Assembly (NCBI RefSeq): GCF_011516735.1
Contig: NZ_WOSX01000002.1
Span: 62,001-126,000, forward strand
Reading direction: 5' to 3'
Length of the DNA stretch: 64,000 nt
From: Acetobacter fallax
Lineage (GTDB): Bacteria > Pseudomonadota > Alphaproteobacteria > Acetobacterales > Acetobacteraceae
The notes under the pieces were generated by a model. It worked only from the letters and a program-made list of their open reading frames with translations. It ran no database searches and was not told the DNA's origin. The position numbers were made by a program, and so were the translations under genes. Shown in pieces: positions 1 to 64,000 of this stretch; position 1 is the first letter of the stretch, and each line of letters opens with the position of its first letter.

Positions 1-207
1 GCTGCGCACGACGGCCCCTGCACCCCGATTGATTCATAACAAAATGGTTTCCAAAGGTCTGTGACCTTTGGTGGGTTCCAGGGCAAAGCCCCGCGAAGAA
101 GCCAGCACTGAATGACAACAGAGTCTTTGCAAACCGTTTTATAAAACATACCGGGATGAAGGGGTCCACGACCCCTTCCAGGTCCGGGCAAAGCCCGGCC
201 TCGCGAC
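1..207. repeat. Dispersed intergenic repeat, copy A
   Basis: This GC-rich non-coding block contains nested hairpin motifs: AAAGGTCTGTGACCTTT, GGGGTCCACGACCCC and CCGGGCAAAGCCCGG. Its first ~90 bases are nearly identical to 37596-37688 (copy F), and related blocks recur at 10850, 13845, 24446, 34935, 51020, 56425 and 59291. It lies downstream of the acyltransferase gene ending at 215. Its left edge may extend beyond the window. Confidence 0.8.
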
Positions 208-214
208 AAAACCA

Positions 215-1402
215 TCAGATTTTGACGATAATCCGTCGTTTCCAGAGCACATAACTCGGAATAAAACAGATCCCGACATAAGCAATCGCAAACAGAAGCG
301 ACGTCAACGGCGTTGACCCCCCGCGTGCGAACAAAGTCTCATAAATCCAGCCACCCGTGGTAATCCCGTCCGCAGGGTGCAGCACCCATAAAAGAATAGA
401 GCCAAGCTCGGAAAGCATGAACGCCACAATCGGATTCGATCCGAAAATAACGCCAAACTTCACAATACCACGCGCCCAGGACGACCGCTCCTGAACACGC
501 CTGACATCAACAAGGCGATACAGAACAAACAACGCCACTGTATCAATGCCAGCGCACAGCAACACAAAGCTGCTCGTCCACATGTTCTTGTTCAGCGGAA
601 AAAACATCACCGCGATCAATGCACAGCCAAGCAGAACCGGCCCGGAAAAGGCCCACCGCGTAATCGCCTCATCAGAACCGCGAGCCCGCGCCTCGCGAAA
701 AGCCAGACCCGCAATAATACCGGCGATCACCGTCGAAAAAGCCGGCAGCGTGCTCAGCAGCCCCTCCGGATCACGATCATGCTCATAGAGACGACCGATC
801 CCTAACCAGCTTTGTGTCCAGTCCGTAATAGCCCTGTCACACCACGCGACGATATTGCTGTGCGGGTCCATAAACGGAACATCGCGTCCCGGCATACCGA
901 TTCCGGGAATCGGAACCCAGGCGACAAGAACCCAGTAGGCAGCGAGAAAACCTGAAAAAACCAGCCAGAGCGACGAAACATTCCTGACGTAAAGAAAAAG
1001 CGTGCCACAGACCAGATAACACGCGGCAAAACGCTCAAGAACACCAAAAAACCGCAGATGATGAATATGAAAATGCGGAAACAGCGCCAGACTGATACCA
1101 AGCGCGAACAGGATCACACTGCGCCGGAGAATATCGAGAAACAGAGCGCTCCGTTTTTCCCCGCGCGCCATCCGGCCACCGAGAGAAAACGGAACGGCGC
1201 ACCCCATGATAAACAGGAAACTGGGGAAAACGAGATCGGTGGGCGTGAAGCCGTTCCATTTCGCATGCAGAAGCGGTGGAAAGACCTGCCCCCAGTCCCC
1301 CGGGTCGTTCACGAGAATCATGAACGCCACAGTCAGCCCGCGCATCACGTCCAGTGACTCAACACGCGAGCGCCTGATTTCGATTGGCGTATCCTGCGTC
1401 AT
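215..1402 (-). CDS. HGSNAT/NagX-like multi-pass membrane acyltransferase
   Basis: This is an inner-membrane protein of about 395 residues with many hydrophobic segments. The N-terminal block (RVESLDVMRGLTVAFMILVN, then PTDLVFPSFLFIMG) is typical of the COG4299/DUF5009 family, which includes heparan-alpha-glucosaminide N-acetyltransferase and bacterial NagX. Characterised relatives move acetyl groups across a membrane onto amino sugars; the substrate here is unknown. I chose the ATG at 1402 because a GGAG sits five bases before it; a TTG at 1432 would add ten residues and overlap the upstream gene. The gene follows a TonB receptor with 26 bases between them, so the two are probably co-transcribed, which suggests the receptor brings in the acyltransferase substrate or a precursor (inference). 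Confidence 0.82.
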   Translation of the reverse strand: MTQDTPIEIRRSRVESLDVMRGLTVAFMILVNDPGDWGQVFPPLLHAKWNGFTPTDLVFPSFLFIMGCAVPFSLGGRMARGEKRSALFLDILRRSVILFALGISLALFPHFHIHHLRFFGVLERFAACYLVCGTLFLYVRNVSSLWLVFSGFLAAYWVLVAWVPIPGIGMPGRDVPFMDPHSNIVAWCDRAITDWTQSWLGIGRLYEHDRDPEGLLSTLPAFSTVIAGIIAGLAFREARARGSDEAITRWAFSGPVLLGCALIAVMFFPLNKNMWTSSFVLLCAGIDTVALFVLYRLVDVRRVQERSSWARGIVKFGVIFGSNPIVAFMLSELGSILLWVLHPADGITTGGWIYETLFARGGSTPLTSLLFAIAYVGICFIPSYVLWKRRIIVKI

Positions 1403-1428
1403 TTCCACTCCGGTCACCGACACCGCTC

Positions 1429-3885
1429 TCAAAATCCGCTCGACAGAGAAACATAAGCGCCAAACGGTGCCCCGATCGAGTAAATCGGTGAAGACCCGGC
1501 AACAACAGCACCGCTGCGGCTGAGGGTATCATAGGCATTGGCCGTCGTGCTGGCCGCCATCGCCAGATAATGGCTGTCACCGATATTGGTCAGGTTCAGC
1601 TGGATCTGAGGATGCTGAGCCGGCCCGATCGACTTCATGCGATAACCCAGCGTCAGGTCGGACGTCATGTAGGACGGAATACTCTCGTCATTCATGAACG
1701 TCGAATACTGTGAATCCGTATACCGGAAATTGAAGTTTCCAAAGAACCGGCCATCATCATACTGCAACCCGATCGCCCCGGTAAATTTCGGGCTGCTGAC
1801 AGCAATCCTGCCCTTCGTCGGCAGAACTTCGCCACCCACCGTAAAATCGTTGTCCATGGTGGAATGGAGATACTGCCCGGACAGATACGGACTGATGTGA
1901 TGCCATGGCGCAAGACCGAATTCCGCCTGGAAACCACGCGATGTCTGACCACCCGCGTTGATCGGCAGCGCCACCACCAGCGTGCTCCCCGGAATGTAGC
2001 CGGAAGAGGAAATATTATGGTTGGTCATGTTAAGATTGAAGGCTGATACGGACAGATTCCAGAATCCCGTATGGCGGAAACCAATTTCCTCACCGATCGT
2101 ATATTCCGGCTTCAGATTTCCGACAGCCGAGATCTGCCCGGCATTCGGGTCATAATCCGGCACATAAGCCTCGGTCGAAACCGGAGCACGGAACGCCGTC
2201 GTGCCATTGATATAAACCTGGTTATGCGGATCGATATGATACGTCGCATAAAACTGCGGCAACGGCTCGAAATAATTCCCCGTGGTCTTCCACGGGTCAG
2301 CACCAGGCACTAGGTTTGTCCCCTGACGGGACACCATCGCCGCTTTGAACCCCGCACTGAGTTCCAGTTTATCGTGCAGCAGCTTCAATGTATCGGCAAT
2401 ATACAGGGCATTCTGCTGCTGCCAGAAATTCAGATTGTCTCCGCTGAGAATCTGCCCGTTCGCAAACCGGATCGGGGACGTCCCGTATCCGTTCACAACC
2501 TTGCCCTGATAGTTCAGCAGACTGAACTGATAGCGTTCAGTATGAGCCGCATAGGAATACCACCAGCCAAAGGTCAGGGTGTTGTGCCCATGCGTCCACT
2601 TCATCGAAGCATTGACGGAACCGATTTTCTGATTCCACGGATCACTCAGCAAAGTCGAAAGATTCCCGTTCGTCTGATATGGGAGATTCAAAGAACCATA
2701 CTGAGATGACCCATTTCCATAGGCAACGTTCCCAAAATATCCGCCCGAAACCGGAATATTTTCTCCACCCATGGACGGCCCGAACTGCTGGATAAAATAC
2801 GGCGTCGCATTCAGTTCGAGTTCGCGTGACAACCGGAAGTGCATCGGCACAATTACGTTGACCATATTATTGTTCTGCTGCGAAAGCTTATAATATGTCG
2901 TATCACCCGGCGTGTAGGACCCCGCCAGATTATAGCTGTAACCATACTGCTTCCACTGAGCCAGCGTCGGTGAAAGCATCCCGATATTGAACTGTCTCGT
3001 CCAGGCAAAAATAGCCTTGACCGAGCTGTCCTCACCCCACTCTTTCACCCATTTTGAATCGACGTGATAACGATACTGATTACCCGGCCCGCGCCAGTTA
3101 TTACTGGACGTATACGAAAACGATGCAAATCCGCGAATGCCGGTATTCCCGATATCACCCGTATTAAACCGGATGAATTCCTTGTTGGCGCTGTGCGTTC
3201 CTCCCATGACATCAACATATCCGCCCATCCTGTGTGACGGATTGATCTCAAAGGCCGCGATCTGCCCGCCTGCGGCGTTGATGAGCGGCGCGTCAATATC
3301 CGGTGACCCCTGAGAGACCGTCAGCGACCCGAGATTCTCACTGTCCACAAGCGTCGATGTCGAAACTCCGTAGTTGATCGGATCAGCTTCCGGCGCCCCT
3401 TCAAACAGAAAACCAATCTGCGACTGCGTCATACCACGCATGGTCATCATGTCGCCTGGCGTCATCCCAAGCGGATCAACTTTGGCGGACACAACACCCG
3501 GCAGACTGTTCATCAGATTGACGATCGACGTCGTTGGCGTCTGCTTGGCGATGTAGTCGCGGGTCACACCACTCTGGGAACGAGGTGCCGTTTCACGAGG
3601 CATGAGACCACCACCCGGCGTGGTGTTCGTAACGCCATTGGACGTCGACATGCCGCCATGTACGGAAATCACTTCAGGAAGCGCAGACATATTCGTCACG
3701 CCCGCGCTGTTCACGCGCCTGACCGGTGCGTCCGCGCTCCGGGCCACCGGAGGTTTTGAATTCTTCCGGACGGCCTCTTTTTCAGAGGCCGCCCCCGTTT
3801 GCGCCAGAGCTGCTGTCGTGCAGAGAATCGTGGAGAAAAACAGTGATATTGTTGTGGACAGACGGAAATATGGCTGACGGGCCAC
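1429..3885 (-). CDS. TonB-dependent outer-membrane receptor (family member 1)
   Basis: This is an outer-membrane, TonB-energised transporter of about 818 residues. A signal peptide covers roughly residues 1-28 (hydrophobic run ending in TTAALA). A TonB-box-like EVISVHG is at 71-77, a GGGLM motif and the plug signature RDYIAKQTPTTS follow at about 91-120, and a beta-barrel ends in a terminal Phe. The GTG at 3885 is preferred over a start at 3942 because AAGGAG lies seven bases before it and the signal peptide then begins correctly. Three other receptors in the window (11006, 18420, 48563) share the same plug signature, so these are paralogues. The ligand cannot be read from the sequence; the downstream NagX-like gene points weakly to amino sugars. 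The family resembles siderophore receptors, but no iron-linked gene is adjacent. Confidence 0.93.
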   Translation of the reverse strand: MARQPYFRLSTTISLFFSTILCTTAALAQTGAASEKEAVRKNSKPPVARSADAPVRRVNSAGVTNMSALPEVISVHGGMSTSNGVTNTTPGGGLMPRETAPRSQSGVTRDYIAKQTPTTSIVNLMNSLPGVVSAKVDPLGMTPGDMMTMRGMTQSQIGFLFEGAPEADPINYGVSTSTLVDSENLGSLTVSQGSPDIDAPLINAAGGQIAAFEINPSHRMGGYVDVMGGTHSANKEFIRFNTGDIGNTGIRGFASFSYTSSNNWRGPGNQYRYHVDSKWVKEWGEDSSVKAIFAWTRQFNIGMLSPTLAQWKQYGYSYNLAGSYTPGDTTYYKLSQQNNNMVNVIVPMHFRLSRELELNATPYFIQQFGPSMGGENIPVSGGYFGNVAYGNGSSQYGSLNLPYQTNGNLSTLLSDPWNQKIGSVNASMKWTHGHNTLTFGWWYSYAAHTERYQFSLLNYQGKVVNGYGTSPIRFANGQILSGDNLNFWQQQNALYIADTLKLLHDKLELSAGFKAAMVSRQGTNLVPGADPWKTTGNYFEPLPQFYATYHIDPHNQVYINGTTAFRAPVSTEAYVPDYDPNAGQISAVGNLKPEYTIGEEIGFRHTGFWNLSVSAFNLNMTNHNISSSGYIPGSTLVVALPINAGGQTSRGFQAEFGLAPWHHISPYLSGQYLHSTMDNDFTVGGEVLPTKGRIAVSSPKFTGAIGLQYDDGRFFGNFNFRYTDSQYSTFMNDESIPSYMTSDLTLGYRMKSIGPAQHPQIQLNLTNIGDSHYLAMAASTTANAYDTLSRSGAVVAGSSPIYSIGAPFGAYVSLSSGF

Positions 3886-4184
3886 CGCGCTTCTCCTTAA
3901 CGCAAAATCAGGAAAGCAGCCGCTCCGGTGAACCGATCTCATATCGACACGGCGCGGTTGTTTCGTTTCTGAACCGAGCGTATGAGCGCCGACTTTGTTT
4001 CACAATTAAAATAAGTAGGGGGTACAAAAAAAATTATTTAACGATAATTATACCTCAACCGCAGACCCGGAAGACCAGCCGGTTCTTCCGCAACCGACGC
4101 CCGGTAATACCAGCGGAGCCTTTGCAAACTCCCCGCCGCTCCCTATCCATCCCCGGAGACCAACCCGCCCGAAAAGGGATCCCA
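3886..4184. other. Divergent intergenic region between TonB receptor and tadA
   Basis: About 300 bases hold the promoters of two divergent genes. The middle (about 4005-4055) is much more AT-rich than its surroundings and includes TATAAT on the minus strand at 4047-4052, a possible -10 box for the receptor, but no convincing -35 box at the right spacing. No coding sequence is credible: a plus-strand reading frame runs in from 3726 but its upstream part overlaps the receptor and lacks any recognisable domain. Confidence 0.4.
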
Positions 4185-4811
4185 ATGCCCGCCGACACCC
4201 CCCGTAACCCCGGTGGCCTCATCCCCTGCGCCGCCATGAACACCGCGCTCGCAGAAGCCCGACACGCCGCCCGTAACGGCGAAGTCCCCGTCGGCGCCAT
4301 CATCCTCGACGCCAGCGGCACCCTCATCGCCCGGGCATCAAACCGGGTCGAAACCGATCACGACGCCTCCGCCCACGCCGAACTCCTCGCCCTCCGCGCC
4401 GCCGCACGCGCCCGTGGCACAACACGCCTCGACGACTGCACCCTCGTCGTCACCCTCGAACCCTGCCCCATGTGCGCCGCCGCCGCCGTCCATTTTCGCG
4501 TCCGCCGCATCATCTTCGGCGCATACGATCCCAAAGGCGGTGGCGTCGATCACGGTCCCCGCATCTTCAGCCAGCCCGCCTGCCTGCATCGCCCCGAACT
4601 CATCGGCGGTGTCCGTGAACAGGAAAACGCCCGGCTCCTTAAAGATTTTTTCCGCTCACTCCGAAAAAGCCAGCCAAAACCCGGAAATGCCCCCCTCTTA
4701 ACCGGCAACAGGCAGATAACCACGCCCCGCAACACCGCACACGCCCGTAAACCACCACCACAGGTCACCGGAACAGCACCGCGCGGCATCCATGCAATAC
4801 AAGAAGAATAG
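4185..4811 (+). CDS. tadA: tRNA-specific adenosine deaminase
   Basis: TadA deaminates adenosine 34 to inosine in tRNA-Arg(ACG), an essential decoding step. The protein has the CDA-fold zinc motifs: HAE at residues 64-66 (zinc ligand and catalytic Glu) and PCPMC at 93-97. The ATG at 4185 is chosen because the domain begins right after it; the open frame upstream overlaps the divergent receptor and has no domain. The length is 208 residues against the usual 150-170, because about 50 residues of low-complexity Pro/Arg/Thr-rich sequence follow the domain. That tail may be a late acquired extension or a consequence of a lost stop codon. The gene stands alone between a divergent receptor and the cyclotransferase gene. 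Confidence 0.93.
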   Translation: MPADTPRNPGGLIPCAAMNTALAEARHAARNGEVPVGAIILDASGTLIARASNRVETDHDASAHAELLALRAAARARGTTRLDDCTLVVTLEPCPMCAAAAVHFRVRRIIFGAYDPKGGGVDHGPRIFSQPACLHRPELIGGVREQENARLLKDFFRSLRKSQPKPGNAPLLTGNRQITTPRNTAHARKPPPQVTGTAPRGIHAIQEE

Positions 4812-4866
4812 AATTTGATCTCTCACCCTTTATAAAGACCGCGAATAAACCGCAAAGGCCTCTTCA

Positions 4867-5721
4867 ATGATCAGACACACAAGAATAACCGCCACCCTGT
4901 GTCTGTTCATCGCAAACCTGCTTCCTCTCCCCGCCGCCGCAACGCCAGCGCCAATCTATGACGTGGCCGTCCAGGCCACCTTCCCCCACGACCCCCACGC
5001 TTTTACCGAAGGCCTCTTTTTTCTCGATGGTGATCTGTATGAAAGCACCGGAATGGCCGGCCATTCCTGGATCCGCAAAGAACAGCTCAGCACAGCAAAA
5101 CCCCTCCAGGAAACCCGCCTCGACACACCTTATTTCGGCGAAGGCATCATCACCTGGAAAGACCGCCTCTATCAGCTCACCTGGCGCGACCAGATCGGCT
5201 TCATCTACGACCGCAAAACCCTGAAACCCGAAGGACAGTTCACCTATCCCGGCGAAGGCTGGAGCTTCACCAGCAACGACCAGTGGCTGATCATGAGCGA
5301 CGGAAGCTCAAAACTCCGCTTCCTCGATCCGAAAACCCTGCGTCAGACCTCAACCCTCTCCGTCACCGCCGATGGCTGTCCCGTCCCGCGCCTCAACGAA
5401 CTCGAATGGGTGAATGGCCAGATCTACGCCAATATCTGGCTGACAAACCTCATCGCCCGCATCGACCCGAAAACCGGCGTCGTCACCAGCTTCCTCGACC
5501 TCAGCCACATCGGACCGCCCCGCGCGCCGGACAGCAACAACGTCCTCAACGGCATCGCCTGGGACCCGCAGGGAAAACGCCTGTTCGTCACGGGAAAACT
5601 CTGGCCAGCCCTCTACCAGATCGCCATCACCGGCAAAACAGGCGCCAATATCAGCTGCAATGGCAGCCAGAACACCGGCACCCCGGACGAAAACGACAAC
5701 ACCCGACACGCACTCCGCTGA
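4867..5721 (+). CDS. Glutaminyl-peptide cyclotransferase, secreted
   Basis: The protein (284 residues) belongs to the bacterial/plant-type glutamine cyclotransferase family (PF05096), a five-bladed beta-propeller that converts N-terminal Gln to pyroglutamate. A signal peptide covers about residues 1-25, so it should act in the periplasm. Family landmarks are FPHDPHAFTEGLFFLDGDLY near residue 40, YFGEGI, GEGWSFTSN and LNELEWVNGQIYANIW, spaced as propeller blades. The length matches the family. It starts 55 bases after tadA and ends 9 bases before a convergent lipoprotein gene. The ribosome-binding site before the ATG is weak. Its protein targets are unknown. Confidence 0.9.
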   Translation: MIRHTRITATLCLFIANLLPLPAAATPAPIYDVAVQATFPHDPHAFTEGLFFLDGDLYESTGMAGHSWIRKEQLSTAKPLQETRLDTPYFGEGIITWKDRLYQLTWRDQIGFIYDRKTLKPEGQFTYPGEGWSFTSNDQWLIMSDGSSKLRFLDPKTLRQTSTLSVTADGCPVPRLNELEWVNGQIYANIWLTNLIARIDPKTGVVTSFLDLSHIGPPRAPDSNNVLNGIAWDPQGKRLFVTGKLWPALYQIAITGKTGANISCNGSQNTGTPDENDNTRHALR

Positions 5722-5730
5722 ACGCAGACC

Positions 5731-6801
5731 CTACCCGTTCACCGGAATGGTCACGATGGCTCCCGGATTTTTGCTGGTCTTCGACAACTCCAGCAGAATC
5801 TGCAGCATCGTAAAAGCAAGTTTGCTGTCGTAATCGTTGTCGGAAATCCAGTAATATTTCCTGTTATACGTCGTCCACGAAAACACGTTCTCAGGGCGCT
5901 CTTTGCCCACGTGAATCACGATAACAGGCCTCGTTTCCCGCCCGATCAGCGAAACCCGTGGCAGCGTCCGGCCCGACGTAATATCTTCATCCGGAACCGA
6001 GATCTGATACGCAATCTGGCCCATCACACCCAGGACCGTACGCGTCAGAAGCCTGATCTGCCCCCGTGGCGGCTGCCCGCCGCCATACACAACCTCCACA
6101 CGCTCATCATTTTTCGACATGTTGAACAGGTGGCGCGTCTCATAGACGGTTTCCGACAACACCGGATCATGCGTGTTCTCGATCGTCAGAAAAACACGGT
6201 CCAGCGGCGGTGTTTTCCCCGAAACCTCAGGACTGTGCTCAAGCTGAATACCCAGAAGACCCGCAACCTGAAGCAGGCGGAGATCATGAATCAGTTCAAA
6301 AAATTCCGGCGATCCCTTCCCGACATCCCCGCCAATCGCACCCGCATTGCTGATCAGATTGATCGACTGAACGGAAAGCCGGAACAGCACATCAATCGGC
6401 AACCCGCCCATCGCCAGCGGAAGCAGACTGCCCGGCGGTAACGGACGCAGAAAACTCTGCGCATACGCATCCCCCGTCACCGGCTGGAACGTAAAGGTCG
6501 GGCTCTCCTGAAACTGAACCGCCGCACCACCTATCGGCCTCACAGGCGAGTCCGCGCCCACGCCAACAGACAGATTGCGCTGAAGCTGATAGCCCGAAAT
6601 CAGCTGCGTGGTGTCCAGAAAACCCGGCGTGTCCGCATACCGCAGACGCACAACATTCAGCAGCGTCTGCTGCTTGGCCGAACTGATCAGCGCGCGGGAA
6701 TAATCACTTTCATCCTGATCCAGGCGCCGGGGCCCGACCTGATAACAGCCGCTCAGTACACACAGAGACAAAAGCAAAATTTTCTTTGAAAATCTATTCA
6801 C
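5731..6801 (-). CDS. Predicted outer-membrane lipoprotein, unknown function
   Basis: I do not recognise a named family. The protein of about 356 residues begins with a lipoprotein signal peptide: NRFSKKILLLSLCVLSGC, with lipobox LSGC and Cys as the acylated residue. I chose the GTG at 6801 because it places the signal peptide at the N-terminus; a start at 6864 would bury it. The mature part contains QQTLLNVVRLRYADTPGFLD and later blocks rich in beta-type sequence, and ends with a hydrophobic helix-like stretch (KLAFTMLQILLELS). It lacks +2 Asp, so export to the outer membrane is expected. It is separated by about 235 bases from another lipoprotein gene on the same strand, which has its own terminator. 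Confidence 0.75.
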   Translation of the reverse strand: MNRFSKKILLLSLCVLSGCYQVGPRRLDQDESDYSRALISSAKQQTLLNVVRLRYADTPGFLDTTQLISGYQLQRNLSVGVGADSPVRPIGGAAVQFQESPTFTFQPVTGDAYAQSFLRPLPPGSLLPLAMGGLPIDVLFRLSVQSINLISNAGAIGGDVGKGSPEFFELIHDLRLLQVAGLLGIQLEHSPEVSGKTPPLDRVFLTIENTHDPVLSETVYETRHLFNMSKNDERVEVVYGGGQPPRGQIRLLTRTVLGVMGQIAYQISVPDEDITSGRTLPRVSLIGRETRPVIVIHVGKERPENVFSWTTYNRKYYWISDNDYDSKLAFTMLQILLELSKTSKNPGAIVTIPVNG

Positions 6802-6899
6802 ACAAACCCGTTCCGGCCGCCCCCGAAAAAAAGGTCTGTCAGCACTCTCGCAGGAACAGACCATTTCCCGGACGCAGAGTCATTCCTCAACGCACCCAC

Positions 6900-6926
6900 A
6901 GAAAACGCCCGACCGGCGGTCGGGCG
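6900..6926 (-). terminator. Rho-independent terminator after the 7037-7531 lipoprotein gene
   Basis: A perfect 9-bp stem (CGCCCGACC / GGTCGGGCG, 6906-6914 and 6918-6926) with a 3-base loop is followed on the minus strand by TTTTC. It lies about 110 bases beyond the stop codon of the gene ending at 7037. Confidence 0.75.
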
Positions 6927-7036
6927 CATAAGGGCGTAGCCGATATCAGCATATCGTCCCGAACGGCAACCGGAATGACGGTGGAACCACCATCGGCAAC
7001 GCCCGCTGCCCCGCCACGCCCCTGGTCAGAACAGAC

Positions 7037-7531
7037 TCACCACCCGGTCGGCCCCATCCCCGGATCCCAGTTCCCCCATGCCGGATTCCATCCACCATAA
7101 GCGCCGCCGGGAAGACCACCCCAGCCCCAGGGACCACCACCCCATGGCCCCCAGGCGCCCCAGTTCCACGACGCATCCTGATAATCCATCGCCGTCATCT
7201 GCTGTTCATCCGCAAGAGCCTGTGCCTGCCGATACTGCTGATACTTCGAATACGCAGCCTCATCGCCAACATAGAGGCAGTCACACACCGTCGGATCGGC
7301 ATAAACATAGAACGCCTGATCCCCCTTCACCCGACGCACGAAATGATGCGGCGGCAACCTGCTCAGCATCGCCTGCCGCTCCCGCGTGTTCGCCGGTTTA
7401 AACGCAAACCCCGCCGCCGCGAGATGATCCTCCTTCTGCGCCACTCTCTCGCTTGTGCTCTCGCAGGAGGGCAGCACACCCAGCAGCCCAAGCAGCCCTG
7501 CCGTAAAAAATCCCGTTCGATAACCCGCCAT
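7037..7531 (-). CDS. Small lipoprotein with Gly/Trp-rich tail
   Basis: No named family is recognised. The 164-residue protein begins MAGYRTGFFTAGLLGLLGVL and continues PSC, a lipoprotein signal peptide with Cys at about residue 23. The centre contains a basic/aromatic segment (PPHHFVRRVKGDQAFYVYAD) and a Cys-rich CDCLYVG, followed by a Gln/Ala-rich helix (KYQQYRQAQALADEQQ) and a C-terminus dominated by Gly, Trp and Pro. The ATG at 7531 is preferred over 7579 because GAGGGGG precedes it by nine bases and the signal peptide then starts properly. A terminator follows at 6900-6926. It is divergent from the HtrA protease gene and could be part of an envelope-stress set, but nothing in the sequence proves this. 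Confidence 0.75.
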   Translation of the reverse strand: MAGYRTGFFTAGLLGLLGVLPSCESTSERVAQKEDHLAAAGFAFKPANTRERQAMLSRLPPHHFVRRVKGDQAFYVYADPTVCDCLYVGDEAAYSKYQQYRQAQALADEQQMTAMDYQDASWNWGAWGPWGGGPWGWGGLPGGAYGGWNPAWGNWDPGMGPTGW

Positions 7532-7859
7532 TACGGTCCGCCCCCTCAACAACCGGCAATGTTTTGTCATATTGACCACCAGTCACAGAGATCATGCAAT
7601 GGTCAGACCGGACAAAGTTCCGTGCCCCTCCGACCGGAGACCAGAAATCCCACGCAATCACAGCGCCATCCCGAAACACGAAAAAAAGGCCGTCTAACGC
7701 ATGTTTCATCACCACGTATAAAACCTGTTCGGAAAGACAGCGTATGCCATACACTGTCAGGCGCTCGTGGATTGCCCTCAAAAGCACCATCGCCCATCAT
7801 GACACCGTGCACGGGCCGCGCCGGAGCGGCCCGGTCTTTTGGGATTTATCGGAAGAGAT
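7532..7859. other. Divergent intergenic region, lipoprotein / htrA
   Basis: About 330 bases separate the two start codons. I see no convincing operator, RNA or small gene. Both genes are envelope proteins, so shared envelope-stress control is possible but no recognisable sigma-E type promoter was identified. Confidence 0.3.
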
Positions 7860-9455
7860 ATGCCAGTACAGAATTCGCCGACCCGCACCACCCGGACATC
7901 CCGCGCTCTGCTTTGCGCCGCCGTCGCGGGTCTCGGTGGCCTCGCCTTCGCTTCGCCACTGACCAGCACCCTGGCTCCCTGGGCCACCCTCGCGCCAGCG
8001 GCACACGCTGACACAACCGGCCCGATCCAGCCCGTCGCACCAGCAAAGACGATCCCGGACTTCATCAGCCTCGTCAAACAGGTCAAGCCCGCCGTCGTCT
8101 CCATCACGGCAAAAATCCGCGCCGACTCAGTCGATCCCGGTGAAGGACAGGGACAGGGTCAGGGACAGCAGATGCCATTCGGCTTCCCGTTCCCCTTCCA
8201 GATGATGCCGCAGCAGCGCCAGACCATCGAAGCCCGCGGCTCAGGCTTCATCATCTCCGCCGACGGATACGTGGTCACCAATAACCACGTCGTCAAAGGC
8301 GCCACCAAAGTCACCGCCACACTGGATGACGGCACAACCCTCTCCGCACGCATCGTCGGCCGCGACCCCAAAACCGATATCGCCCTCCTGAAACTCACCC
8401 CGACCGGCAAACTGCCTTTCATCCAGCTCGGTGAGTCCGACGACGTCCAGCCCGGTGAATGGGTCATCGCCGTCGGCAACCCCTACGGCCTCGGCGGCAC
8501 CGTCACAGCAGGCATTGTCTCCGCCCTCGGCCGCGATATCGGCGACGGCCCCTATGACAATTTCTTCCAGGTCGACGCGCCCATCAACCGCGGCAACTCC
8601 GGTGGCCCGCTGATCACCCAGGACGGCAAGGTCGTCGGTGTCAACACCGCCATCTTCTCGCCCTCCGGCGGCTCCATCGGCATCGGCTTCGCCATCCCGT
8701 CCGACATCGTCCAGACCGTCGTCACGCAGCTCCGGACAACCGGACATGTGACGCGCGGCTATCTCGGCGTCCAGGCGCAGATGATCTCGCCCTCCATGGC
8801 CAGCGCCCTCGGCCTGAAACCACCCACAGCGGGCGCCCCGCCCGCCGGCGCCCTGGTCGCCAGCGTCTCCTCCGACAGCCCGGCCGAAAAAGCCGGCATC
8901 AAGGCTGGCGACGTCATCACGAAACTGAACGGCAAACCCATCGACACGCCGCACCACCTCGCGGTCAAAGTCGCCTCGCTGATTCCCGGAGCAGACGCCA
9001 CCTTCACCGTCCTGCGCGGCAGCGCCTCACGTGACATCACAGTGAAAATCGCCAACCAGTCCGGTGCCGGCGGCGCCCCGGGAACACCCGCCAGCCTCGG
9101 CAGCAACGGACAGAAACTCGGCGTCTCCCTCGCACCGCTCAGCGGCGATGTCCGTCAGCAACTCGGACTCGACCAGTCGGTCAAAGGCGTCGTTATCAGT
9201 GACGTCAAACCGGGCTCCCCTGCCGACCAGGCCGGCATCCGCCCCGGCGACATCATCCAGGCCGTCGGCGACCAGCAGGTCGACAACCCCAAAGCCACCG
9301 TCACCGCCGTCGCCTCCGCCCTGAAAGCCCGGCAGGCCGTGCTGCTCCGCGTCCTGCGTGACGGCCAGTCCCTGTTTGTCGCCGTCTCCCTCAGCGGCGA
9401 TAACAGCGACAACGACGCCTATCCCGACAACGGCGATGACGACGATAACAACTAA
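7860..9455 (+). CDS. Periplasmic serine protease/chaperone of the DegP/HtrA family
   Basis: This 531-residue protein degrades or holds misfolded envelope proteins. Order: Arg-rich N-terminus and signal sequence (cleavage near residue 50, APAAHA), linker with GQGQGQGQ repeat at about 96-103, trypsin-like domain with catalytic triad His143 (NNHVV), Asp173 (KTDIALL) and Ser247 (GNSGGP), PDZ1 about 300-385 (GYLGVQAQ...SPAEKAGIKAGDVI) and PDZ2 about 410-510 (LGVSLAPL...SPADQAGIRPGDII). The Asp/Asn-rich end (DNSDNDAYPDNGDDDDNN) is unusual. The ATG at 7860 is chosen because GGAAGAG precedes it closely; the frame opens at a TTG seven codons earlier. The two PDZ domains make it DegP/DegQ/MucD-like rather than DegS-like. 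A strong terminator follows at 9491. Confidence 0.95.
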   Translation: MPVQNSPTRTTRTSRALLCAAVAGLGGLAFASPLTSTLAPWATLAPAAHADTTGPIQPVAPAKTIPDFISLVKQVKPAVVSITAKIRADSVDPGEGQGQGQGQQMPFGFPFPFQMMPQQRQTIEARGSGFIISADGYVVTNNHVVKGATKVTATLDDGTTLSARIVGRDPKTDIALLKLTPTGKLPFIQLGESDDVQPGEWVIAVGNPYGLGGTVTAGIVSALGRDIGDGPYDNFFQVDAPINRGNSGGPLITQDGKVVGVNTAIFSPSGGSIGIGFAIPSDIVQTVVTQLRTTGHVTRGYLGVQAQMISPSMASALGLKPPTAGAPPAGALVASVSSDSPAEKAGIKAGDVITKLNGKPIDTPHHLAVKVASLIPGADATFTVLRGSASRDITVKIANQSGAGGAPGTPASLGSNGQKLGVSLAPLSGDVRQQLGLDQSVKGVVISDVKPGSPADQAGIRPGDIIQAVGDQQVDNPKATVTAVASALKARQAVLLRVLRDGQSLFVAVSLSGDNSDNDAYPDNGDDDDNN

Positions 9456-9490
9456 GCCCTGCCTCCCCGCTTAAGCAGGCCACTCCAGAA

Positions 9491-9532
9491 CGCCCCTGCC
9501 CGGAAAACCTCCGGCAGGGGCGTTTCTTTTTT
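9491..9532 (+). terminator. Rho-independent terminator after htrA
   Basis: CGCCCCTGCC (9491-9500) pairs with GGCAGGGGCG (9513-9522) around a 12-base loop and is followed by TTTCTTTTTT. It is 35 bases after the protease stop codon. Confidence 0.9.
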
Positions 9533-9819
9533 CATAAACCTCTCCGTCTGCCCGCACGGCGCGCATCCGCCCCCGCCCTTACCGGCAGCACGATGACAGC
9601 CCGGTCACAACAGGAACCGTCGCTCCCGCCACCCCCTGCACCGACAGAAAGCGACCGCATCACTTCGTTACCTCAGTAAACGCGCGGGACAGCCACCCTG
9701 GGGCACCGCATCCGGCTGGCGCCATACGCCCCCCGCCTCCGGAAACGGCACCCATCCATCCGGAAAAAGACAGACCTGCCCCGCCCGCAGGCCCGTCACC
9801 AAGCGTTTTACAGGAGAGC
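9533..9819. other. Intergenic region upstream of the GH5 gene
   Basis: About 290 bases of GC-rich sequence. I see no palindromic operator and no clear promoter. There is no in-frame start upstream that would give the GH5 protein a signal peptide. Confidence 0.3.
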
Positions 9820-10755
9820 ATGATGCTTATCGGCGTTAACCTCAGCGGCCTTGAAGATGGAAGCACATTTTCCACCAGGGCTTATTTTGACTACAATGTT
9901 CCGACCACCTCCCTCGCGGAAAGCTGGATTTCCCTGGGATGCCTGGCAGCGCGGATCCCTCATAATCTCTATCGCATGCAGCCCGGCGGCCAGGGCACCG
10001 CACTCGACACAACCTATCTCGGTTATTCCACGACCCTCGCACAGCCCTGTCTGACCGCAGGCGGCTTCGTCATTTTCGATCCTCACGGATTTGGCAGCAT
10101 CCAGACAAGCGGAACAACCGTCGATATCACCACCACAACCGGCCAGACACAGTATATAGATTACATGACCCGCCTCGCCGCCGGCATCAAAGACTGGATG
10201 GGCGATGCCGATCCCTCACGCGTCGCCATCGGCCTGATGAACGAACCACACCAGCAGACCAACGCCACCTACCAGCCCCTGTGGAACACCGTCATCGCCG
10301 CCATGCGCACAGCGGGCTACACAGGCGTCATCACCGTGCCGTGGACAGACTGGCAGGGAGCACAGCAATTCAGCGCCAGCAATCCGGTCCCCGCCGTAAC
10401 CGACCCTGCCGGTCGCTGCGTTGTCGAAGTTCATTGCTACCTCGATCCGGATGATTCGGGAGCCGGCGACGCCTCAACCAGCACGACAATCGGCGTGGAA
10501 CGGGTCTCCGGCCTGCTCGCCTCGACCCTGCCCGACTGCTACTCCGGTATCGTGATGGGAGAAATCGGCTGCCCCGCCGACGCCGTGTCAGCAGCAGCCC
10601 TCAAGAACACGCTGACTCTGCTAAACGCCGATTCCCGTGTGCTGGCAACCACAGTCTGGACCACCGACAAATGGCTGATCAATAACGGAAATTACATCAC
10701 GACAGATCAGACAGACCCGCGCGTCGAGGCCATGCTGTCCTGTCTCTCCACCTGA
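9820..10755 (+). CDS. GH5-type cellulase-like glycoside hydrolase without signal peptide
   Basis: The 311-residue protein resembles the GH5 (clan GH-A) TIM barrel endoglucanases. Visible landmarks are GVNLSGLE at the first strand, FDPHG, the acid/base Glu142 in GLMNEPH, the active-site His in VVEVHCYLD (about 203-208) and the nucleophile Glu248 in MGEIG. GH5 enzymes hydrolyse beta-1,4-glucans or mannans; which one is not readable here. The start is ATG 9820 or the adjacent ATG 9823 (AGGAG three or six bases upstream). Neither gives a signal peptide, which is odd for a polysaccharidase: the product is predicted to stay in the cytoplasm or leave by a non-Sec route. The gene stands alone and is followed by a long perfect hairpin. 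Confidence 0.85.
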   Translation: MMLIGVNLSGLEDGSTFSTRAYFDYNVPTTSLAESWISLGCLAARIPHNLYRMQPGGQGTALDTTYLGYSTTLAQPCLTAGGFVIFDPHGFGSIQTSGTTVDITTTTGQTQYIDYMTRLAAGIKDWMGDADPSRVAIGLMNEPHQQTNATYQPLWNTVIAAMRTAGYTGVITVPWTDWQGAQQFSASNPVPAVTDPAGRCVVEVHCYLDPDDSGAGDASTSTTIGVERVSGLLASTLPDCYSGIVMGEIGCPADAVSAAALKNTLTLLNADSRVLATTVWTTDKWLINNGNYITTDQTDPRVEAMLSCLST

Positions 10756-10765
10756 TATCCGCATC

Positions 10766-10809
10766 ACCGGTTCTGGCCTGAACACCTGATTGTTCAGGCC
10801 AGAACCGGT
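10766..10809. terminator. Perfect 19-bp inverted repeat after the GH5 gene
   Basis: Arms ACCGGTTCTGGCCTGAACA (10766-10784) and its exact complement (10791-10809) enclose a 6-base loop, 10 bases after the stop codon. There is no T-tract on either strand, so it is either a factor-assisted terminator, an mRNA-stabilising 3' hairpin, or a barrier between convergent genes (the next receptor ends at 11006 on the opposite strand). Confidence 0.6.
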
Positions 10810-10849
10810 AACACGAAGAGCATTAAAAGCCTCTGTCTGTTTCCAGCAG

Positions 10850-10955
10850 AGCGGGCGCTGCCCGAACCCGGAAGGGGTCACAGACCCCTTCACCCCGATC
10901 TGTTAATCAACAAGCCGGTTTCCAGAGGTACGTGACCTCTGGCGGGTTCCAGGGC
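10850..10955. repeat. Dispersed intergenic repeat, copy B
   Basis: This copy has the GGGGTCACAGACCCC hairpin, the CACCCCGAT...AA spacer and the GGTTTCCAGAGGTACGTGACCTCTGG hairpin (given in part) followed by GGGTTCCAGGGC, in the same order as copy A. It sits between convergent genes. Confidence 0.75.
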
Positions 10956-11005
10956 CTCAAAGACTGCACCCGCCCCATCCCGTCAGTTCACCGGCCGGAC
11001 AGTCC

Positions 11006-13444
11006 TTACAGTCCGACGCTGACCGACATAATGGCCGCGAACCCCGGATCAATATAGTAGGTCGGCGAACTGCCATTGACCGTCCCGCCAAAAACACCCT
11101 GCGTCGTACGGGCATTATCGGAATACCCATACACTCCGATACGCTGGGTCGAACCGCTGATGTTGTTCAGCGCAACCTGAATTTTCGGCGCTTTCATAAA
11201 GCCAATATCTTTAGAACGATAACCAAGCGTCAGAGAGTCCGTGACATAACCAGGCATTTTTTCGTCATCCATCAGCGTCGAATACTGCGAACTGATATAT
11301 TTGACGTTGAGATTCCCAAAGAAATGCCCGTCATCATAGGTCAGCCCCAAAGCCGCCTGATAATGCGGACTCATCACCTGCGTCTTACCCGCCGTCCGCA
11401 GATAATCAACCGTCCCGTCAGCAGCCGTCGTCGCCGTGTTGTTGTCCTGTCGCGCGGCAAGGTAAGCAAACGTCACATAGGGCGTAAACCGGCCCCAGAT
11501 CGGCGCTGTCGCAAACTGCATATCCACACCGCGGCTTGTCTGACCGCCTGCATTTTCCGTACGACTGACCTGAACACCGTTCTGATACGTATTGAGGGTC
11601 AGAAGGCGATTGACGATGTTCATGTTGTAGAACACCACCGAAGCAATAAATTTCGTGCCATTATAGCGATAACCAAACTCTTCCTTGATCGCGTATTCCG
11701 ATTTCGGCATGGACGAACCGTTGACAAGCTGCCCGGTGCCGATCCCGTAGGCATCCAGATTGCTGCCCATATAAGGCTGGCGATAATCGCCCTCACCCAG
11801 AATAAAAATCTGATTGCTCTGATCAAAGCTGTACCGTGCGCTCAGTGTCGGCAGCGGCACGTTTTCACTGATTCCCTGATGACCCGTCGCTCCCGGAAGA
11901 TAGTTATCGGCCGTGCGCGTGATCATCACATCCTTAAACCCGGCATTGATGTTCAGCTTGTCATGAAAAAGCTTCAGACTGTCGCCGACATACAAAGCGT
12001 TCAGCTGATACTGCAGAAAATAATTGGCCGAATAGTATTTCTGCCCATTCGACAATGTGTACTGATTGGCACGCTGCGTAATATCATAAGGTGACCCCGT
12101 CGCCTGATTGACAATTCCGACCGGATCTTTCTCCGACAGATTGTAATTTTCATACCAGTAGCCAACGTAAAGATCGTTATGGCGTGTGTGCCAGTTGAGC
12201 TTCAGATTATTGCCACCAATATAGGTCAGACCGTAACTCGCATTATCGACCAGAACGCCGGTACCGTTCGCAACACTGCCGGCCCCGGTGCCCTGCGCCA
12301 GGTTAACGTCCGCATTCTGGTTGCCAAGATAAGTACTGCCCTGCTGAACAGTATTACCCCCCATCGACCAGCCATAACCGTACCAGAAATAAGGCGTATC
12401 CGTCAGCGTCAGACTGTCACTCAGCACGAATTTCATCGGCATCAGAACCGTACCGCTATAAAACGGCGCCGCATTATTGAGTTTGTAATAGCTGGAGTCA
12501 TTGACCCCGCTATACGTCGCATCCGGGCTGATCCACCGCGTCTGCCGCCACTGCTGCGCGGTCGGATAATAATAATAACCTGAGTCGGAAAGATTGAAGT
12601 CCTGCTCGAATGCAATCGAACTCCCGTTAGAAAACTCCTTGAGAATCTTGGCATCCGAGTGAATCTTCTTCTGAATACCCGGCCCATACCAGTTCTGCTC
12701 GGTGGCACTGGAAACAGAAGCAAACGCACGAACGCCGGAATGACCGATCTCACCCGTATCGCCACGAAAAAAACCGCGGAACGTATTGAACGAGCCATAA
12801 CTGAAATCGACCTGCGCCCCTGCCTTCGCCGCAGGGTCGCGCATCTTCATGTAAATCGTACCCGCCAGAGAACTCGTCACCGGATCATCGGTGCTGCTGG
12901 ATCCCGGAGCAATCGCCAGCTGTTCCATATTCTCGGTATCCAGCACCTCGGCCTGATAATTGCCGGCACCAGGAGACAGAACCGGCGCACCGTCCATCAG
13001 CCAGCCCATATCGTTCGAAGTCAGACCACGAACCTGCAAACCGGAGCTGTTGATTCCCGCAGCATCGGTCGGCATCGCATTCACGCTCGGCATCATCGTC
13101 AGAAGATTGACGACGTTCTGCGTCGGAGCCTGCTTCGCAATGTAATCCTGCCCGACATACTGGATGTTCCGGGCCTCATCGACCCGGCGCATCAGCCCGC
13201 CTCCCACAGTCACATGCAGACGACCGGTGCTGACAGATACCTCGTCAGCACGACCACGCGCTTCAATTCCCCTGACAGGAGAAGGAGATTTCGCACCATC
13301 AGCCTTTCCGGCCGAAGCCGCCTGATGCGCACGGGAATGAGCGTGAGAACGATGCACCACCGGCGTCGCGGCATGAGCAACTCCGGAAAGAGCGGTGCTC
13401 AGCAAAACAGCCCGACCAGCGATCGACCCCAACAGACGCGACAT
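11006..13444 (-). CDS. TonB-dependent outer-membrane receptor (family member 2)
   Basis: An 812-residue receptor: signal peptide about 1-26 (ending SGVAHA), a His/Ala/Ser-rich linker (HRSHAHSRAHQAAS), a TonB-box-like DEVSVST at 68-74, GGGLM at 81-85, plug signature QDYIAKQAPTQN at 99-110 and a barrel to the end. The C-terminal residue is Leu rather than the Phe seen in its paralogues. The ATG at 13444 starts directly at the signal peptide; the frame extends to 13492. It is a paralogue of the receptors at 1429, 18420 and 48563. No transporter, enzyme or regulator is adjacent, so unlike the others there is no local clue to its ligand. Confidence 0.92.
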   Translation of the reverse strand: MSRLLGSIAGRAVLLSTALSGVAHAATPVVHRSHAHSRAHQAASAGKADGAKSPSPVRGIEARGRADEVSVSTGRLHVTVGGGLMRRVDEARNIQYVGQDYIAKQAPTQNVVNLLTMMPSVNAMPTDAAGINSSGLQVRGLTSNDMGWLMDGAPVLSPGAGNYQAEVLDTENMEQLAIAPGSSSTDDPVTSSLAGTIYMKMRDPAAKAGAQVDFSYGSFNTFRGFFRGDTGEIGHSGVRAFASVSSATEQNWYGPGIQKKIHSDAKILKEFSNGSSIAFEQDFNLSDSGYYYYPTAQQWRQTRWISPDATYSGVNDSSYYKLNNAAPFYSGTVLMPMKFVLSDSLTLTDTPYFWYGYGWSMGGNTVQQGSTYLGNQNADVNLAQGTGAGSVANGTGVLVDNASYGLTYIGGNNLKLNWHTRHNDLYVGYWYENYNLSEKDPVGIVNQATGSPYDITQRANQYTLSNGQKYYSANYFLQYQLNALYVGDSLKLFHDKLNINAGFKDVMITRTADNYLPGATGHQGISENVPLPTLSARYSFDQSNQIFILGEGDYRQPYMGSNLDAYGIGTGQLVNGSSMPKSEYAIKEEFGYRYNGTKFIASVVFYNMNIVNRLLTLNTYQNGVQVSRTENAGGQTSRGVDMQFATAPIWGRFTPYVTFAYLAARQDNNTATTAADGTVDYLRTAGKTQVMSPHYQAALGLTYDDGHFFGNLNVKYISSQYSTLMDDEKMPGYVTDSLTLGYRSKDIGFMKAPKIQVALNNISGSTQRIGVYGYSDNARTTQGVFGGTVNGSSPTYYIDPGFAAIMSVSVGL

Positions 13445-14000
13445 TTTTAGTATCCCCGTGTTCCGCCGTCTCTGCACACGGCCAGCAACCAAACGTAATA
13501 TTTTTCATTTGGAATTTGCAACGATATGAAACACCTGATGCCGATAAAATTCGTCTGAATGGTCAACTTTTCTGAGATTGTGTTGATTCAGCAACAGTTC
13601 GACAGATGCGACTCTGCAATGACCAGATGACAGCCAGCACCCCCGGACGCCAGACAAGGCCCGACTCTGTCATGACAAAAGAAACGCCAGCCCCGCAGAA
13701 CTGCGTCACCACCCGTCAGTCCCGAACGAACCGCCGTTTCAACATGCCATCTGTCATGAGAAAATCCTGCCGTGATAAAACAGGCTGCCGGCGGGTCCCG
13801 AAGCAGAACCCACAAGCTCAGTTAAATGTTTTAACGTGGAACACCAGCGGGGCACTGCCCCAAACCCCGCCCCAAACCCCGGCAAAGGCTCGCCACATCG
13901 GGGTGAAGGGGTCCGCGACCCCTTCCGGGCGCGGGCAGAGCCCTCTTCATCATTCAGCGCCTCCGGAGCAGCACCCTGCACCTCACATTCTGACGCCGCC
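13445..14000. other. Intergenic region upstream of TonB receptor 2
   Basis: About 550 bases. The part next to the receptor (13490-13600) is AT-richer and should hold its promoter, though I cannot place a convincing pair of boxes. The far part holds repeat copy C. A plus-strand open frame across it (13606-14097) has no recognisable domain and overlaps the HAD gene, so I do not call it. Confidence 0.4.
13845..13945. repeat. Dispersed intergenic repeat, copy C
   Basis: A partial, diverged copy: GGGGCACTGCCCC, the GGCAAAGGCTCG block, GGGGTGAAGGGGTCCGCGAC (hairpin GGGGTC/GACCCC) and CGGGCAGAGCCC. It follows the 3' end of the HAD gene. Confidence 0.65.
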
Positions 14001-14888
14001 CTACCACACAAATGTCGGCACAGTCGCAACCGGCGCCAGTCCGGCCCCGTCAGCCTCTTCCTGCGCCAGCACCGGATCATTCCCCAGCTTCTCCTGATGA
14101 ATGCCCCCAAGCACCCACAACCCGGCAATCCCCGCCGCATCCGCCCCGCGAATATCCGTCGCCAGCGCATCGCCCACACCAATGACACGCTCCGAAGGCA
14201 CACCCAGCATCTCCAGAACCGGCTGATAAACCGCCGGATACGGTTTGCCGATCCAGTGCACTACCCCGTCCTTTTGCTCATAAACCTTCCCAAGCAGACC
14301 AGCACAGATCAGACGCACCCCGCCGCGAATCACCTCCAGATCCGGGTTCGCGCACACCATCGGCAGATCACGCACCACACACGCCGCCAGCGGCTCAAGA
14401 TACGGCTCCAGGTCCGTCTTCCCCCGCCGCTCGTCCGGCCCCGTGTTCAGCACAAAATCCGCATCCCCCGGATGATCGACAAGCGTCAGACCAAGCCCCT
14501 CAAACAACGCCAGATCATGCTCGCCGCCAATATGCAGCACCCGCTTGCCAAGCCCCTCCAGCCACGGCCAGTCTTTGTAAACCGCCTTATTGTCCCGTGA
14601 TGATAACAAACGCCATGTCAACTCGCCCGACGTCATCAGCCCATCATAAAGCGTGCCATCAACCCCCATCCCGGCAAGCTGCGCCTGAACCACCTTCGCA
14701 GGACGCGGCGCATTGGACAGCAGAACAACCCGCTTCCCCGCCGCCCGCAGCGCCTTCAGACAGTCCACCGCCCCCGGATACGGCGCCACACCGTCATGCA
14801 CCGTTCCCCAGAGATCGACGACATACCCGTCATACCGGTCAGCCAGCGCCGAAACGCCCGACAGAACCTCCATCCGCCGCCCGCTCAT
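14001..14888 (-). CDS. HAD-superfamily phosphatase (class IIA, TIGR01459 type)
   Basis: The 295-residue protein has the HAD-IIA layout: motif I VVDLWGTVHDG (nucleophile Asp about 24) near the N-terminus, motif II LLSNAPRP, a substrate-cap region in the middle, and the acidic motif IGVGDALATDIRGA near residue 235. NagD-like enzymes of this class dephosphorylate small phosphorylated metabolites; the substrate of this subfamily is not established. Its ATG overlaps the stop of pyrD in the arrangement ATGA (14885-14888), so the two are translationally coupled. The coupling to pyrimidine synthesis might point to nucleotide or sugar-phosphate clean-up, but this is inference. Confidence 0.88.
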   Translation of the reverse strand: MSGRRMEVLSGVSALADRYDGYVVDLWGTVHDGVAPYPGAVDCLKALRAAGKRVVLLSNAPRPAKVVQAQLAGMGVDGTLYDGLMTSGELTWRLLSSRDNKAVYKDWPWLEGLGKRVLHIGGEHDLALFEGLGLTLVDHPGDADFVLNTGPDERRGKTDLEPYLEPLAACVVRDLPMVCANPDLEVIRGGVRLICAGLLGKVYEQKDGVVHWIGKPYPAVYQPVLEMLGVPSERVIGVGDALATDIRGADAAGIAGLWVLGGIHQEKLGNDPVLAQEEADGAGLAPVATVPTFVW

Positions 14889-15985
14889 GAGCGAACACCC
14901 TGGCCAGCACTTTTCAGATCAGCACCTTTGAGATCACCAAGCGTCTCAACCCCCTGCTCCCGCAGGATCGCCAGCACCTCGCGCTTCAGCCTCCCGGGCA
15001 ACGCCGGCCCGTCATACGCAAACGCCGTATAAACCTGCACCAGATCAGCCCCGGCCCGTACCCGTGCGACAATATCCGCCCCCGTCTCAATGCCACCGCA
15101 GCCCACCAGCGCCAGCCGCCCGTCCGCCAGCCGCGCCACTTCGCGCAACACCTCCAGCGCCTTCTCCTTCAGAGGCCGCCCGGATAACCCGCCAGCCTCA
15201 CCGGCATACGGACTCCGCAACCCCGCCGGACGCGCCAGCGTCGTGTTGCTGACAATCAGCCCCTGCGCCCCACCGGCAACAGCAGCCTCCACAATCGGCC
15301 CCAGTTCTTCAGACGACAGATCCGGCGCCAGCTTGATCAGCAAAGGCGGCCGCTCCGCATGCTGCGCCGCAATCGCCGCCAGCAGTCCCGCCAGCCGCTC
15401 CGAACTCTGCAACGCCCGCAGCCCGGGCGTGTTCGGAGACGAGAGATTCAGAACAATATAATCCACATAAGGCTTCACACGCCCGATCAGCGCCGGATAA
15501 TCCCGCTCCGGGTCCGCCCCGTCCTTGTTGATCCCGATATTCGCGCCCACCGGCACCATCGGATGCCGCGCCTTCCCGCGAAACAGCCGCGCCAGACGCA
15601 CCGCAAACCGGTCGATCCCCTGATTATTAAATCCCATCCGGTTGATAATCGCCCGGTCTTCCGTCAGCCGGAACAGGCGCGGCTTCGGGTTACCCGCCTG
15701 CGGCAGCGGCGTCACCGTCCCCGCTTCAACAAACCCGAACCCCAGCCGCGCCAGCGGACGCAGCACCCGCGCATCCTTGTCAAACCCGGCCGCAATCCCG
15801 ATCGGATTGGGAAACCGCATCCCCAGCACCCGGGTCGCCAGCGCCGGATCATCCTTCACAGGAACAGGCGGAACCCCCACCCCAAGCATCAGCGCATCAA
15901 TCGCCAGCCGGTGCGCCCGCTCCGCATCCAGCGTGCGAACCAGAGGAAGCAGGGGAGAAATCAGTTTTTCAGACATATCACTCAT
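14885..15985 (-). CDS. pyrD: Dihydroorotate dehydrogenase (quinone), class 2
   Basis: PyrD oxidises dihydroorotate to orotate in pyrimidine synthesis, passing electrons through FMN to the quinone pool at the inner membrane. The protein (about 366 residues) has the class 2 N-terminal membrane-associating helix (LLPLVRTLDAERAHRLAIDA), FMN-binding GIAAGFDKDA, the class 2 block FVEAGTVTPLPQAGNPKPRL, NRMGFNN, and the NLSSPNTPGLR segment that carries the catalytic Ser. LVGCGGIETGAD and LVQVYTAFAYDGP complete the phosphate-binding end. Start ATG 15985 or the ATG at 15976 both fit; a longer frame to 16057 adds no family sequence. The HAD gene overlaps its stop codon. Confidence 0.95.
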   Translation of the reverse strand: MSDMSEKLISPLLPLVRTLDAERAHRLAIDALMLGVGVPPVPVKDDPALATRVLGMRFPNPIGIAAGFDKDARVLRPLARLGFGFVEAGTVTPLPQAGNPKPRLFRLTEDRAIINRMGFNNQGIDRFAVRLARLFRGKARHPMVPVGANIGINKDGADPERDYPALIGRVKPYVDYIVLNLSSPNTPGLRALQSSERLAGLLAAIAAQHAERPPLLIKLAPDLSSEELGPIVEAAVAGGAQGLIVSNTTLARPAGLRSPYAGEAGGLSGRPLKEKALEVLREVARLADGRLALVGCGGIETGADIVARVRAGADLVQVYTAFAYDGPALPGRLKREVLAILREQGVETLGDLKGADLKSAGQGVRS

Positions 15986-16093
15986 GCCCCAATGGTGCCC
16001 GAAGCGCAGCCCCCTGAAAAGGCACCGGTGGACAGTTCCGCCCTCCCCCACCGGCATCAGCGGAACAACCGACGGATCGCCACCCCGAACCCT

Positions 16094-16645
16094 TCAGCGA
16101 AACGCCAGCCAGTTCCGCCGCGACAGCGTGAACTCATACTCATCACTGCTCTCGCCCCTGAAAAAATCCGCCCCTTCAATCACCCGCAAACACCGGAAAT
16201 CCAGCCGCTCCATCAACGCCACGGAAGCAGCATTCCGCGTATCCGCAAACGCCCTGACAGCCTTCACGGCACCCACAGCAAACACCGCGTCCAGCGTCAG
16301 CCCGACCGCCGCAGTCGCAACACCCCGCCGCCAGAAGGCCGGAAACACATGATACCCGATCACCGCGTCATCGCCTGAAAACGTCGCCTGCGTGTACCCC
16401 ATCAGACCCGCGCCATCGCCGCCCGCAATCAGCCAGTTTCGCCACACTTCGCCACTTCCGGCCGGCGCCCCGGCTGACTGCCTGACATATTTCTCCCGAA
16501 GATCCTCCACCGACCCCGGCGGATCATCCGGAAGAAAACGATACCCCCGCGCATCGGACAGCCCGGAAAACATGGCCTCCGCATGTTCCGGTCGCAGAGG
16601 CACAAGCCTCACATCGCCCCGAACCCCGACTTTCACACTCACCAC
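16094..16645 (-). CDS. GNAT-family N-acetyltransferase (RimJ/RimL-like)
   Basis: The 183-residue protein has the RimJ/RimL-type start (RLVPLRPEHAEAMFSGLSD), the acetyl-CoA binding motif with FWRRGVATAAVGL near residue 115, and the late NAASVALMERLDFRC, in which the Asn/Ala/Ser pattern is typical of the family. It transfers acetyl groups to an unknown amine, protein N-terminus or small molecule. The start is a GTG at 16645, ten bases after the stop of the GntR gene, with GAGGGCAGG upstream, so the two form an operon. Whether it belongs functionally to the divergent racemase cluster is unclear. Confidence 0.82.
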   Translation of the reverse strand: MVSVKVGVRGDVRLVPLRPEHAEAMFSGLSDARGYRFLPDDPPGSVEDLREKYVRQSAGAPAGSGEVWRNWLIAGGDGAGLMGYTQATFSGDDAVIGYHVFPAFWRRGVATAAVGLTLDAVFAVGAVKAVRAFADTRNAASVALMERLDFRCLRVIEGADFFRGESSDEYEFTLSRRNWLAFR

Positions 16646-16655
16646 CAGCCTGCCC

Positions 16656-17366
16656 TCACCGCTTCAGAATCAACCCCAGCGACGTCGCCGGCGGCGCAGG
16701 CGAAGAGAAATCCAGATTGTTCTCAATCTCCAGCAAATGACGCGACATCAGCCGTCCCGCCTCCGCCCAGGCCTGATCGCTCACTGCCCCCAGCAGCAGA
16801 TCATGATCCGCCTTCAGACAACACGTCGCGTTCTGCCGCTCATAAATCGCAATGATCAGAGACGTCCGCAGACTCAGCTCCGAGACAATGTCGGCAATCA
16901 CCGCATTGCCAAGCCCCAGCGCCAGCTCAAGATGAAACCGCCCGGACCAGCGGATCATCGCCACCGCATCATGCGCCGCATGCGCCCGGCGCTCCTCCTC
17001 AATCACCATGCGCAACGCCCCGATCGCCTCATCGGTCAGCGGCTGACAGGGCCGCTCCATCACCCCCACCTCAATCGTGCGCCGCGCCGCAAGAACCGCC
17101 CGTGACTCAGCCGCATCGGGCGAAGCCACAAACGCCCCGCGTGAGGGCTGGATGACAACAATGTGTTCCCGCGCCAGCGCCAGCAAAACACGCCTGATCC
17201 TGCCACGCGAGGACGCGAAAATCTCCGCAAGCTGCTCCTCCGGCAGACGACTCCCCGGCCCGAGCCTGCGCTCAAGAATTGCATCGCGCAGCGCCTGAGC
17301 CACCGCGCTCTCCTCCTGAACCAGACCGTCGTCCCGCAGCGCCCCCGCCGTCAGCACAACATCCAT
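16656..17366 (-). CDS. GntR-family transcriptional regulator, FCD (FadR) subfamily
   Basis: The 236-residue regulator has a winged helix-turn-helix at about residues 15-80 (VAQALRDAILERRLGPGSRL, then LAEIFASSRGRIRRVLLALA and a PSRGAFVA wing) and an all-helical FCD domain from about 90. FCD metal/effector ligands are visible in RFHLELA, DHDLLL and HLLEIE. I chose the ATG at 17366 because GGGGGAT precedes it; the frame is open to 17486. It is divergent from the racemase-like gene. The palindrome ATTGTTAACAAT at 17436 between them and a near copy at 18285 upstream of the TonB receptor fit the TTGTnnACAA type operators of this class, so it probably controls the 17.5-24.4 kb cluster and itself. 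Confidence 0.87.
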   Translation of the reverse strand: MDVVLTAGALRDDGLVQEESAVAQALRDAILERRLGPGSRLPEEQLAEIFASSRGRIRRVLLALAREHIVVIQPSRGAFVASPDAAESRAVLAARRTIEVGVMERPCQPLTDEAIGALRMVIEEERRAHAAHDAVAMIRWSGRFHLELALGLGNAVIADIVSELSLRTSLIIAIYERQNATCCLKADHDLLLGAVSDQAWAEAGRLMSRHLLEIENNLDFSSPAPPATSLGLILKR

Positions 17367-17435
17367 ACCATCCCCCACCAGCCCGCTCACACCGCGATCA
17401 TCCCACAAAAGGATCAGTTTGCGTTGTAAACGAAT

Positions 17436-17447
17436 ATTGTTAACAAT
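17436..17447. promoter_or_regulatory. Predicted GntR operator 1 (ATTGTTAACAAT)
   Basis: A perfect 12-bp palindrome in the divergent region between the GntR gene (start 17366) and the racemase-like gene (start 17535). An 11/12 match occurs at 18285-18296. A weaker half site, GTTGTAAAC, lies just before it at 17423-17431. Confidence 0.65.
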
Positions 17448-17534
17448 GCAGCCATCCTCTGGCATACATCCCGTACGTGGCAACACGCTCCGGAGCAGCG
17501 AAAACCGTGATCACGAGAGCAGAAAACGGATCCT

Positions 17535-18272
17535 ATGCGGCACCTTCTTATTCTCAACCCGAACACCGATCCAACCCTCACGCAAACACTCCTCACCCGA
17601 GCCCGCGCCCTTCTGCCGGCAAACATCGTCGTAAGCGGCACAACAGCACCGTTCGGCGCCCGGTATATCGCCTGCCGCGCCTCCCTGACGATCGCTGCGC
17701 ATGCCTCACTCGATGCCTTCGCCCAGGCCCGAAACCTCATCGCTCCTGACACAACCGTCCTGATCGCCTGCTTCGGAGATCCGGGCCTCGCCGCCCTGCA
17801 GGAGATCGCAGACTGCCCCGTCACCGGCATGGCACGCGCCTCCCTCGAAGCCTGCCGCGCAAAAGGCGGACGCACCGGCATCCTCACCGGCGGCGACGCC
17901 TGGAAGCCCATGATCGAAGAACTCGTCGTCACCGAAGGCTTCTCCGCCTCGGTCGCCGGAGTCAGCACCATTCCCGTCAGCGGCGAACACGCGGGACAAC
18001 AACGTGCCGCAACTCTTCAGGCTCTCACCCACGCCGCCCGCCACCTCATCGAACACACGCACGCCGACCGCATCCTGATCGCCGGCGCAGGACTCGCCGG
18101 ACTCAGCAGCGAACTCGCCCGACACCTCCCCGTCCCGGTCCACTGCTCCCTCGAAGAAAGCCTGCTCCACATCGCCCGAATCCCGCTTCAGACAACAAAA
18201 ACATCAGAACAGCCCCTGATCACCACCGGCCTTTCAGCCGCCCTGGCCAACCTGCTTCGCCACCCAACATAA
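17535..18272 (+). CDS. Asp/Glu/hydantoin racemase-family protein with altered active site
   Basis: The 245-residue protein matches the hydantoin/allantoin racemase family over its full length: LLILNPNTDPTLT at the start, VLIACFGDPGLAAL at about 75-88, and VTGMARASLEA. Family racemases use two cysteines, one on each face of the substrate. Cys79 is present, but the second (normally in GCAG) is replaced by Gly184 in LIAGAGLAG. With one thiol it may not be a true racemase; arylmalonate decarboxylase in the same superfamily also has one Cys, though at the other position. It is the first gene of a plus-strand cluster with a TonB receptor, two 2OG dioxygenases and an NCS1 permease, which fits catabolism of hydantoin-, allantoin- or nucleobase-like compounds (inference). 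Confidence 0.85.
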   Translation: MRHLLILNPNTDPTLTQTLLTRARALLPANIVVSGTTAPFGARYIACRASLTIAAHASLDAFAQARNLIAPDTTVLIACFGDPGLAALQEIADCPVTGMARASLEACRAKGGRTGILTGGDAWKPMIEELVVTEGFSASVAGVSTIPVSGEHAGQQRAATLQALTHAARHLIEHTHADRILIAGAGLAGLSSELARHLPVPVHCSLEESLLHIARIPLQTTKTSEQPLITTGLSAALANLLRHPT

Positions 18273-18284
18273 ATCCCGCGTAAG

Positions 18285-18296
18285 ATTGTTAACATT
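18285..18296. promoter_or_regulatory. Predicted GntR operator 2 (ATTGTTAACATT)
   Basis: This site differs from operator 1 at one base and lies 124 bases upstream of the TonB receptor start. A TTGACA follows at 18302-18307 but without a good -10 box 16-18 bases later, so the exact promoter is unresolved. Confidence 0.6.
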
Positions 18297-18419
18297 TTTC
18301 GTTGACACAATACGCCCATCGGTTTCATTCTTGTTTCGTAATATACGGACGTCGCAACAAAACCCGACGTCCCGTCCGCCCCACCCGCGCCACCCACCAG
18401 CGCCTTGAGGAACACCCGG

Positions 18420-20903
18420 ATGCGTCGTCTCAGAACCCGAAACAGGACACTCCGCGCGACACTCCTGACCAGCGTCATGCTCACAGGCGCCGCAGAACAC
18501 CTCCTCCTGCACACGGCTCCGGCCAGTGCCGCCACAGCCCGCACCGGCCACGCCGTCCGCCATCCCGGCACGGCAACAGCAGCAGCACCTGGCCGCACCA
18601 CCCCCGCGCACACGGCAAAACCCCGCCGCGCCGTCAGCGCAACCCCGGAAGTCATCGAAGTCCGCGCGGAAACAACACCGGATGGCGTCACACGCCACGC
18701 CGCCGGCGGCGGCCTGATCCACCTCCAGGACGCCCCGAAAGCCCGAAGCACCGTCTCGCAGGATTACATCGCCAAACAGGCCCCGGCCCAGAACGCCTAT
18801 AACTTCGCGAAAATGATGCCCGGCGTCGTCGTCGCCAACACCGATCCGGCAGGCCACGAAAAATCCGCCCTCTCCATGCGCGGCCTCACCCAGGACGAAA
18901 TCGCCAATACCTACAACGCCATGCCGCTCTCCAGCGTCGGCGGTTACAACCTCGATCTCGCCTGGATCGTAGACAGCGAAAACATCGGCACCGTCTCCGC
19001 CCAGCCCGGCTCATCAAACCTGGATACAGCAGCCATCAACGGATCAGGCGGCAGCTTCACCCTCACCACACGGGATCCGTCAAAGAAGTTCGGAGGACTT
19101 GTCGATTTCGGCGCCGGCTCGCGTGACTACACCCGCCAGTTCGTTCGCATCGACACCGGAGAATGGGGACATTCGGGAATCCGCTCCTTCATCTCCGCCT
19201 CCAACCAGCATGATTCCTTCTATCGCGGCCCCGGCGAGGAAAGTTTCCAGCATCTCGACTTTCACGTTCTGAAAGAGTGGGACCCCGACAATCGCATCTC
19301 GCTCATCGGTGGCTTCATGCGCGGCCTCGCCGGCAACGAGCCCTACTGGAGCACAACCATGGCCAACTGGCACAAGCTGGGATGGTCCAATCAGCTCGCC
19401 CGTTATTACGACCCCAAAACACAAAACACTGATTACTGGAAACAGAACTGGCTCCACTCGCGCACCTATAACCTCCTCGCCCCGTCGAAATTCAGATTCG
19501 GAAAAGTCCGTCTCGAAATAACGCCTTACACTGCTTACAACAATAAAGTGTACGGAGCCGGAACCGACCTTGGGAATACCGTTTATTACGGAAACCAGCA
19601 GATCACCGCCATGGTCATTCCCGGCCAGCTTCCAGGGACCAGTTCCGGAAACGCGGAATCCTATTCCAGCCTCAACGAAATGCGCGGCGGCGTCGTCACC
19701 AAAGCCACCATCGATCTCGGCGCCAATCACCCCTATCTCGGCTACTGGTTCGATTACGACAATTCAACCGACCTCACCGGCTATACCGGCGTCAACAGCG
19801 ACGGCTCCCCCACAACACCCTGGGGCTCGTCAGACAAAAGCCTGAAAATGCCCAACGGCCAGAACTACTACAGCGCCAATTACAGCGACATCACCACAAC
19901 ACACGCCCTGTTCGCCGGCGATACCCTCAAACTGTTCCACGACAAACTCGTGATCGATGGCGGCATGCGCGTCACCATGATCAACAGGAACGCCACCCAG
20001 CGCCTCCCCGGCCTGCCCTACAAAATCGGCCTCAACGAACTGCAACTTCTGCCCCAGCTCGGCGGCCACTACCAGATCAACAAAAACTGGCAGGTCTTCG
20101 CCGGTGTCGCCACCGGCGCCAAAGCCCCGCCCGACAGCTACCTGCTGACCACCCTCAACCCGAACACCGGCGCCTACGCTTCAAAAGGCAGCAATTCGGT
20201 CAAGGAAGAATACTCAATCTCCGAAGAAGCCGGCGTCCGCTACAACGACGACATCTTCGTCGGCTCCCTCACCTATTTCCACTACAACTTCACAAATCGC
20301 CAGATCTCCACATACGGTTATCTCGGCAACCAGCAGATCGCGGAAAACATCAACGGTGGCGGCCAGACCAGCAATGGCTTCGACGTTGAACTCGGCACCC
20401 GCCCCTTCTATCACTTCCGCCCTTACGTTTCGGCGCAGTATCTGCATTCCGTCATCGACAACAACATCCGTGTCGGCGACGATTACCTGCCGACCAAAGG
20501 CAAAATCTCGACCAACGCACCGAAATGGACAACCGCCCTCGGCATCGACTGGGATAACGGAACGTTCTTCTGGAATTTCGACATGACGTATTTCTCACGT
20601 CAGTATTCAACCTTCATGAACGATGAATCCCTGCCAAAACTCGTCACCGAAAACCTCACCATCGGCGCCCGTCTCAACCGCAACACCTGGCTCGGACGTC
20701 AGCTCTCCTTTATGAAATCCCCGGAAATCATGCTCTGGATCAACAACCTCGCCAACACCAAAGCCTATTCCGCCATCAACAGCGTAAAACTCAACGCCCA
20801 CACCACAAAAGGCATCTACGGCACTGAAATTGCCGGCACGTCGCCCACCTACAACACACTGAGCGATTTCTACGCTATCGTAACATTCCGCACCGGATTC
20901 TGA
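18420..20903 (+). CDS. TonB-dependent outer-membrane receptor (family member 3)
   Basis: The 827-residue receptor has an Arg-rich N-terminus and signal peptide to about residue 38, a Thr/Ala/Pro/His-rich linker, TonB-box-like EVIEVRA at 77-83, GGGLI at 96-100, plug signature QDYIAKQAPAQN at 114-125 and a terminal Phe. The ATG at 18420 is used because GAGGAA precedes it by seven bases; the frame opens at a TTG at 18405. It is the outer-membrane member of the GntR-linked cluster, placed between the racemase-like gene and the dioxygenases, with a predicted operator of its own upstream. A function as importer for the substrate of the NCS1 permease is a reasonable inference. An iron-siderophore role is an alternative, given the iron enzymes next door. 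Confidence 0.93.
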   Translation: MRRLRTRNRTLRATLLTSVMLTGAAEHLLLHTAPASAATARTGHAVRHPGTATAAAPGRTTPAHTAKPRRAVSATPEVIEVRAETTPDGVTRHAAGGGLIHLQDAPKARSTVSQDYIAKQAPAQNAYNFAKMMPGVVVANTDPAGHEKSALSMRGLTQDEIANTYNAMPLSSVGGYNLDLAWIVDSENIGTVSAQPGSSNLDTAAINGSGGSFTLTTRDPSKKFGGLVDFGAGSRDYTRQFVRIDTGEWGHSGIRSFISASNQHDSFYRGPGEESFQHLDFHVLKEWDPDNRISLIGGFMRGLAGNEPYWSTTMANWHKLGWSNQLARYYDPKTQNTDYWKQNWLHSRTYNLLAPSKFRFGKVRLEITPYTAYNNKVYGAGTDLGNTVYYGNQQITAMVIPGQLPGTSSGNAESYSSLNEMRGGVVTKATIDLGANHPYLGYWFDYDNSTDLTGYTGVNSDGSPTTPWGSSDKSLKMPNGQNYYSANYSDITTTHALFAGDTLKLFHDKLVIDGGMRVTMINRNATQRLPGLPYKIGLNELQLLPQLGGHYQINKNWQVFAGVATGAKAPPDSYLLTTLNPNTGAYASKGSNSVKEEYSISEEAGVRYNDDIFVGSLTYFHYNFTNRQISTYGYLGNQQIAENINGGGQTSNGFDVELGTRPFYHFRPYVSAQYLHSVIDNNIRVGDDYLPTKGKISTNAPKWTTALGIDWDNGTFFWNFDMTYFSRQYSTFMNDESLPKLVTENLTIGARLNRNTWLGRQLSFMKSPEIMLWINNLANTKAYSAINSVKLNAHTTKGIYGTEIAGTSPTYNTLSDFYAIVTFRTGF

Positions 20904-21017
20904 GAACACATCACCACTTCCGACTCCTCCATGCCGGAGACCACACTCCCCGGCCAGAAGATCGCCCGACCAGACAGCGCCTGATCAGACAGTGCCCGAT
21001 CAGCAAGGAACCCGTCC

Positions 21018-21980
21018 ATGCCAGATGCCATTCCCGTCATCGATATCGGGCAATACGGCACCGACAGCGCCCGCTCCGCCGCCATCGCCACGGAGACAGA
21101 CCGCGCCTGCCGCGAAACCGGCTTCTTCCTGATCACAGGCCACGATGTTCCCAAATCCGACACCGCCACACTCTTCAGCGAAGCGCGACAGTTCTTTCGC
21201 CTTCCCACCGAACAGAAACTGAAAAGCCGCGGCCCGGGCGGCCACATCGCGCGTGGCTACACGCCTTTCCGTGGTGAAACCCTCGCCGCAGGCACCAGCC
21301 CCGACACCACCCACACACCCGATCTCAAAGAGATGCTGGATTTCGGTCCCGAACCCGCCGACGGCATCACCCCCGATAACGGCTTCTTCGCCCCCGACAT
21401 CTGGCCCGAACAGCCCGCCGGCCTGAAACCCGCCATCCAGGCTTATACGCGTCACATGAGCACCCTCGCCACCACCCTGCTCCGCATCTTCGCCGAGACC
21501 CTGAACGTCCCCGAACACATCTTCCTGAACGCCCACCGCCGCAACATCAGCGCCCTCCGCCTGATCTGCTACCCCGAAAGCGACAGTCCCTCCCCCGCAC
21601 CGACACGCGGCGGCGCCCACACCGATTACGGCTCCCTCACCATTCTCACCGCCGATAACGCCACCGGCGGCCTCCAGGCAAAACTCCGTTCCGGCAACTG
21701 GGTCGATGTCATCCCGCAACCCGGTCAGTTCGCCATCAATATCGGTGACATCATGCCCGTCTGGACCAATGATCGCTGGGTCTCCACCCCCCATCGTGTC
21801 ATCGCCGCGCCCGCCTCAGACCGCGCCCGCTCACGCCGCCACAGCATCGTGTTCTTCCACCAGCCCGACCCGGACGCCATCATCGCCCCCGGTGACACCC
21901 CCCATTATCCGCCCACCACCTACGGCGATCACTGGCGCCGGAAATGGCTCGCCACCAGACAACAGAGCGCTGCCCCATGA
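21018..21980 (+). CDS. 2-oxoglutarate/Fe(II) oxygenase, isopenicillin-N-synthase-like (1)
   Basis: The 320-residue protein has the two-part layout of this family: DIOX_N at about 4-115 (IPVIDIGQYG, CRETGFFLITGHDVP) and the 2OG-Fe(II) domain at 175-285. Iron ligands are His201 and Asp203 (AHTDYGS) and His259 (TPHRV). The 2OG carboxylate motif R-x-S is complete (Arg274-His275-Ser276). Enzymes of this group hydroxylate or desaturate small molecules, including fungal thymine hydroxylases. It overlaps the next dioxygenase by four bases, so both are coupled. The position in a cluster with an NCS1 permease suggests a nucleobase- or hydantoin-like substrate (inference). Confidence 0.92.
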   Translation: MPDAIPVIDIGQYGTDSARSAAIATETDRACRETGFFLITGHDVPKSDTATLFSEARQFFRLPTEQKLKSRGPGGHIARGYTPFRGETLAAGTSPDTTHTPDLKEMLDFGPEPADGITPDNGFFAPDIWPEQPAGLKPAIQAYTRHMSTLATTLLRIFAETLNVPEHIFLNAHRRNISALRLICYPESDSPSPAPTRGGAHTDYGSLTILTADNATGGLQAKLRSGNWVDVIPQPGQFAINIGDIMPVWTNDRWVSTPHRVIAAPASDRARSRRHSIVFFHQPDPDAIIAPGDTPHYPPTTYGDHWRRKWLATRQQSAAP

Positions 21981-22930
21981 ACCCGGATCCCGGCATCATT
22001 CCCGTCCTCGACGTCACCCGTGCGCTGGCCGGAGACCCGGCCGCAGCCGAAGATACCGCCAGCCTCCTTCGCGCAGCCTCCGAAGAGACCGGCTTCGTCT
22101 TCATCCGTGGCCATGGCATCCCGGCATCAAAAATCGCCGCAGGGTTCGCCGCCGCCGAAGCCTTCCACAGCCTCCCCGCCGCCATTAAAAACCACTGGCC
22201 GATCAACGATGCCATGGAAGGCTACCTCGCACAGGGCGGCGCCACCTTTACAACGTCCCCGGATCTCTCAGCAGAAAACCGTTCCGACCGAAACGCCGCC
22301 TTCTTCATCGGCGATATTCGCCCCGACGGCACCATCCCCTGTCCGGATATCGCCGAACTTCCCGATTTCCGCCCCGCCATATCCGCCCTTTATCAGGCAT
22401 TCCTCACCCTCTCCCACGCCCTGCTCCCGCTCTATGCGCGCGCTCTCAGGCTCCCGTCCGATACATTCGAACCCGCGTTCAGACACCCCATGACCACCCT
22501 GCGCCTCACCCATTATCCGCCAGCACAGTACCAGCCCGACGAATACGGAATCGCGCCGCACGTGGATTCCAGCTTCATCACCCTGCTCGCGCAAAACCCC
22601 GTCCCCGGCCTGCAACTCCGGCTCCGCGACGGACGCTGGACCGATGCCCCCTCCCTCCCGGACACCCTGCTCATCAACACCGGCGACATGCTCCGCCGAT
22701 GGAGCAATGACCGCTTCATCGCCACACCCCACCGCGCCAGCAATGCCAGCGAAAAAGACCGTCACGCCATCCCGTTTTTTTTCCACCCCGACAAAGAATA
22801 TCGCATGACCTGCCTTCCGGGATGCGAAACACCGGAACGCCCCGAAGGCTATCCGCCCCTCACGGCCGCCGAATACATGACCTGGTTCAACCGCAACAAT
22901 TACCGCCACATGGCAGGAAAGTCCGCGTGA
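21977..22930 (+). CDS. 2-oxoglutarate/Fe(II) oxygenase, isopenicillin-N-synthase-like (2)
   Basis: A second, diverged member of the same family (317 residues from the ATG at 21977, which overlaps the upstream stop as ATGA). DIOX_N is at about 6-120 (SEETGFVFIRGHGIP). Iron ligands are His195 and Asp197 (PHVDSSF) and His252 (TPHRAS). The co-substrate motif is altered: Arg262-His263-Ala264 instead of R-x-S, in DRHAIPFFFHPDKE. The loss of the Ser may weaken or change 2-oxoglutarate binding, or the protein may use another co-substrate. Two unlike dioxygenases coupled in tandem suggest consecutive oxidation steps or a heterodimer. Confidence 0.9.
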   Translation: MNPDPGIIPVLDVTRALAGDPAAAEDTASLLRAASEETGFVFIRGHGIPASKIAAGFAAAEAFHSLPAAIKNHWPINDAMEGYLAQGGATFTTSPDLSAENRSDRNAAFFIGDIRPDGTIPCPDIAELPDFRPAISALYQAFLTLSHALLPLYARALRLPSDTFEPAFRHPMTTLRLTHYPPAQYQPDEYGIAPHVDSSFITLLAQNPVPGLQLRLRDGRWTDAPSLPDTLLINTGDMLRRWSNDRFIATPHRASNASEKDRHAIPFFFHPDKEYRMTCLPGCETPERPEGYPPLTAAEYMTWFNRNNYRHMAGKSA

Positions 22931-24417
22931 TGCCCGACGCCATCCCGTTCACCGAAGCCGATCCGCGCCTCGCCAACAGCGCCCTGCTGCCCACGCAGGA
23001 TCGTAACTGGACGTGGTACGATTATCTCTCGTTCTGGATGTCAGACGTCCACAGCGTCGGAACCTACGTCACACTGGGCAACCTCTTCGCCGGCGATCTG
23101 CCCGGCATGGCCGTCGTCCTCGGCCTCTTCCTTGGCATCTTCCTTGTGCAGACACTCTGCAACCTCGTCGCCATCCCCAGCCAGCAAACCGGAACCCCGT
23201 TTCCCGTCGTCTGCCGCGCCTCCTTCGGCGTCAAAGGCGCCCTCATCCCCGCCTTCGTCAGAGGCGTCATCGCCATTGCGTGGTACGGCATCCAGACCTG
23301 GCTCGCCTCAAACGCCCTCGTCGTGCTCATCATCAAAACCACACCTGGCCTCGCACCATGGGCCGACGTCACGCAGCACGGCCTCGCCAGCCTCTCCACG
23401 CTCGGCTGGGGTGCCTTTCTCGCCCTCTGGCTCGTGCAGGCCGCCGTGTTCTGGCGCGGCATAGACGCCATCAAACATTTTACCGAATGGGCCGGCCCGG
23501 TCATCTACGTGGTCATGCTCGCTCTTGATCTCTATCTTCTCCAGCGCGTCGGCTTTCAGACCGGCCTTCATGCCATCACCAGCAGCATGATCTTCACCAG
23601 CACCACCCCCTCATCGCACGGCACCTTCACCGCCATCATCATGACCCTGATGCTGACCGTCTCCTATTTCTCCGCTCCCATGCTCAATTTCGGCGATTTC
23701 GCCCGCTACGCCAAAAGCACAAAAGCCATCAGACGGGGCAATCTCTGGGGCCTGCCCGTCAACTTTCTCGCCTTCACCGCTCTCACTTTCTCCACAATCG
23801 CACTGACCGTTCCCGCCTTCGGCATCCGCATCTCAGACCCCGTCGAGACAGCAGCCCGGACCGACAACACAACCGTCATCGTCATCGCCATCCTCGCCTT
23901 CATGATCGCCACGGCCGGCATCAACGTCGTCGTAAACTTCGTCTCCGCCTCTTTCGATTTCTCCAATCTGGCCCCTGAGAAAATCGGCTGGCGCACCGCC
24001 GGCATGGCCGCGGCAGTCCTCTCGGTCTTCATGACCCCATGGAACCTCTACAACAGTCCCGCCGCCATGCACCTCACACTGGACTTCCTCGCCAGCCTCA
24101 TCGGCCCGTTCTACGGAATCATCATCGCCGATTATTTCCTCATCAGCGGCAAAGCCATTTCCGTACCAGACCTCTACACCCTCTCTCCCAAAGGCCGCTA
24201 CTGGTACAAAAACGGCATTAACCGAGCCGCCGTCCTCACCCTTTTCCTCTCCACACTCTTCGCCAATATCGCGATCTTCCTGCCGGGACTCTCAGATTTG
24301 CCCGGCCTCTCCTGGTTCTTCGGCAGCCTCTGCGCCGCTCTCCTCTACCCACTCCTGAACCAGAAACGACCGTCTGCCACATCCACGAAATCCAGCCTCA
24401 CAACGATGCACGGATAA
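22930..24417 (+). CDS. NCS1-family nucleobase/hydantoin permease
   Basis: The 495-residue protein has about 12 membrane segments and the NCS1 (PF02133) signature: NWTWYDYLSFWMSDVHSVGT at the start, GTPFPVVCRASFGVKGA, and AIAWYGIQTWLAS with the conserved Trp-x-GIQT. NCS1 proteins import purines, pyrimidines, allantoin or 5-substituted hydantoins with Na+ or H+ across the inner membrane. Its ATG at 22930 shares one base with the stop of the second dioxygenase. It is the inner-membrane partner to the TonB receptor at 18420. The exact substrate cannot be read from the sequence. Confidence 0.93.
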   Translation: MPDAIPFTEADPRLANSALLPTQDRNWTWYDYLSFWMSDVHSVGTYVTLGNLFAGDLPGMAVVLGLFLGIFLVQTLCNLVAIPSQQTGTPFPVVCRASFGVKGALIPAFVRGVIAIAWYGIQTWLASNALVVLIIKTTPGLAPWADVTQHGLASLSTLGWGAFLALWLVQAAVFWRGIDAIKHFTEWAGPVIYVVMLALDLYLLQRVGFQTGLHAITSSMIFTSTTPSSHGTFTAIIMTLMLTVSYFSAPMLNFGDFARYAKSTKAIRRGNLWGLPVNFLAFTALTFSTIALTVPAFGIRISDPVETAARTDNTTVIVIAILAFMIATAGINVVVNFVSASFDFSNLAPEKIGWRTAGMAAAVLSVFMTPWNLYNSPAAMHLTLDFLASLIGPFYGIIIADYFLISGKAISVPDLYTLSPKGRYWYKNGINRAAVLTLFLSTLFANIAIFLPGLSDLPGLSWFFGSLCAALLYPLLNQKRPSATSTKSSLTTMHG

Positions 24418-25228
24418 GACCAGTCCACACAGAAACTGACACCATGACAAAAGCTTGGGCGGTGCCCGCACCCGAAAGGGAGCGCGGCTTCCCACATCCG
24501 GAGTTGCAGACTGACAAACCAGCTTTCAAAGGCTCTGTCAGCGTTACGTGCCAGCATCTTCTCAGGGCTTTGCCCTGAAACCCGCCAAACGTCGCAGACC
24601 TTTGGAAACCATTTTATTAACAGATCGGGGTGAAGGGGGCCGCGCTCCCTTCCGGGTCCGGGCAGAACCCGGACTTCCGCCTGCTCTTAAAAAACAAAAG
24701 ATCAACACGTAACGCTCACAGAGTCATTTCAAAGGCCTGTGACCTTTTGGCAGGACACGGGGCAGAACCCCGGAACTCCGCCATGTGTGCCAGCATCAAC
24801 GCAGGCTAGTCATTAAAGCAGGTTATACCAGAGGTTGTGAAGACTGACCTGTCTATGAGAGTATCCGGGCTCTGCCCGGACCCGGCAGGGACCGCAGGCC
24901 CCTGCACCCCGATTTGCTGATCATAAATGGTTTCAAAAGATCTGCGATCTTTGGCGGGTTCCAGCGTCAAAGGCCAGACCCTCTGGTATTAATATACCGC
25001 AGGCAGAAACGCAGGTACCCACAGTGCATTATACAGATTTATCTATTTCTTATCTGCATTTTATACCAGAGACTATGACAATGACCTGCCGATGAAAGTA
25101 TTCGGACCAGTCTGCATCACAGCCCCCCGTACCCCGGTCTGTTTATAATAAGGCTATCCGTGACCTTTGATGGTCATCACGGAAAAAAACAGCACACCAC
25201 CAGCAGACTTCCCTGCACCACAACAAAA
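24418..25228. other. Gene-free region rich in repeats
   Basis: About 810 bases hold a composite of several repeat copies (24446-24980) followed by a degenerate stretch (25020-25165) with TTATACCAGAG-type and GTGACCTTTGATGG remnants. No coding sequence is credible. Confidence 0.6.
24446..24980. repeat. Dispersed intergenic repeat, composite copy D
   Basis: At least three partial copies are fused here. One (about 24530-24675) reads in the opposite sense to copy A (CAGGGCTTTGCCCTG, CGCAGACCTTTGGAAACC, CGGGGTGAAGGGGGC, GGTCCGGGCAGAACCCGG). One (24715-24780) is short. One (24822-24970) begins with TTATACCAGAGGTTGTGAAG and runs through CCGGGCTCTGCCCGG, GGCAGGGACCGCAGG and CCTGCACCCCGATTTGCTGA. The TTATACCAGAG block recurs at 51186-51215 and, diverged, at 59345-59376. 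Confidence 0.75.
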
Positions 25229-25612
25229 TTACAGGACTGGCAACACCGAAAGAGGAACAGCCTGCGCAGAAGGAGGAACAGGAAGCACCGCAGCATGCCG
25301 GGGAACACGACCGAAAACCGGGATGCCTTTTTCGAGCGGAACAAGGCGCAGATCATCACTCCCGAGCAGAAGCAATCCTTCAGCCTTTTTTCCGGATCGC
25401 GTCAGCTTCAGAACCGCAGCGGCATGGATCAACGTCCGAAAACGATGAAAAGACTGATGCCGCGCCACTGAACCCGAAAGCGCGCCAAGTCCGGCCGCTG
25501 CCTCCAGAGCTTCATTCGAAACCCCGCAACTGACGCGACGCGTACCAACGAGAATTTCAAACGGAATATACCCGGTATCAGACTGACCCGACATCAACAT
25601 CCCTGATTTCAT
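25229..25612 (-). CDS. Hypothetical protein, possibly DUF1488-like
   Basis: The 127-residue product is not clearly assignable. Its first two thirds (YIPFEILVGTRRVSCGVSNE, then ALEAAAGL and FRTLIHAAAVLKL) resemble short alphaproteobacterial DUF1488-type proteins, in which a receptor-like FEVLV...RV.C.IS.EAL block precedes a helical segment. The Pro/Val-rich C-terminus has no counterpart I recognise and may run into unrelated sequence after a lost stop. Start ATG 25612 has AAGGAT upstream. It lies isolated in a repeat-rich, gene-poor stretch, so it may be a degrading gene. Confidence 0.5.
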   Translation of the reverse strand: MKSGMLMSGQSDTGYIPFEILVGTRRVSCGVSNEALEAAAGLGALSGSVARHQSFHRFRTLIHAAAVLKLTRSGKKAEGLLLLGSDDLRLVPLEKGIPVFGRVPRHAAVLPVPPSAQAVPLSVLPVL

Positions 25613-25767
25613 ATATGAAAATCCTTATCAGGCAGAAGCCCTGTGCACAGAAAACCACCCCAGTCCTGACGCCGCATCACAATCAGCGAGTCAGGATATC
25701 GCCGCAACGATCCAGGTGATTACGATAAAAGCCGCAGACCGATGAAAACAGACTAGCTAAAGCAGCC

Positions 25768-25902
25768 TTATTTTCGAACAGCTTTCGGTTGCGATGCTTT
25801 CCCCTGCAATTGCAACAGAGCATTCTGTGCCTCAATGCCAGGCTTTTTTGCCGCTTTAGGTTTCTTGATTTCGCGATTTCCGCGTTTTTGACCTTTAGGC
25901 AT
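25768..25902 (-). CDS. Small basic conserved protein (44 residues)
   Basis: The frame starting at the ATG at 25902 encodes a Lys/Arg-rich 44-residue product beginning MPKGQKRGNREIKKPKAAKK. An excellent Shine-Dalgarno sequence (GGAGGGGAG, six bases before the ATG) shows this start is used rather than the in-frame one at 25989. Similar short MPKGQ-RGNRE-KKPK proteins occur widely in proteobacteria without known function; this is from general recollection, not a search. The charge suggests nucleic-acid or ribosome contact (inference). Confidence 0.72.
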   Translation of the reverse strand: MPKGQKRGNREIKKPKAAKKPGIEAQNALLQLQGKASQPKAVRK

Positions 25903-26552
25903 ATTGAACTCCCCTCCGCGCCAGGGCGCAGTATAATACAGAGACTCATGGCTAAAACCAGGATGTCCGGAGTCATAAAGCAGAAACAAATATTTTTATA
26001 AAAACTCTGACATGTTGTCTGCCGAACCGGCTTATATCACCCGACGCACGCTACGTCTATTTTTATATCGTTGCAAAATATAATCTCTTAAAGCCTGCAC
26101 TCCGACTTTACAGCACCATGATTCGCAGAAAAATAGTCCGGCCCGCTCCCAACCAGCACGACATAATAACGCCCGACAAAAGACATACCGCCTTTCCAGC
26201 GGCATCAGGCAGGCTTCTCATGACGTGACACACCCCCGGAACAGCCAGCCCTCGTACAAAAATCACCGCACCAGTCCTGTCAGAGGCTATTTCAAAAGCT
26301 CTCCTGCCGGCGATCCGCCGCGCGTTTTCTGCGCTCCGATGCTCATGGCGCACAAGGACGCTCCCGCTCAGCAGAGAAGCTTTTGAAACAGCCTCTTATA
26401 GAGCCGTCATCACTGAACTCTGCGCATGAAACGACCCATCCCACATTGACACAATGCTCCGCCTGCGCCCCCATACGTCAAAATCTCAGCCACTCCGGGC
26501 ACTCATTCCCCCTCTCCCGGCACCCTGAAACCCTCCCCCGCAGGAGAACTCT
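25903..26552. other. Intergenic region with MITE-like element
   Basis: About 650 bases. The first 200 are AT-rich and probably carry the promoter of the 44-residue gene. The MITE-like element is at 26282-26396. The remainder upstream of 26553 contains only the ribosome-binding site of the deacylase gene. A minus-strand frame at 26108-26353 overlaps the element and is not called. Confidence 0.45.
26282..26396. mobile_element. MITE-like element with 19-bp terminal inverted repeats
   Basis: The left end AGAGGCTATTTCAAAAGCT (26282-26300) and the right end (26378-26396, complement AGAGGCTGTTTCAAAAGCT) match at 18 of 19 bases and bound a 115-bp segment with no coding capacity. The short length and terminal inverted repeats fit a miniature element moved by a transposase encoded elsewhere. 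The end sequence looks like that of IS5-type elements but I cannot confirm it. I see no clear target-site duplication. Confidence 0.6.
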
Positions 26553-27023
26553 ATGTCCCTCGACTCCGTCACCGAATTCTTCAAAATTCACGCCCCCGAC
26601 ATCACTCCCGTCATCCGTGACGACAGCACCGCCACCGTCGCCGAGGCCGCACAGATCCTCGGCGTTACAGAAGGCCAGATCGCCAAAACTCTCGCCCTGA
26701 AAGTCGGTGAAGACCGCGTCCTCGTCGTCATGGCCGGCACCGCCCGCCTTGATAACCGCAAAACCAGAGACACCTTCGGCGCCCGACCCCGCATGCTGCC
26801 GCCCGAAGAAGTCCTCGAACTCACCAGCCACCCCGTCGGCGGCGTCTGTCCCTTCGGCCTGCCCGGTCCGATCCGCATCTGCTGCGACACCTCCCTGAAG
26901 GCTTACGACGAAGTCTATCCCGCCGCCGGCTCCGTCAACAGCGCCGTAAAACTCTCACCCGCCCGCCTCGCCGAACTCACCCGGGCCGAATGGATCGACA
27001 TCGCCAGAACAGACACAGAATAA
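26553..27023 (+). CDS. YbaK/EbsC-type aminoacyl-tRNA deacylase
   Basis: The 156-residue protein belongs to the YbaK/ProX editing superfamily (PF04073), which removes wrong amino acids from tRNA (for example Cys or Ala from tRNA-Pro). Landmarks are VAEAAQILGVTEGQIAKTLA, the substrate-pocket Lys in that segment (K45 region), RLDNRKTRDTFG, PPEEVLELTSHPVGGVCPFG and VYPAAGSVNSAVKLS. The GVCPFG loop is typical. AGGAG sits nine bases before the ATG. It is followed by a separate operon starting at 27176. Confidence 0.9.
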   Translation: MSLDSVTEFFKIHAPDITPVIRDDSTATVAEAAQILGVTEGQIAKTLALKVGEDRVLVVMAGTARLDNRKTRDTFGARPRMLPPEEVLELTSHPVGGVCPFGLPGPIRICCDTSLKAYDEVYPAAGSVNSAVKLSPARLAELTRAEWIDIARTDTE

Positions 27024-27175
27024 ACCAGCCCCGGTCAGATCAGGCCGGAACACAACCCCATTTTTTTCATCCCCCACGAAACCCTCTTGCCTTTTCCGGC
27101 TTTTCATCAGCAGGAGACAGCCCGTCCCGCATCACACCCCAGCGCCGCTTCAAACCCGAAAGGCCCGGCAGGAAG

Positions 27176-28294
27176 ATGACTTTCCCCTTCGAGAGCCTGA
27201 AAAACAGCCTGCCGGACCTGGAGGCCGAAGCCGCAGAAAACGACCGTGACAGCAGCTTCCCCACCGCCGGCCTCGCCTGCCTGCGCGATCTCGGCGCCCT
27301 CTGCGCCCCTCTCCCAAAAACCCTCGGCGGATGCGGCTTCGGCACCGATCCCGGCGGTGGCCCCGGTCTTCTCCACCTCCTGAGACTCACAGGCGAAGGC
27401 AATCTCTCACTCGGCCGGCTTCTCGAAGGCCACATCAACGCCGTTCGCCTCATCGCCCGTTACGGAACCTCCGCCCAGCTACAAAAAGCCTCCACAGACA
27501 TCCTCGGCGGCGCCCTGTTCGGCATCTGGGTCACCGAAACCACAAACCCCGTCCACATCACGCCAGACGGAGCAACATTTCTGCTCCACGGCGAAAAAAT
27601 GTTCGCCTCCGGTGCGCTACACGTCACCCGTGCCCTCATCACAGCCGAAACGCCAGACGGCGAAACCCGTATGCTCCTCGTCCCGCTCGACGCAAATCGC
27701 AAAGCCAGCCCTGCCGTCGGCGGTCTCTGCGGCATGCGCGGCGCCGGCACCGGAAGCTGCGATTTCACCGGCATCCGGGTGGCCTCCGATGCCCTGACCG
27801 GACATCCCGGCGACTATCTCCGCCAGCCGGAATTCTCTGCCGGCGCCTGGCGCGGCATGGCCGTGGCCCTCGGCGGCATCGACCGCCTCGTCACCCTGCT
27901 GCGTGACCAGCTCGTCAGCCGCGCCCGCGACGCAAATCCGTACCAGAGAACCCGCATCGGCGAAGCGCTGATCGCACAGGAAACCGCAGCACTCTGGACC
28001 CGAAAAGCCGCCCTCGTCGCCGACGACAAAACCCTGCCACCAGGCGACGTCGCCGCCACAATCAACCTCGCCCGCATTGCCGTCGAACGCGCCGGTCTGG
28101 ATGTCATCGAACGCGTCCAGCGCAGCCTCGGCCTCTCCGCTTTCGTCAAAACCAATGTCGTGGAGCGGATCATGCGTGATCTCAGCACCTATCTTCGTCA
28201 ACCCGCTCCGGACGAAACCCTTGCTGAAGCCGCAGGCTGGTTCACACAGCGCGACCTCCCCCAGCCAGATCTCCATGTGACCCCGAAACCATGA
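27176..28294 (+). CDS. Acyl-CoA dehydrogenase-family protein, atypical
   Basis: The 372-residue protein has the acyl-CoA dehydrogenase order: helical N-terminus, beta domain around GIWVTETT...DGATFLLHGEKMFASGA, and helical C-terminus (TRIGEALIAQETAALWTRKA; LARIAVERAGLDVIERVQRS). The usual W..TEP.aGSD substrate loop reads WVTETTNPVHI, so standard acyl-CoA binding is doubtful; a different flavin-dependent oxidation or dehydrogenation is possible. The ATG at 27176 follows AGGAAG. The stop overlaps the start of the PIG-L gene (ATGA), so the three plus-strand genes are one coupled operon. Neighbouring genes suggest it modifies a glycan- or lipid-linked intermediate rather than serving beta-oxidation (inference). 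Confidence 0.82.
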   Translation: MTFPFESLKNSLPDLEAEAAENDRDSSFPTAGLACLRDLGALCAPLPKTLGGCGFGTDPGGGPGLLHLLRLTGEGNLSLGRLLEGHINAVRLIARYGTSAQLQKASTDILGGALFGIWVTETTNPVHITPDGATFLLHGEKMFASGALHVTRALITAETPDGETRMLLVPLDANRKASPAVGGLCGMRGAGTGSCDFTGIRVASDALTGHPGDYLRQPEFSAGAWRGMAVALGGIDRLVTLLRDQLVSRARDANPYQRTRIGEALIAQETAALWTRKAALVADDKTLPPGDVAATINLARIAVERAGLDVIERVQRSLGLSAFVKTNVVERIMRDLSTYLRQPAPDETLAEAAGWFTQRDLPQPDLHVTPKP

Positions 28295-29019
28295 AAGCCG
28301 GCGATATCCAGGCCGCCTTCCGCACACTGCCCTTCGCCCCGCTCTCTGATCTCTCCCCCGGCGCCGCCCTGATCCTCGCCCCGCACGCCGACGACGAAAG
28401 CCTCGGCTGCGGCGGCCTCATCGCCGCAAGCTGCGCCGCCGGACAGCCCCCCGTAGTCGTGATCATGACTGACGGAACCGGCTCACATCCAAATTCGCAG
28501 AGCTACCCTCCCCATCGCCTGCGCATTCAGCGCGAACAGGAATCCCGCAACGCCACGGCCAGCCTCGGCCTCCCCGACGATCATCTCATCTTCCTCCGCC
28601 TCCCCGACACCACCGCCCCGCATGACGGACCGGATTTCGATCACGCCGTCCACCACCTCGCAAAACTCGCCCGTGCAACAAACTGCCGCACCCTCTTCGC
28701 CCCCTGGCGCCACGATCCGCATTGCGATCATGAAGCCACCTGGAAGATGGCGTCCTCAATCAGCAACAGGATGAACATCCCGCTCCTCGCCTACCCGGTC
28801 TGGGGCTGGCTCATCCCCCCTGACCAGGATCTCGGCTGCGATGCACCCGACGGCTTCCGTCTCGACATCACGCCCCGGCAGACAGCCAAAGCCAACGCCA
28901 TCCGCCTGTATGAAAGCCAGTACGGAAACCTGATCACCGACGACCCGTCCGGGTTTCACCTCCCCGATACTCTCCTTTCGGTCTTCGATGCCCCCTTCGA
29001 AGTGTTTCTGCACCCATGA
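28291..29019 (+). CDS. PIG-L/LmbE-family N-deacetylase
   Basis: The 242-residue zinc enzyme has the PIG-L signature APHADDESLGCGGLI (zinc ligands His and Asp in HADDE) and the distal ligand in WRHDPHCDHEA. Family members deacetylate N-acetyl-glucosamine-type groups in GPI, mycothiol, bacillithiol and glycan synthesis. Here it is second in a translationally coupled operon: its ATG overlaps the upstream stop and its stop overlaps the next start, both as ATGA. Together with the methyltransferase and GT2 it suggests assembly of a modified amino-sugar compound (inference). Confidence 0.92.
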   Translation: MKAGDIQAAFRTLPFAPLSDLSPGAALILAPHADDESLGCGGLIAASCAAGQPPVVVIMTDGTGSHPNSQSYPPHRLRIQREQESRNATASLGLPDDHLIFLRLPDTTAPHDGPDFDHAVHHLAKLARATNCRTLFAPWRHDPHCDHEATWKMASSISNRMNIPLLAYPVWGWLIPPDQDLGCDAPDGFRLDITPRQTAKANAIRLYESQYGNLITDDPSGFHLPDTLLSVFDAPFEVFLHP

Positions 29020-29600
29020 CCGACGGCAGCTGGTCCCGCTCCGTCTTCGAGCAGCTTTACAAACAGAATCCCGATCCCTGGAGTTTTGAAACCAGCCCTT
29101 ATGAAAACAGCAAATATATCGCTACCCTCGCCCATGCCGGCCCCGGCCCGTTCGATTTCGCCCTTGAACTCGGCTGCTCCATCGGCGTCCTGACAGCCTC
29201 CCTCGCCCCGCGCTGCCATCACCTGCTCGCCGTCGATATCGCCGAAACCGCCCTCGCAAATGCCCGACTTCGCTGCGCCTCCCTCCCAAACGTCATATTC
29301 CATCGTGGCCAGCTCCCCGAAGAATTTCCACTTCTCGCGGAAAACTCCTGTGATCTGATCCTGATTTCAGAACTACTTTATTTTCTTTCCCCCACCGACA
29401 TCGCCCGCCTCGCGCGGCAATGCCTCGCCGTCAGAAGAACCGATGCCCCGCTCATCCTGGTCAACTGGACCGGCAAAACCGATACCCCCTGCACCGGAAA
29501 CCAGGCAGCGGAGCTGTTCATCGAAACCTGCCTGAAAAACACTACGATTTCATATTTCACAGACCGGGCCGACAGCTACCGCATCGACCGTCTCACCTGA
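29016..29600 (+). CDS. SAM-dependent methyltransferase, NodS-like
   Basis: The 194-residue protein has a class I methyltransferase fold: motif I ALELGCSIGVLTASLA near 46-61, the Asp of LLAVDIAETAL, and SCDLILISELLYFLS. The N-terminal SVFEQLYKQNPDPWSFETSPYE is the mark of NodS-type enzymes; NodS N-methylates the deacetylated amino sugar of Nod factors. Its place right after a PIG-L deacetylase fits that chemistry: deacetylate, then methylate the freed amine (inference). It overlaps the PIG-L stop by four bases and its own 3' end overlaps the convergent GT2 gene by eight. Confidence 0.9.
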   Translation: MTDGSWSRSVFEQLYKQNPDPWSFETSPYENSKYIATLAHAGPGPFDFALELGCSIGVLTASLAPRCHHLLAVDIAETALANARLRCASLPNVIFHRGQLPEEFPLLAENSCDLILISELLYFLSPTDIARLARQCLAVRRTDAPLILVNWTGKTDTPCTGNQAAELFIETCLKNTTISYFTDRADSYRIDRLT

Positions 29601-30720
29601 CCGAAACATCGTCAGCCACACACAGCGTATCAACCGGCATCATATCCCGCCTGAGCAGGTCACGCACAATCAAATCGGCCGCCGCATGATGCCAGTCCAG
29701 ATCACACCGCTTCACCGCTTCCCGCCGCAACGCAGGACTCGCTGCCTCCAGAACCTCCCAGGCCCGACCAGAATATTCCGCTTCCATCTGCGCTTTCACC
29801 ATGGCGACCGGCAACTCCAGTAATGCTGCCAGCCCGCGCACATCGCCCACCTCCGGCGCCGGCATTCCCCAAAGCGACCTCAGCCAGGCCCGGCCCCTGG
29901 CGCGGCGCAGACACAGCATCGCCGGCTCCAGCGCCTCATCCAGCATCTCGTCCTGACGCAGCATCCGGCGCGCCATTGTGTCCGCCATGCCGCCCCGCGC
30001 CCTCCCCTCCGTACGCCCTGACACCGTCACAACCACACCCGGCGCATGACGCACCGCCACATCCACCCTCCGTAACGCCGCGATAAATCCACGATCCTCA
30101 CCCAGCGGCACCCCCGGAATCCCCCCGGCCCGCGACCACGCCTCAACCGTCACGGCAATACTGGCCCCGGAATGTTCCGTATGCCTCGGCCAGGGATCGA
30201 CCGGATCAGGATCAGCCAGATCATGAATCCGATCCAGAATCGTCCCGTAAGCAACCTCCGCAACATCATCCTCATGAAGACAGGCCGGTATCGCCAGCCC
30301 CTCAACCGGATCAATCACAGCCCGGCCACAAACAGCCTCAGCCCCGCCCGCAAACGCATCAAGCGTGCGCGCCAGCCAGTCCGGCGCCACCACACCATCC
30401 GCATCAGTCGTGAAAAGAACCCCGTCCGGCCCGACAATCTCCGCCGCAATCGCCATCGCCTCCCGACGCGCCGTCCCCGCATGCGCAAGCGCCGCCGGAT
30501 ACTCCCGCTCCACAATCGTCAGCCCGAACGGCAACCCCGATGCCAGCCCTGCAGCCCGCTCCCGCGTTCCATCCGTGCAGTTGTTCAGCAGCAGAACCAC
30601 ATGATCGAAACCCGGTCCCACCTGCCCCGCAAGCCCCTGCAAACAGAGACCAATCCGGTCTTCCTCATCACGAACAGGAATGGCAACAACACGTAACGGG
30701 CGATAAAACCGGCTGGACAT
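29593..30720 (-). CDS. Glycosyltransferase family 2
   Basis: The 375-residue protein has a GT-A fold: VVAIPVRDEEDRIGLCLQGL at the N-terminus, LLLNNCTDGTRERA and the metal-binding FTTDADGVVAPDWLARTLDA (DAD), with GEDRGFIAALRRVDV later. It transfers an activated sugar; donor and acceptor are unknown. There is no membrane segment of note, so it acts in the cytoplasm. The ATG at 30720 is used; an in-frame GTG at 30732 is four codons upstream, and neither has a strong ribosome-binding site. It converges on and overlaps the NodS-like gene by eight bases, which supports a shared pathway although the strand differs. Confidence 0.88.
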   Translation of the reverse strand: MSSRFYRPLRVVAIPVRDEEDRIGLCLQGLAGQVGPGFDHVVLLLNNCTDGTRERAAGLASGLPFGLTIVEREYPAALAHAGTARREAMAIAAEIVGPDGVLFTTDADGVVAPDWLARTLDAFAGGAEAVCGRAVIDPVEGLAIPACLHEDDVAEVAYGTILDRIHDLADPDPVDPWPRHTEHSGASIAVTVEAWSRAGGIPGVPLGEDRGFIAALRRVDVAVRHAPGVVVTVSGRTEGRARGGMADTMARRMLRQDEMLDEALEPAMLCLRRARGRAWLRSLWGMPAPEVGDVRGLAALLELPVAMVKAQMEAEYSGRAWEVLEAASPALRREAVKRCDLDWHHAAADLIVRDLLRRDMMPVDTLCVADDVSVR

Positions 30721-30886
30721 GAAATGAAACACCCACGGCGAGGAATGTCTTCAACACGCCAGCCCTCCGCAAGTTGCGTAAGCCTTAACGCGCCTCCGCC
30801 AGCTTCGGTCAGACCCCGAACTTCCCGGCGACCACCCGCCACCCCGAACGTTTCCCACCACACCACGACTTCAGGATCAGCCCCCG

Positions 30887-31576
30887 ATGCCCTCCTGGCA
30901 GAACATGATCCTCCTCACCTTTCTCTCCGCTCTCTGCACCGCAGTCGCCTTTCACCACATCTGGCTGCCCCCCGCTTACGATCCGACAGAACCCCTCGAC
31001 CTGCGCGCACCGCCGAACATCATGCGCCCCCTCAAACTCCGTCTGCTCGCCTCATCGCCAGCCCTCTGCCGCGCCGCACTCGCAACCAGCCCGCTCCACA
31101 TCCGGCAACACTCCGCGGCAGGAACGCCCGCCTGCCCGCTCCCCGACGCCGTCACCGTCAGCAGCGGCCCGGCCCCGGCCCTGCCGGACAGTTTCCTCGC
31201 CTCCTGCCGTCTGGCCGTCAGCTGGTCGCTCTTTGAAACCGACATCGCCGTCCCCGCCGCCCGCACCACATTCGGCACCGACCTTCGCCGTATCCGTCAC
31301 GCCGGCAGCTTCGCCTGCCGGGACATCCGCGAACACCCCGGCGCGCAAAGCAGCCATGCCACCGCCGACGCCATCGACGTCTCCGGCTTCGTCCTTGCCG
31401 ATGGCCGGGAAATCCCCGTCAGCGCCTGGCACGCCAGCGACCGGCGCGCCGCCTTCCTGCACAGCATCCGCGATCAGGCCTGCACCGTCTTCGGAATCGT
31501 TCTGTCCCCGGATTACAACAGCCTGCATGCCAGCCACCTGCACCTTCAGGCCACCGGCTTCGGTCTCTGCCGCTGA
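30887..31576 (+). CDS. Extensin-like family protein
   Basis: The 229-residue protein has an N-terminal hydrophobic segment (about 7-22, anchor or signal peptide) and the PF06904 extensin-like C-terminal domain: TTFGTDLRRIRHAGSFACRD, SSHATADAIDVSGFVLADGR and a final LHASHLHLQATGFGLCR. The His/Asp pattern resembles the D-Ala-D-Ala carboxypeptidase (VanY-like) fold, so a cell-wall hydrolase or binding role is likely, but the family is not biochemically defined. Conserved cysteines (about 62, 81, 106 and 144, 192, 228) suggest disulfides in the periplasm. It is divergent from the GT2 gene. Confidence 0.85.
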   Translation: MPSWQNMILLTFLSALCTAVAFHHIWLPPAYDPTEPLDLRAPPNIMRPLKLRLLASSPALCRAALATSPLHIRQHSAAGTPACPLPDAVTVSSGPAPALPDSFLASCRLAVSWSLFETDIAVPAARTTFGTDLRRIRHAGSFACRDIREHPGAQSSHATADAIDVSGFVLADGREIPVSAWHASDRRAAFLHSIRDQACTVFGIVLSPDYNSLHASHLHLQATGFGLCR

Positions 31577-31747
31577 CCGATCGCAGGCCTGCCTGTTGCA
31601 AGCCTCAGACCATCGGCTTACGACGCCGGACAGGAAAAGCTCTCCGCCCCCGAAACATCACGACACACCACACACACAGGCATCAGAGCGAACAGAACAC
31701 CGCGCTATAAAATATTTTTTACAGACCTGTTTTCAGGGGAATCACCA

Positions 31748-32305
31748 ATGCCCGCTGACACAATCCGACATCGGCTCAGAGCCGCCACACAGCCGCGCCA
31801 CGCCATCCTCGATACACTGGTCGGCCCGCTGCAAAGCGCAAGCACATACCGAACATATCTGGCCGGCATCGCCGCCTTCCGCCTCTGCGCCGAACAGCAT
31901 CTGAACACAGCAGCATGGCCGGATATCCTGGGCTCATGGCAACCGCGGCGCCTTTCCACGCTCCTGATGCAGGATCTCCACGATCTCTCCCTCACCCCGC
32001 CAGCCCCGGATATCGTCCTGACCCCCGATACCCCGGCCCGAACCATGGGACTGCTCTACGTGCTGGAAGGATCAGCGCTCGGAGCCCGCGTGCTGGTACG
32101 CCAGGCCGCCGCCCTGGGTTTTGACAACAGCTGCGGAGCACGCCATCTCACCACCCAGGCAGGTGCCGGTTACGAATGGCAATCGTTTCTTCATTGTCTC
32201 GAACAGATACCTGATGACACTGTCGTCATAACAGCCAATGCTGCAGCTCAGACCTTCGATGCCGCCATTCTCGCTATGAGGACAGCAATCGAACTTCGTT
32301 TATAA
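31748..32305 (+). CDS. bphO: Bacteriophytochrome-associated heme oxygenase
   Basis: BphO opens heme to biliverdin, the chromophore of the phytochrome encoded nine bases downstream. The 185-residue protein has the proximal ligand His18 in TQPRHAILDTL and the flexible distal helix YVLEGSALGARVL near 105-117. Length and order fit bacterial BphO. GGGGAA lies upstream of the ATG. The tight linkage to the phytochrome means light sensing and chromophore supply are co-expressed. Confidence 0.92.
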   Translation: MPADTIRHRLRAATQPRHAILDTLVGPLQSASTYRTYLAGIAAFRLCAEQHLNTAAWPDILGSWQPRRLSTLLMQDLHDLSLTPPAPDIVLTPDTPARTMGLLYVLEGSALGARVLVRQAAALGFDNSCGARHLTTQAGAGYEWQSFLHCLEQIPDDTVVITANAAAQTFDAAILAMRTAIELRL

Positions 32306-32313
32306 AGCGCCTT

Positions 32314-34890
32314 ATGACCGACACAGACATCGAACAGGTTATTTTCGGACAGGCTGACCTGACGAGCTGCGATCGTGAGCCCATCCACATCCCGGCCAGC
32401 ATCCAGCCCGCCGGATGCGTGATGGCCTTTTCAGACACCGACCACCGTCTCATAAGATTCTCGGACAACGCCCCGGCCTCCATGGACGTGCCATCGCTGC
32501 GTCTGGGAATGTCCATCGAAGACTGCGTCGGTCCGGCAGCAGCAGCCACGATTCTCGCCCTGGCCGCCAGCGAAACCTTCGGACCGCCCGCCATCAGTTT
32601 CGATGTCGAATTTCCCCTTAACCAGCATCGGGATATCGCGGTTCACCACCGGGCGTCGAACGTGGTCGTGGAATTCGAAGCCATCACCCCCGTCAGACTG
32701 CACGCCAGCCTGGCCGCGCAGCAACGCGCGGCCGTGGAGCGCCTGCGTAACCCGTCCGATACCACAACGCTGCTGCGGGATGCCGCCATAACCTTACGCC
32801 AGACCTTCGGTTACGACCGCGTCATGGTCTACCGGTTCGCCCCGGACTGGTCCGGCCAGGTCATCGTCGAAGACCGAAGAGACGGACTGGAAAGCTTCCT
32901 CGGACAGCACTTCCCCGGCAGCGACATTCCGGCCCAGGCCCGCGAGCTGTACAAACGCTCCCTGATCCGCGTCATCTGTGATGCGACTTACCAGCCCGTC
33001 GCCCTGACCGAAGAACCCGGCCTGCCCCCGCTGGACATGTCATTCATGCACCTGCGCGCCGTCTCCCCCATTCATTGCGAATACCTGACGAATATGGGCG
33101 TCCGCGCCTCCATGTCCGTCTCCCTGATCGTCGATGGCGAACTCTGGGGACTGATCGCCTGTCACCATTACAACCCCCGCCCCCTGTTCATGGCCGAACG
33201 CATCGCCGCCAAAATGATCGGGGAATTCATCTCCCTGCAGATCGTGGCGCTCAACCGGTCCCGCCGCCTCAGCCTGACACAGGCCGCACACCATTTTCTT
33301 TCCCGTCTCCTCCGTGACGCTACCGGCACAAACGGATTGGCGCACTACGCCCGGTCACACCTGCCAGACCTCCTGAAAATCGTGCCCTGCGACGGCGGAG
33401 GCATCTGGACAGACCAGAAATGGTCCGCAACAGGCCTCACTCTTCCGGAAACAGACATCAGGAAGCTACTGTCCCTGACCGGAACAGTCGCCAGAAACCA
33501 GATCTGGCACAGTGACTGCCTGACAAGAGACTGCCCCGATCTCGCGCTCTCTCTGCCCGACATTTCCGGAGCCATCATCATCCCCGTCTGGCCGGAACAG
33601 GATGACTGCCTCATCCTGTTCCGGCGGGAAATCATCCAGACCGTGGTATGGGGCGGCGACCCCGCCAAAACCTACAGCACCGGCCCCCACGGCGCCCGCC
33701 TGACCCCGCGACGCAGCTTCGAGATATGGACCGAAGAAGTCCGGCATCACTCAGCCCACTGGAGCGATGACGATCTCGAACTCGCAGCCCTGTTTCGTTC
33801 CGCGCTGATGGAAGTCGCCGCACGATCCAGCCAGCGGAAACTGCTGGAGCGCATCCAGGCGGAATCCACACAGCGCATGCTGAACGACGAACTGAATCAT
33901 CGTGTCAAAAACCTTCTGGCCGTTGTGCAGTCGCTCGTCTCCCGGGTGCCCGCCGTGCAGGACAGCGCAACCGACTACCGGAACACGCTCCAGGGACGCA
34001 TCCGCGCTCTCGCAAACGCCCATGACCTGGCCGTCGGCGCGGAAGCCGGAACATCCCTGCATGATCTCCTGACAACTGACCTCGCCCCGTACAACTCCAG
34101 CAAAGGCCAGATCACCCTGACAGGCCCCCACATCCGGCTGACAGAACGGGCGGTGACATTCCTCGCGCTCCTGTTCCATGAACTGACAACCAATGCCGTC
34201 AAATACGGCGCCCTGTCAGTCCCGTCAGGACAACTCGCCGTCACATGGGAGCACGCCGGCCTCGCCGGCACATGCACCATCCACTGGCAGGAACGTAACG
34301 GCCCCGTGGTCAGCCCCCCGGAACGATCCGGATTCGGAAGCCTGCTGATCGAACGCGCCATCCGCCACGATCTGAAAGGAACGGCAACCCGAAGCTTCAA
34401 TCCGGACGGCGTGACAGTGGTTGTCTGCCTGCCGGCCTCCACCATTATCGATCAGCCCCCTGCCGGAGAGCACAAGCCCGAACAGAAAAAGGACAGGCTC
34501 CGGACAGGACAGATCCCGTTCAACGCCCTGAAAGGCCGAAATATTCTTGTTCTGGAAGATGAGTTCCTTGTCGCAATGGATCTGGAGGAAACACTTCAGT
34601 CCGAAAACGCGGCGACCGTCTGTGTCGCCCCCACCATCCAGGCCGCTCTCACTATCCTGAAAACCCACCCGATCGATCTCGCCATCCTCGACGTCAATGT
34701 CGATGGCGAAACCTCTCTGCCCGTCGCATATCTCCTGACAGAACGCGCCATTCCGTTCCTGTTCGCAACAGGCTATGGAAAAGGAACCTCCGTGACAGAC
34801 GCATTTCCCGCTGCTCCCGTCATAGAAAAACCATACGCAACGACAGAAGCCGTCACAGCTCTCTCCCTGCTGGCAAACCAGGAACCCTGA
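32314..34890 (+). CDS. bphP: Bacteriophytochrome with HWE histidine kinase and receiver domain
   Basis: An 858-residue hybrid red/far-red light sensor. Order: PAS-like domain with biliverdin-attaching Cys19 (LTSCDREPIHIP), GAF about 150-310 (FPGSDIPAQARELY and HLRAVSPIHCEYLTNMGV), PHY about 320-500 with the tongue motif PRRSFEIW, HWE-type kinase about 520-720 (phospho-acceptor ELNHRVKNLLAVVQSL, FHELTTNAVKYGALS, HWQERNGP, GFGSLLIERAI) and a C-terminal receiver about 735-850 with AILDVNVDG. Phospho-relay from the kinase His to the receiver Asp is expected, with an unknown final output. It is cytoplasmic and follows bphO in one operon. Confidence 0.95.
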   Translation: MTDTDIEQVIFGQADLTSCDREPIHIPASIQPAGCVMAFSDTDHRLIRFSDNAPASMDVPSLRLGMSIEDCVGPAAAATILALAASETFGPPAISFDVEFPLNQHRDIAVHHRASNVVVEFEAITPVRLHASLAAQQRAAVERLRNPSDTTTLLRDAAITLRQTFGYDRVMVYRFAPDWSGQVIVEDRRDGLESFLGQHFPGSDIPAQARELYKRSLIRVICDATYQPVALTEEPGLPPLDMSFMHLRAVSPIHCEYLTNMGVRASMSVSLIVDGELWGLIACHHYNPRPLFMAERIAAKMIGEFISLQIVALNRSRRLSLTQAAHHFLSRLLRDATGTNGLAHYARSHLPDLLKIVPCDGGGIWTDQKWSATGLTLPETDIRKLLSLTGTVARNQIWHSDCLTRDCPDLALSLPDISGAIIIPVWPEQDDCLILFRREIIQTVVWGGDPAKTYSTGPHGARLTPRRSFEIWTEEVRHHSAHWSDDDLELAALFRSALMEVAARSSQRKLLERIQAESTQRMLNDELNHRVKNLLAVVQSLVSRVPAVQDSATDYRNTLQGRIRALANAHDLAVGAEAGTSLHDLLTTDLAPYNSSKGQITLTGPHIRLTERAVTFLALLFHELTTNAVKYGALSVPSGQLAVTWEHAGLAGTCTIHWQERNGPVVSPPERSGFGSLLIERAIRHDLKGTATRSFNPDGVTVVVCLPASTIIDQPPAGEHKPEQKKDRLRTGQIPFNALKGRNILVLEDEFLVAMDLEETLQSENAATVCVAPTIQAALTILKTHPIDLAILDVNVDGETSLPVAYLLTERAIPFLFATGYGKGTSVTDAFPAAPVIEKPYATTEAVTALSLLANQEP

Positions 34891-35145
34891 CACACGCCAG
34901 CCCGTCCGGAACCGTTCCACTGGCTCTGTGAACGTTATACCAGAGGGTCTGGGCTTTGACCTTTGTAAGACTGGCCGGTGCAGGACCGGGAGATGCAGGA
35001 CGGGCAGGGCTCTGCCCCGGAACCCGGCAAAGGCCCGCCTTTGCAAACCGTTTTATGATCAGCAAACCAGGGTGCAGGGGCCTGCTGTCCCGGCCGGGTC
35101 CGGGCGACTTACACCGTCCACGAATTCTCCGGTGTAACCAGGAGC
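34891..35145. other. Convergent intergenic region between bphP and the sulfotransferase-like gene
   Basis: The 255 bases are almost entirely repeat copy E. No separate terminator is seen, so the repeat hairpins may serve as one. Confidence 0.5.
34935..35107. repeat. Dispersed intergenic repeat, copy E
   Basis: It starts with TTATACCAGAG (from 34935), then CTTTGACCTTTGTAAGACTG, GGGCAGGGCTCTGCCC, CTTTGCAAACCGTTTTATGA and GGGTGCAGGGGCCTG, and ends GGCCGGGTCCGGGC. It shares its order with copies G and H. Confidence 0.75.
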
Positions 35146-36084
35146 CTATCGCGGCACTGAAAACAGATTTTTCTTTATTCCAAAATATTCATGGAAAAAT
35201 TTCTCATTTTCCTGATTAAAAGCCATGTAAAAACTCTTCTGCCGCGGATCTTTTATACGACCACCCAGCCGGAAAACCCTGAAATGAGAAACCACATAAA
35301 CAGCCCGGTCTCTTATCCAGGAATAATTGCCCTTCCTGTCATAGCGCGGAAAAACTTTATTGATATTCCGGGCCAGAAACGCCTGAAAACGCGTCAGACT
35401 TTCGTTCTCATAAGTTCCCGAAAAATCAAGGAGATCCGACAGGTCCTCCAGTCCGCACACAGCCAGAAAATCTTTCCTGATATCTCCGTCCGGAAATAAT
35501 TTCTTCCCGAATAACCTTGATTTTATAGACGATTTCCCAAAACATGCGGACCATTTATCCAGCATCTTCCGGTAATTATAATAATGAGAGCCGGTAATGT
35601 CTCCATTCTGGAAATCCTGAATTTTACATGTGTCGCCGCCCTTTACTCCTGTACTGTAAAGACTCTTCCTGACCTCGGACTGTTCCCTGAAATAACAGAC
35701 AATCTCAATGGAAGAAAAATTCCTGACCAGAAAATCCCTCAGCTCCGCAAGACTCTGTTCGCTCGTCATCCTCCGATGGAAATGCTCGGATGTGATGATC
35801 ATCGTGTCGTGTGACTGGCCGGCCCGACGGATCTCATCCTCAAAATCACTGCGAAACGACGCAAAATAAGCACTTTTTTCTTCTTCACTCCGAATACCTT
35901 TGTCCACAAGATATTCGTCCATTGCAGGCTGAAAACAGGCGCACAAAGCCCGGTTATTCCCCTGATCCAGAACGTCACTCAGCGCCACGCCATTGTCAGA
36001 AAGCATGGCCCTGTTCGCATACAGCCAGCTCTGAATGGATGTCGTCGCCGTCTTTTCCGTTCCTATATGAAGAACGCACCGCAT
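35146..36084 (-). CDS. Sulfotransferase-like P-loop protein
   Basis: The 312-residue product begins MRCVLHIGTEKTATTSIQSW, a clear PAPS-binding 5'-phosphosulfate loop (K-T-A-T-T-S), and has a middle IVCYFREQSEVRKSLYSTGV that fits the 3'-phosphate-binding segment. Sulfotransferases of this type decorate glycans or lipids. The ATG at 36084 starts right at the domain; the frame is open to 36168. Base composition is distinctly more AT-rich than its neighbours, and codon use follows, so recent transfer is likely. There is no sulfate-activation or glycan gene next to it. The C-terminus is basic and aromatic with no further motif. Confidence 0.75.
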   Translation of the reverse strand: MRCVLHIGTEKTATTSIQSWLYANRAMLSDNGVALSDVLDQGNNRALCACFQPAMDEYLVDKGIRSEEEKSAYFASFRSDFEDEIRRAGQSHDTMIITSEHFHRRMTSEQSLAELRDFLVRNFSSIEIVCYFREQSEVRKSLYSTGVKGGDTCKIQDFQNGDITGSHYYNYRKMLDKWSACFGKSSIKSRLFGKKLFPDGDIRKDFLAVCGLEDLSDLLDFSGTYENESLTRFQAFLARNINKVFPRYDRKGNYSWIRDRAVYVVSHFRVFRLGGRIKDPRQKSFYMAFNQENEKFFHEYFGIKKNLFSVPR

Positions 36085-36251
36085 GTTCCGTCGCCAGAAT
36101 ACTGTTACTGAATCGGAAACAATCATCCTTTCCAGCCACGCAGCGCACCAGCCGCAAACCAGTCTCAATACACGTCAATTCGTGCCAGTCAGTATCATCT
36201 GTAACAGAAATGAAATATTCCCGGGCCAGAACCGACACGAAATACCGTCTC

Positions 36252-37004
36252 CTAAACCTCCGGCCACCGCGCCTGAGCCGGCGCCACACTCGCCGCCGTC
36301 TGCCCGCTCGCAGCCAGCGCCGCCGCCACAAACCCGGACGCCTTCACCTCTTCAACAAATTCCTGAAGCCACGCCCGCGCCGCCTCGCGCCCCTTCGGAA
36401 CGCCCACCGCCTGCTCAATCGCCGTAAACCGCCCGTCAATCACCCGAAATCCCGGATGCGACGCGGCATAAGCCAGCAGCGGCTGCCTCACCCCCGCCGC
36501 CGCCTCAAGCCCCTCATCAACAAACAGATCAATCGCCGCCGCGGACGTCGCCGCCCGTTCCAGCGCCGCATGTTTCAACGCCCGGCTGAGATACAGATCA
36601 TAAGCAGCACCCTTCCCGACCGCGATCCGAACCCCTTCGCGATCAAACTCCATCACATCCCGCAACGGTGAGTCATCACAAACCAGATACGTTCCCTCAA
36701 TCACCACATAAGGCGCCGTAAACAGAATCTCCTCCGCCCTCACCGGATCAATCGCCAGAAACATCAGATCCAGCGTCCCACGCGGCACAACCTCAAAAAC
36801 CTTCCCGGCAGACTCGAACGCCTGAAACACCACCTCAACACCCAGCCTGCGCCCCACCTCCCGCGCCAGCGCCACGGACACCCCCTGAAGCGCGCCCGTA
36901 GCAGCGTCTTTCTGCGCCAGCACCGGATTACCCAGATTGATCGCCGTCCGGATTACCCCGGTCGGCGCAAGCTCGCTCAGAACATTTTCAGAAATACCGG
37001 TCAT
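36252..37004 (-). CDS. Solute-binding protein (SBP_bac_3 family) lacking a signal peptide
   Basis: The 250-residue protein matches polar amino acid-type binding proteins: GVIRTAINLGNPVLAQKDAA, GVSVALAREVGRRLGVEVVF, TLDLMFLAIDPVRAEEILFT and YLVCDDS. The ATG at 37004 is fixed by AGGAG seven bases upstream, and the mature domain starts within 15 residues, so there is no signal sequence. It is therefore predicted to be cytoplasmic: either a sensor or enzyme relative, or a decayed transporter gene. No permease or ATPase is adjacent. A frame extends to 37088 but that part also lacks a hydrophobic export signal. Confidence 0.82.
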   Translation of the reverse strand: MTGISENVLSELAPTGVIRTAINLGNPVLAQKDAATGALQGVSVALAREVGRRLGVEVVFQAFESAGKVFEVVPRGTLDLMFLAIDPVRAEEILFTAPYVVIEGTYLVCDDSPLRDVMEFDREGVRIAVGKGAAYDLYLSRALKHAALERAATSAAAIDLFVDEGLEAAAGVRQPLLAYAASHPGFRVIDGRFTAIEQAVGVPKGREAARAWLQEFVEEVKASGFVAAALAASGQTAASVAPAQARWPEV

Positions 37005-37772
37005 GCCGCCGCTCCTGCCAGCCTGCCGCAACACAAAGCCGCTCACAGCCGGAAATGAAGAGTGTTGTTCTTGCAGCCAGTTATCCAAACTCCCGTAACA
37101 ATCACAAGAAAATTCGGAAATCCGTCACACGGCGCTTCACGCTGTTGTCCACCTGGCCGCATCCTTCCGGCCAAACCACACAGTCGCAGCCACGCAACAT
37201 ATTTCTGTGCCGGTGACACATTATTTCAAGCACTCTGCTATTGCGACCCATTCGCACTTCATGGCACGAAACCCTGCCAGGGGAGACACACGCGTGAAAG
37301 CCATGAATCACACTATCGCTCACGCCGGGTTCTTCCTGACCCCGGGACCCGTACAGTCAGGCATCAGGCTGATTAAAGAGATCACAAATCCGACCAGGCA
37401 AACAAACCAGCCCTCGGAACCCCGCCCCCCAGGAAGGACCAGACAACATATCCCTGCCTCAGAAAAACACATGATAAGACCTCACATACCTTTGCAAAGG
37501 CTCTGTTATCGTTGCGTATTGATCTGTGATTTTTCAACGGGTTGGCAGAATCCGGGCTCTGCCCGAACCCGGCAGGGACCGTCACGCGAAGGCGGGCTGC
37601 GCACGACGGCCCCTGCACCCCGATTGCTTAATAATAAAATGGTTTCCAAAGGTCTGCGACCTTTGGTGGGTTCCAGGGCAAAGCCCTGGAAAGGAGCCAA
37701 CACTTAATGACAACAGAGCCTTTCCAAACCCACCTGTTTACTCAAACCACACGGGATGCGAGGACCTCCCCC
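37005..37772. other. Intergenic region upstream of the DUF3649 gene
   Basis: About 770 bases. The left part should hold the promoter of the binding-protein gene; the right part is repeat copy F. I see no credible gene or operator. The promoter of the iron-module operon must lie within or just after the repeat. Confidence 0.4.
37545..37730. repeat. Dispersed intergenic repeat, copy F
   Basis: It runs from TCCGGGCTCTGCCCGAACCC through GGCAGGGACCGTC, CCCCTGCACCCCGATTGC, AAAGGTCTGCGACCTTTGG and GGGTTCCAGGGCAAAGCCCT to TGACAACAGAGCCTTTCCAA. About 90 bases from 37596 are nearly identical to the first 92 bases of the window. The end lies only 43 bases before the DUF3649 start and could carry part of its leader. 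Confidence 0.8.
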
Positions 37773-38048
37773 ATGGCCACCACCCGCACAGACCGCCTCG
37801 ACATCGCCGCCCGCGCCCTCGCCGGCATCCCCGGCGGCTACACCCTCGCCGCCCTCCTCTCCGTTGCCGCCGCCCGCTGGCTGCCCCTCCCCCGTGCCGA
37901 CGCCGTCGCCGCCGGCATGATGCTCGGCCTCGTCGCCTGGCCCCCCGTCATGATGACCGCCTTCGCCCTCCACAGCCTGCCCCGCCTCTGCGCCTGCCTC
38001 ACCCTGACCACCGCAATCCTCGCCACCCTGGCTTACTGGCCAGCCTGA
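37773..38048 (+). CDS. Small membrane protein, DUF3649 (iron-uptake associated)
   Basis: The 91-residue product has two to three hydrophobic segments (GYTLAALLSVAAARWLPL; AAGMMLGLVAWPPVMMTAFA; LTTAILATLAYWPA) and fits DUF3649, which is found beside siderophore TonB receptors with PepSY and DUF3325 genes. The same partners follow here. The ATG at 37773 is chosen; a frame reaching 37707 would begin inside repeat copy F. The function is not established; it probably helps inner-membrane steps of ferric-siderophore use. Confidence 0.75.
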   Translation: MATTRTDRLDIAARALAGIPGGYTLAALLSVAAARWLPLPRADAVAAGMMLGLVAWPPVMMTAFALHSLPRLCACLTLTTAILATLAYWPA

Positions 38049-38177
38049 ATCAGCGGCGATAAACCGGCAACCGCGACCCGGCGCGGCACACCAGACCTGC
38101 CCGCATGAGCCCGCCCGGATGTCACGAACAAAGATGCCACGAACAAAAATGATCAGACCTCAGATGACGCCGCCGGT

Positions 38178-39641
38178 ATGAAACGCAATTTCCGCCCCGC
38201 CATGACCTGGCTGCACGACTGGTCCGGCATCATCACCGGCTGGCTCATCTTCGCCATCGCCCTCTCCGGTACACTCAGCGTCTTCAGGCCCGAAATCACC
38301 GTCTGGATGCACCCCGAACTCACCCGTGAAACCGCCGATCCCATCCCGGCCGCCGAAGCCGCCATCACCTGGCTGAGCACCCACGCGCCTCACTCGCCAG
38401 ACTGGTATCTCGACGTCCCGACACCCCGCGCCCCGTTCACCCTCGCCCTCTGGTCCGACAAAAACGGCTACGTCTTCCGCCCCCTCGATCCCCTGACCGG
38501 CAGCCCCGACGCCCTGCGCGATACTCATGGCGGCGAGTTCTTCTACCGCTTCCACTTCGAACTCCAGCTCCCCTACCCCTGGGGGCGCCTCCTCGCCGCC
38601 ATCGCCGCCATGGCCCTCGTCCTCACCCTCCTCACCGGCATCGTCGCCCACCGCCGCTTCTTCGCCGATTTCTTCACCTTCCGACCCGGCAAAGGGCAAA
38701 GAAGCTGGCTCGACGCCCACAACCTCCTGGGCGTCATCGCCCTCCCCTTCCATCTGATGATCGCCTTCACCGGCGCCGTCACCCTCAGCACCCTGCTCCT
38801 GCCATGGGGCGCCCAGACTCTTTACAAAAGCGACCTCACCACCGCTCAGCACGAACTGCATCCCGCCGCCATCGAGCGTCCCGTCACCGGCAAAGCCACA
38901 CCCCTCGCCCCCATCGGCCCCATCCTCCGCACCGCCGAACAGCATTTCGGAAAAACCGGCATCCTCAGCTTTTACATCGAAAATCCCGGTGATCAGGCCG
39001 CAGTCATCACCGTCACCGCCGGCAACACGGACAGCATCGGCATCACCAGCCACGTCATCAGCTTCGACGGCACGACCGGCACCATCCTCGCCGAACATAC
39101 CGAACACCGGCCGGTCATCACCACCTTCAACGTCCTCTACGGCCTGCACGTCGCCCGCTTCGCACCCGGCATCACCCGCTGGCTCTATTTCCTTTCCGGC
39201 CTGATGCTCACAGCCCTTACCGGAACCGGTCTCAGACTCTGGACCATCAGCCGCACCCGAAACACGCCCCGCCTCAGCACCACCCTCGTCGATCGCCTGA
39301 ATGTCGGATTCATCGCCGGAACCCCCACCGCTTTCGCCAGCTACTTCCTCGCCAACCGCCTGCTGCCCGTAAGCCTCGCCGACCGCGCCACTCTCGAAAT
39401 CCGCACCGTCTTCCTCACCTGGGCCGCCCTGCTCCTCTTCGCCGCCCTGCGCCCGGCCACAAAAACCTGGCCCGAACTCCTCTCTCTCGCCGCCATCACC
39501 TGCGCCGCCGTCGCCCTCATCAGCGCCCCCTGGCACCGCTCCGTCGACGCCACAACCGCCCTCACCGCCTTCATCTTCGCAGCAGCCTTCGCCGCGGCAG
39601 CCAGACGCGCCGCCCTGAAAAAGCGCCACCCCACGACATGA
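38178..39641 (+). CDS. PepSY-associated TM-helix membrane protein (iron-uptake module)
   Basis: The 487-residue protein has the PepSY_TM layout: an N-terminal helix with W-L-H-D-W (TWLHDWSGIITGWLIFAIAL), SGTLSVFRPEIT, a periplasmic PepSY-like region, LLTGIVAHRRFF, a long loop, then HNLLGVIALPFHLMIAFTGA and four hydrophobic segments at the C-terminus. His residues on paired helices suggest heme binding; relatives act as reductases that release iron from siderophores in the periplasm (family knowledge, inferred here). It is the middle gene of the operon and overlaps the next by four bases. The ribosome-binding site is weak. Confidence 0.88.
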   Translation: MKRNFRPAMTWLHDWSGIITGWLIFAIALSGTLSVFRPEITVWMHPELTRETADPIPAAEAAITWLSTHAPHSPDWYLDVPTPRAPFTLALWSDKNGYVFRPLDPLTGSPDALRDTHGGEFFYRFHFELQLPYPWGRLLAAIAAMALVLTLLTGIVAHRRFFADFFTFRPGKGQRSWLDAHNLLGVIALPFHLMIAFTGAVTLSTLLLPWGAQTLYKSDLTTAQHELHPAAIERPVTGKATPLAPIGPILRTAEQHFGKTGILSFYIENPGDQAAVITVTAGNTDSIGITSHVISFDGTTGTILAEHTEHRPVITTFNVLYGLHVARFAPGITRWLYFLSGLMLTALTGTGLRLWTISRTRNTPRLSTTLVDRLNVGFIAGTPTAFASYFLANRLLPVSLADRATLEIRTVFLTWAALLLFAALRPATKTWPELLSLAAITCAAVALISAPWHRSVDATTALTAFIFAAAFAAAARRAALKKRHPTT

Positions 39642-39922
39642 TGATCCTCGCCCTCGCCGGCTTTCTCGCCGTCCTCCTCCTCGCCTCCGCCAGCGAACGC
39701 GAAAACGCCACCTTCCACTCCCCCCCGCTCCTCCCGCGCCAGCGCCACCGACGCCGCATACTCGCCCTCGCCGTCCTCGCCACCCACTGTGCGCTGACAC
39801 TTCACGAAAGCCAGAACCCGGCTTTCGCTCTCATCACCTGGATCGGCCAGTTCTCCGTCAACGCCCTCCTCGTCGCCCTGCTCTGCACCGCAATACGGCA
39901 AAAACCCGCCAGGCTCAGATAA
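39638..39922 (+). CDS. Small membrane protein, DUF3325 (iron-uptake associated)
   Basis: The 94-residue product has three hydrophobic segments (MMILALAGFLAVLLLASASE; ILALAVLATHCAL; FSVNALLVALLCTA) and belongs with DUF3325, the usual third member of DUF3649/PepSY modules. The start is ATGATG at 39638, overlapping the PepSY stop as ATGA. A downstream terminator was not seen; the sequence becomes AT-rich immediately after. Confidence 0.75.
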   Translation: MMILALAGFLAVLLLASASERENATFHSPPLLPRQRHRRRILALAVLATHCALTLHESQNPAFALITWIGQFSVNALLVALLCTAIRQKPARLR

Positions 39923-40112
39923 TGACAGGCCGCCTGAAAGGTAAGCGTCCGAAAAAATACACTCTTGAAGGAGATTATTGTCTTCAGGTTACAAGTGTGA
40001 AATTTTTTATTAATTGATGAGGCAGTTTTATTTATAATGTTTTGAGTTAGCAGAAATGGAGGGTTCGAAAAACCCCTATCCAAGCTTTTGTGTAATGCGC
40101 AATATCAATGAG
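39923..40112. other. AT-rich intergenic sequence
   Basis: This gap is markedly AT-rich and contains an imperfect copy (GGAGGGTTCGAAAAACCCCT at 40058-40077) of the terminator hairpin at 40133. No gene is visible. Confidence 0.4.
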
Positions 40113-40499
40113 TTATGACTCTGCTGTGATCGAAAAAGGAGGGTTTTTAGAACCCTCCAAATTACAGTTTCCCACACCCTCATAGAGAAAATTATTTAAT
40201 GAGGCGCCCGTGAACATATCATTTCCTCCTGATCCGTGAATGACAAGCTTCTGCAGAGCCGCTTGAGCATCGGTTGTTGGATCAACCTGCCTGAAGGCTG
40301 TATGGGAGAGATCCACTGTATCATCGGAACCACTGACACCCCCGCCGGCGTACATACTGATACTGTCATTTGCCCCCTTAAAAGCTATCTCCGCTGGAGC
40401 GCCTCCGCTTGTTGGTACACATTCAAAAATGCCAACATCTGTGTTCGATCTATTGACAGTTAACGTTGTTGGCCCACCAACAATACCATCATAGGTATA
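40113..40499 (-). pseudogene. 3' remnant of a surface/RTX-like repeat protein
   Basis: Reading the minus strand from just after an in-frame TGA (40500-40502) gives about 128 residues with no usable start until residue 48. The sequence (GIVGGPTTLTVN, FKGANDSISMYAGGG, DDTVDLSHTAF, LVIHGSGGNDMFTGASLNNF) has the Gly/Asn/Asp-rich repeats of large secreted, calcium-binding-type proteins. The true end seems lost by a frameshift: an out-of-frame TAA occurs right after EGVGN, and the present frame reads on through an intrinsic terminator hairpin (40133-40158). I read it as the decayed C-terminal part of a much longer gene, the rest being deleted or displaced. Confidence 0.6.
40133..40158 (-). terminator. 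Rho-independent terminator of the remnant gene
   Basis: On the minus strand GGAGGGTT (40158-40151) pairs with AACCCTCC (40145-40138) around a 5-base loop and is followed by TTTTT. It lies inside the present remnant frame, which supports loss of the original stop codon. Confidence 0.75.
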
Positions 40500-40756
40500 T
40501 CATGGATTCGTAAAGTCTGACGTTTCCGTGTAAACACTTGATACGGAGATTATAAATCTCCTTATGTATTTTTAGTAAAAATAAAAATATACTCATAAAT
40601 ATTAACGCTTCTCACAATTAAGTAACGCACAAATCAATAATTACATATATATAAAAATAGACGATTTAATGTTTCATAAATGAATCCCAGGAATAATCTC
40701 AGAACGGATTTTCTGTGCGTGGCCAAATAACAGCATGTAGATAACAGGAGGAACAA
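40500..40756. other. AT-rich intergenic sequence upstream of the serine-rich orphan
   Basis: This holds a small hairpin (GGAGATT/AATCTCC, 40545-40561) and long A/T runs that should include the promoter of the gene at 40757. No operator is recognised. Confidence 0.4.
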
Positions 40757-41251
40757 ATGTACATTGATATGTCGTCGGCTATCTTATCTGCTGAATTATC
40801 CATCCAAGATGGCTCACTGAAACCGGAAGTCACCGCTTCGAACACAGCGAACGCAAGAATCAGCTCTGCCGACAGTACAGGGGCGGCAACAATACTCGAC
40901 CTGTCGTCCGAGTCCTCAACCGCCATTTATCAGAGTGATCCAGTTGTTTTTCTTCCTCAGGGAGATAAGTATATTCCGGTAAGTGCGGGAGTTCTCATCA
41001 ATGGGGTGCCTGCGTCAGAGGTCAAAGGCGCCATTACCCTCAAGGATGGCTTTCAGTATAGTATGACGTCCTCATCGTCTTCCTTCTCACTCTATACCGG
41101 CACTGGCACTTCCGTCGGAAGCAGTCAAATATCGGCGTCGTTCTCTCCTGGCGCAGATTCAACAAACAGCGAAGAATCTCTCATCGCAAAGCTTTTTTCC
41201 AGTCCGGTGGATAATGAGAGCAAAACTCCATCACAACAGTTCTCCACCTGA
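40757..41251 (+). CDS. Serine/threonine-rich orphan protein
   Basis: I do not recognise this 164-residue protein. It has no Cys or Trp, no signal peptide and no membrane segment. Ser, Thr, Ala and Gly dominate, with a more regular centre (VVFLPQGDKYIPVSAGVLIN, ASEVKGAITLKDGFQY) that could form beta strands. A strong ribosome-binding site (AGGAGG, five bases before the ATG) supports real expression. It lies in the AT-rich island beside the surface-protein remnant, and its composition differs from the rest of the window, so transfer is likely. It might be a secreted or surface accessory protein, but this is a guess. Confidence 0.6.
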   Translation: MYIDMSSAILSAELSIQDGSLKPEVTASNTANARISSADSTGAATILDLSSESSTAIYQSDPVVFLPQGDKYIPVSAGVLINGVPASEVKGAITLKDGFQYSMTSSSSSFSLYTGTGTSVGSSQISASFSPGADSTNSEESLIAKLFSSPVDNESKTPSQQFST

Positions 41252-41263
41252 CAGATTCTATCC

Positions 41264-41458
41264 TTATCGGACAGGCAGGAGTTCTCGGAGACGGCTGCCC
41301 GGCATGCGCCGCACATACAGCGCAACTCCCGCGAGCAACGCAAAAAACAGAAAGGGCAGCCCAGGCGTCCAGTCATGGATATTAAAGCCTGAAGTAAGAG
41401 TCAGCGCCGCCCGGACTGCTCCAAAAAAGGCCAGGATAATTCCGCCACCGGAACCCAT
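41264..41458 (-). CDS. Small membrane protein (64 residues)
   Basis: The ATG at 41458 with AGGAAAAG upstream begins a 64-residue product with two hydrophobic helices (GGGIILAFFGAVRAALTLTS; GLPFLFFALLAGVALYV) and a basic end (RRMPGSRLRELLPVR). No family is recognised. It converges on the serine-rich orphan with 12 bases between stops. The open frame to 41578 is upstream padding without hydrophobic sequence. Confidence 0.55.
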   Translation of the reverse strand: MGSGGGIILAFFGAVRAALTLTSGFNIHDWTPGLPFLFFALLAGVALYVRRMPGSRLRELLPVR

Positions 41459-41655
41459 ATTTTCTTTTCCTGAGTGCTGGCGGCAGTGCCTGTCTCCAGG
41501 CGCCCCGTTCAGTCGGTCAGAGTTTAAAGCAGGTCCCGAGCCTGAGCACGGCCCGTTGACAGAGCTGTGAAAAACCATGGGCGTCCGCTCTCCGGGACAC
41601 GTCCGCCCCCCTGTGCTATCTCACCCGACAGGCCCGCACCACCCAGGGAAGCCCA

Positions 41656-44643
41656 ATGTCCTCCACACCCGGCACCGCCACGGATTCCCGCGCTCTCATC
41701 CTCTCCTCAGGCCTGTTCGATCCCGACTGGTACCGCGCCCGCCTCCCGGAACACGAACGCAACACCCCCGATCCGCTCACGCATTTCCTGACCGAAGGCA
41801 CAAAACGCTGCCTCGCCCCAGGCCCCCTCTTCGATACAAAACGCTATTTCGAGTGCTACTGGAATCTCGAACCCGGCACGCTCAACGCCCTCCTGCACTA
41901 CCTCGAACACGGCCTCACCCAGGGCCAGCACATCGACGGCATCTGCGACACCAGCCTCCACGGCGGCACCGGCCCGGTCATCCCCACACAACTCCGCCCC
42001 CTGCCCGATAACGCCCCCAAAACCGCCATCACCATCCACGCCACACGCCTGAGCCCCCTCGATCCCATCCTCGACAGACTCACACATTTTCCCGATCGCT
42101 TTACCCTGCTCATCACCACGGACACCTCCGAAAAACGCCACCGGATCGAAGAGCGCCTCACTCGCGCAAACCTCAACGCCGCCCCCGTCCTCGTCCGGGT
42201 CGCAGAGCTGCGCGACGGCTCTTTCGGCCCGATCCTCACCACCTTCAGCACCGCCCTGCGCAGCCATGACCTGATCCTGCACCTGCACACAGACGCCACC
42301 CCCAAAGCCCTCGCCCGCCTCCTGCCCACCGCCCCCGGCGCACTCGCCGGACTTCTCACCCGCTTCACAGATGACCCGAAAACCGGCCTCATCCAGCCCG
42401 CACCGGATCCAAAAACTCCTTACTGGCACTACACCTGGCTCGCGAACCAGCACCTCGCTCACCCTTATCTCTCCCGCCTGAACCTTCCCGCCCCGGCCGG
42501 CTATTTCAGCCACCCGCCCGAGGGCCTGTTCTGGGCCACCACCCACGCCCTCGCCCCCCTGCTCGACATCCCCTGGACACCAGCGGATTTCCCGCCGGAC
42601 GACGCGCCTCCTCCCACCCCGGAAAACGGAACATTCCCTGACGCCTTCATTAGAATCCTCAACCCCGTCATCCGCTCCCAGGGCTGCCATATCGATGAAT
42701 ATGACCCCGATGCCGGCCTGATCCGCGTCGGCTGGTCCTGCATGAATCTCGATCAGTACGAACGCCGCTCACAAAGAGATCTGCTCGCCGCCATTCGCGA
42801 AGCCCGCACCGTTTCATTCGACCTGTTCGACACCCTCCTCACCCGCATCGCACTCACCCCCGACACCATCCATTATGACGTCGCCAGCCGGCTCGCTCAC
42901 CGCTTCCCAACCCTCACGCCTTCTCCGCGAGCGTTCTTCACCCTTCGCAAACAGGCCGAACAGAACGCCAGAGAAACCCGCGCCTGGACCGATGATGTCG
43001 GACTCGACGACATCTACGCCGCCCTCCGCACCCTCACCGGCTGGCCAGCGGAAGCCCTCGCCACAGCCCGAACGCTCGAAGTCGAAATCGACCGGAACGT
43101 CCTCCGCCCCCGCCCCGAAATCATCACCGCCCTGCGCTACGCCCGCGAACGGGGTTGCCGCACCCTGCTCATCAGCGACACCTGTCTCAGCCGCGACGAC
43201 ATCGCCCCCGTCCTCGACCGCACCGGCATCACTCCCCTGCTCGACGAAATCTACCTCTCCTCCGAACGCCTCGCCCGCAAGGATCGCGGCGATATGTGGG
43301 ATCTCATCCGCGCCGCCGAAGATACTGCCACCCTCCTGCATGTCGGCGATAACGAACACGCCGACATCCAGCGCACCACCGACCTCGGAATCAGAAATTT
43401 CCACGTCCTGTCCGGCCTCAACATGCTCCGCCTCAACCCCGTCGGCCCCGCTGTCGCCACCGTCGTCACACCCGCCGCGATCCCCCCGGGCCAGAGCGCC
43501 GAAAAACGCCGCCTCTCCGGCGACATTCTGCTCGGCCCGCTCGTCAGCAACCTCTTCACCTCGCCCTTCGCCAGCACCCCGAACCAGCGCCTGACCACCG
43601 CCCGCACGCTCACAACGCCGGAACAGGCCGGCCACATCCTCTTCGGCCCTCTCCTCCTCGCCTTCATGGCACAGCTCATCACCCACCCCGCCACACAGCG
43701 GATCGAAAAATTCCTTTTCGTGTCAAGGGAAGGTTATTTTCTCTCGCGCCTCTACAAAGACCTCCGCGAAACATACGACCTGCCGATCCCCGACGCCCTG
43801 CACTTCCACTGCTCGCGCCGCGTCGCCATCAGCGCCGCTCAGGTCACCCATTTTGATCCGGATATTCTCGCCATCAGCGGCGATGGCTTTCGCGGCTCCA
43901 TGGCCCGCCTCCTCACCGCCCGCCTGGGCGTTGAAATCGCAGCACACAGCCCGCTTCACGATATCGACGTCGCCCTTCCGGAAGATCGCGATACCGTCCG
44001 CAACCTCACCATTCTCCTGAAAGACGACATCCTCGCCCAGGCCCGCATATCGCGCGAAGCCCTCATCGCCTATGCCCGCGCCTGCGGCCTCACGCCCGGC
44101 ACAGACACAAAAACCCGTCACGGTATCGTCGATGTCGGTTACGGCGCCACCATCCAGCGCCACATGCAAACCACGTTAAACCTGCCCCTCACCGGCTTCT
44201 ACATGGCTGCCGAAACACAGTGCGCCGCCGCCGAACACTCCGGCGGCACCGCCTTCGGCCTCCTCGCATCCGGCCCAGACGCCGAAACCTTCCGACGCCA
44301 GCACGGCCTTTTCGTCGAAGCCGTCCTCACGGCTCCTCACGGACAGACTATCGGCTACGACACCGGCGTCACCCCGCCCCGCCCCGTCTTCGCCAGGGAC
44401 AGTCGTACAACACAGGATTTCACCACACTCGAAACCCTCTTCAGCGGCATCAGCAGCTATTGCCACGACATCATCCGCTCGTATGGCCCGGAAGTCCTGC
44501 ACAGTCTCCAGGCCGTCACCCCCGCCAGCACAGCCCTGCTCACCGCGCTGTCCGAAAACCGCCTCACCCTCGCCCCGGAAATCATGAAAGCCCTCAGCGT
44601 CGAAGACGAATTCTGCGGCCGGGGCCAGATCCGTTTCGCCTGA
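41656..44643 (+). CDS. RgpF-like polysaccharide protein fused to a HAD domain
   Basis: A 995-residue multi-domain protein. Residues about 120-350 match the rhamnan synthesis F (RgpF, PF05045) region: ITIHATRLSPLDPILDRLTH, LLITTDTSEK, HDLILHLHTDATP, with WLANQHLAHPYLSRL. Residues about 390-600 are a HAD domain: SFDLFDTLLTR (motif I), LLISDTCLSRDDI, ARKDRGD and HVGDNEHADIQRT. Residues 620-995 contain FVSREGYFLSRLYKDL and VDVGYGATIQRHM, a C-terminal module that often follows HAD domains in capsule or LPS loci. The N-terminal SGLFDPDWYRARLPEH...DPLTHFLTEG block is seen in glycan-assembly proteins. A role in O-antigen or capsule assembly is inferred. No sugar-nucleotide genes are adjacent. Confidence 0.85.
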   Translation: MSSTPGTATDSRALILSSGLFDPDWYRARLPEHERNTPDPLTHFLTEGTKRCLAPGPLFDTKRYFECYWNLEPGTLNALLHYLEHGLTQGQHIDGICDTSLHGGTGPVIPTQLRPLPDNAPKTAITIHATRLSPLDPILDRLTHFPDRFTLLITTDTSEKRHRIEERLTRANLNAAPVLVRVAELRDGSFGPILTTFSTALRSHDLILHLHTDATPKALARLLPTAPGALAGLLTRFTDDPKTGLIQPAPDPKTPYWHYTWLANQHLAHPYLSRLNLPAPAGYFSHPPEGLFWATTHALAPLLDIPWTPADFPPDDAPPPTPENGTFPDAFIRILNPVIRSQGCHIDEYDPDAGLIRVGWSCMNLDQYERRSQRDLLAAIREARTVSFDLFDTLLTRIALTPDTIHYDVASRLAHRFPTLTPSPRAFFTLRKQAEQNARETRAWTDDVGLDDIYAALRTLTGWPAEALATARTLEVEIDRNVLRPRPEIITALRYARERGCRTLLISDTCLSRDDIAPVLDRTGITPLLDEIYLSSERLARKDRGDMWDLIRAAEDTATLLHVGDNEHADIQRTTDLGIRNFHVLSGLNMLRLNPVGPAVATVVTPAAIPPGQSAEKRRLSGDILLGPLVSNLFTSPFASTPNQRLTTARTLTTPEQAGHILFGPLLLAFMAQLITHPATQRIEKFLFVSREGYFLSRLYKDLRETYDLPIPDALHFHCSRRVAISAAQVTHFDPDILAISGDGFRGSMARLLTARLGVEIAAHSPLHDIDVALPEDRDTVRNLTILLKDDILAQARISREALIAYARACGLTPGTDTKTRHGIVDVGYGATIQRHMQTTLNLPLTGFYMAAETQCAAAEHSGGTAFGLLASGPDAETFRRQHGLFVEAVLTAPHGQTIGYDTGVTPPRPVFARDSRTTQDFTTLETLFSGISSYCHDIIRSYGPEVLHSLQAVTPASTALLTALSENRLTLAPEIMKALSVEDEFCGRGQIRFA

Positions 44644-44705
44644 TCTTCAAAGGCCGCCCCCGGCAGAACTTACCAGGGCTGATGATCATCACACAGGCCG
44701 GTCCG

Positions 44706-45473
44706 TCACTCCCCCTCCGTGCGCGGCGCCCGCAACTCCACAACAAAGTCATAGAGATCTGCCCGCCACGACGAAAACGTCACCTCAAGCGCCCGTCCGT
44801 CAGCCAGAAAAGAGCGCCGCTCAATCTGCAGAATTGCCGCCGGCCGCGTCAGTCCAAGCAACGGCGCATCCTGCACACTGACAAGACCAGCCCGAATGCG
44901 CTGTAAAGCCCGCACCGGCAACAAATCGCGATCCTTCAGCGCCGCATAAAGCGACTCCCCCACCAGGTCCGGTGACGGAAGATCATGACGGGACACCACG
45001 GCCGTCTCGATCGCAATCGGCTCACCATCCGCGGTCCGGATGCGTCTGAGCCGAACCACCGGCGCCGACGGCGCGATGCCAAGCGCCATCGCCTCATCCG
45101 GCGTCGCGCTGCCCGTGCCCTTATCCAGCCAGATCGAGCCCGGCTCATACCCCCTGGCCCGCATATCTTCAGAAAAACCAAGCAGAAGAGACAAAGGCTG
45201 CTCAATCCGCCCGGCCACAAAAGTCCCCGCCCCCACCCGCTGCGTGAGCGCACCGGTCGCGACAAGAGACGCCAGAGCCTTGCGCACCGTCACGCGGGAG
45301 ACACCCGTCAGCGTCGCCAGATCACGCTCAGCCGGAATCGGATCGCCCCGCCTCAGCGTGCCACCCTCAATCAGAAAGCGCAGGCTTTCTTCCATTTGCA
45401 GATAAAGAGGTTTGCGATTCGCCGGATCCGGCGCCAGCGCCGCGAACAGACCATCAGAAATGCGGGAAGACAT
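44706..45473 (-). CDS. GntR-family regulator with UTRA domain (HutC subfamily)
   Basis: The 255-residue repressor has an N-terminal winged helix (PLYLQMEESLRFLIEGGTLR, GDPIPAERDLATLTGVSRVT, VRKALASLVATGAL) and a UTRA effector domain from about 95 (SEDMRARGYEPGSIWLDKGT; LRRIRTADGEPIAIETAVVS; LQIERRSFLADGRALEVTFS). NagR/YvoA-type members sense amino-sugar phosphates. It is the last gene of an operon with an SSS symporter and MurQ, starting six bases after the murQ stop, so MurNAc or GlcNAc phosphates are probable effectors (inference). It converges on the RgpF/HAD gene. Confidence 0.9.
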   Translation of the reverse strand: MSSRISDGLFAALAPDPANRKPLYLQMEESLRFLIEGGTLRRGDPIPAERDLATLTGVSRVTVRKALASLVATGALTQRVGAGTFVAGRIEQPLSLLLGFSEDMRARGYEPGSIWLDKGTGSATPDEAMALGIAPSAPVVRLRRIRTADGEPIAIETAVVSRHDLPSPDLVGESLYAALKDRDLLPVRALQRIRAGLVSVQDAPLLGLTRPAAILQIERRSFLADGRALEVTFSSWRADLYDFVVELRAPRTEGE

Positions 45474-45479
45474 CGCCTC

Positions 45480-46397
45480 TCAGCCAGCCCCGCCAGAAGC
45501 GGTAAAGACGGCACGAAGATCCCCGCCATGCACCTCAAGCAGCCTGTCCGCTTCGTCCACCGTCAGCCCCTCCCGAACGAGAACCGCCCGCTTCACATTC
45601 CCCTTCGTCGCTGCCAGCGCCTCACGCGCCTCATCAGCCGAACACCCCGTCAGAGTCCGCACCATCCGTTCCGCGCGATGCTCCAGCTTGGCGTTCACAA
45701 CGCGCATATCGACCATCTGACCACGCCACACATGCCCGAGCCGGATCATCAGTGTCGTCGACAGCAGATTCAGCGCAGCCTTCTGCGCCGTGCCCGCCTT
45801 CAGCCGCGTCGACCCGGAAATGACTTCCGGCCCCGTCACAATCCGCACAGCCAGTTCCGCCTCACGCAACAGACGCCCCTCGCTGTTGCAGCTGACACCG
45901 ATCGTCAGCGCCCCGCTGGCCCGCACGGCGGCAACAGCAGCGCAGGTATAAGGCGTCGCCCCGCTGGCGGCGATTCCAATCACCACATCCTCCGGCCCCG
46001 GATTATGCGCCAGAATATCCTCCCGCGCCGTATCCTCGCGATCCTCGGCCCCTTCCGCCGCCTGAAAAATAGCCGCCGGACCACCGGCAAGCAGCAGAAC
46101 AAGCCGCTCGGGCGGCCAGCCAAAAGTCGGCGTCAGTTCAACACCATCCTGCAACCCGATCCGCCCGGACGTCCCGGCCCCCACATAAAACAGCCGCCCC
46201 CCCGCCAGCAGCCGCGGACGCGCGGCGGTCACAACCCGGTCAAGCTGAGGCACCGCCGCCCGCACAATCGCCGTGGCGCTCATCTGCGATTCCGCAAGCG
46301 CATCCAGGATCGAGTCCGTCGGCCAGAGATCAATATCGGCGTAACGCGGATCCTGAAATTCTGTGCCCGTCATAAGGGGCTGAGAGATGTCGGTCAT
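45480..46397 (-). CDS. murQ: N-acetylmuramic acid 6-phosphate etherase
   Basis: MurQ cleaves the lactyl ether of MurNAc-6-phosphate to give GlcNAc-6-phosphate and D-lactate in cell-wall recycling. The 305-residue protein has the SIS fold: RYADIDLWPTDSILDALAES, LFYVGAGTSGRIGLQDGVEL (catalytic Glu) TPTFG, GIAASGATPYTCAAV and the substrate loop GPEVISGSTRLKAGTAQK. The ATG at 46397 matches the usual N-terminus; in-frame starts up to 46418 are possible and none has a good ribosome-binding site. It sits between the symporter and the GntR gene; a MurNAc/anhydroMurNAc kinase is needed but is not in the window. Confidence 0.95.
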   Translation of the reverse strand: MTDISQPLMTGTEFQDPRYADIDLWPTDSILDALAESQMSATAIVRAAVPQLDRVVTAARPRLLAGGRLFYVGAGTSGRIGLQDGVELTPTFGWPPERLVLLLAGGPAAIFQAAEGAEDREDTAREDILAHNPGPEDVVIGIAASGATPYTCAAVAAVRASGALTIGVSCNSEGRLLREAELAVRIVTGPEVISGSTRLKAGTAQKAALNLLSTTLMIRLGHVWRGQMVDMRVVNAKLEHRAERMVRTLTGCSADEAREALAATKGNVKRAVLVREGLTVDEADRLLEVHGGDLRAVFTASGGAG

Positions 46398-46431
46398 AGA
46401 ATCACGTGTCATTTCCATGAAAAGAAGTAAA

Positions 46432-47949
46432 TCAGAGAACGGTGCCCGCACGAGCGCGCGCTTTCCGTTGAAAACCGCGGACGCGCATGGATACCCGGGC
46501 CGGCAACAGCATCATGACGACCCCCAGAGGAACAAGCCACGGAAAGGCGATGTGCCACCCGAAGACCTGAAGCGCAATCATGAACACCCCCATGCCCGCA
46601 AGAGAGATAACAAACCCGGTCAGCGCATCCCTGCTATCCGCCTCCGGCCAGATCATGCCCGCCAGAAATGTGCCCAGCACCGGCCCCCATGACCACCCGG
46701 TGATCGTCAGCCCGAGAATGATCGCCGCCTGCGCCCCCGCGCCCGACACCATCGCCGTGCCAACAAGCGCCAGCGCCCAGAACAACGTGACAAGACGCGG
46801 AACCAGCAGCGGACCCGGCCGAAGCCCGATCCGCCTGAGACCCGCACTCAGCATCGCCGCCGGACCAGACCCGAAATCCGTAAGCGTCGCCCCGGCCATC
46901 GCACTGAGCGTGGACGACAGAGATCCCATCGTCGCACTCAGCACCCCCGCGACAAGCAACCCGCTCAGCCCCTCAGGCAACCCGGAAACAATAAAGCGCG
47001 GAAAAATCTCATCAGACGAGCGCACCCCCGCCGCCGCCAGCGACGCATTCCCCGACAGCGCCCGCAGCTCGACACCCGTCAGCGAAAGCAGCGTAAAAAG
47101 CAGCCCGACCAGAAAAGCGCTGCCAATCAGCGCAAGACGCGCATCACGCAGAGTGCGGGCGGCAAGAAGCCGCTGAACCATAAGCTGATCAGTCCCATGT
47201 GACGCCACCGCCATAATACCACCCCCCAGCAGAGCAGCCAGCGGCGTAAACGGATCAGACAGCGCATTCGCCAGCGTCAGCGTGTGAAAAGGCCTCAGCC
47301 ACCCCTCATCCATGACATCGTGCCAGTTCGCCCCGGTCATCTGAGTGGCCAGAAGCACCGCACAGACCGCCGCACCGGACAGATAAATGACAAACTGGAT
47401 CGTGTCCGACCACACCACCGCGCGCAGCCCCCCCAGAAGCGTATAAAGGAGCGTAAACGCCATGATGATGACGAGAACGGGAAACCGCCCGACAGGCAGA
47501 CCGGTCTGCCCAAGCAGCCACATCACAGGCAGAAGCCCCGCCAGCAGACGGACCCCCTCCGCCATAAGCCGGGTCAGAAGAAAAGAAAACGACGCAGCCC
47601 GCTGCAAACGCTTCCCAAACCGTTGCCCCAGATACTGATAAGCACTCGTCATGGCGCCACTGGCGTAAAGCGGCAAAAACCACACAGCGACAATGATCCG
47701 CCCGATGAGATACCCGCCCGCGAGCCCGGTAAAAACCATACCCCCGGTATAGCCGACCCCCGGCACACTGATAAAAGTGAGCGTGGACGTCTCAGTCGCG
47801 ACAAGAGACAGACAGATCGCCCACCACGGAAGATCATGATGCGCCGAAAGAAAACCACCCGCCGACTGACCTTTTCCGGAAAGTCGCAGAACAGCCCACG
47901 GAATGACCGCAAAATAAATCAGAATCACCAGAAGGTCAGCAACGCGCAT
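46432..47949 (-). CDS. Sodium:solute symporter (SSS family)
   Basis: The 505-residue inner-membrane protein has about 13 membrane segments and SSS motifs: FLSAHHDLPWWAICLSLVAT ETSTLTF (Na+ site region), GGYLIGRIIVAVWFLP, LYTLLGGLRAVVWSDTIQF (SSS signature) and SGLLVAGVLSATMGSLSSTL. The ATG at 47949 is selected by AAGGAG nine bases upstream. It is first in an operon with murQ and a GntR/UTRA gene, so its cargo is probably MurNAc, anhydroMurNAc or a related amino sugar (inference). It is divergent from the TonB receptor at 48563. Confidence 0.92.
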   Translation of the reverse strand: MRVADLLVILIYFAVIPWAVLRLSGKGQSAGGFLSAHHDLPWWAICLSLVATETSTLTFISVPGVGYTGGMVFTGLAGGYLIGRIIVAVWFLPLYASGAMTSAYQYLGQRFGKRLQRAASFSFLLTRLMAEGVRLLAGLLPVMWLLGQTGLPVGRFPVLVIIMAFTLLYTLLGGLRAVVWSDTIQFVIYLSGAAVCAVLLATQMTGANWHDVMDEGWLRPFHTLTLANALSDPFTPLAALLGGGIMAVASHGTDQLMVQRLLAARTLRDARLALIGSAFLVGLLFTLLSLTGVELRALSGNASLAAAGVRSSDEIFPRFIVSGLPEGLSGLLVAGVLSATMGSLSSTLSAMAGATLTDFGSGPAAMLSAGLRRIGLRPGPLLVPRLVTLFWALALVGTAMVSGAGAQAAIILGLTITGWSWGPVLGTFLAGMIWPEADSRDALTGFVISLAGMGVFMIALQVFGWHIAFPWLVPLGVVMMLLPARVSMRVRGFQRKARARAGTVL

Positions 47950-48220
47950 CGGCTTTCTCTCCTTCCGACCAATCCTGGCACTTAGATAATACCGAAACAA
48001 TACCTTACCGCATATTTATCAGACTCACACCCCGAAACAGGCGACAGCATTACCTGCTCTCCACGAACACCCCACTCCGCCTGTCAACAACACCTTCCAC
48101 CGATAACCCGCCTGACAAACCTCAGCTCATTCTTCCAGCATCCCGACATATTTCAAAACCCGCACGACACGCATTCATTCCCAGGGATTCCGAAAAGACC
48201 ACCACCGCAATCACCACGAC

Positions 48221-48242
48221 CTCGATTCGATACCGAATCGAG
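48221..48242. promoter_or_regulatory. Palindromic operator candidate 1 (ATTCGATACCGAAT core)
   Basis: CTCGATTCG (48221-48229) and its exact complement CGAATCGAG (48234-48242) flank ATAC. The core ATTCGATACCGAA matches the palindrome at 48480-48492 (ATTCGATATCGAA) at all but one base, so the same regulator may bind both. Confidence 0.5.
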
Positions 48243-48480
48243 AACCACACGACCACCACCCTGAAACAACACTGACCCGGCATGAATTAAAACATCCACA
48301 ACAATACCAATCACCGCCGAAATTGCCCGGGACATAGCAGCAGCAGCCTCATTCTCCAGTCACAGCAGAGATTTATCCGCCTCCTCCCTAAACAATATTT
48401 TTCTCTTATTTCCAGACCATCTCATCTCTGACTGCTGTTCTCTTCGAAACAACACTCTTATTTTCCCGCCCCGATATAAA

Positions 48481-48492
48481 TTCGATATCGAA
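48481..48492. promoter_or_regulatory. Palindromic operator candidate 2 (TTCGATATCGAA)
   Basis: A perfect 12-bp palindrome five bases upstream of the predicted -35 box of the TonB receptor at 48563. It shares its core with the palindrome at 48221-48242. The placement fits an operator for activation or repression. Confidence 0.6.
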
Positions 48493-48497
48493 ATATC

Positions 48498-48526
48498 TTG
48501 CAGAATGGATTTACTATGGATTTAAT
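48498..48526 (+). promoter_or_regulatory. Predicted sigma-70 promoter of TonB receptor 4
   Basis: TTGCAG (48498-48503) and TTTAAT (48521-48526) are separated by exactly 17 bases and lie 37 bases upstream of the receptor start. Confidence 0.6.
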
Positions 48527-48562
48527 AAGGTATTCCCAAACATGTGACAGAGGAGCCTGGAT

Positions 48563-51007
48563 GTGCGACTAAAAGAAATTCTGTTGTGCACAGCTTGCGC
48601 AACAATCGGCACAGCAGCACTCGGTGCCAGCCCTCCCCGTCCCGCGCCCGTCACCACAGCAGCCTCCACGCCGGAGGTCCACGCCGGAAAGACAGCGCAG
48701 AAAACTCAGGCCATACAGACATCAGCCACACACCAGTCGGCGCCGCAGACCACGAGCGCGCAGGGAACACCGGAATCCATCGTCATCAGCGCCCGAAAAG
48801 CATCCCCGGATGGCGCGATGGGCCATTCAACCGGCGCCGGAATGATGCCGGCACAAACGATCGCCAAAGCACGATCCGCCTTCACCCGTGACTTCATCGC
48901 GCGGCAGTCCCCGACAACAAACACAGCCTCCATGATCTCAAGCATGCCCGGCGTGGCCGTTGGCAAAAATGATCCGCTGGGACTTGATGATCAGCGCATC
49001 AATCTGACAGTCCGCGGACTGGGTCAAACCGAGATCGGCTATGTCATGGACGGAATTCCGGCCGCCGATCCGTCCAATTACAAACTCTACACCACCCAGA
49101 ATGTCGACAATGAAAATCTGGAACGTGTTGACCTCACCCAGGGATCTGCCAGCCCGACATCGCCGCTTTATAACGCGGTTGGCGGTGAACTCAGTCAGAC
49201 ACTGCGCAACCCGCTTGATCATGCTGCGGGAATGCTGAATCTGAGCGGCGGCTCATATAGTCTGGATCGCGAGTTCGCCCGCTTCGACACCGGAGAACTC
49301 GGACATAGCGGCATTCGCTCCTATGCGTCCTTTTCGCATACCCATGCCAATGACTGGCGCGGCCCGACCTACACCACCCGTTACCACATGGACAATAAAA
49401 CCCTGAAAGAATGGGGCAACAACAGCGTGGAACTTCTGGTGTCATACAACAGTATGACCAGTTTCTATCCACGATTCCCCACCTTATCTCAGTGGGATCA
49501 GTACGGAACAAAATTCAACTGGGACAAACATTATACCCCGGGAAGCGCGAACTATTACAAGTTCCAGCAGAACGTCCGCAATGCCATTACCATCGGCGCA
49601 CCGATGCATTTCGACCTCTCACACGGCCTGACATTTCACGTCACGCCTTACTATATGCGTTCAACCGGCTATGGCGATGTCGGATCCTCACTCAGCAATA
49701 CCGGCAGTTATCTCGGCAACATTCCCGCCGGAAATCTCAATGTCTCCCCCTCCTATAACGGCACATTCCCGGTCTCGATCGATGATGTGTTCAAGGAAAA
49801 TAACGCAGGCATCAATGCCTACATGACATGGAAGTCAGGCCATAACACCCTGTCCTTCGGCTACTGGTATGCTTATTACGCCCAGCCGGAAGAAACATCC
49901 TATGCCGCGGCAGATGCGAACGGGAACATTGCCTCCATGTCCGGCGCATACCCCGTCAAAACAACCGCCGGCAATATTCTGCGCAGCTACAATATCAATT
50001 TCATGCAGCAAACCAATTCAGCGTTTATCACCGATGAATACAAAGCCCTGAACGATCGGCTGGTGCTGACCGCCGCCTTCCGCGAAGTGATGGTGTCAAG
50101 AAAGCTGACCCAGCTGATGCCAGGCCTGCAAAATTATATCAACGGCAACAGTGATGCCGTGCCATTGCCGCAGGTAACGGCCAGCTATCGCATCACACCG
50201 GACGATCAGATCTTCATCAACGGAACTACCGGCTTCGCAGAACCGGCCGGCTGGCCGACCTATGCTGATTTCATCAGTGTCGCCACAGGAAAGCAGAGCC
50301 GGGGCCATGCCTCAAACCTGCGTCCGGAATATTCAATCTCCGAAGAAATCGGCTACCGGCACACCGGCCTTGCAAACGTGAATATTTCCCTTTTCAACTA
50401 CAATTTTACAAACAGGCAGGTCTCCACAACAGCAGTCGTGGGCGGCGCCATGGTCAGTTCTTCCATCAACGGCGGCGGCCAGACATCCCGCGGCGCGACA
50501 ATCGAAGTCGGCCTGCGCCCCTGGCACCATTTCAGCCCCTATGTATCAGGACAGTATCTCCACGCAACCATCGACAACAATCTCCGCGCCTCCAACGGAG
50601 ACTATCTGCCAACTGCCGGAAAAATGGCAGTGAACACACCTGAATTCACGGCATCCGTCGGACTTTTATACGATAACGGAACGATCTTCGGAAACCTTCT
50701 CTTCAATTATGTCAGCAGCCAGTATTCAACCTTCATGAACGATCAGAAATATCCGGCCTACCAGACACTCAATATCGGGCTGGGATACCGTTTCCATTCC
50801 TGGTCATATTTTCAACATCCGCAAATCCAGCTGAACCTGGTCAACCTGGGCCTGGGAAACTCAGGCTATCTGTCGTCAACATACTCCGTTTCGACAAATG
50901 CGAAGGCTGTCCGTGGCATTTATGGAACAGAGGTTGCCGGCACAGCACCAACCTACAACGTGGGCGGCGGCTTTGCCGGCGTCGTGTCCGTCTCAACCGG
51001 CTTCTGA
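48563..51007 (+). CDS. TonB-dependent outer-membrane receptor (family member 4)
   Basis: The 814-residue receptor starts at a GTG (48563) with AGGAG eight bases upstream. A signal peptide covers about residues 1-22 (LKEILLCTACATIGTAALGA). A Pro/Thr/Gln-rich linker leads to a TonB-box-like ESIVISA at 71-77, a GAGMM variant of the GGGLM motif at 91-95, plug signature RDFIARQSPTTN at 109-120 and a barrel ending in Phe. It is divergent from the SSS/murQ/GntR operon, which suggests uptake of cell-wall amino-sugar compounds (inference only). A palindromic operator and a good promoter lie upstream. Repeat copy G follows the gene. Confidence 0.93.
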   Translation: MRLKEILLCTACATIGTAALGASPPRPAPVTTAASTPEVHAGKTAQKTQAIQTSATHQSAPQTTSAQGTPESIVISARKASPDGAMGHSTGAGMMPAQTIAKARSAFTRDFIARQSPTTNTASMISSMPGVAVGKNDPLGLDDQRINLTVRGLGQTEIGYVMDGIPAADPSNYKLYTTQNVDNENLERVDLTQGSASPTSPLYNAVGGELSQTLRNPLDHAAGMLNLSGGSYSLDREFARFDTGELGHSGIRSYASFSHTHANDWRGPTYTTRYHMDNKTLKEWGNNSVELLVSYNSMTSFYPRFPTLSQWDQYGTKFNWDKHYTPGSANYYKFQQNVRNAITIGAPMHFDLSHGLTFHVTPYYMRSTGYGDVGSSLSNTGSYLGNIPAGNLNVSPSYNGTFPVSIDDVFKENNAGINAYMTWKSGHNTLSFGYWYAYYAQPEETSYAAADANGNIASMSGAYPVKTTAGNILRSYNINFMQQTNSAFITDEYKALNDRLVLTAAFREVMVSRKLTQLMPGLQNYINGNSDAVPLPQVTASYRITPDDQIFINGTTGFAEPAGWPTYADFISVATGKQSRGHASNLRPEYSISEEIGYRHTGLANVNISLFNYNFTNRQVSTTAVVGGAMVSSSINGGGQTSRGATIEVGLRPWHHFSPYVSGQYLHATIDNNLRASNGDYLPTAGKMAVNTPEFTASVGLLYDNGTIFGNLLFNYVSSQYSTFMNDQKYPAYQTLNIGLGYRFHSWSYFQHPQIQLNLVNLGLGNSGYLSSTYSVSTNAKAVRGIYGTEVAGTAPTYNVGGGFAGVVSVSTGF

Positions 51008-51019
51008 ACGCCAGAGGAT

Positions 51020-51222
51020 CCGGCCTTTGACCTGTGTGAGACCGGCCGGTGCAGGACTGGCAGGGCTTTGCCCTGGAACCCACCAAAGGTCACAGACCTC
51101 TGGAAACCATTTTATGATTAATCAATCGGGGTGCAGGGGCCTGCGGTCCCTGCCGAGTCAAAACTAAGCCCGGAGACTCTCATATCTACAGGTCAGTCTT
51201 CACAACCTCTGGTATAATCTCT
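51020..51222. repeat. Dispersed intergenic repeat, copy G
   Basis: It contains CCTTTGACCTGTGTGAGACC, CAGGGCTTTGCCCTG, GGTCACAGACCTCTGGAAAC, GGGGTGCAGGGGCCTGCGGT and, at 51186-51215, the complement of TTATACCAGAGGTTGTGAAG. This last part is inside the coding end of the GT4 gene at 51186. Confidence 0.8.
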
Positions 51223-52427
51223 CTGCCAGGTTCCGGAGCAGAATACCCCACCCCGACAACCCCGCCCTCAATCAGATCCGCACTCCCCGCCATGCGATCC
51301 AGCAACTCCACCTCATCGCGCACCACACCCAGCGCCCCCTCAATCCCCGCCACCAGCCGCGCCGCCACGGCCCGCCACTCGTCACTCCCCCGCCCATCAG
51401 GCACCACCAATTGCAAAGGCTGGGCCGCAATCAGCCGCTCCAGCACTGCCGAAAACGCCCGCGCCGTCGGATCACACAGATAACTCTGCGGCGCATCCCG
51501 AAACTGCTCGGCCAGTCCACCAACATTCGTCGACAAAACCCACCGTCCGGCCGCCAGCGCCGTCGCCCCCACCCCACTCTGACTCGCCTCCCGATACGGC
51601 AGCAACATCACATCCGCCCACCCGATCAGCGCCCCAACCTCTTTCTCCGGTACCCAGCGGTTCTCCACCCGCACATGCGGCAGCGTCGCCAGAGACCGCA
51701 ACGTCGCGGACTCAGGCCCACGTCCGACAATACGGCACTCAAACTCCAGCCCCGGAGGCAGCAGCACCAGTGCCTCAAGCAGCAGATCAAGCCCCTTGTA
51801 AGCAAGCAACCGGCCAAACATCAGCAACCGGACCGGACCGGGCCGCCGCCGCCCACCCCAGGGGAAAATCCCGTCACTCCCGGAAGAATAATCAAACGGC
51901 GGATGAGACGACATCAGAACATCCCGCCCGCGCAACGCCACCTGCCGCCGCAACTGACCGGCCACATGCGCGCTCAGCGCCACCAGCACATCCGCACGAC
52001 GCAATAAAAGCCGCTGCAACATCAGCTGAAACGGAAAGCCGTCCCCCGGATGCGCCACCGCGTCATGCACCACCACGACATACGGTACACCCGCCCGCCG
52101 TAAGGCAATCTGCATCAGAAAATCCAGCGGACCTGTCATCGCACAGATCGCAAAATCAGGCTTCCATACAGACAACTTCCGAACCAGCATCCTTACCAGA
52201 CCCGGCCCGCACAGCACCCGCCACAGCAGTCCCGCAAAACTGCCATATGTCTCCACGAGACTTAGCGAAACCGGCGAAGCTGCCTCGCTCTTCAGAATCT
52301 CCGCCCGCCCGGACAAAGACAGCACAACGCTCTGCCCCGGCACCGATCCGATCGCCTCGGCCAGATTCAGCGCAAAACGCGGCCCGGCCCCGTACCGTCC
52401 CCACTGCCAGACCAGAATCCGGCTCAT
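51186..52427 (-). CDS. Glycosyltransferase family 4
   Basis: The 413-residue protein has a GT-B fold: N-terminal domain with ILVWQWGRYGAGPRFALNLA and VPYVVVVHDAVAHPGDGFPF, and a GT4 C-terminal domain with RLLMFGRLLAYKGLDLLLEA, RIVGRGPES and the donor site around PYREASQSGVGATALAAGRW. It transfers a nucleotide sugar to an unknown glycan acceptor at the cytoplasmic face. Its last 10 codons or so (EIIPEVVKTDL) are encoded by repeat copy G, so the original C-terminus was replaced or extended by the repeat. Its ATG overlaps the stop of the upstream GT4 gene (ATGA), so the two act together. Confidence 0.88.
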   Translation of the reverse strand: MSRILVWQWGRYGAGPRFALNLAEAIGSVPGQSVVLSLSGRAEILKSEAASPVSLSLVETYGSFAGLLWRVLCGPGLVRMLVRKLSVWKPDFAICAMTGPLDFLMQIALRRAGVPYVVVVHDAVAHPGDGFPFQLMLQRLLLRRADVLVALSAHVAGQLRRQVALRGRDVLMSSHPPFDYSSGSDGIFPWGGRRRPGPVRLLMFGRLLAYKGLDLLLEALVLLPPGLEFECRIVGRGPESATLRSLATLPHVRVENRWVPEKEVGALIGWADVMLLPYREASQSGVGATALAAGRWVLSTNVGGLAEQFRDAPQSYLCDPTARAFSAVLERLIAAQPLQLVVPDGRGSDEWRAVAARLVAGIEGALGVVRDEVELLDRMAGSADLIEGGVVGVGYSAPEPGREIIPEVVKTDL

Positions 52428-53668
52428 CCGGCCAGACCCGACATCCCGACATGCCCCGGCAACACCGACAAAGCCCGCGTCGCCGCCATCAGCTCCGTCC
52501 CCGAAAACCGCTCCCGCGCCACTTCAGCCGCCCGCGCCCCAAGCCGCTGCCGCAACGCCACATCCTCCGCCGCCCGATGCAACGCACTCACCGCCGCATG
52601 CAGATCCGCATCCGCCCAGACTGCCCCCTCCGCCTCAAATACCCCACGCGGATCGCGCGCCGGAATAAGACGATACGGAACCGGAATCCCGCAGTCAGGA
52701 GACAGAAACTCCGCCGTCGCAGACCAGTCCGTCGCAATCACCGTCCGCCCCAGCAGCATCGCCTCCGCCGGCACCAGTCCAAAACCCTCACTGCGATGCA
52801 GAGACAGAACAATATCCGCACACCGGATCAGCGCATAAGACTCCTCCACCGGAAAAAGCCTCTCCTCGACACGAATATTCGCAGCACCGCCAGTCGCCGC
52901 CCGCAGCCGCGCCATATCCCCGGGATACTGCCCGCCATGCGCCACCTTCAGCAGCAGCACACGATCCGGCCGATCCCCGAACGCCGCGCGAAACGCCCGA
53001 ATGGCCGCCAGCGGATTCTTCCGCTCAAAACTCGATGCAAGACTGAACGACACCAGAACCACAACCGCCCCGTCCGGCAGCCCGAACGCCGACCTGTCCA
53101 TCACCGCCGGCCGCACAGGGTTCGCCGCCAGCGCATGCGGCACAACCCGCACCCGTCCAGGCGCCAGCCCCTCAAGCGCCGAAGCGCTGAACCGGGACGA
53201 CGTCCACACCTCATGCACACAACCCGCACCAGGCCGCCATAACGGCGGCAAGGTCGGCAACTCCCAGTGCCAGTACCCGATAATCCGCCGGTTACGAAGA
53301 AACCGCCGCCCCAGCCGAAGCAGAACCGCCGGCAAAAACGGAGAATTCACAAATAATATCAGCGCCGCCCGCCTGCCGCCGTCATCCGGCGCCATGACAG
53401 GAACCTCCGTCCCCTCCAGCAACCCCGCCCGCAAAGCTGTCGCGGGAACGCCCGATCCCTCATAAGCCCGCAACATAATCCGGGCCGCCTCGCCCAGACC
53501 GGACTCCCGGCCAATTTCGCCCCCGACAATCACATGACCGTCAGAAACAGGCCCCGGCAAAGCCACCTTCGGAGCCATAAAGGCCGTCAGGGCCGCAAAA
53601 CTCCGTCGTCTGCGCTCCGCGGGAAGACGCCGCCAGAGACTATGCAACGGATGAAACGCCCTGCTCAC
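52424..53668 (-). CDS. Glycosyltransferase family 4
   Basis: The 414-residue protein has IVGGEIGRESGLGEAARIML near the N-terminus, RRIIGYWHWELPTLPPLWRP, VHEVWTSSRFSASALEGLAP and a GT4 C-terminal domain (VSFSLASSFERKNPLAAIRA; RCADIVLSLHRSEGFGLVPA with the conserved E-G-F-G-L-x-x-A; EAMLLGRTVIATDW). The GYWHWE and SRFSA segments are typical of a mannosyltransferase-like GT4 group seen in exopolysaccharide loci. The start is a GTG at 53668. It is the first of a two-gene operon with the GT4 at 51186. Confidence 0.88.
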   Translation of the reverse strand: MSRAFHPLHSLWRRLPAERRRRSFAALTAFMAPKVALPGPVSDGHVIVGGEIGRESGLGEAARIMLRAYEGSGVPATALRAGLLEGTEVPVMAPDDGGRRAALILFVNSPFLPAVLLRLGRRFLRNRRIIGYWHWELPTLPPLWRPGAGCVHEVWTSSRFSASALEGLAPGRVRVVPHALAANPVRPAVMDRSAFGLPDGAVVVLVSFSLASSFERKNPLAAIRAFRAAFGDRPDRVLLLKVAHGGQYPGDMARLRAATGGAANIRVEERLFPVEESYALIRCADIVLSLHRSEGFGLVPAEAMLLGRTVIATDWSATAEFLSPDCGIPVPYRLIPARDPRGVFEAEGAVWADADLHAAVSALHRAAEDVALRQRLGARAAEVARERFSGTELMAATRALSVLPGHVGMSGLAG

Positions 53669-53819
53669 AACCCGGTCCGGCTCCCCATCCGATCACACTA
53701 TTGAAACGAAACGTGTTGCCCGGACGATAGGCGCTCTTCGCCCGCCTTGAAAGTCCATCGCCACGCCAGCAGCCCGAACGGGATTGCAGCCATCCTGCCA
53801 GACGTGAATACTCTCTCCC

Positions 53820-55055
53820 ATGGACAACGCCACGGACCGCTCCCGCACGCCCGCCATTCCAGCGCCAGCCCCACCGGCGACCGGCACCACCAACAGCGCC
53901 GCGCTGCTGGCCCATGTCGTCTCCTTCAATACCACCAGTGCCCTCACCGATCTGCCCCTCATCACGTGGATCGGCCAGTGGATGGACGCCCACGGCGTCC
54001 TCTGGAGCCTCAGCCACAACCAGGACGGCACCAAAGCCAACCTCCACGCCATCATCGGCCCGCACACAAAAGGCGGCCTCGCCTTCGCCGGTCATGTCGA
54101 TACCGTCCCCGTCACAGGCCAGGACTGGACCTCCGATCCGTTCACCCTGCGCGAAGACGGTAGCCGGCTTGTTGCGCGCGGCGCCGCCGACATGAAAGGC
54201 TACGTCGCCTGCATGCTCGCCGCCGTCCCCGACATCATCCGCATGCCACTCGCCAAACCCGTCCACATGCTTTTCACCTTCGATGAGGAAATCACCTGTG
54301 ACGGCGCCCGTATCGCCATGAAAGACGCAACAGACCACGGCCTCCTCCCCGAATGGTGCGTCGTCGGCGAACCCACCCTCATGGTCCCCGTCATCGCCCA
54401 TAAAGGCCGCCTCGCCGTCCGCCTCACAGTGCAGGGCAAACCCGGCCACTCCTCACGCCCCGATGAAGGCGTCAACGCCCTCCATGCCCTCGGCGAAGCC
54501 ATGGCATGGGTCGCCGCCGAAGCCCGCCGCCTCGCTATCGAAGGCCGCCAGGTGGACGGCTTCGATCCCCCCAACAGCACCATCCAGATCGGAATCGCCC
54601 GTGGCGGCACCGCACTGAACATCATCCCGGAATACGCCGAGGCCGACATCGAATGGCGCACCGTCCCCGGCGATGATGCCCACGCCCTCCTCGCCCGCAT
54701 GGAAAACGCTCTCAGCAAAACCACCGGCCAGTGGATGAAACAGGCCGACCCCGCCTGCGGCCTCACCTTCGAAATTCTCAACGAACTCCCCCCGCTCGCC
54801 CTCTCCGCAAACGACCCGCTCGCCACCACCGTCCGCCAGGCCGCCGGCAGCAACACCGAAGGCTTCGTCTCCTACGGAACAGAAGCGGGAATCTACCAGC
54901 AGGCCGGCATGAACAGCATCGTCTGCGGCCCCGGCAGCATCGAACAGGCCCACCGCCCCGATGAATGGATCGAACGCGACCAGCTCACACGCTGCGACGC
55001 CTTCCTCCGCGACATGGTGCGCCGCGTCTGCCTCTCTCCCGAAACCATCCCATGA
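53820..55055 (+). CDS. argE: Acetylornithine deacetylase (M20 family)
   Basis: ArgE removes the acetyl group from N-acetylornithine in arginine synthesis. The 411-residue protein has the M20 metal ligands in LAFAGHVDTVPVTGQDWTSD and VARGAADMKGYVA, the catalytic Glu pair in TFDEEITCDGAR, the dimerisation-domain GKPGHSSRPDEGVNA and the late SYGTEAGIYQQAGMNSIVCG with GSIEQAHRPDEW (last metal His). It has an extra Ala/Pro/Thr-rich stretch of about 20 residues at the N-terminus. No ribosome-binding site is evident. It overlaps the following hydrolase gene by four bases. A DapE-type or other M20 function is possible but the fit to ArgE is good. Confidence 0.9.
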   Translation: MDNATDRSRTPAIPAPAPPATGTTNSAALLAHVVSFNTTSALTDLPLITWIGQWMDAHGVLWSLSHNQDGTKANLHAIIGPHTKGGLAFAGHVDTVPVTGQDWTSDPFTLREDGSRLVARGAADMKGYVACMLAAVPDIIRMPLAKPVHMLFTFDEEITCDGARIAMKDATDHGLLPEWCVVGEPTLMVPVIAHKGRLAVRLTVQGKPGHSSRPDEGVNALHALGEAMAWVAAEARRLAIEGRQVDGFDPPNSTIQIGIARGGTALNIIPEYAEADIEWRTVPGDDAHALLARMENALSKTTGQWMKQADPACGLTFEILNELPPLALSANDPLATTVRQAAGSNTEGFVSYGTEAGIYQQAGMNSIVCGPGSIEQAHRPDEWIERDQLTRCDAFLRDMVRRVCLSPETIP

Positions 55056-56128
55056 TACTCAGAAAACCCGGCGCCTGCGTCCCGTCCGATGCCCCCGCCC
55101 GGATCATACAGACCAGCACAACAGAAAACGGTCCCATCCGCGTGCCCGTCCACCGGCTGTCAGACAAACTCCCGCCAACGCCGCCCAAACTCCCTTCCTT
55201 CCCCATCGAAATCGAACCGCCAGACCTCTCCCCCTGGCGCACCGGCAATACCGGCCTCCCAGGCGTCCACCAGTTCCGAAGCCCGGCACCCGGTCCGCAT
55301 GTCGCCCTCACTGCCCTCATGCACGGCAACGAATACGCCGGCGCCATCGTCCTGGCCGACCTCCTCCGGTCCGCCTTCACCCCGAAACGCGGCACCCTCT
55401 CCCTCATCTTCCTCAACCTCGACGCCTTCGACCGCTTCAGCAGCACCTGCCCCACCGCCTCGCGCTTTATCGATGAGGATATGAACCGCCTCTGGTGCCG
55501 AAATCTCCTGACCACCGGAACACCCTCAGCAGAACGCAGCAGGGTCGCCGCCCTCCTGCCCTATATCGAAACCGTCGATACCCTCCTTGATCTCCATTCC
55601 ATGCTCTGGCCCGCTGCCCCCATGTTCCTCGCCGGCCCTGGCCCCGGCGGCCTCGCCCTCGCCACCAAAACCGGAACACCGCCCCTCGTCGTCAGCGATT
55701 GCGGCCACGCCACCGGCCCCCGCCTCATCGACAACCCTCATTTCACCAGCCCCGCCACACACGCCCGCGCCTGCCTCCTCGAAGCCGGTCAGCACTGGAC
55801 CCGCTCAACCCTCGCCGTAACCCGCGAAACCACCACCCGCTTCCTCGCCCTCACCCGTCTCACAGACACCATACCAGGGCCACTTCCCGAACCCAGGCAG
55901 GCCACCGTCACTGACCGCGTCGTCGCCCACACCGCCAGCTTCACCTTCCTCCACACCGTCCAGAGCGGCCAGATCATCCCCGAACGCGGCACCGTGATCG
56001 CCCGGGACGGCTCCGACGAAATCCGGACTCCTTACGATAACTGCCTGCTTGTCATTCCGAATTTCCGAACCGCCCGGGGCCATACCGCCGTCCGCCTCGC
56101 CCGCCTGCTGCCGCCTTCCGCAACCTGA
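55052..56128 (+). CDS. Succinylglutamate desuccinylase/aspartoacylase-family hydrolase
   Basis: The 358-residue zinc hydrolase has the AspA/AstE motifs: LMHGNEYAGAIVLADLL (first zinc His and Glu), IFLNLDAFDRFSSTCPTASR, FIDEDMNRLWCR and TVDTLLDLHSMLW (third zinc His). Family enzymes cleave N-acyl amino acids such as N-acetylaspartate or N-succinylglutamate. The ATG at 55052 overlaps the argE stop as ATGA, so it is co-translated with argE and probably handles a related N-acyl amino acid. No other arginine-succinyltransferase pathway genes are present, which argues against a true AstE. Confidence 0.88.
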   Translation: MILRKPGACVPSDAPARIIQTSTTENGPIRVPVHRLSDKLPPTPPKLPSFPIEIEPPDLSPWRTGNTGLPGVHQFRSPAPGPHVALTALMHGNEYAGAIVLADLLRSAFTPKRGTLSLIFLNLDAFDRFSSTCPTASRFIDEDMNRLWCRNLLTTGTPSAERSRVAALLPYIETVDTLLDLHSMLWPAAPMFLAGPGPGGLALATKTGTPPLVVSDCGHATGPRLIDNPHFTSPATHARACLLEAGQHWTRSTLAVTRETTTRFLALTRLTDTIPGPLPEPRQATVTDRVVAHTASFTFLHTVQSGQIIPERGTVIARDGSDEIRTPYDNCLLVIPNFRTARGHTAVRLARLLPPSAT

Positions 56129-56777
56129 CGCTGGCCCCCAGCAGCAAACACCACGTCCACCCGCTCCCTGAGCCCCATACATCTCCCGGGTCCGCTCCTC
56201 ACCCTGGCCACCCCCATCACGGCAGACGCTCAGGCCCTCGAACAACCAGCTCCGGCACCCGACCCGGCCATCACACCAAAAGTTACCCTCCCCGTTCCCC
56301 CTGGCTCCGGCGTGCGCGGCACGCCCGCCCGTCACGGTCCCTCTGATGTGTCAGACATCATTTGTCAGCAACGACCCGGTCCGCGTCATGTGTTGAATCT
56401 TATTTCTTCAGGAATGAGAAAAAGACCGGGCGCCGCCCGAACCCGAAAGGGGTCGCAGACCCCTTCACCCCGGTTTGTTTGTAATAGGCCTTTGACCTGT
56501 GTGAGACCGGCAGGTGCGGGACTGGCAGGGCTCTGCCCTGGAACCCGGCAAAAGCTCGCCTTTGCAAACCGTTTTATGATCAGCAAAACCGGGGGGCAGG
56601 GGACTGCGGTCCCTGCCGGGTCCGGGCTGAGCCCGGATGCTCCCACACACAGGCCACGCAGCAACTCCGGCCTCCCCGCCAGAAAGGCTCCGTCACGTAA
56701 CCTTCACATTCCCCGGAACTCATTTCTGTTAGCAGCCCGTTCGACATCCGATCCGAATTCAGGGAGCATGACAGAAC
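56129..56777. other. Intergenic region upstream of TonB receptor 5
   Basis: About 650 bases: GC-rich unassigned sequence (56129-56400), repeat copy H (56425-56645) and the receptor leader with a distant AGGGAG near 56760. No gene or clear operator is seen. Confidence 0.4.
56425..56645. repeat. Dispersed intergenic repeat, copy H
   Basis: The longest uninterrupted copy: GGGGTCGCAGACCCC hairpin, CACCCCGGTTTGTTTG, CCTTTGACCTGTGTGAGACC, GGCAGGGCTCTGCCC, CTTTGCAAACCGTTTTATGA, GGGGACTGCGGTCCC and CCGGGCTGAGCCCGG. It combines the modules seen separately in copies B, E and G. Confidence 0.8.
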
Positions 56778-59228
56778 GTGACTATCTTTTTCCGCGCGTG
56801 CCTGATGTCAGCATCGTCCCTGTCTCTGCTTGCCTTCGCGCACACGGCAGAGGCAAAACGTTCCACGCCCGCAAAACATCATCCCGCTTCAGAAACATCG
56901 CCTGAAGGACAGCCTGCGAAAGAAGCGAAAGCGTCCCCGCCTCGCCGGAAAGCACCCGTCACCGGCAGGTCCACAGGAACGCGATCCGAAGCCATCGAGC
57001 AGATCATGGCCACCGGTCATCGCACCCGCTCCGAACAAACCGTCGGCCACCAGGAAATACAGCGCCTTCTCCCGGGCATGAACCCCATAAAGGCACTCGA
57101 AATCCTTCCCGGCGTTGTCTTCCAGAATTCCGATCCATGGGGAAATAACGAACAGAACTCCTCCCTGTTCATCCACGGCTTCAGTAAAAACCAGCTCGGA
57201 TACACACTCGATGGCGTTCCCCTGGGCGATCAGGATTACGGCAACTATAACGGCCTGAGCCCTCAGCGTGCCGCCATCAGCGAGAATATCGGTTCAGCTT
57301 CCGTCTCAACCGGCGCAGGCGCTCTCGGAACCGCCTCGACCAGTAACCTCGGCGGCACGCTGGAATTCACCACACAGGACCCGCTACACCAGTTCGGGGC
57401 GCAGATCAGTCAGACCTTCGGAAGCTGGTCAACCTTCCGCACCTTCGCCCGCATCGATACCGGCGATCTCGGCAACGGCAACTCCGCCTATGTGTCATGG
57501 GGCCGTCAGGACGCCCGCGCATGGGATTTCGCCGGACATCAGGGCGGAAATCAGGTGAATGCGAAATTCGTCCACCAGAGCAGCAAAGATAAAATCACAG
57601 GATTCTTCGACTGGTCCGATAAAGTCGAGCCGAATGAAGACGGAATCGTCAATACCGGCGGGACAAATCTGTATGTCCGCCCGTTCATGTATCCCAACCT
57701 TGCCGAAGCGGTAAAATACTATCAGAATTCCACCGCTTACACGTCGTCCGGGCTCAACTACCGGAATTATTATTCCGCCGCCCAGCGCCAGGATTTCCTC
57801 GCCTACGTAAAATGGACCCACGATTTCACCAGCAATCTCCACTGGGATAACCAGATCTACTATCATCACGATCTCGGTGAAGGCGTTGTCGCGGGCCCGA
57901 TCAGCGCGGCCGGACTGCCAACCCTGTTCGGGGCCTATTTTCCCAACCAGTCGTCGTCCGAACTGTCGCAGGCCTTCGGCGGCTCCGGTATGGCCACCCG
58001 CACAACAGAATACTGGGATAATCGCGGCGGCATCATGTCGACCCTGCATTACCATCTCGGTCAGCACACCATTGAACTGGGCGGCTGGTACGAACGTAAC
58101 AACAACACCCAGGCCCGGCGCTGGTACGCCTTCGACATCAACGACCCGACCACCCCCTATGAGCGGCAGCAGAACGCCCTGATCGACCAGTACACCAACA
58201 ATTTCTACACCAACACATGGACGACCCATCTCCAGGATACCTGGAAGATCTCAAAGAACTTCTCACTGAACGCCGGCTTCAAATCCGAACTCGTCTACAC
58301 CAACGGAACACTCCCGGTCGCCGGCCTCCCGGGCTCCCTGTCGCCAAGCTCCGCCGTCACGGTCCCCGGAGGCACCATCGCCGCCGTCCGGCCCTTCCTG
58401 CCGTCCTTCGGCGCATTGTGGAACATCACGCCACATGAGCAGTGGTTCGCAAATATTCAGGAAAACATGCGGTCATTCGAAGACGCCGGCTACGGAAACG
58501 CAACCCCCTGGGGCGTCACCAGTCAGGCCGCCTTCGAGGATTTCAAACGCCACGGAAAACCGGAAACATCATGGACCTATGAAACCGGTTTCCGGACAAA
58601 CCGCAACGTCAACGCAGGCCCGCTGACAAACATCAGCGGTCAGGTCGAGTATTATCACGTCCACTTCTCCAATCGCCTGCTCTCGGTCTCCTCGTCTCCC
58701 AACCTCGCATCGATCGTGGGAAGCGCTACGATCCTGACCAATGTCGGCTCTGTCTCAACCGACGGCATGGATCTGTCCTTCACCCTGCGGTTCGGGCGCC
58801 ACTTCTCGTTCTACAACGCCCTGTCCTATAACAAGTCTGTCTATAACGATAACTATTCAAACGGCACCTCAACCGTCCACACAGCCGGAAAAGACGTCGT
58901 CGGCGTGCCCGCGTGGACCGAAAAGTTTGTCGCCTCAACCGACTGGGGCCGTTTCAATGCCCAGTTCATCGGTGACGTGATCGGAAAACGATACACAACA
59001 TTCACTAACGATCTCTGGGCCGATGGCTATCCGATGTTCAGCATGAACGCCAGCTACACCATCGAAGGCATCCCCCACGTCAAAGGCCTGCGCGTACAAG
59101 GAAACATCACCAACCTGACCGGCACCAGAGGATGGTCCACGCTCACCACGAGCAACGCATCCGCTCAGTACACCGCCTTCCCGGTCGCCCCGCGCATGTT
59201 CTTCCTGACAGTGTCAGCCTCCTTTTAA
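56778..59228 (+). CDS. TonB-dependent outer-membrane receptor (divergent, member 5)
   Basis: The 816-residue receptor starts at a GTG (56778) that begins a signal peptide (about 1-26, ending AHTAEA). A Lys/Pro/Ala-rich linker follows, then TonB-box-like EQIMATGH at 74-81. The plug reads GHQEIQRLLPGMNPIKALEI at 90-109 and PGVVFQNSDPWGNNEQNSSL, unlike the RDYIAKQ motif of the other four, so it belongs to another subfamily. The barrel ends in SASF. The ribosome-binding site is poor: AGGGAG is 13 bases before the GTG. A hairpin terminator follows. No functional neighbour indicates the ligand. Confidence 0.92.
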   Translation: MTIFFRACLMSASSLSLLAFAHTAEAKRSTPAKHHPASETSPEGQPAKEAKASPPRRKAPVTGRSTGTRSEAIEQIMATGHRTRSEQTVGHQEIQRLLPGMNPIKALEILPGVVFQNSDPWGNNEQNSSLFIHGFSKNQLGYTLDGVPLGDQDYGNYNGLSPQRAAISENIGSASVSTGAGALGTASTSNLGGTLEFTTQDPLHQFGAQISQTFGSWSTFRTFARIDTGDLGNGNSAYVSWGRQDARAWDFAGHQGGNQVNAKFVHQSSKDKITGFFDWSDKVEPNEDGIVNTGGTNLYVRPFMYPNLAEAVKYYQNSTAYTSSGLNYRNYYSAAQRQDFLAYVKWTHDFTSNLHWDNQIYYHHDLGEGVVAGPISAAGLPTLFGAYFPNQSSSELSQAFGGSGMATRTTEYWDNRGGIMSTLHYHLGQHTIELGGWYERNNNTQARRWYAFDINDPTTPYERQQNALIDQYTNNFYTNTWTTHLQDTWKISKNFSLNAGFKSELVYTNGTLPVAGLPGSLSPSSAVTVPGGTIAAVRPFLPSFGALWNITPHEQWFANIQENMRSFEDAGYGNATPWGVTSQAAFEDFKRHGKPETSWTYETGFRTNRNVNAGPLTNISGQVEYYHVHFSNRLLSVSSSPNLASIVGSATILTNVGSVSTDGMDLSFTLRFGRHFSFYNALSYNKSVYNDNYSNGTSTVHTAGKDVVGVPAWTEKFVASTDWGRFNAQFIGDVIGKRYTTFTNDLWADGYPMFSMNASYTIEGIPHVKGLRVQGNITNLTGTRGWSTLTTSNASAQYTAFPVAPRMFFLTVSASF

Positions 59229-59239
59229 GGCATCACCCG

Positions 59240-59274
59240 ACAGGAACAGAGCCATCAGGAGGCTCTGTTCCTGT
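59240..59274 (+). terminator. Hairpin terminator after TonB receptor 5
   Basis: ACAGGAACAGAGCC (59240-59253) pairs perfectly with GGCTCTGTTCCTGT (59261-59274) around a 7-base loop, 11 bases after the stop codon. The T-tract is short (TAAACCCGTTT). Confidence 0.65.
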
Positions 59275-59290
59275 TAAACCCGTTTCACCA

Positions 59291-59376
59291 CCCGGCAGGG
59301 GCCTGCGGTCCCTGCCGGGTCCAGGCTGAGCCCGGATACCCTCATCCACAGGTCAATCTTCACAACCTCCGGCATT
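59291..59376. repeat. Dispersed intergenic repeat, copy I
   Basis: GGCAGGGGCCTGCGGTCCCT (from 59294), GGGTCCAGGCTGAGCCCGGA and a diverged complement of TTATACCAGAGGTTGTGAAG (59345-59376). It reaches the stop codon of the oleate hydratase gene. Confidence 0.7.
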
Positions 59377-60967
59377 ACCGGCTGATCGCGCGGGCCGCAT
59401 CAATCAGATATCTCGGATTATGGATCGAATCATAAACCGGAATCACCTCTTTTCCGGTCTCAAACAATCCATAAACCGCCATCTGCGCCGTCCGCACCGA
59501 ATACTCGACCGTAAACACACAGTCATGCGGCGCCTCAACAAACTGACCGAGGAAAGCAAAATTCGCCGCCCCTTCCGGCAACACATCCGGCCGGTCCCCG
59601 ATCTTCCGTGCCATGAACAACGCATCCACAAACGGCATCGCAACAGGAACGCAGTTCACCTTCCCCTCATCGACAAACGGCTTCATCAGATCCTGAATCT
59701 TCAGATGCCCCCACAATTCGTCGAGAATCTCCTTTCCCGTGCACTCCGCCATCGTCTTATCGACGAAATTCCCCTTCCGGTCGGGATAAAGCCCATATCC
59801 CCAGAAAATCTTCACATCCCGTGGCTGGTTCGGAAAATGCGGCTGACGCGCAATGACAAACGACATCAGCCAGTTTGAATCCGTCAGCGTCACCAGGCCA
59901 CCCGTCCCGGACAGATTGCCGGAAAACTCTTCCATGTAATCATGAAAAACCGGGTCCTTCAGCGTCGCCGTAAACGAATACCACTTCGATCCGTCAACGT
60001 GACCGCAGAACGGCGACGGATTCCCGAAACCCGTGTCCTTTGCAGCAATCGTCTCCCACAGCTTCCACGACCCGGAGTCCTCAACCCCCTTCAGAACCGG
60101 CACCCGGTCCCACGCCCCGTTATCACTGCTCTCCGTGATCGATCCCAGCGTCGCGAAAACATAATTATTCGCCCCGAGCGTAATGCTCCCACCATCGGCA
60201 AGATGCAGAACAGTCGCCCGCTTTTCCCCACCAGACGTCTCAAAATCAAGATCGACCACTTCCTTGCCGAACTGAACATCAACCCCTTTATTCTCCAGCC
60301 ATCTCTGCAATGGCACGACAACAGAATGATACTGCTCATATTTCGTCCGCAGCACCCCGCCCAGTCGCGGCAGCCCCTCCACCATATGAATGAAACGCCG
60401 CATATACCGACGCATCTCAGCCAGACTGCTCCACCGCTGAAACGCAAACATCGTTGACCAGATGAACCAGAAATTCGTCTCGAAAAACGCCCCGTCGAAC
60501 CAGTCCTCAATCTTCCGGTCCCCCAGAGAGACCTCGGATTCATAAACCAGTTTCAGCAACCGCCCCTGCTGCGCCAGCGACAGCCCGTAAGACGACACAT
60601 CCAGACGTTTCCCACCCTTCAGCAGCCGCGCCTGACCATTTGAAATCAGCCGTTCATTAAACTCGAATGTTTCCTCGGCAACAGACACATCCGGGTTCTC
60701 AAGCGACGGAATCCCGGAAAGCAGATCCCAGTAACAGGCATAATGCCGCTCATGCATCCGGCCGCCCCGCGCCACAAACCCTGTCTCCACATCCCCCGAG
60801 CCATCCAGAGCGCCCCCCGCAATCCGGTCCTTCTCCAGAATGTGAATGTTCCCGCCCGGAACCCCCGCATCCCTGATCAGCAGCACAGCACTCGCAAGGG
60901 CCGCAATCCCGCTCCCGATCAGATAAACATGCGCGTTTTCAGGAGCCCTGTTTCTGGTCCGTGTCAT
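59375..60967 (-). CDS. ohyA: Oleate hydratase
   Basis: Oleate hydratase adds water to the cis-9 double bond of unsaturated fatty acids using FAD as a structural cofactor. The 530-residue protein has the FAD motif VYLIGSGIAALASAVLLIRD, HILEKDRIAGGALDG, GFVARGGRMHERHYACYWDL (region of the catalytic Glu), FNERLISNGQARLL, FFETNFWFIWSTMFAFQRWS and the late FLGQFVEAPHDCVFTVEYSV. The ATG at 60967 has GGAG eight bases upstream; the frame is open to 61123. It lies 225 bases after the MFS gene on the same strand. Its role is probably detoxification of unsaturated fatty acids, or membrane lipid adjustment. Confidence 0.93.
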   Translation of the reverse strand: MTRTRNRAPENAHVYLIGSGIAALASAVLLIRDAGVPGGNIHILEKDRIAGGALDGSGDVETGFVARGGRMHERHYACYWDLLSGIPSLENPDVSVAEETFEFNERLISNGQARLLKGGKRLDVSSYGLSLAQQGRLLKLVYESEVSLGDRKIEDWFDGAFFETNFWFIWSTMFAFQRWSSLAEMRRYMRRFIHMVEGLPRLGGVLRTKYEQYHSVVVPLQRWLENKGVDVQFGKEVVDLDFETSGGEKRATVLHLADGGSITLGANNYVFATLGSITESSDNGAWDRVPVLKGVEDSGSWKLWETIAAKDTGFGNPSPFCGHVDGSKWYSFTATLKDPVFHDYMEEFSGNLSGTGGLVTLTDSNWLMSFVIARQPHFPNQPRDVKIFWGYGLYPDRKGNFVDKTMAECTGKEILDELWGHLKIQDLMKPFVDEGKVNCVPVAMPFVDALFMARKIGDRPDVLPEGAANFAFLGQFVEAPHDCVFTVEYSVRTAQMAVYGLFETGKEVIPVYDSIHNPRYLIDAARAISR

Positions 60968-61192
60968 CCGATTCACTCCGACATTCCATCCGTGTTCGTC
61001 ACGTCCGTCCCGCCGGACAGACAGGAGCAGCCCGGAACACCAGCACCTCAGACATGACAGCAGCCAGCAGGGCACATCCCTGCTTTCCCGCCCGTACTGC
61101 GACACACGTGCTATCCGCCGCACAACGAAAAAATGGAGTGATCCAGGTCAGAAAAGCATTACAAATCGGACACATAACCTCCGGCACACACC

Positions 61193-62647
61193 TCACCGCA
61201 CAGGCCGGAACGTCCCCTCCCGCAAAGACGTCTCAATCTCCTCCAGACTGCTCCCCGCCGTCTCCGGCACATACCGCCAGACAAACAGAAACGAGACGAC
61301 ATTGACCGCTCCGAACAGCCAGAACGTCCCCGTCGCCCCCAGCGCATTCACCAGTGACAGCGTCACCAGCGAGACAATCGTGTCCGCCAGCCACACCGTC
61401 GCACTCGCCAGACCCATCGCCCTGCTCCGCACAGCCAGCGGAAACACCTCGGATCCCACCAGCCACACAGCAACCGACAGTGACCCGAAATTGAAAAAGA
61501 TATAGCCCAGCAAAGACGCTGTCATCAGCACCATGCGAACACCCGCGATCGGCGCCGAACTCAGAAAAATCGCCCCAAGCACAAACAGCGACAATGCCGC
61601 AAACGGCAACATCACCAGCATCATCCGCCGCCGTCCCACCCGGTCGATCAGCAGAATCCCCATCGCCGTCGTCACCGTCGATGTCACACCCACCGAAACC
61701 GATGTCAGCAACGCCGCCGAATGCCCGAGCCCCGCCTGCGAAAGAATGATCGGCGCGTAATAAACAATCACATTCGGGCCTGAAAGCTGCGACAACGCCG
61801 CAATCCCCAGCGCCACAACCAGCGCCGGCCGCATCCACCCCTGCCCCAGTTCCCGCCAGTCGCCTCCGGCCTCAGCCCGATCGACCGCCAGCACATCATC
61901 GAGTTCGCGCCGGACAGCGTCACAATGGCCCCGAAGCCGGTACAGAATGGCAACCGCCCGCTTCTCCTGCCCGTTATGCAGCAACCAGCGCGGACTCTCC
62001 GGCAGAAACATCATCCCCACCCCGAGAAACACCGCCGGAACCGCCCCGAGCATAAACATCGGCCGCCAGCACTCGCGCATCCCCGAGAGCTCATATCCGA
62101 CAAAAAATGCCGAGAGCAGACCAAGAGAAAACACAAGCTGAAACAGCGAGACCAGTCCGCCCCGCCGCTCCGCCGGCGCCAGTTCCGCCACATAAACCGG
62201 CACAATCTGCGTCGTCGCGCCAATCGCCACACCCAGCCACAGCCGCGCGAAAATCAGCGTCCCCACCCCCGGCGCCAGCCCGCAGCCAAATGACGCCAGA
62301 ATGAACACCCCCGCCGCCATCATCACCGCCGGCCGCCGCCCAAACCGGTCCGAAACCGGCCCGCTCAGCACAGCCCCGAAAATCGCCCCGATATTCAGCG
62401 CCGCCGCAACCCATTCCTGCCCGCCGGTCGTCAGCGAAAAACTCTGCGTCACAAAAATCAGCGCCGACGCAATGATCCCTGTGTCATACCCGAACAGCAG
62501 CCCGCCCGCCGCCGCAACAGCCGCCGCCATCCGCACATACCGAGCCGCCGCCGAGCGCCGGTCCCCCAGCGCCTCAAACTCCGGCACACAGGACATCGCC
62601 CTGTCACGAAGACCAGATCCGGCCTGCCTCCCTGAAGCGATCGCCAT
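61193..62647 (-). CDS. MFS transporter, sugar porter family
   Basis: The 484-residue inner-membrane protein has 12 predicted helices and sugar porter motifs: GLLFGYDTGIIASAL in helix 1, GPVSDRFGRRPAVM (D-R-F-G-R-R), VPVYVAELAPAERRGGLVSL, LPESPRWLL after helix 6 (P-E-S-P-R), IDRVGRRRMML and VPETAGSSLEEIE near the end. It takes up sugars, polyols or cyclitols with protons. The ATG at 62647 has GAGG eight bases upstream. It sits 142 bases after the AroE-like gene on the same strand, so quinate, shikimate or another cyclic polyol is possible cargo (inference). Confidence 0.92.
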   Translation of the reverse strand: MAIASGRQAGSGLRDRAMSCVPEFEALGDRRSAAARYVRMAAAVAAAGGLLFGYDTGIIASALIFVTQSFSLTTGGQEWVAAALNIGAIFGAVLSGPVSDRFGRRPAVMMAAGVFILASFGCGLAPGVGTLIFARLWLGVAIGATTQIVPVYVAELAPAERRGGLVSLFQLVFSLGLLSAFFVGYELSGMRECWRPMFMLGAVPAVFLGVGMMFLPESPRWLLHNGQEKRAVAILYRLRGHCDAVRRELDDVLAVDRAEAGGDWRELGQGWMRPALVVALGIAALSQLSGPNVIVYYAPIILSQAGLGHSAALLTSVSVGVTSTVTTAMGILLIDRVGRRRMMLVMLPFAALSLFVLGAIFLSSAPIAGVRMVLMTASLLGYIFFNFGSLSVAVWLVGSEVFPLAVRSRAMGLASATVWLADTIVSLVTLSLVNALGATGTFWLFGAVNVVSFLFVWRYVPETAGSSLEEIETSLREGTFRPVR

Positions 62648-62789
62648 CACACTGTCCTCTCTGATGCGGGCAGCAACAGGCACCCGCCCCACCTCCGGCA
62701 GAAGCCACGGCCTCCCGCACCCCATTCAATAAAAAGGAATCAAACCCTTCGCAGACTTCAGAACAACACCCTGAAGAGTCCGCGCACTG

Positions 62790-63647
62790 TTACTCAGAAG
62801 CCCCGAAAATCTCCTGAAGCGTCTTCTGCATCACCCCCGCGTCAAGCGTCCTGCCCAGCCACAACTCCACCCCGATCACCCCCTGGTTCACAAGCATCCC
62901 CAGCCCGTCGAGCGTCGTGCAGCCCCGCTCCTTCGCCTGCCGCAGCAGCTTCGTCTTCGGTGGATTCGGAATGACATCGGCAACAACAAGACCTTTCCGC
63001 AACGTCTTCAATGCCACCGGCGGCATCGCCTCCGCATCTCCCAGCCCGATCGACGTCGCATTGATCACAATCCCGACATCCTCCGGCACCCCGGCATCCC
63101 CCTCCCACAGCCGCGCCTCCGCCTCACACTCCGTGCTGCCACGAACCAGCGCCGCAATCGTCTCAGCCTTCTTCGGATCACGATTCACCACCGTGATATG
63201 AGCCGCCCCCGCCAGCCCAAGCTCCACCGCAATCGCCCGCGCAGCCCCGCCCGCACCCAGCAGCAAAACCCGCTGCCCGGACGGGTCCGTCACCTCTTTC
63301 AGAGACGCCAGAAAACCCTTCCCGTCCGTATTATCCCCGATCAGCTTCCCGTCCCGGATCGAAACACAGTTGACCGCGCCAATAATCTTCGCCGACTCAG
63401 CCAGCTCGTCCAGATGATCGATCACCGCCACCTTATGCGGCAGCGAGCAGTTAAACCCCGCCCACTCCATCGCCACCGCGCCAGCCACCGCCGCCGCCAG
63501 CCCATCCGGCTTCACATCGCAGTTGATGTAACGCGCCTCAATCCCCGCCTCACGATACCCCGCCTCAATCATCGCCACCGTCGGATTATCCGCACAGGGC
63601 GTTGAAAAAGATCCCGTCAGAATACTGAGAAAACTCTGGCTGCTCAT
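62790..63647 (-). CDS. AroE-like shikimate dehydrogenase, non-canonical
   Basis: The 285-residue NADP-type dehydrogenase has the family core: NCSLPHK (catalytic Lys), IGAVNCV, IGDNTDGKGF (substrate Asp), the nucleotide loop LLLGAGGAARAIAVELGLAG and VVNRDPKKAE, and LDGLGMLVNQGV near the end. The N-terminal substrate motif G-x-P-I-x-H-S-x-S-P, whose two Ser hold the shikimate carboxylate, is replaced by GSFSTPCADNPTV. This points to a relative that acts on another substrate, in a catabolic setting with a sugar porter and a LacI regulator, rather than aromatic amino acid synthesis. The ATG at 63647 has GGAG seven bases upstream. A perfect palindrome at 63670 lies in its leader. Confidence 0.85.
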   Translation of the reverse strand: MSSQSFLSILTGSFSTPCADNPTVAMIEAGYREAGIEARYINCDVKPDGLAAAVAGAVAMEWAGFNCSLPHKVAVIDHLDELAESAKIIGAVNCVSIRDGKLIGDNTDGKGFLASLKEVTDPSGQRVLLLGAGGAARAIAVELGLAGAAHITVVNRDPKKAETIAALVRGSTECEAEARLWEGDAGVPEDVGIVINATSIGLGDAEAMPPVALKTLRKGLVVADVIPNPPKTKLLRQAKERGCTTLDGLGMLVNQGVIGVELWLGRTLDAGVMQKTLQEIFGASE

Positions 63648-63669
63648 GACGGCGCTCCATCCGGATAAA

Positions 63670-63687
63670 ATTGCATAGCTATGCAAT
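63670..63687. promoter_or_regulatory. Palindromic LacI-type operator candidate
   Basis: ATTGCATAGCTATGCAAT is a perfect 18-bp palindrome 22 bases upstream of the AroE-like start, between that gene and the LacI-type gene. Size, symmetry and the TTGCA/TGCAA ends fit LacI-family operators, although the centre is AGCT rather than the usual CG. Confidence 0.65.
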
Positions 63688-63778
63688 CAAAGGCCGGCGG
63701 ACCAGATGATGCAAGAGAAAATCTCCACCAGAACACAGGCGCGCCAACCCGCAGGAGATCACACAGCCGCCCGGAACC

Positions 63779-64000
63779 TCAGCCGCCCCCCGAACTCCCC
63801 CTTTCCACCAGCAGCGCTTCAATCACGGGATTTTGCGAAACCGGCCCCGCCCCGTCCGTCAGTGCCTCCGCCAGAATCCCGCATGCCGCCTCAACCAGAC
63901 GCTCCACGCCCTGATCAAATGTCGTCAGATCGTAGGCCCGCCACGCTCCCTGCGGAATATTGTCATATCCCAGCAGCACCACATCCTCAGGACACAGCAA
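63779..64000 (-). CDS. LacI-family transcriptional regulator, C-terminal part (cut by window edge)
   Basis: The 73 visible residues are the C-terminal end of the periplasmic-binding-protein-like effector domain of a LacI/GalR regulator: EDVVLLGYDNIPQGAWRAYD, LTTFDQGVERLVEAACGIL. The V-x-G-Y-D-N/D-I-P motif and the later D-Q-x-x-x-x-V are typical. The 5' part with the helix-turn-helix is outside the window. It lies upstream of the AroE-like/MFS genes on the same strand, with a palindromic operator between, so it probably controls them. Confidence 0.85.
   Translation of the reverse strand: MLCPEDVVLLGYDNIPQGAWRAYDLTTFDQGVERLVEAACGILAEALTDGAGPVSQNPVIEALLVERGSSGGG

Follow-up and report, generated by a model that had tools for sequence, protein, structure and literature searches.

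The biosynthesis of mycothiol and bacillithiol proceeds through a glycosyltransferase (the GT4 enzymes MshA and BshA), a PIG-L deacetylase and a modification of the freed amine, and this logic of glycosyl transfer, de-N-acetylation and amine modification seems to be shared by the four-gene locus described here, which differs in having a GT2 glycosyltransferase and in that methylation would stand where thiol ligation does in those routes. The nod operon resembles the locus in that the methyltransferase falls into the NodS Pfam family and a deacetylated amino sugar is the likely methyl acceptor, whereas the nod deacetylase is of the NodB chitin type and that of the locus is of the PIG-L family. 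For the flavoprotein, the closest described class is that of the flavin monooxygenases SfnB, DszC and KijD3. In Acinetobacter baumannii, ACICU_02432-02435 carry the same four annotations and are marked as one operon in Table 2 of PMC5660220, where, in the parts of the article that cover them, they are an expression-table entry only, with no function proposed. Their expression was down 31- to 62-fold together with otsA/otsB, a co-regulation seen in mutants that depend on colistin and are broadly disturbed in their regulation, and not in a stress experiment (PMC5660220). A limited search of the open-access literature yielded no paper characterising the four-gene module.

Locus layout and the three predicted sugar-modifying enzymes

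Within the window (the whole 64-kb stretch of DNA analysed), a gene for a flavoprotein with an acyl-CoA-dehydrogenase fold, of a clade of its own and with the catalytic glutamate lost (27176..28294, plus strand, ATG start, 372 aa), is followed on the same strand by genes for a PIG-L family de-N-acetylase (28291..29019, 242 aa) and a NodS-like SAM-dependent methyltransferase (29016..29600, 194 aa), towards which a GT2 glycosyltransferase gene of the GT-A fold converges on the minus strand (29593..30720, ATG at 30720, with GTG at 30732 as a second open start). The ATGA overlaps that the initial annotation had described between the plus-strand genes were borne out at both junctions of that type (bases 28291-28294 for flavoprotein/PIG-L and 29016-29019 for PIG-L/methyltransferase), as was the eight-base overlap of the methyltransferase and GT2 genes (29593-29600). 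With start codons chosen by script, the -4 overlap recurs in 62 of 93 loci at the first junction and in 74 of 93 at the second, and, given this recurrence, the overlaps exceed chance. Scanning of 26900-31000 gave no sigma-70 promoters and four terminator-like sites, as against 3.1 in shuffles. A defence system was considered and rejected, PADLOC giving a generic methyltransferase match only (mad2, 42 bits).

The PIG-L protein passes its Pfam model (82.9 bits, cut-off 28.2) with its metal motifs PHADDE (28381..28398, plus strand; PHxDDE in 20/20 aligned) and DPHCDH (28714..28731, plus strand; DPHxDH in 20/20) intact, and is weakly similar to the bacillithiol enzyme BshB1 (45.7 bits), the curated cut-off of which (182.5 bits) is not reached. 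The glycosyltransferase passes the Pfam GT2 model (38.5 bits, cut-off 23.3), shows a GT-A fold (the highest Z, 21.9, being that with the fucosyltransferase WrtF), and has a DAD (DxD) metal/nucleotide-sugar motif (30397..30405, minus strand) invariant in 35/35 sequences; its identification as the hopanoid glycosyltransferase HpnB was rejected (30 vs 379.25 bits).

The methyltransferase passes the Pfam NodS model (54.8 bits, cut-off 24), aligns a SAM-binding motif ELGCSIG (29166..29186, plus strand), and matches, as a profile against the PDB, both NodS and the phosphoethanolamine N-methyltransferases of plants. The most natural reading of the PIG-L and NodS-like pair is still that a deacetylase frees an amine which an N-methyltransferase then methylates. 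The NodS equivalog model is missed by far (64 vs 300 bits). Of the resemblance to Nod factors proposed initially, it is the methylation chemistry that stands. The locus also differs from the nod operon by the presence of the flavoprotein. A NodA-like acyltransferase is listed in none of 19 annotated plasmid stretches with incomplete gene tables (a GNAT acetyltransferase is listed in two); a PF02474 (NodA) search of the locus's own genome gave zero matches, and control genomes likewise gave zero.

A flavoprotein on the acyl-CoA dehydrogenase fold

The flavoprotein scores below the cut-off of all four Pfam acyl-CoA dehydrogenase domain models (22.7/22.9, 20.5/22.7, 19.3/22.4 and 18.6/33.3 bits, score/cut-off) and is therefore a divergent member of this fold, the overall form of which its structure model (pLDDT 94.9) reproduces, with Z 39 to MCAD/SCAD over about 350 residues. 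A shortened loop, WVTETTNPVHI (27527..27559, plus strand), replaces the TExxAGSD-type FAD/CoA loop of acyl-CoA dehydrogenases in the residue alignment; the same genome's own dehydrogenases have AGSD (L197, L198) or CGTD (L199) at this position, and the AGSD type occurs in 0 of 151 module flavoproteins. The RDLSTYLRQPAPD motif (28175..28213, plus strand) places P343 at the position of the MCAD-type catalytic Glu, where, by alignment, the genome's own three dehydrogenases (L197-L199) have YEGT, and no acidic residue stands at the aligned MCAD or IVD catalytic-Glu position in any of the 151 rows, the catalytic bases being MCAD E376 and IVD E254. As the CoA loop and both known catalytic-Glu positions are lost in 151/151, the flavoprotein, judged by its residues, cannot function as an acyl-CoA dehydrogenase. 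The initial annotation of a dehydrogenase-like protein with a changed substrate loop was right as to fold and loop, and fell short in that the protein is not merely loop-changed. Invariant in all 151 rows are E84, H86, W118, K141 and Q342, the first two forming an E-x-H pair (E84-G85-H86 codons at 27425..27433, plus strand).

With SfnB, DszC and KijD3 the flavoprotein shares both the fold (the top Foldseek match is DszC 3x0y, E 6.8e-16, 22% identity) and the absence of the dehydrogenase catalytic Glu; it has, moreover, a KxFxSGA-type motif, as in DszC, where dehydrogenases have KxW(I)(T/S)N, and its H86 aligns with a histidine common to DszC and TdsC. It differs from this class in its own invariant set and in that the module holds no flavin reductase gene; the curated NCBIfam cut-offs for SfnB (43.9 vs 430.9 bits) and DszC (28.3 vs 850 bits) are missed, and in a small tree, which included no DszC and from which wrong-frame reference ORFs (L207-L209, L211, L213, L215) and L205 (same gene as L200) were omitted, it forms a clade separate from SfnB and the dehydrogenases with 100/100 support. 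Structural Z scores tie (39.5 vs 39.3), monooxygenases not being separable from dehydrogenases by this measure. The flavoprotein would add a new chemistry to an enzyme fold that has been studied well. The Deinococcus flavoprotein carries a fused N-terminal domain, which gave no PDB match at 1e-6 and, in Pfam, GH53 only at 0.054; the impression, an unproven one, is of a glycoside-hydrolase-like barrel.

Conservation and genomic neighbourhood of the module

Together, the four genes make up a genuine module of old origin. All four are present in 25 of 36 Acetobacteraceae loci picked by PIG-L (37 places were found; one, at a contig end, was left out) and in 64 of 80 loci picked by the flavoprotein, while a phylum sample of 20 loci held the flavoprotein and the methyltransferase in 20 each, PIG-L in 18 (one weak, 34 bits) and GT2 in 17. 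Kitasatospora, Nostoc and Deinococcus gobiensis also have loci with all four genes, as does Acinetobacter, for which profile searching picked up the module in a record of A. baumannii (L277). That the four genes belong together, as initially proposed, is thus upheld across multiple phyla, and the lack of conserved co-occurrence that had been named as grounds for abandoning the grouping was not seen. Gene order takes four arrangements, and the linkage is therefore held by selection and does not reflect one frozen block. Nine of the 36 Acetobacteraceae PIG-L relatives lie apart from the other genes, with a distant dehydrogenase relative near two of them. Ten loci of the Methylobacterium group have cytochrome b561 (PF01292) behind the flavoprotein gene and no adjoining PIG-L gene, a PIG-L relative lying elsewhere in 6/6 genomes tested (one with an internal stop codon). 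An 11th cytochrome b561 match (L118) is weak and lies 9 kb away.

Of 119 module loci, repeats and close relatives included, 21 have a trehalose/glycogen (tre/mal/glg/ots) or Ku/LigD gene in their vicinity, while none of the 40 controls does (Fisher p 0.0022), the Ku, LigD, TreY and GlgX queries scoring above their curated cut-offs and OtsA slightly under (548.3 of 564.85). Overall, 459 relatives were counted. None of the tested stress genes is near the other 98 loci or anywhere in the 64-kb window around the module studied here. Three Pseudomonas-like loci (some of the surveyed genomes are presumably Pseudomonas) place the module directly after treZ-malQ-treY-DUF2934-glgX, GT2 being missing in one; two Comamonas plasmids have OtsA-flavoprotein-PIG-L-methyltransferase-GT-OtsB in a single run, a Legionella lytica locus reads otsB-GH65-PIG-L-methyltransferase-GT2-flavoprotein, and catalase accompanies the module in eight of the 19 plasmid loci that carry annotation. 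In P. syringae, a trehalose study deleted PSPTO3125-3130, from glgA to glgX (PMC8982409), and no paper was found on the locus tags that follow.

Of 117 flavoprotein genes, eight are preceded by the sigma-EcfG motif GGAAC-N15/18-[CG]GTT, where about 2 would be expected (L029 and L093, both among the eight, being the same genome). Among 11 plasmid loci scanned (ten alphaproteobacterial and one Nostoc), the motif lies near the probable start of the operon in two (L066, L262), and it does not occur before the module genes of the window. As a shared regulator of the module, a sigma-EcfG promoter would be suggestive and no proof. The Sphingomonas EcfG regulon table lists glycosyltransferases and Ku (PMC6599016), and the main text of that article, from which 'acyl-coa' and 'deacetylase' are absent, holds no evidence for the module.

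Candidate pathway and its alternatives

The recurrence of the module beside trehalose, catalase and DNA-repair genes suggests a new amino-sugar compound that aids survival of drying or other stress. The four genes may, at somewhat less than even odds, encode a short pathway in the cytoplasm, the product of which would be an N-methylated amino-sugar glycoside and which would belong, with trehalose and catalase, to the programme for stationary phase and for osmotic, desiccation and oxidative stress. In such a pathway, GT2 would use a nucleotide sugar to place an N-acetylated hexosamine on a small or glucan-type acceptor, PIG-L (going by its family and intact motifs) would remove the N-acetyl group, the flavoprotein, devoid of the dehydrogenase base, would oxidise the product in the style of a flavin monooxygenase, at nitrogen or carbon, and the NodS-like enzyme (by its kinship to NodS and phosphoethanolamine methyltransferase) would methylate the freed amine. 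At a probability of roughly 0.35, the module would be the biosynthetic operon of an undescribed stress metabolite common to Pseudomonadota, Deinococcota, Cyanobacteriota and Actinomycetota. This metabolite would be an amino-sugar glycoside that is N-methylated and may be betaine-like or N-oxidised; cells would deploy it together with trehalose, catalase and end-joining repair, and it would be built by a new catalytic branch of the acyl-CoA dehydrogenase fold in which the E-x-H pair replaces the lost glutamate. The drying and starvation survival of many environmental bacteria and of Acinetobacter is not fully explained (PMC6181384 states that not all factors in A. baumannii drying survival have been found). 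A four-gene pathway, often plasmid-borne, that turns up in several phyla close to genes for trehalose, catalase and end joining is a direct, testable lead.

It is possible, if doubtful, that the module instead modifies a glycan or lipid already present (such as an alpha-glucan, a trehalose lipid or a surface glycan), with GT2 adding a GlcNAc-type residue that the other three enzymes trim, oxidise and methylate. Four sphingomonad loci, in which the other three module genes have three glycosyltransferases directly upstream (one a GT2 profile match) and a further one downstream, the extra GT and UDP-galactopyranose mutase adjoining the D. gobiensis module, the three Pseudomonas-like loci inside an alpha-glucan operon and the RND efflux genes near a few loci (L066, L075, L077, L081; Roseomonas L260) would all fit, whereas a Komagataeibacter plasmid locus, e.g., has no extra glycosyltransferase adjoining the core module, and exporter-type genes are not commoner near module loci than near controls (15/119 vs 6/40; five queries). 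Export as a part of the system, considered when neighbouring clusters of RND, MFS-like and TolC-like genes were noticed, was rejected on these same counts, which, together with no 19-residue stretch above 1.6 on the Kyte-Doolittle scale in any of the four proteins, leave the secreted or membrane-linked glycolipid of the initial annotation unsupported.

Unlikely as well is a pathway degrading an N-methylated amino sugar, in which the flavoprotein would act as a genuine dehydrogenase or oxidase, on an unusual substrate without CoA: going by the Methylobacterium-group loci, it may pass electrons to the membrane, via cytochrome b561, rather than use oxygen, yet b561 was seen in that branch only, a GT2 and a SAM methyltransferase are usually biosynthetic, and the co-regulation with trehalose synthesis (in the expression table of PMC5660220) fits making over breaking. 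A deacetylated, N-methylated and acylated amino-sugar backbone exported as a Nod-factor-like signal, which the company of PIG-L, NodS-like and GT2 genes and the profile match to NodS structures had brought to mind, is very improbable given the missed equivalog cut-off, a module with neither acyltransferase nor exporter, and its occurrence with stress genes in non-nodulating phyla. Public records label the flavoprotein an acyl-CoA dehydrogenase and the methyltransferase 'nodulation'.

A conserved four-gene module

The four genes at window positions 27176–30720, encoding an acyl-CoA-dehydrogenase-fold flavoprotein (372 aa), a PIG-L family de-N-acetylase, a NodS-like methyltransferase and a GT2 glycosyltransferase, almost certainly constitute a real, conserved module, and the coordinates and gene overlaps proposed for them in the initial annotation were found to be correct in the window's open reading frames. 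Judging by the closest flavoprotein relatives among the matches listed, those of Acetobacter musti (75% identity) and A. oeni (74%), the source genome behaves as an Acetobacteraceae member. Its only PIG-L match is the module's own, and a protein search found PIG-L matches in 36 of 100 Acetobacteraceae genomes, this one counted. Elsewhere in the family there were 37 match sites; at the 36 compared (a 517-base contig end was excluded), all four genes were present at 25 and the flavoprotein at 27, being absent from the remaining nine.

An alignment-based scan of 84,980 species genomes confirmed 459 flavoprotein relatives, and the loci of the best 80 of these held the methyltransferase in 72 cases, PIG-L in 65 and the four-gene set in 64. 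Within the phylum, the flavoprotein was found at E 1e-25 in at least 30 of 398 genomes, a lower bound, as no more than five candidates were scored per genome; a sample of 20 of these 30 loci, part of them from Pseudomonas-like genomes, contained the methyltransferase in 20, PIG-L in 18 (one weak) and GT2 in 17. The 93 loci compared for gene order, all with flavoprotein, PIG-L and methyltransferase, showed four arrangements (66, 15, 3 and 3 loci), GT2 being missing in six. None of the four family profiles had a match in 40 control loci at 1e-20. As several loci entered the set twice under different names (e.g., L027 = L080 and L035 = L119), locus counts are not independent.

The module is also found on plasmid records of Komagataeibacter, Bradyrhizobium, Paracoccus, Sulfitobacter, Novosphingobium, Sphingobium, Sphingomonas, Roseivivax, Comamonas, Pandoraea, Acinetobacter, Legionella lytica, Nostoc and Kitasatospora, and of Deinococcus gobiensis with all four genes, while GT2 was not found at the D. 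radiodurans plasmid locus, nor beside the module relatives of a Roseomonas plasmid record.

Predicted chemistry of the four enzymes

For the flavoprotein, sequence is more telling than structure comparison: its AlphaFold2 model (mean pLDDT 94.9) had the flavin monooxygenase DszC as the top Foldseek match (E 6.8e-16, 22% identity), with short-chain acyl-CoA dehydrogenases close behind, and VIA-align gave a tie (Z 39.5 vs. a flavin monooxygenase and 39.3 vs. a dehydrogenase). In an alignment with SfnB proteins and the genome's own dehydrogenases, three of the latter (L197-L199) have YEGT together with a loop of AGSD type (CGTD in L199), and the module flavoproteins have RDLxTYLRQPxPD-like endings and a shortened loop. 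In 151 flavoprotein rows (142 distinct; 150 loci and the window), an acidic residue never occupies the MCAD-type position (P 116, S 17, A 11, others 7), nor does one occupy the IVD-type position (W 122, A 13, L 7, others 9); the AGSD loop is likewise lacking from every row, while E84, H86, W118, K141 and Q342 were invariant in all 151. H86 and the KxFxSGA motif align with DszC. A maximum-likelihood tree of 26 rows, with long branches, placed its 15 module flavoproteins apart from SfnB and the dehydrogenases with 100/100 support. As both glutamate positions and the AGSD loop are lost and the clade is separate, it is very unlikely, from this sequence comparison, that the protein functions as an acyl-CoA dehydrogenase. 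We infer monooxygenase chemistry instead.

In D. radiodurans the flavoprotein is fused to an N-terminal region of ~400 residues (L025:6726-9065), which had no PDB match at 1e-6 and a very weak glycoside-hydrolase match; another locus has a gene of similar length (L065:6705-9053).

The PIG-L motifs PHxDDE and DPHxDH were kept in 20/20 aligned rows, and its profile hits diacetylchitobiose deacetylases as well as a BshB-type deacetylase. Three Pseudomonas-like loci have a second PIG-L gene directly downstream of the module (L178:6077-6835, L179:10512-11228, L181:11160-11879); those of L178 and L179 may be inactive or altered, because their first motif is PHPGDE, not PHPDDE. With the methyltransferase profile, matches were obtained to a solved methyltransferase, 4isc (E 2e-34), to NodS (1e-25) and to plant phosphoethanolamine N-methyltransferases (2e-20), which favours amine methylation as its probable reaction. 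GT2 belongs to the GT-A enzymes (model pLDDT 92.9; Z 21.9 vs. the fucosyltransferase WrtF). On the Kyte-Doolittle scale, no 19-residue stretch in any of the four window proteins exceeds 1.6. Of the analogy with Nod factors drawn initially, the methylation step is upheld, and nothing beyond it; an N-methylated amino-sugar glycoside made with a monooxygenase-like step is a tentative proposal for the specific chemistry.

Stress-gene neighbourhoods and split clusters

The module is likely tied to stress survival (probability about 0.75). In three Pseudomonas-like loci, treZ-malQ-treY-DUF2934-glgX is followed directly by the module (L179 being without GT2, and treZ being cut by a locus end); L189 has Ku, LigD and the module, then glgX, DUF2934 and treY on the opposite strand; L185 has an OtsA-like gene immediately upstream; and treY lies in three Acetobacter loci (L098, L100, L113), two of which also have treZ and glgX. 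Counted jointly, tre, mal, glg, ots, Ku and LigD genes occurred near 15 of 99 loci with flavoprotein, PIG-L and methyltransferase (L022-L146), 6 of 20 phylum-sample loci, 0 of 9 PIG-L-alone loci and 0 of 40 control loci (Fisher p 0.0022, kinship ignored), the latter being 17-kb loci at hand-chosen round-number positions in 16 of the genomes, which overlap with the genomes of only part of the module loci. Of the 19 annotated plasmid loci that carry the module, eight have catalase (a count without a matched control), four trehalose genes and three Ku or LigD, and on two Comamonas plasmids otsA and otsB enclose the module in one run. The tre, mal, glg, ots, Ku and LigD queries, catalase not included, had no match within the 64-kb window, and exporter-type genes were not enriched near the module vs. 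the control loci.

In ten Methylobacterium-group loci, cytochrome b561 follows the flavoprotein, which may therefore exchange electrons with the membrane; PIG-L does not adjoin, and the methyltransferase is present in two (L117, L141) and absent in eight. A PIG-L relative (56-67% identity) was found elsewhere in all six such genomes tested (one with an internal stop codon), adjoining a methyltransferase in two, so the module's parts are retained though the cluster is broken. In two Methylobacterium loci a LigD-like stand-alone fragment overlaps the called flavoprotein start (L141:9387-9905, L145:9408-9923).

Published records and light sensors

In the available parts of Lee et al. 2017 (PMC5660220), A. 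baumannii ACICU_02432-02435, annotated as a glycosyltransferase, a SAM-dependent methyltransferase, an LmbE protein and an acyl-CoA-dehydrogenase-related protein, stand under one operon mark and show a 31- to 62-fold decrease in two colistin-dependent mutants, with trehalose-6-phosphate synthase and phosphatase in the same table; the adjacently numbered ACICU_02436, a hypothetical protein with very high parent RPKM (24,596 and 92,265), is down >130-fold in both (Table 2). According to PMC9948694, the blue-light sensor BlsA has LmbE, a glycosyl transferase and a methyltransferase as neighbouring genes and is linked to KatE by co-expression and to OtsB by co-occurrence. Farrow et al. 2018 (PMC6181384) connect BfmR with KatE and with survival of drying and state that not all BfmR-controlled desiccation factors have been found; the main text of that paper has no LmbE, PIG-L, glycosyl or acyl-CoA. 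The six-gene P. aeruginosa treYZ operon, as described in PMC3591346, does not include the module, no mention of module-related terms was found in PMC5967708 and PMC8084333, and none of the papers listed from an open-access library, from which subscription papers are mostly absent, characterises the module.

Some neighbourhoods of the module contain light sensors: downstream in A. baumannii lies a BLUF protein (PF04940; L277:12671-13162), an annotated one lies ~6 kb from the Bradyrhizobium module (L024:1583-2014) and, at window 31748-34890, a heme oxygenase match that is weak and below its cut-off precedes a phytochrome carrying an HWE kinase domain. Further along, window 41656-44640 encodes a 995-residue protein joining a rhamnan synthesis (RgpF) match to a haloacid-dehalogenase-like one.
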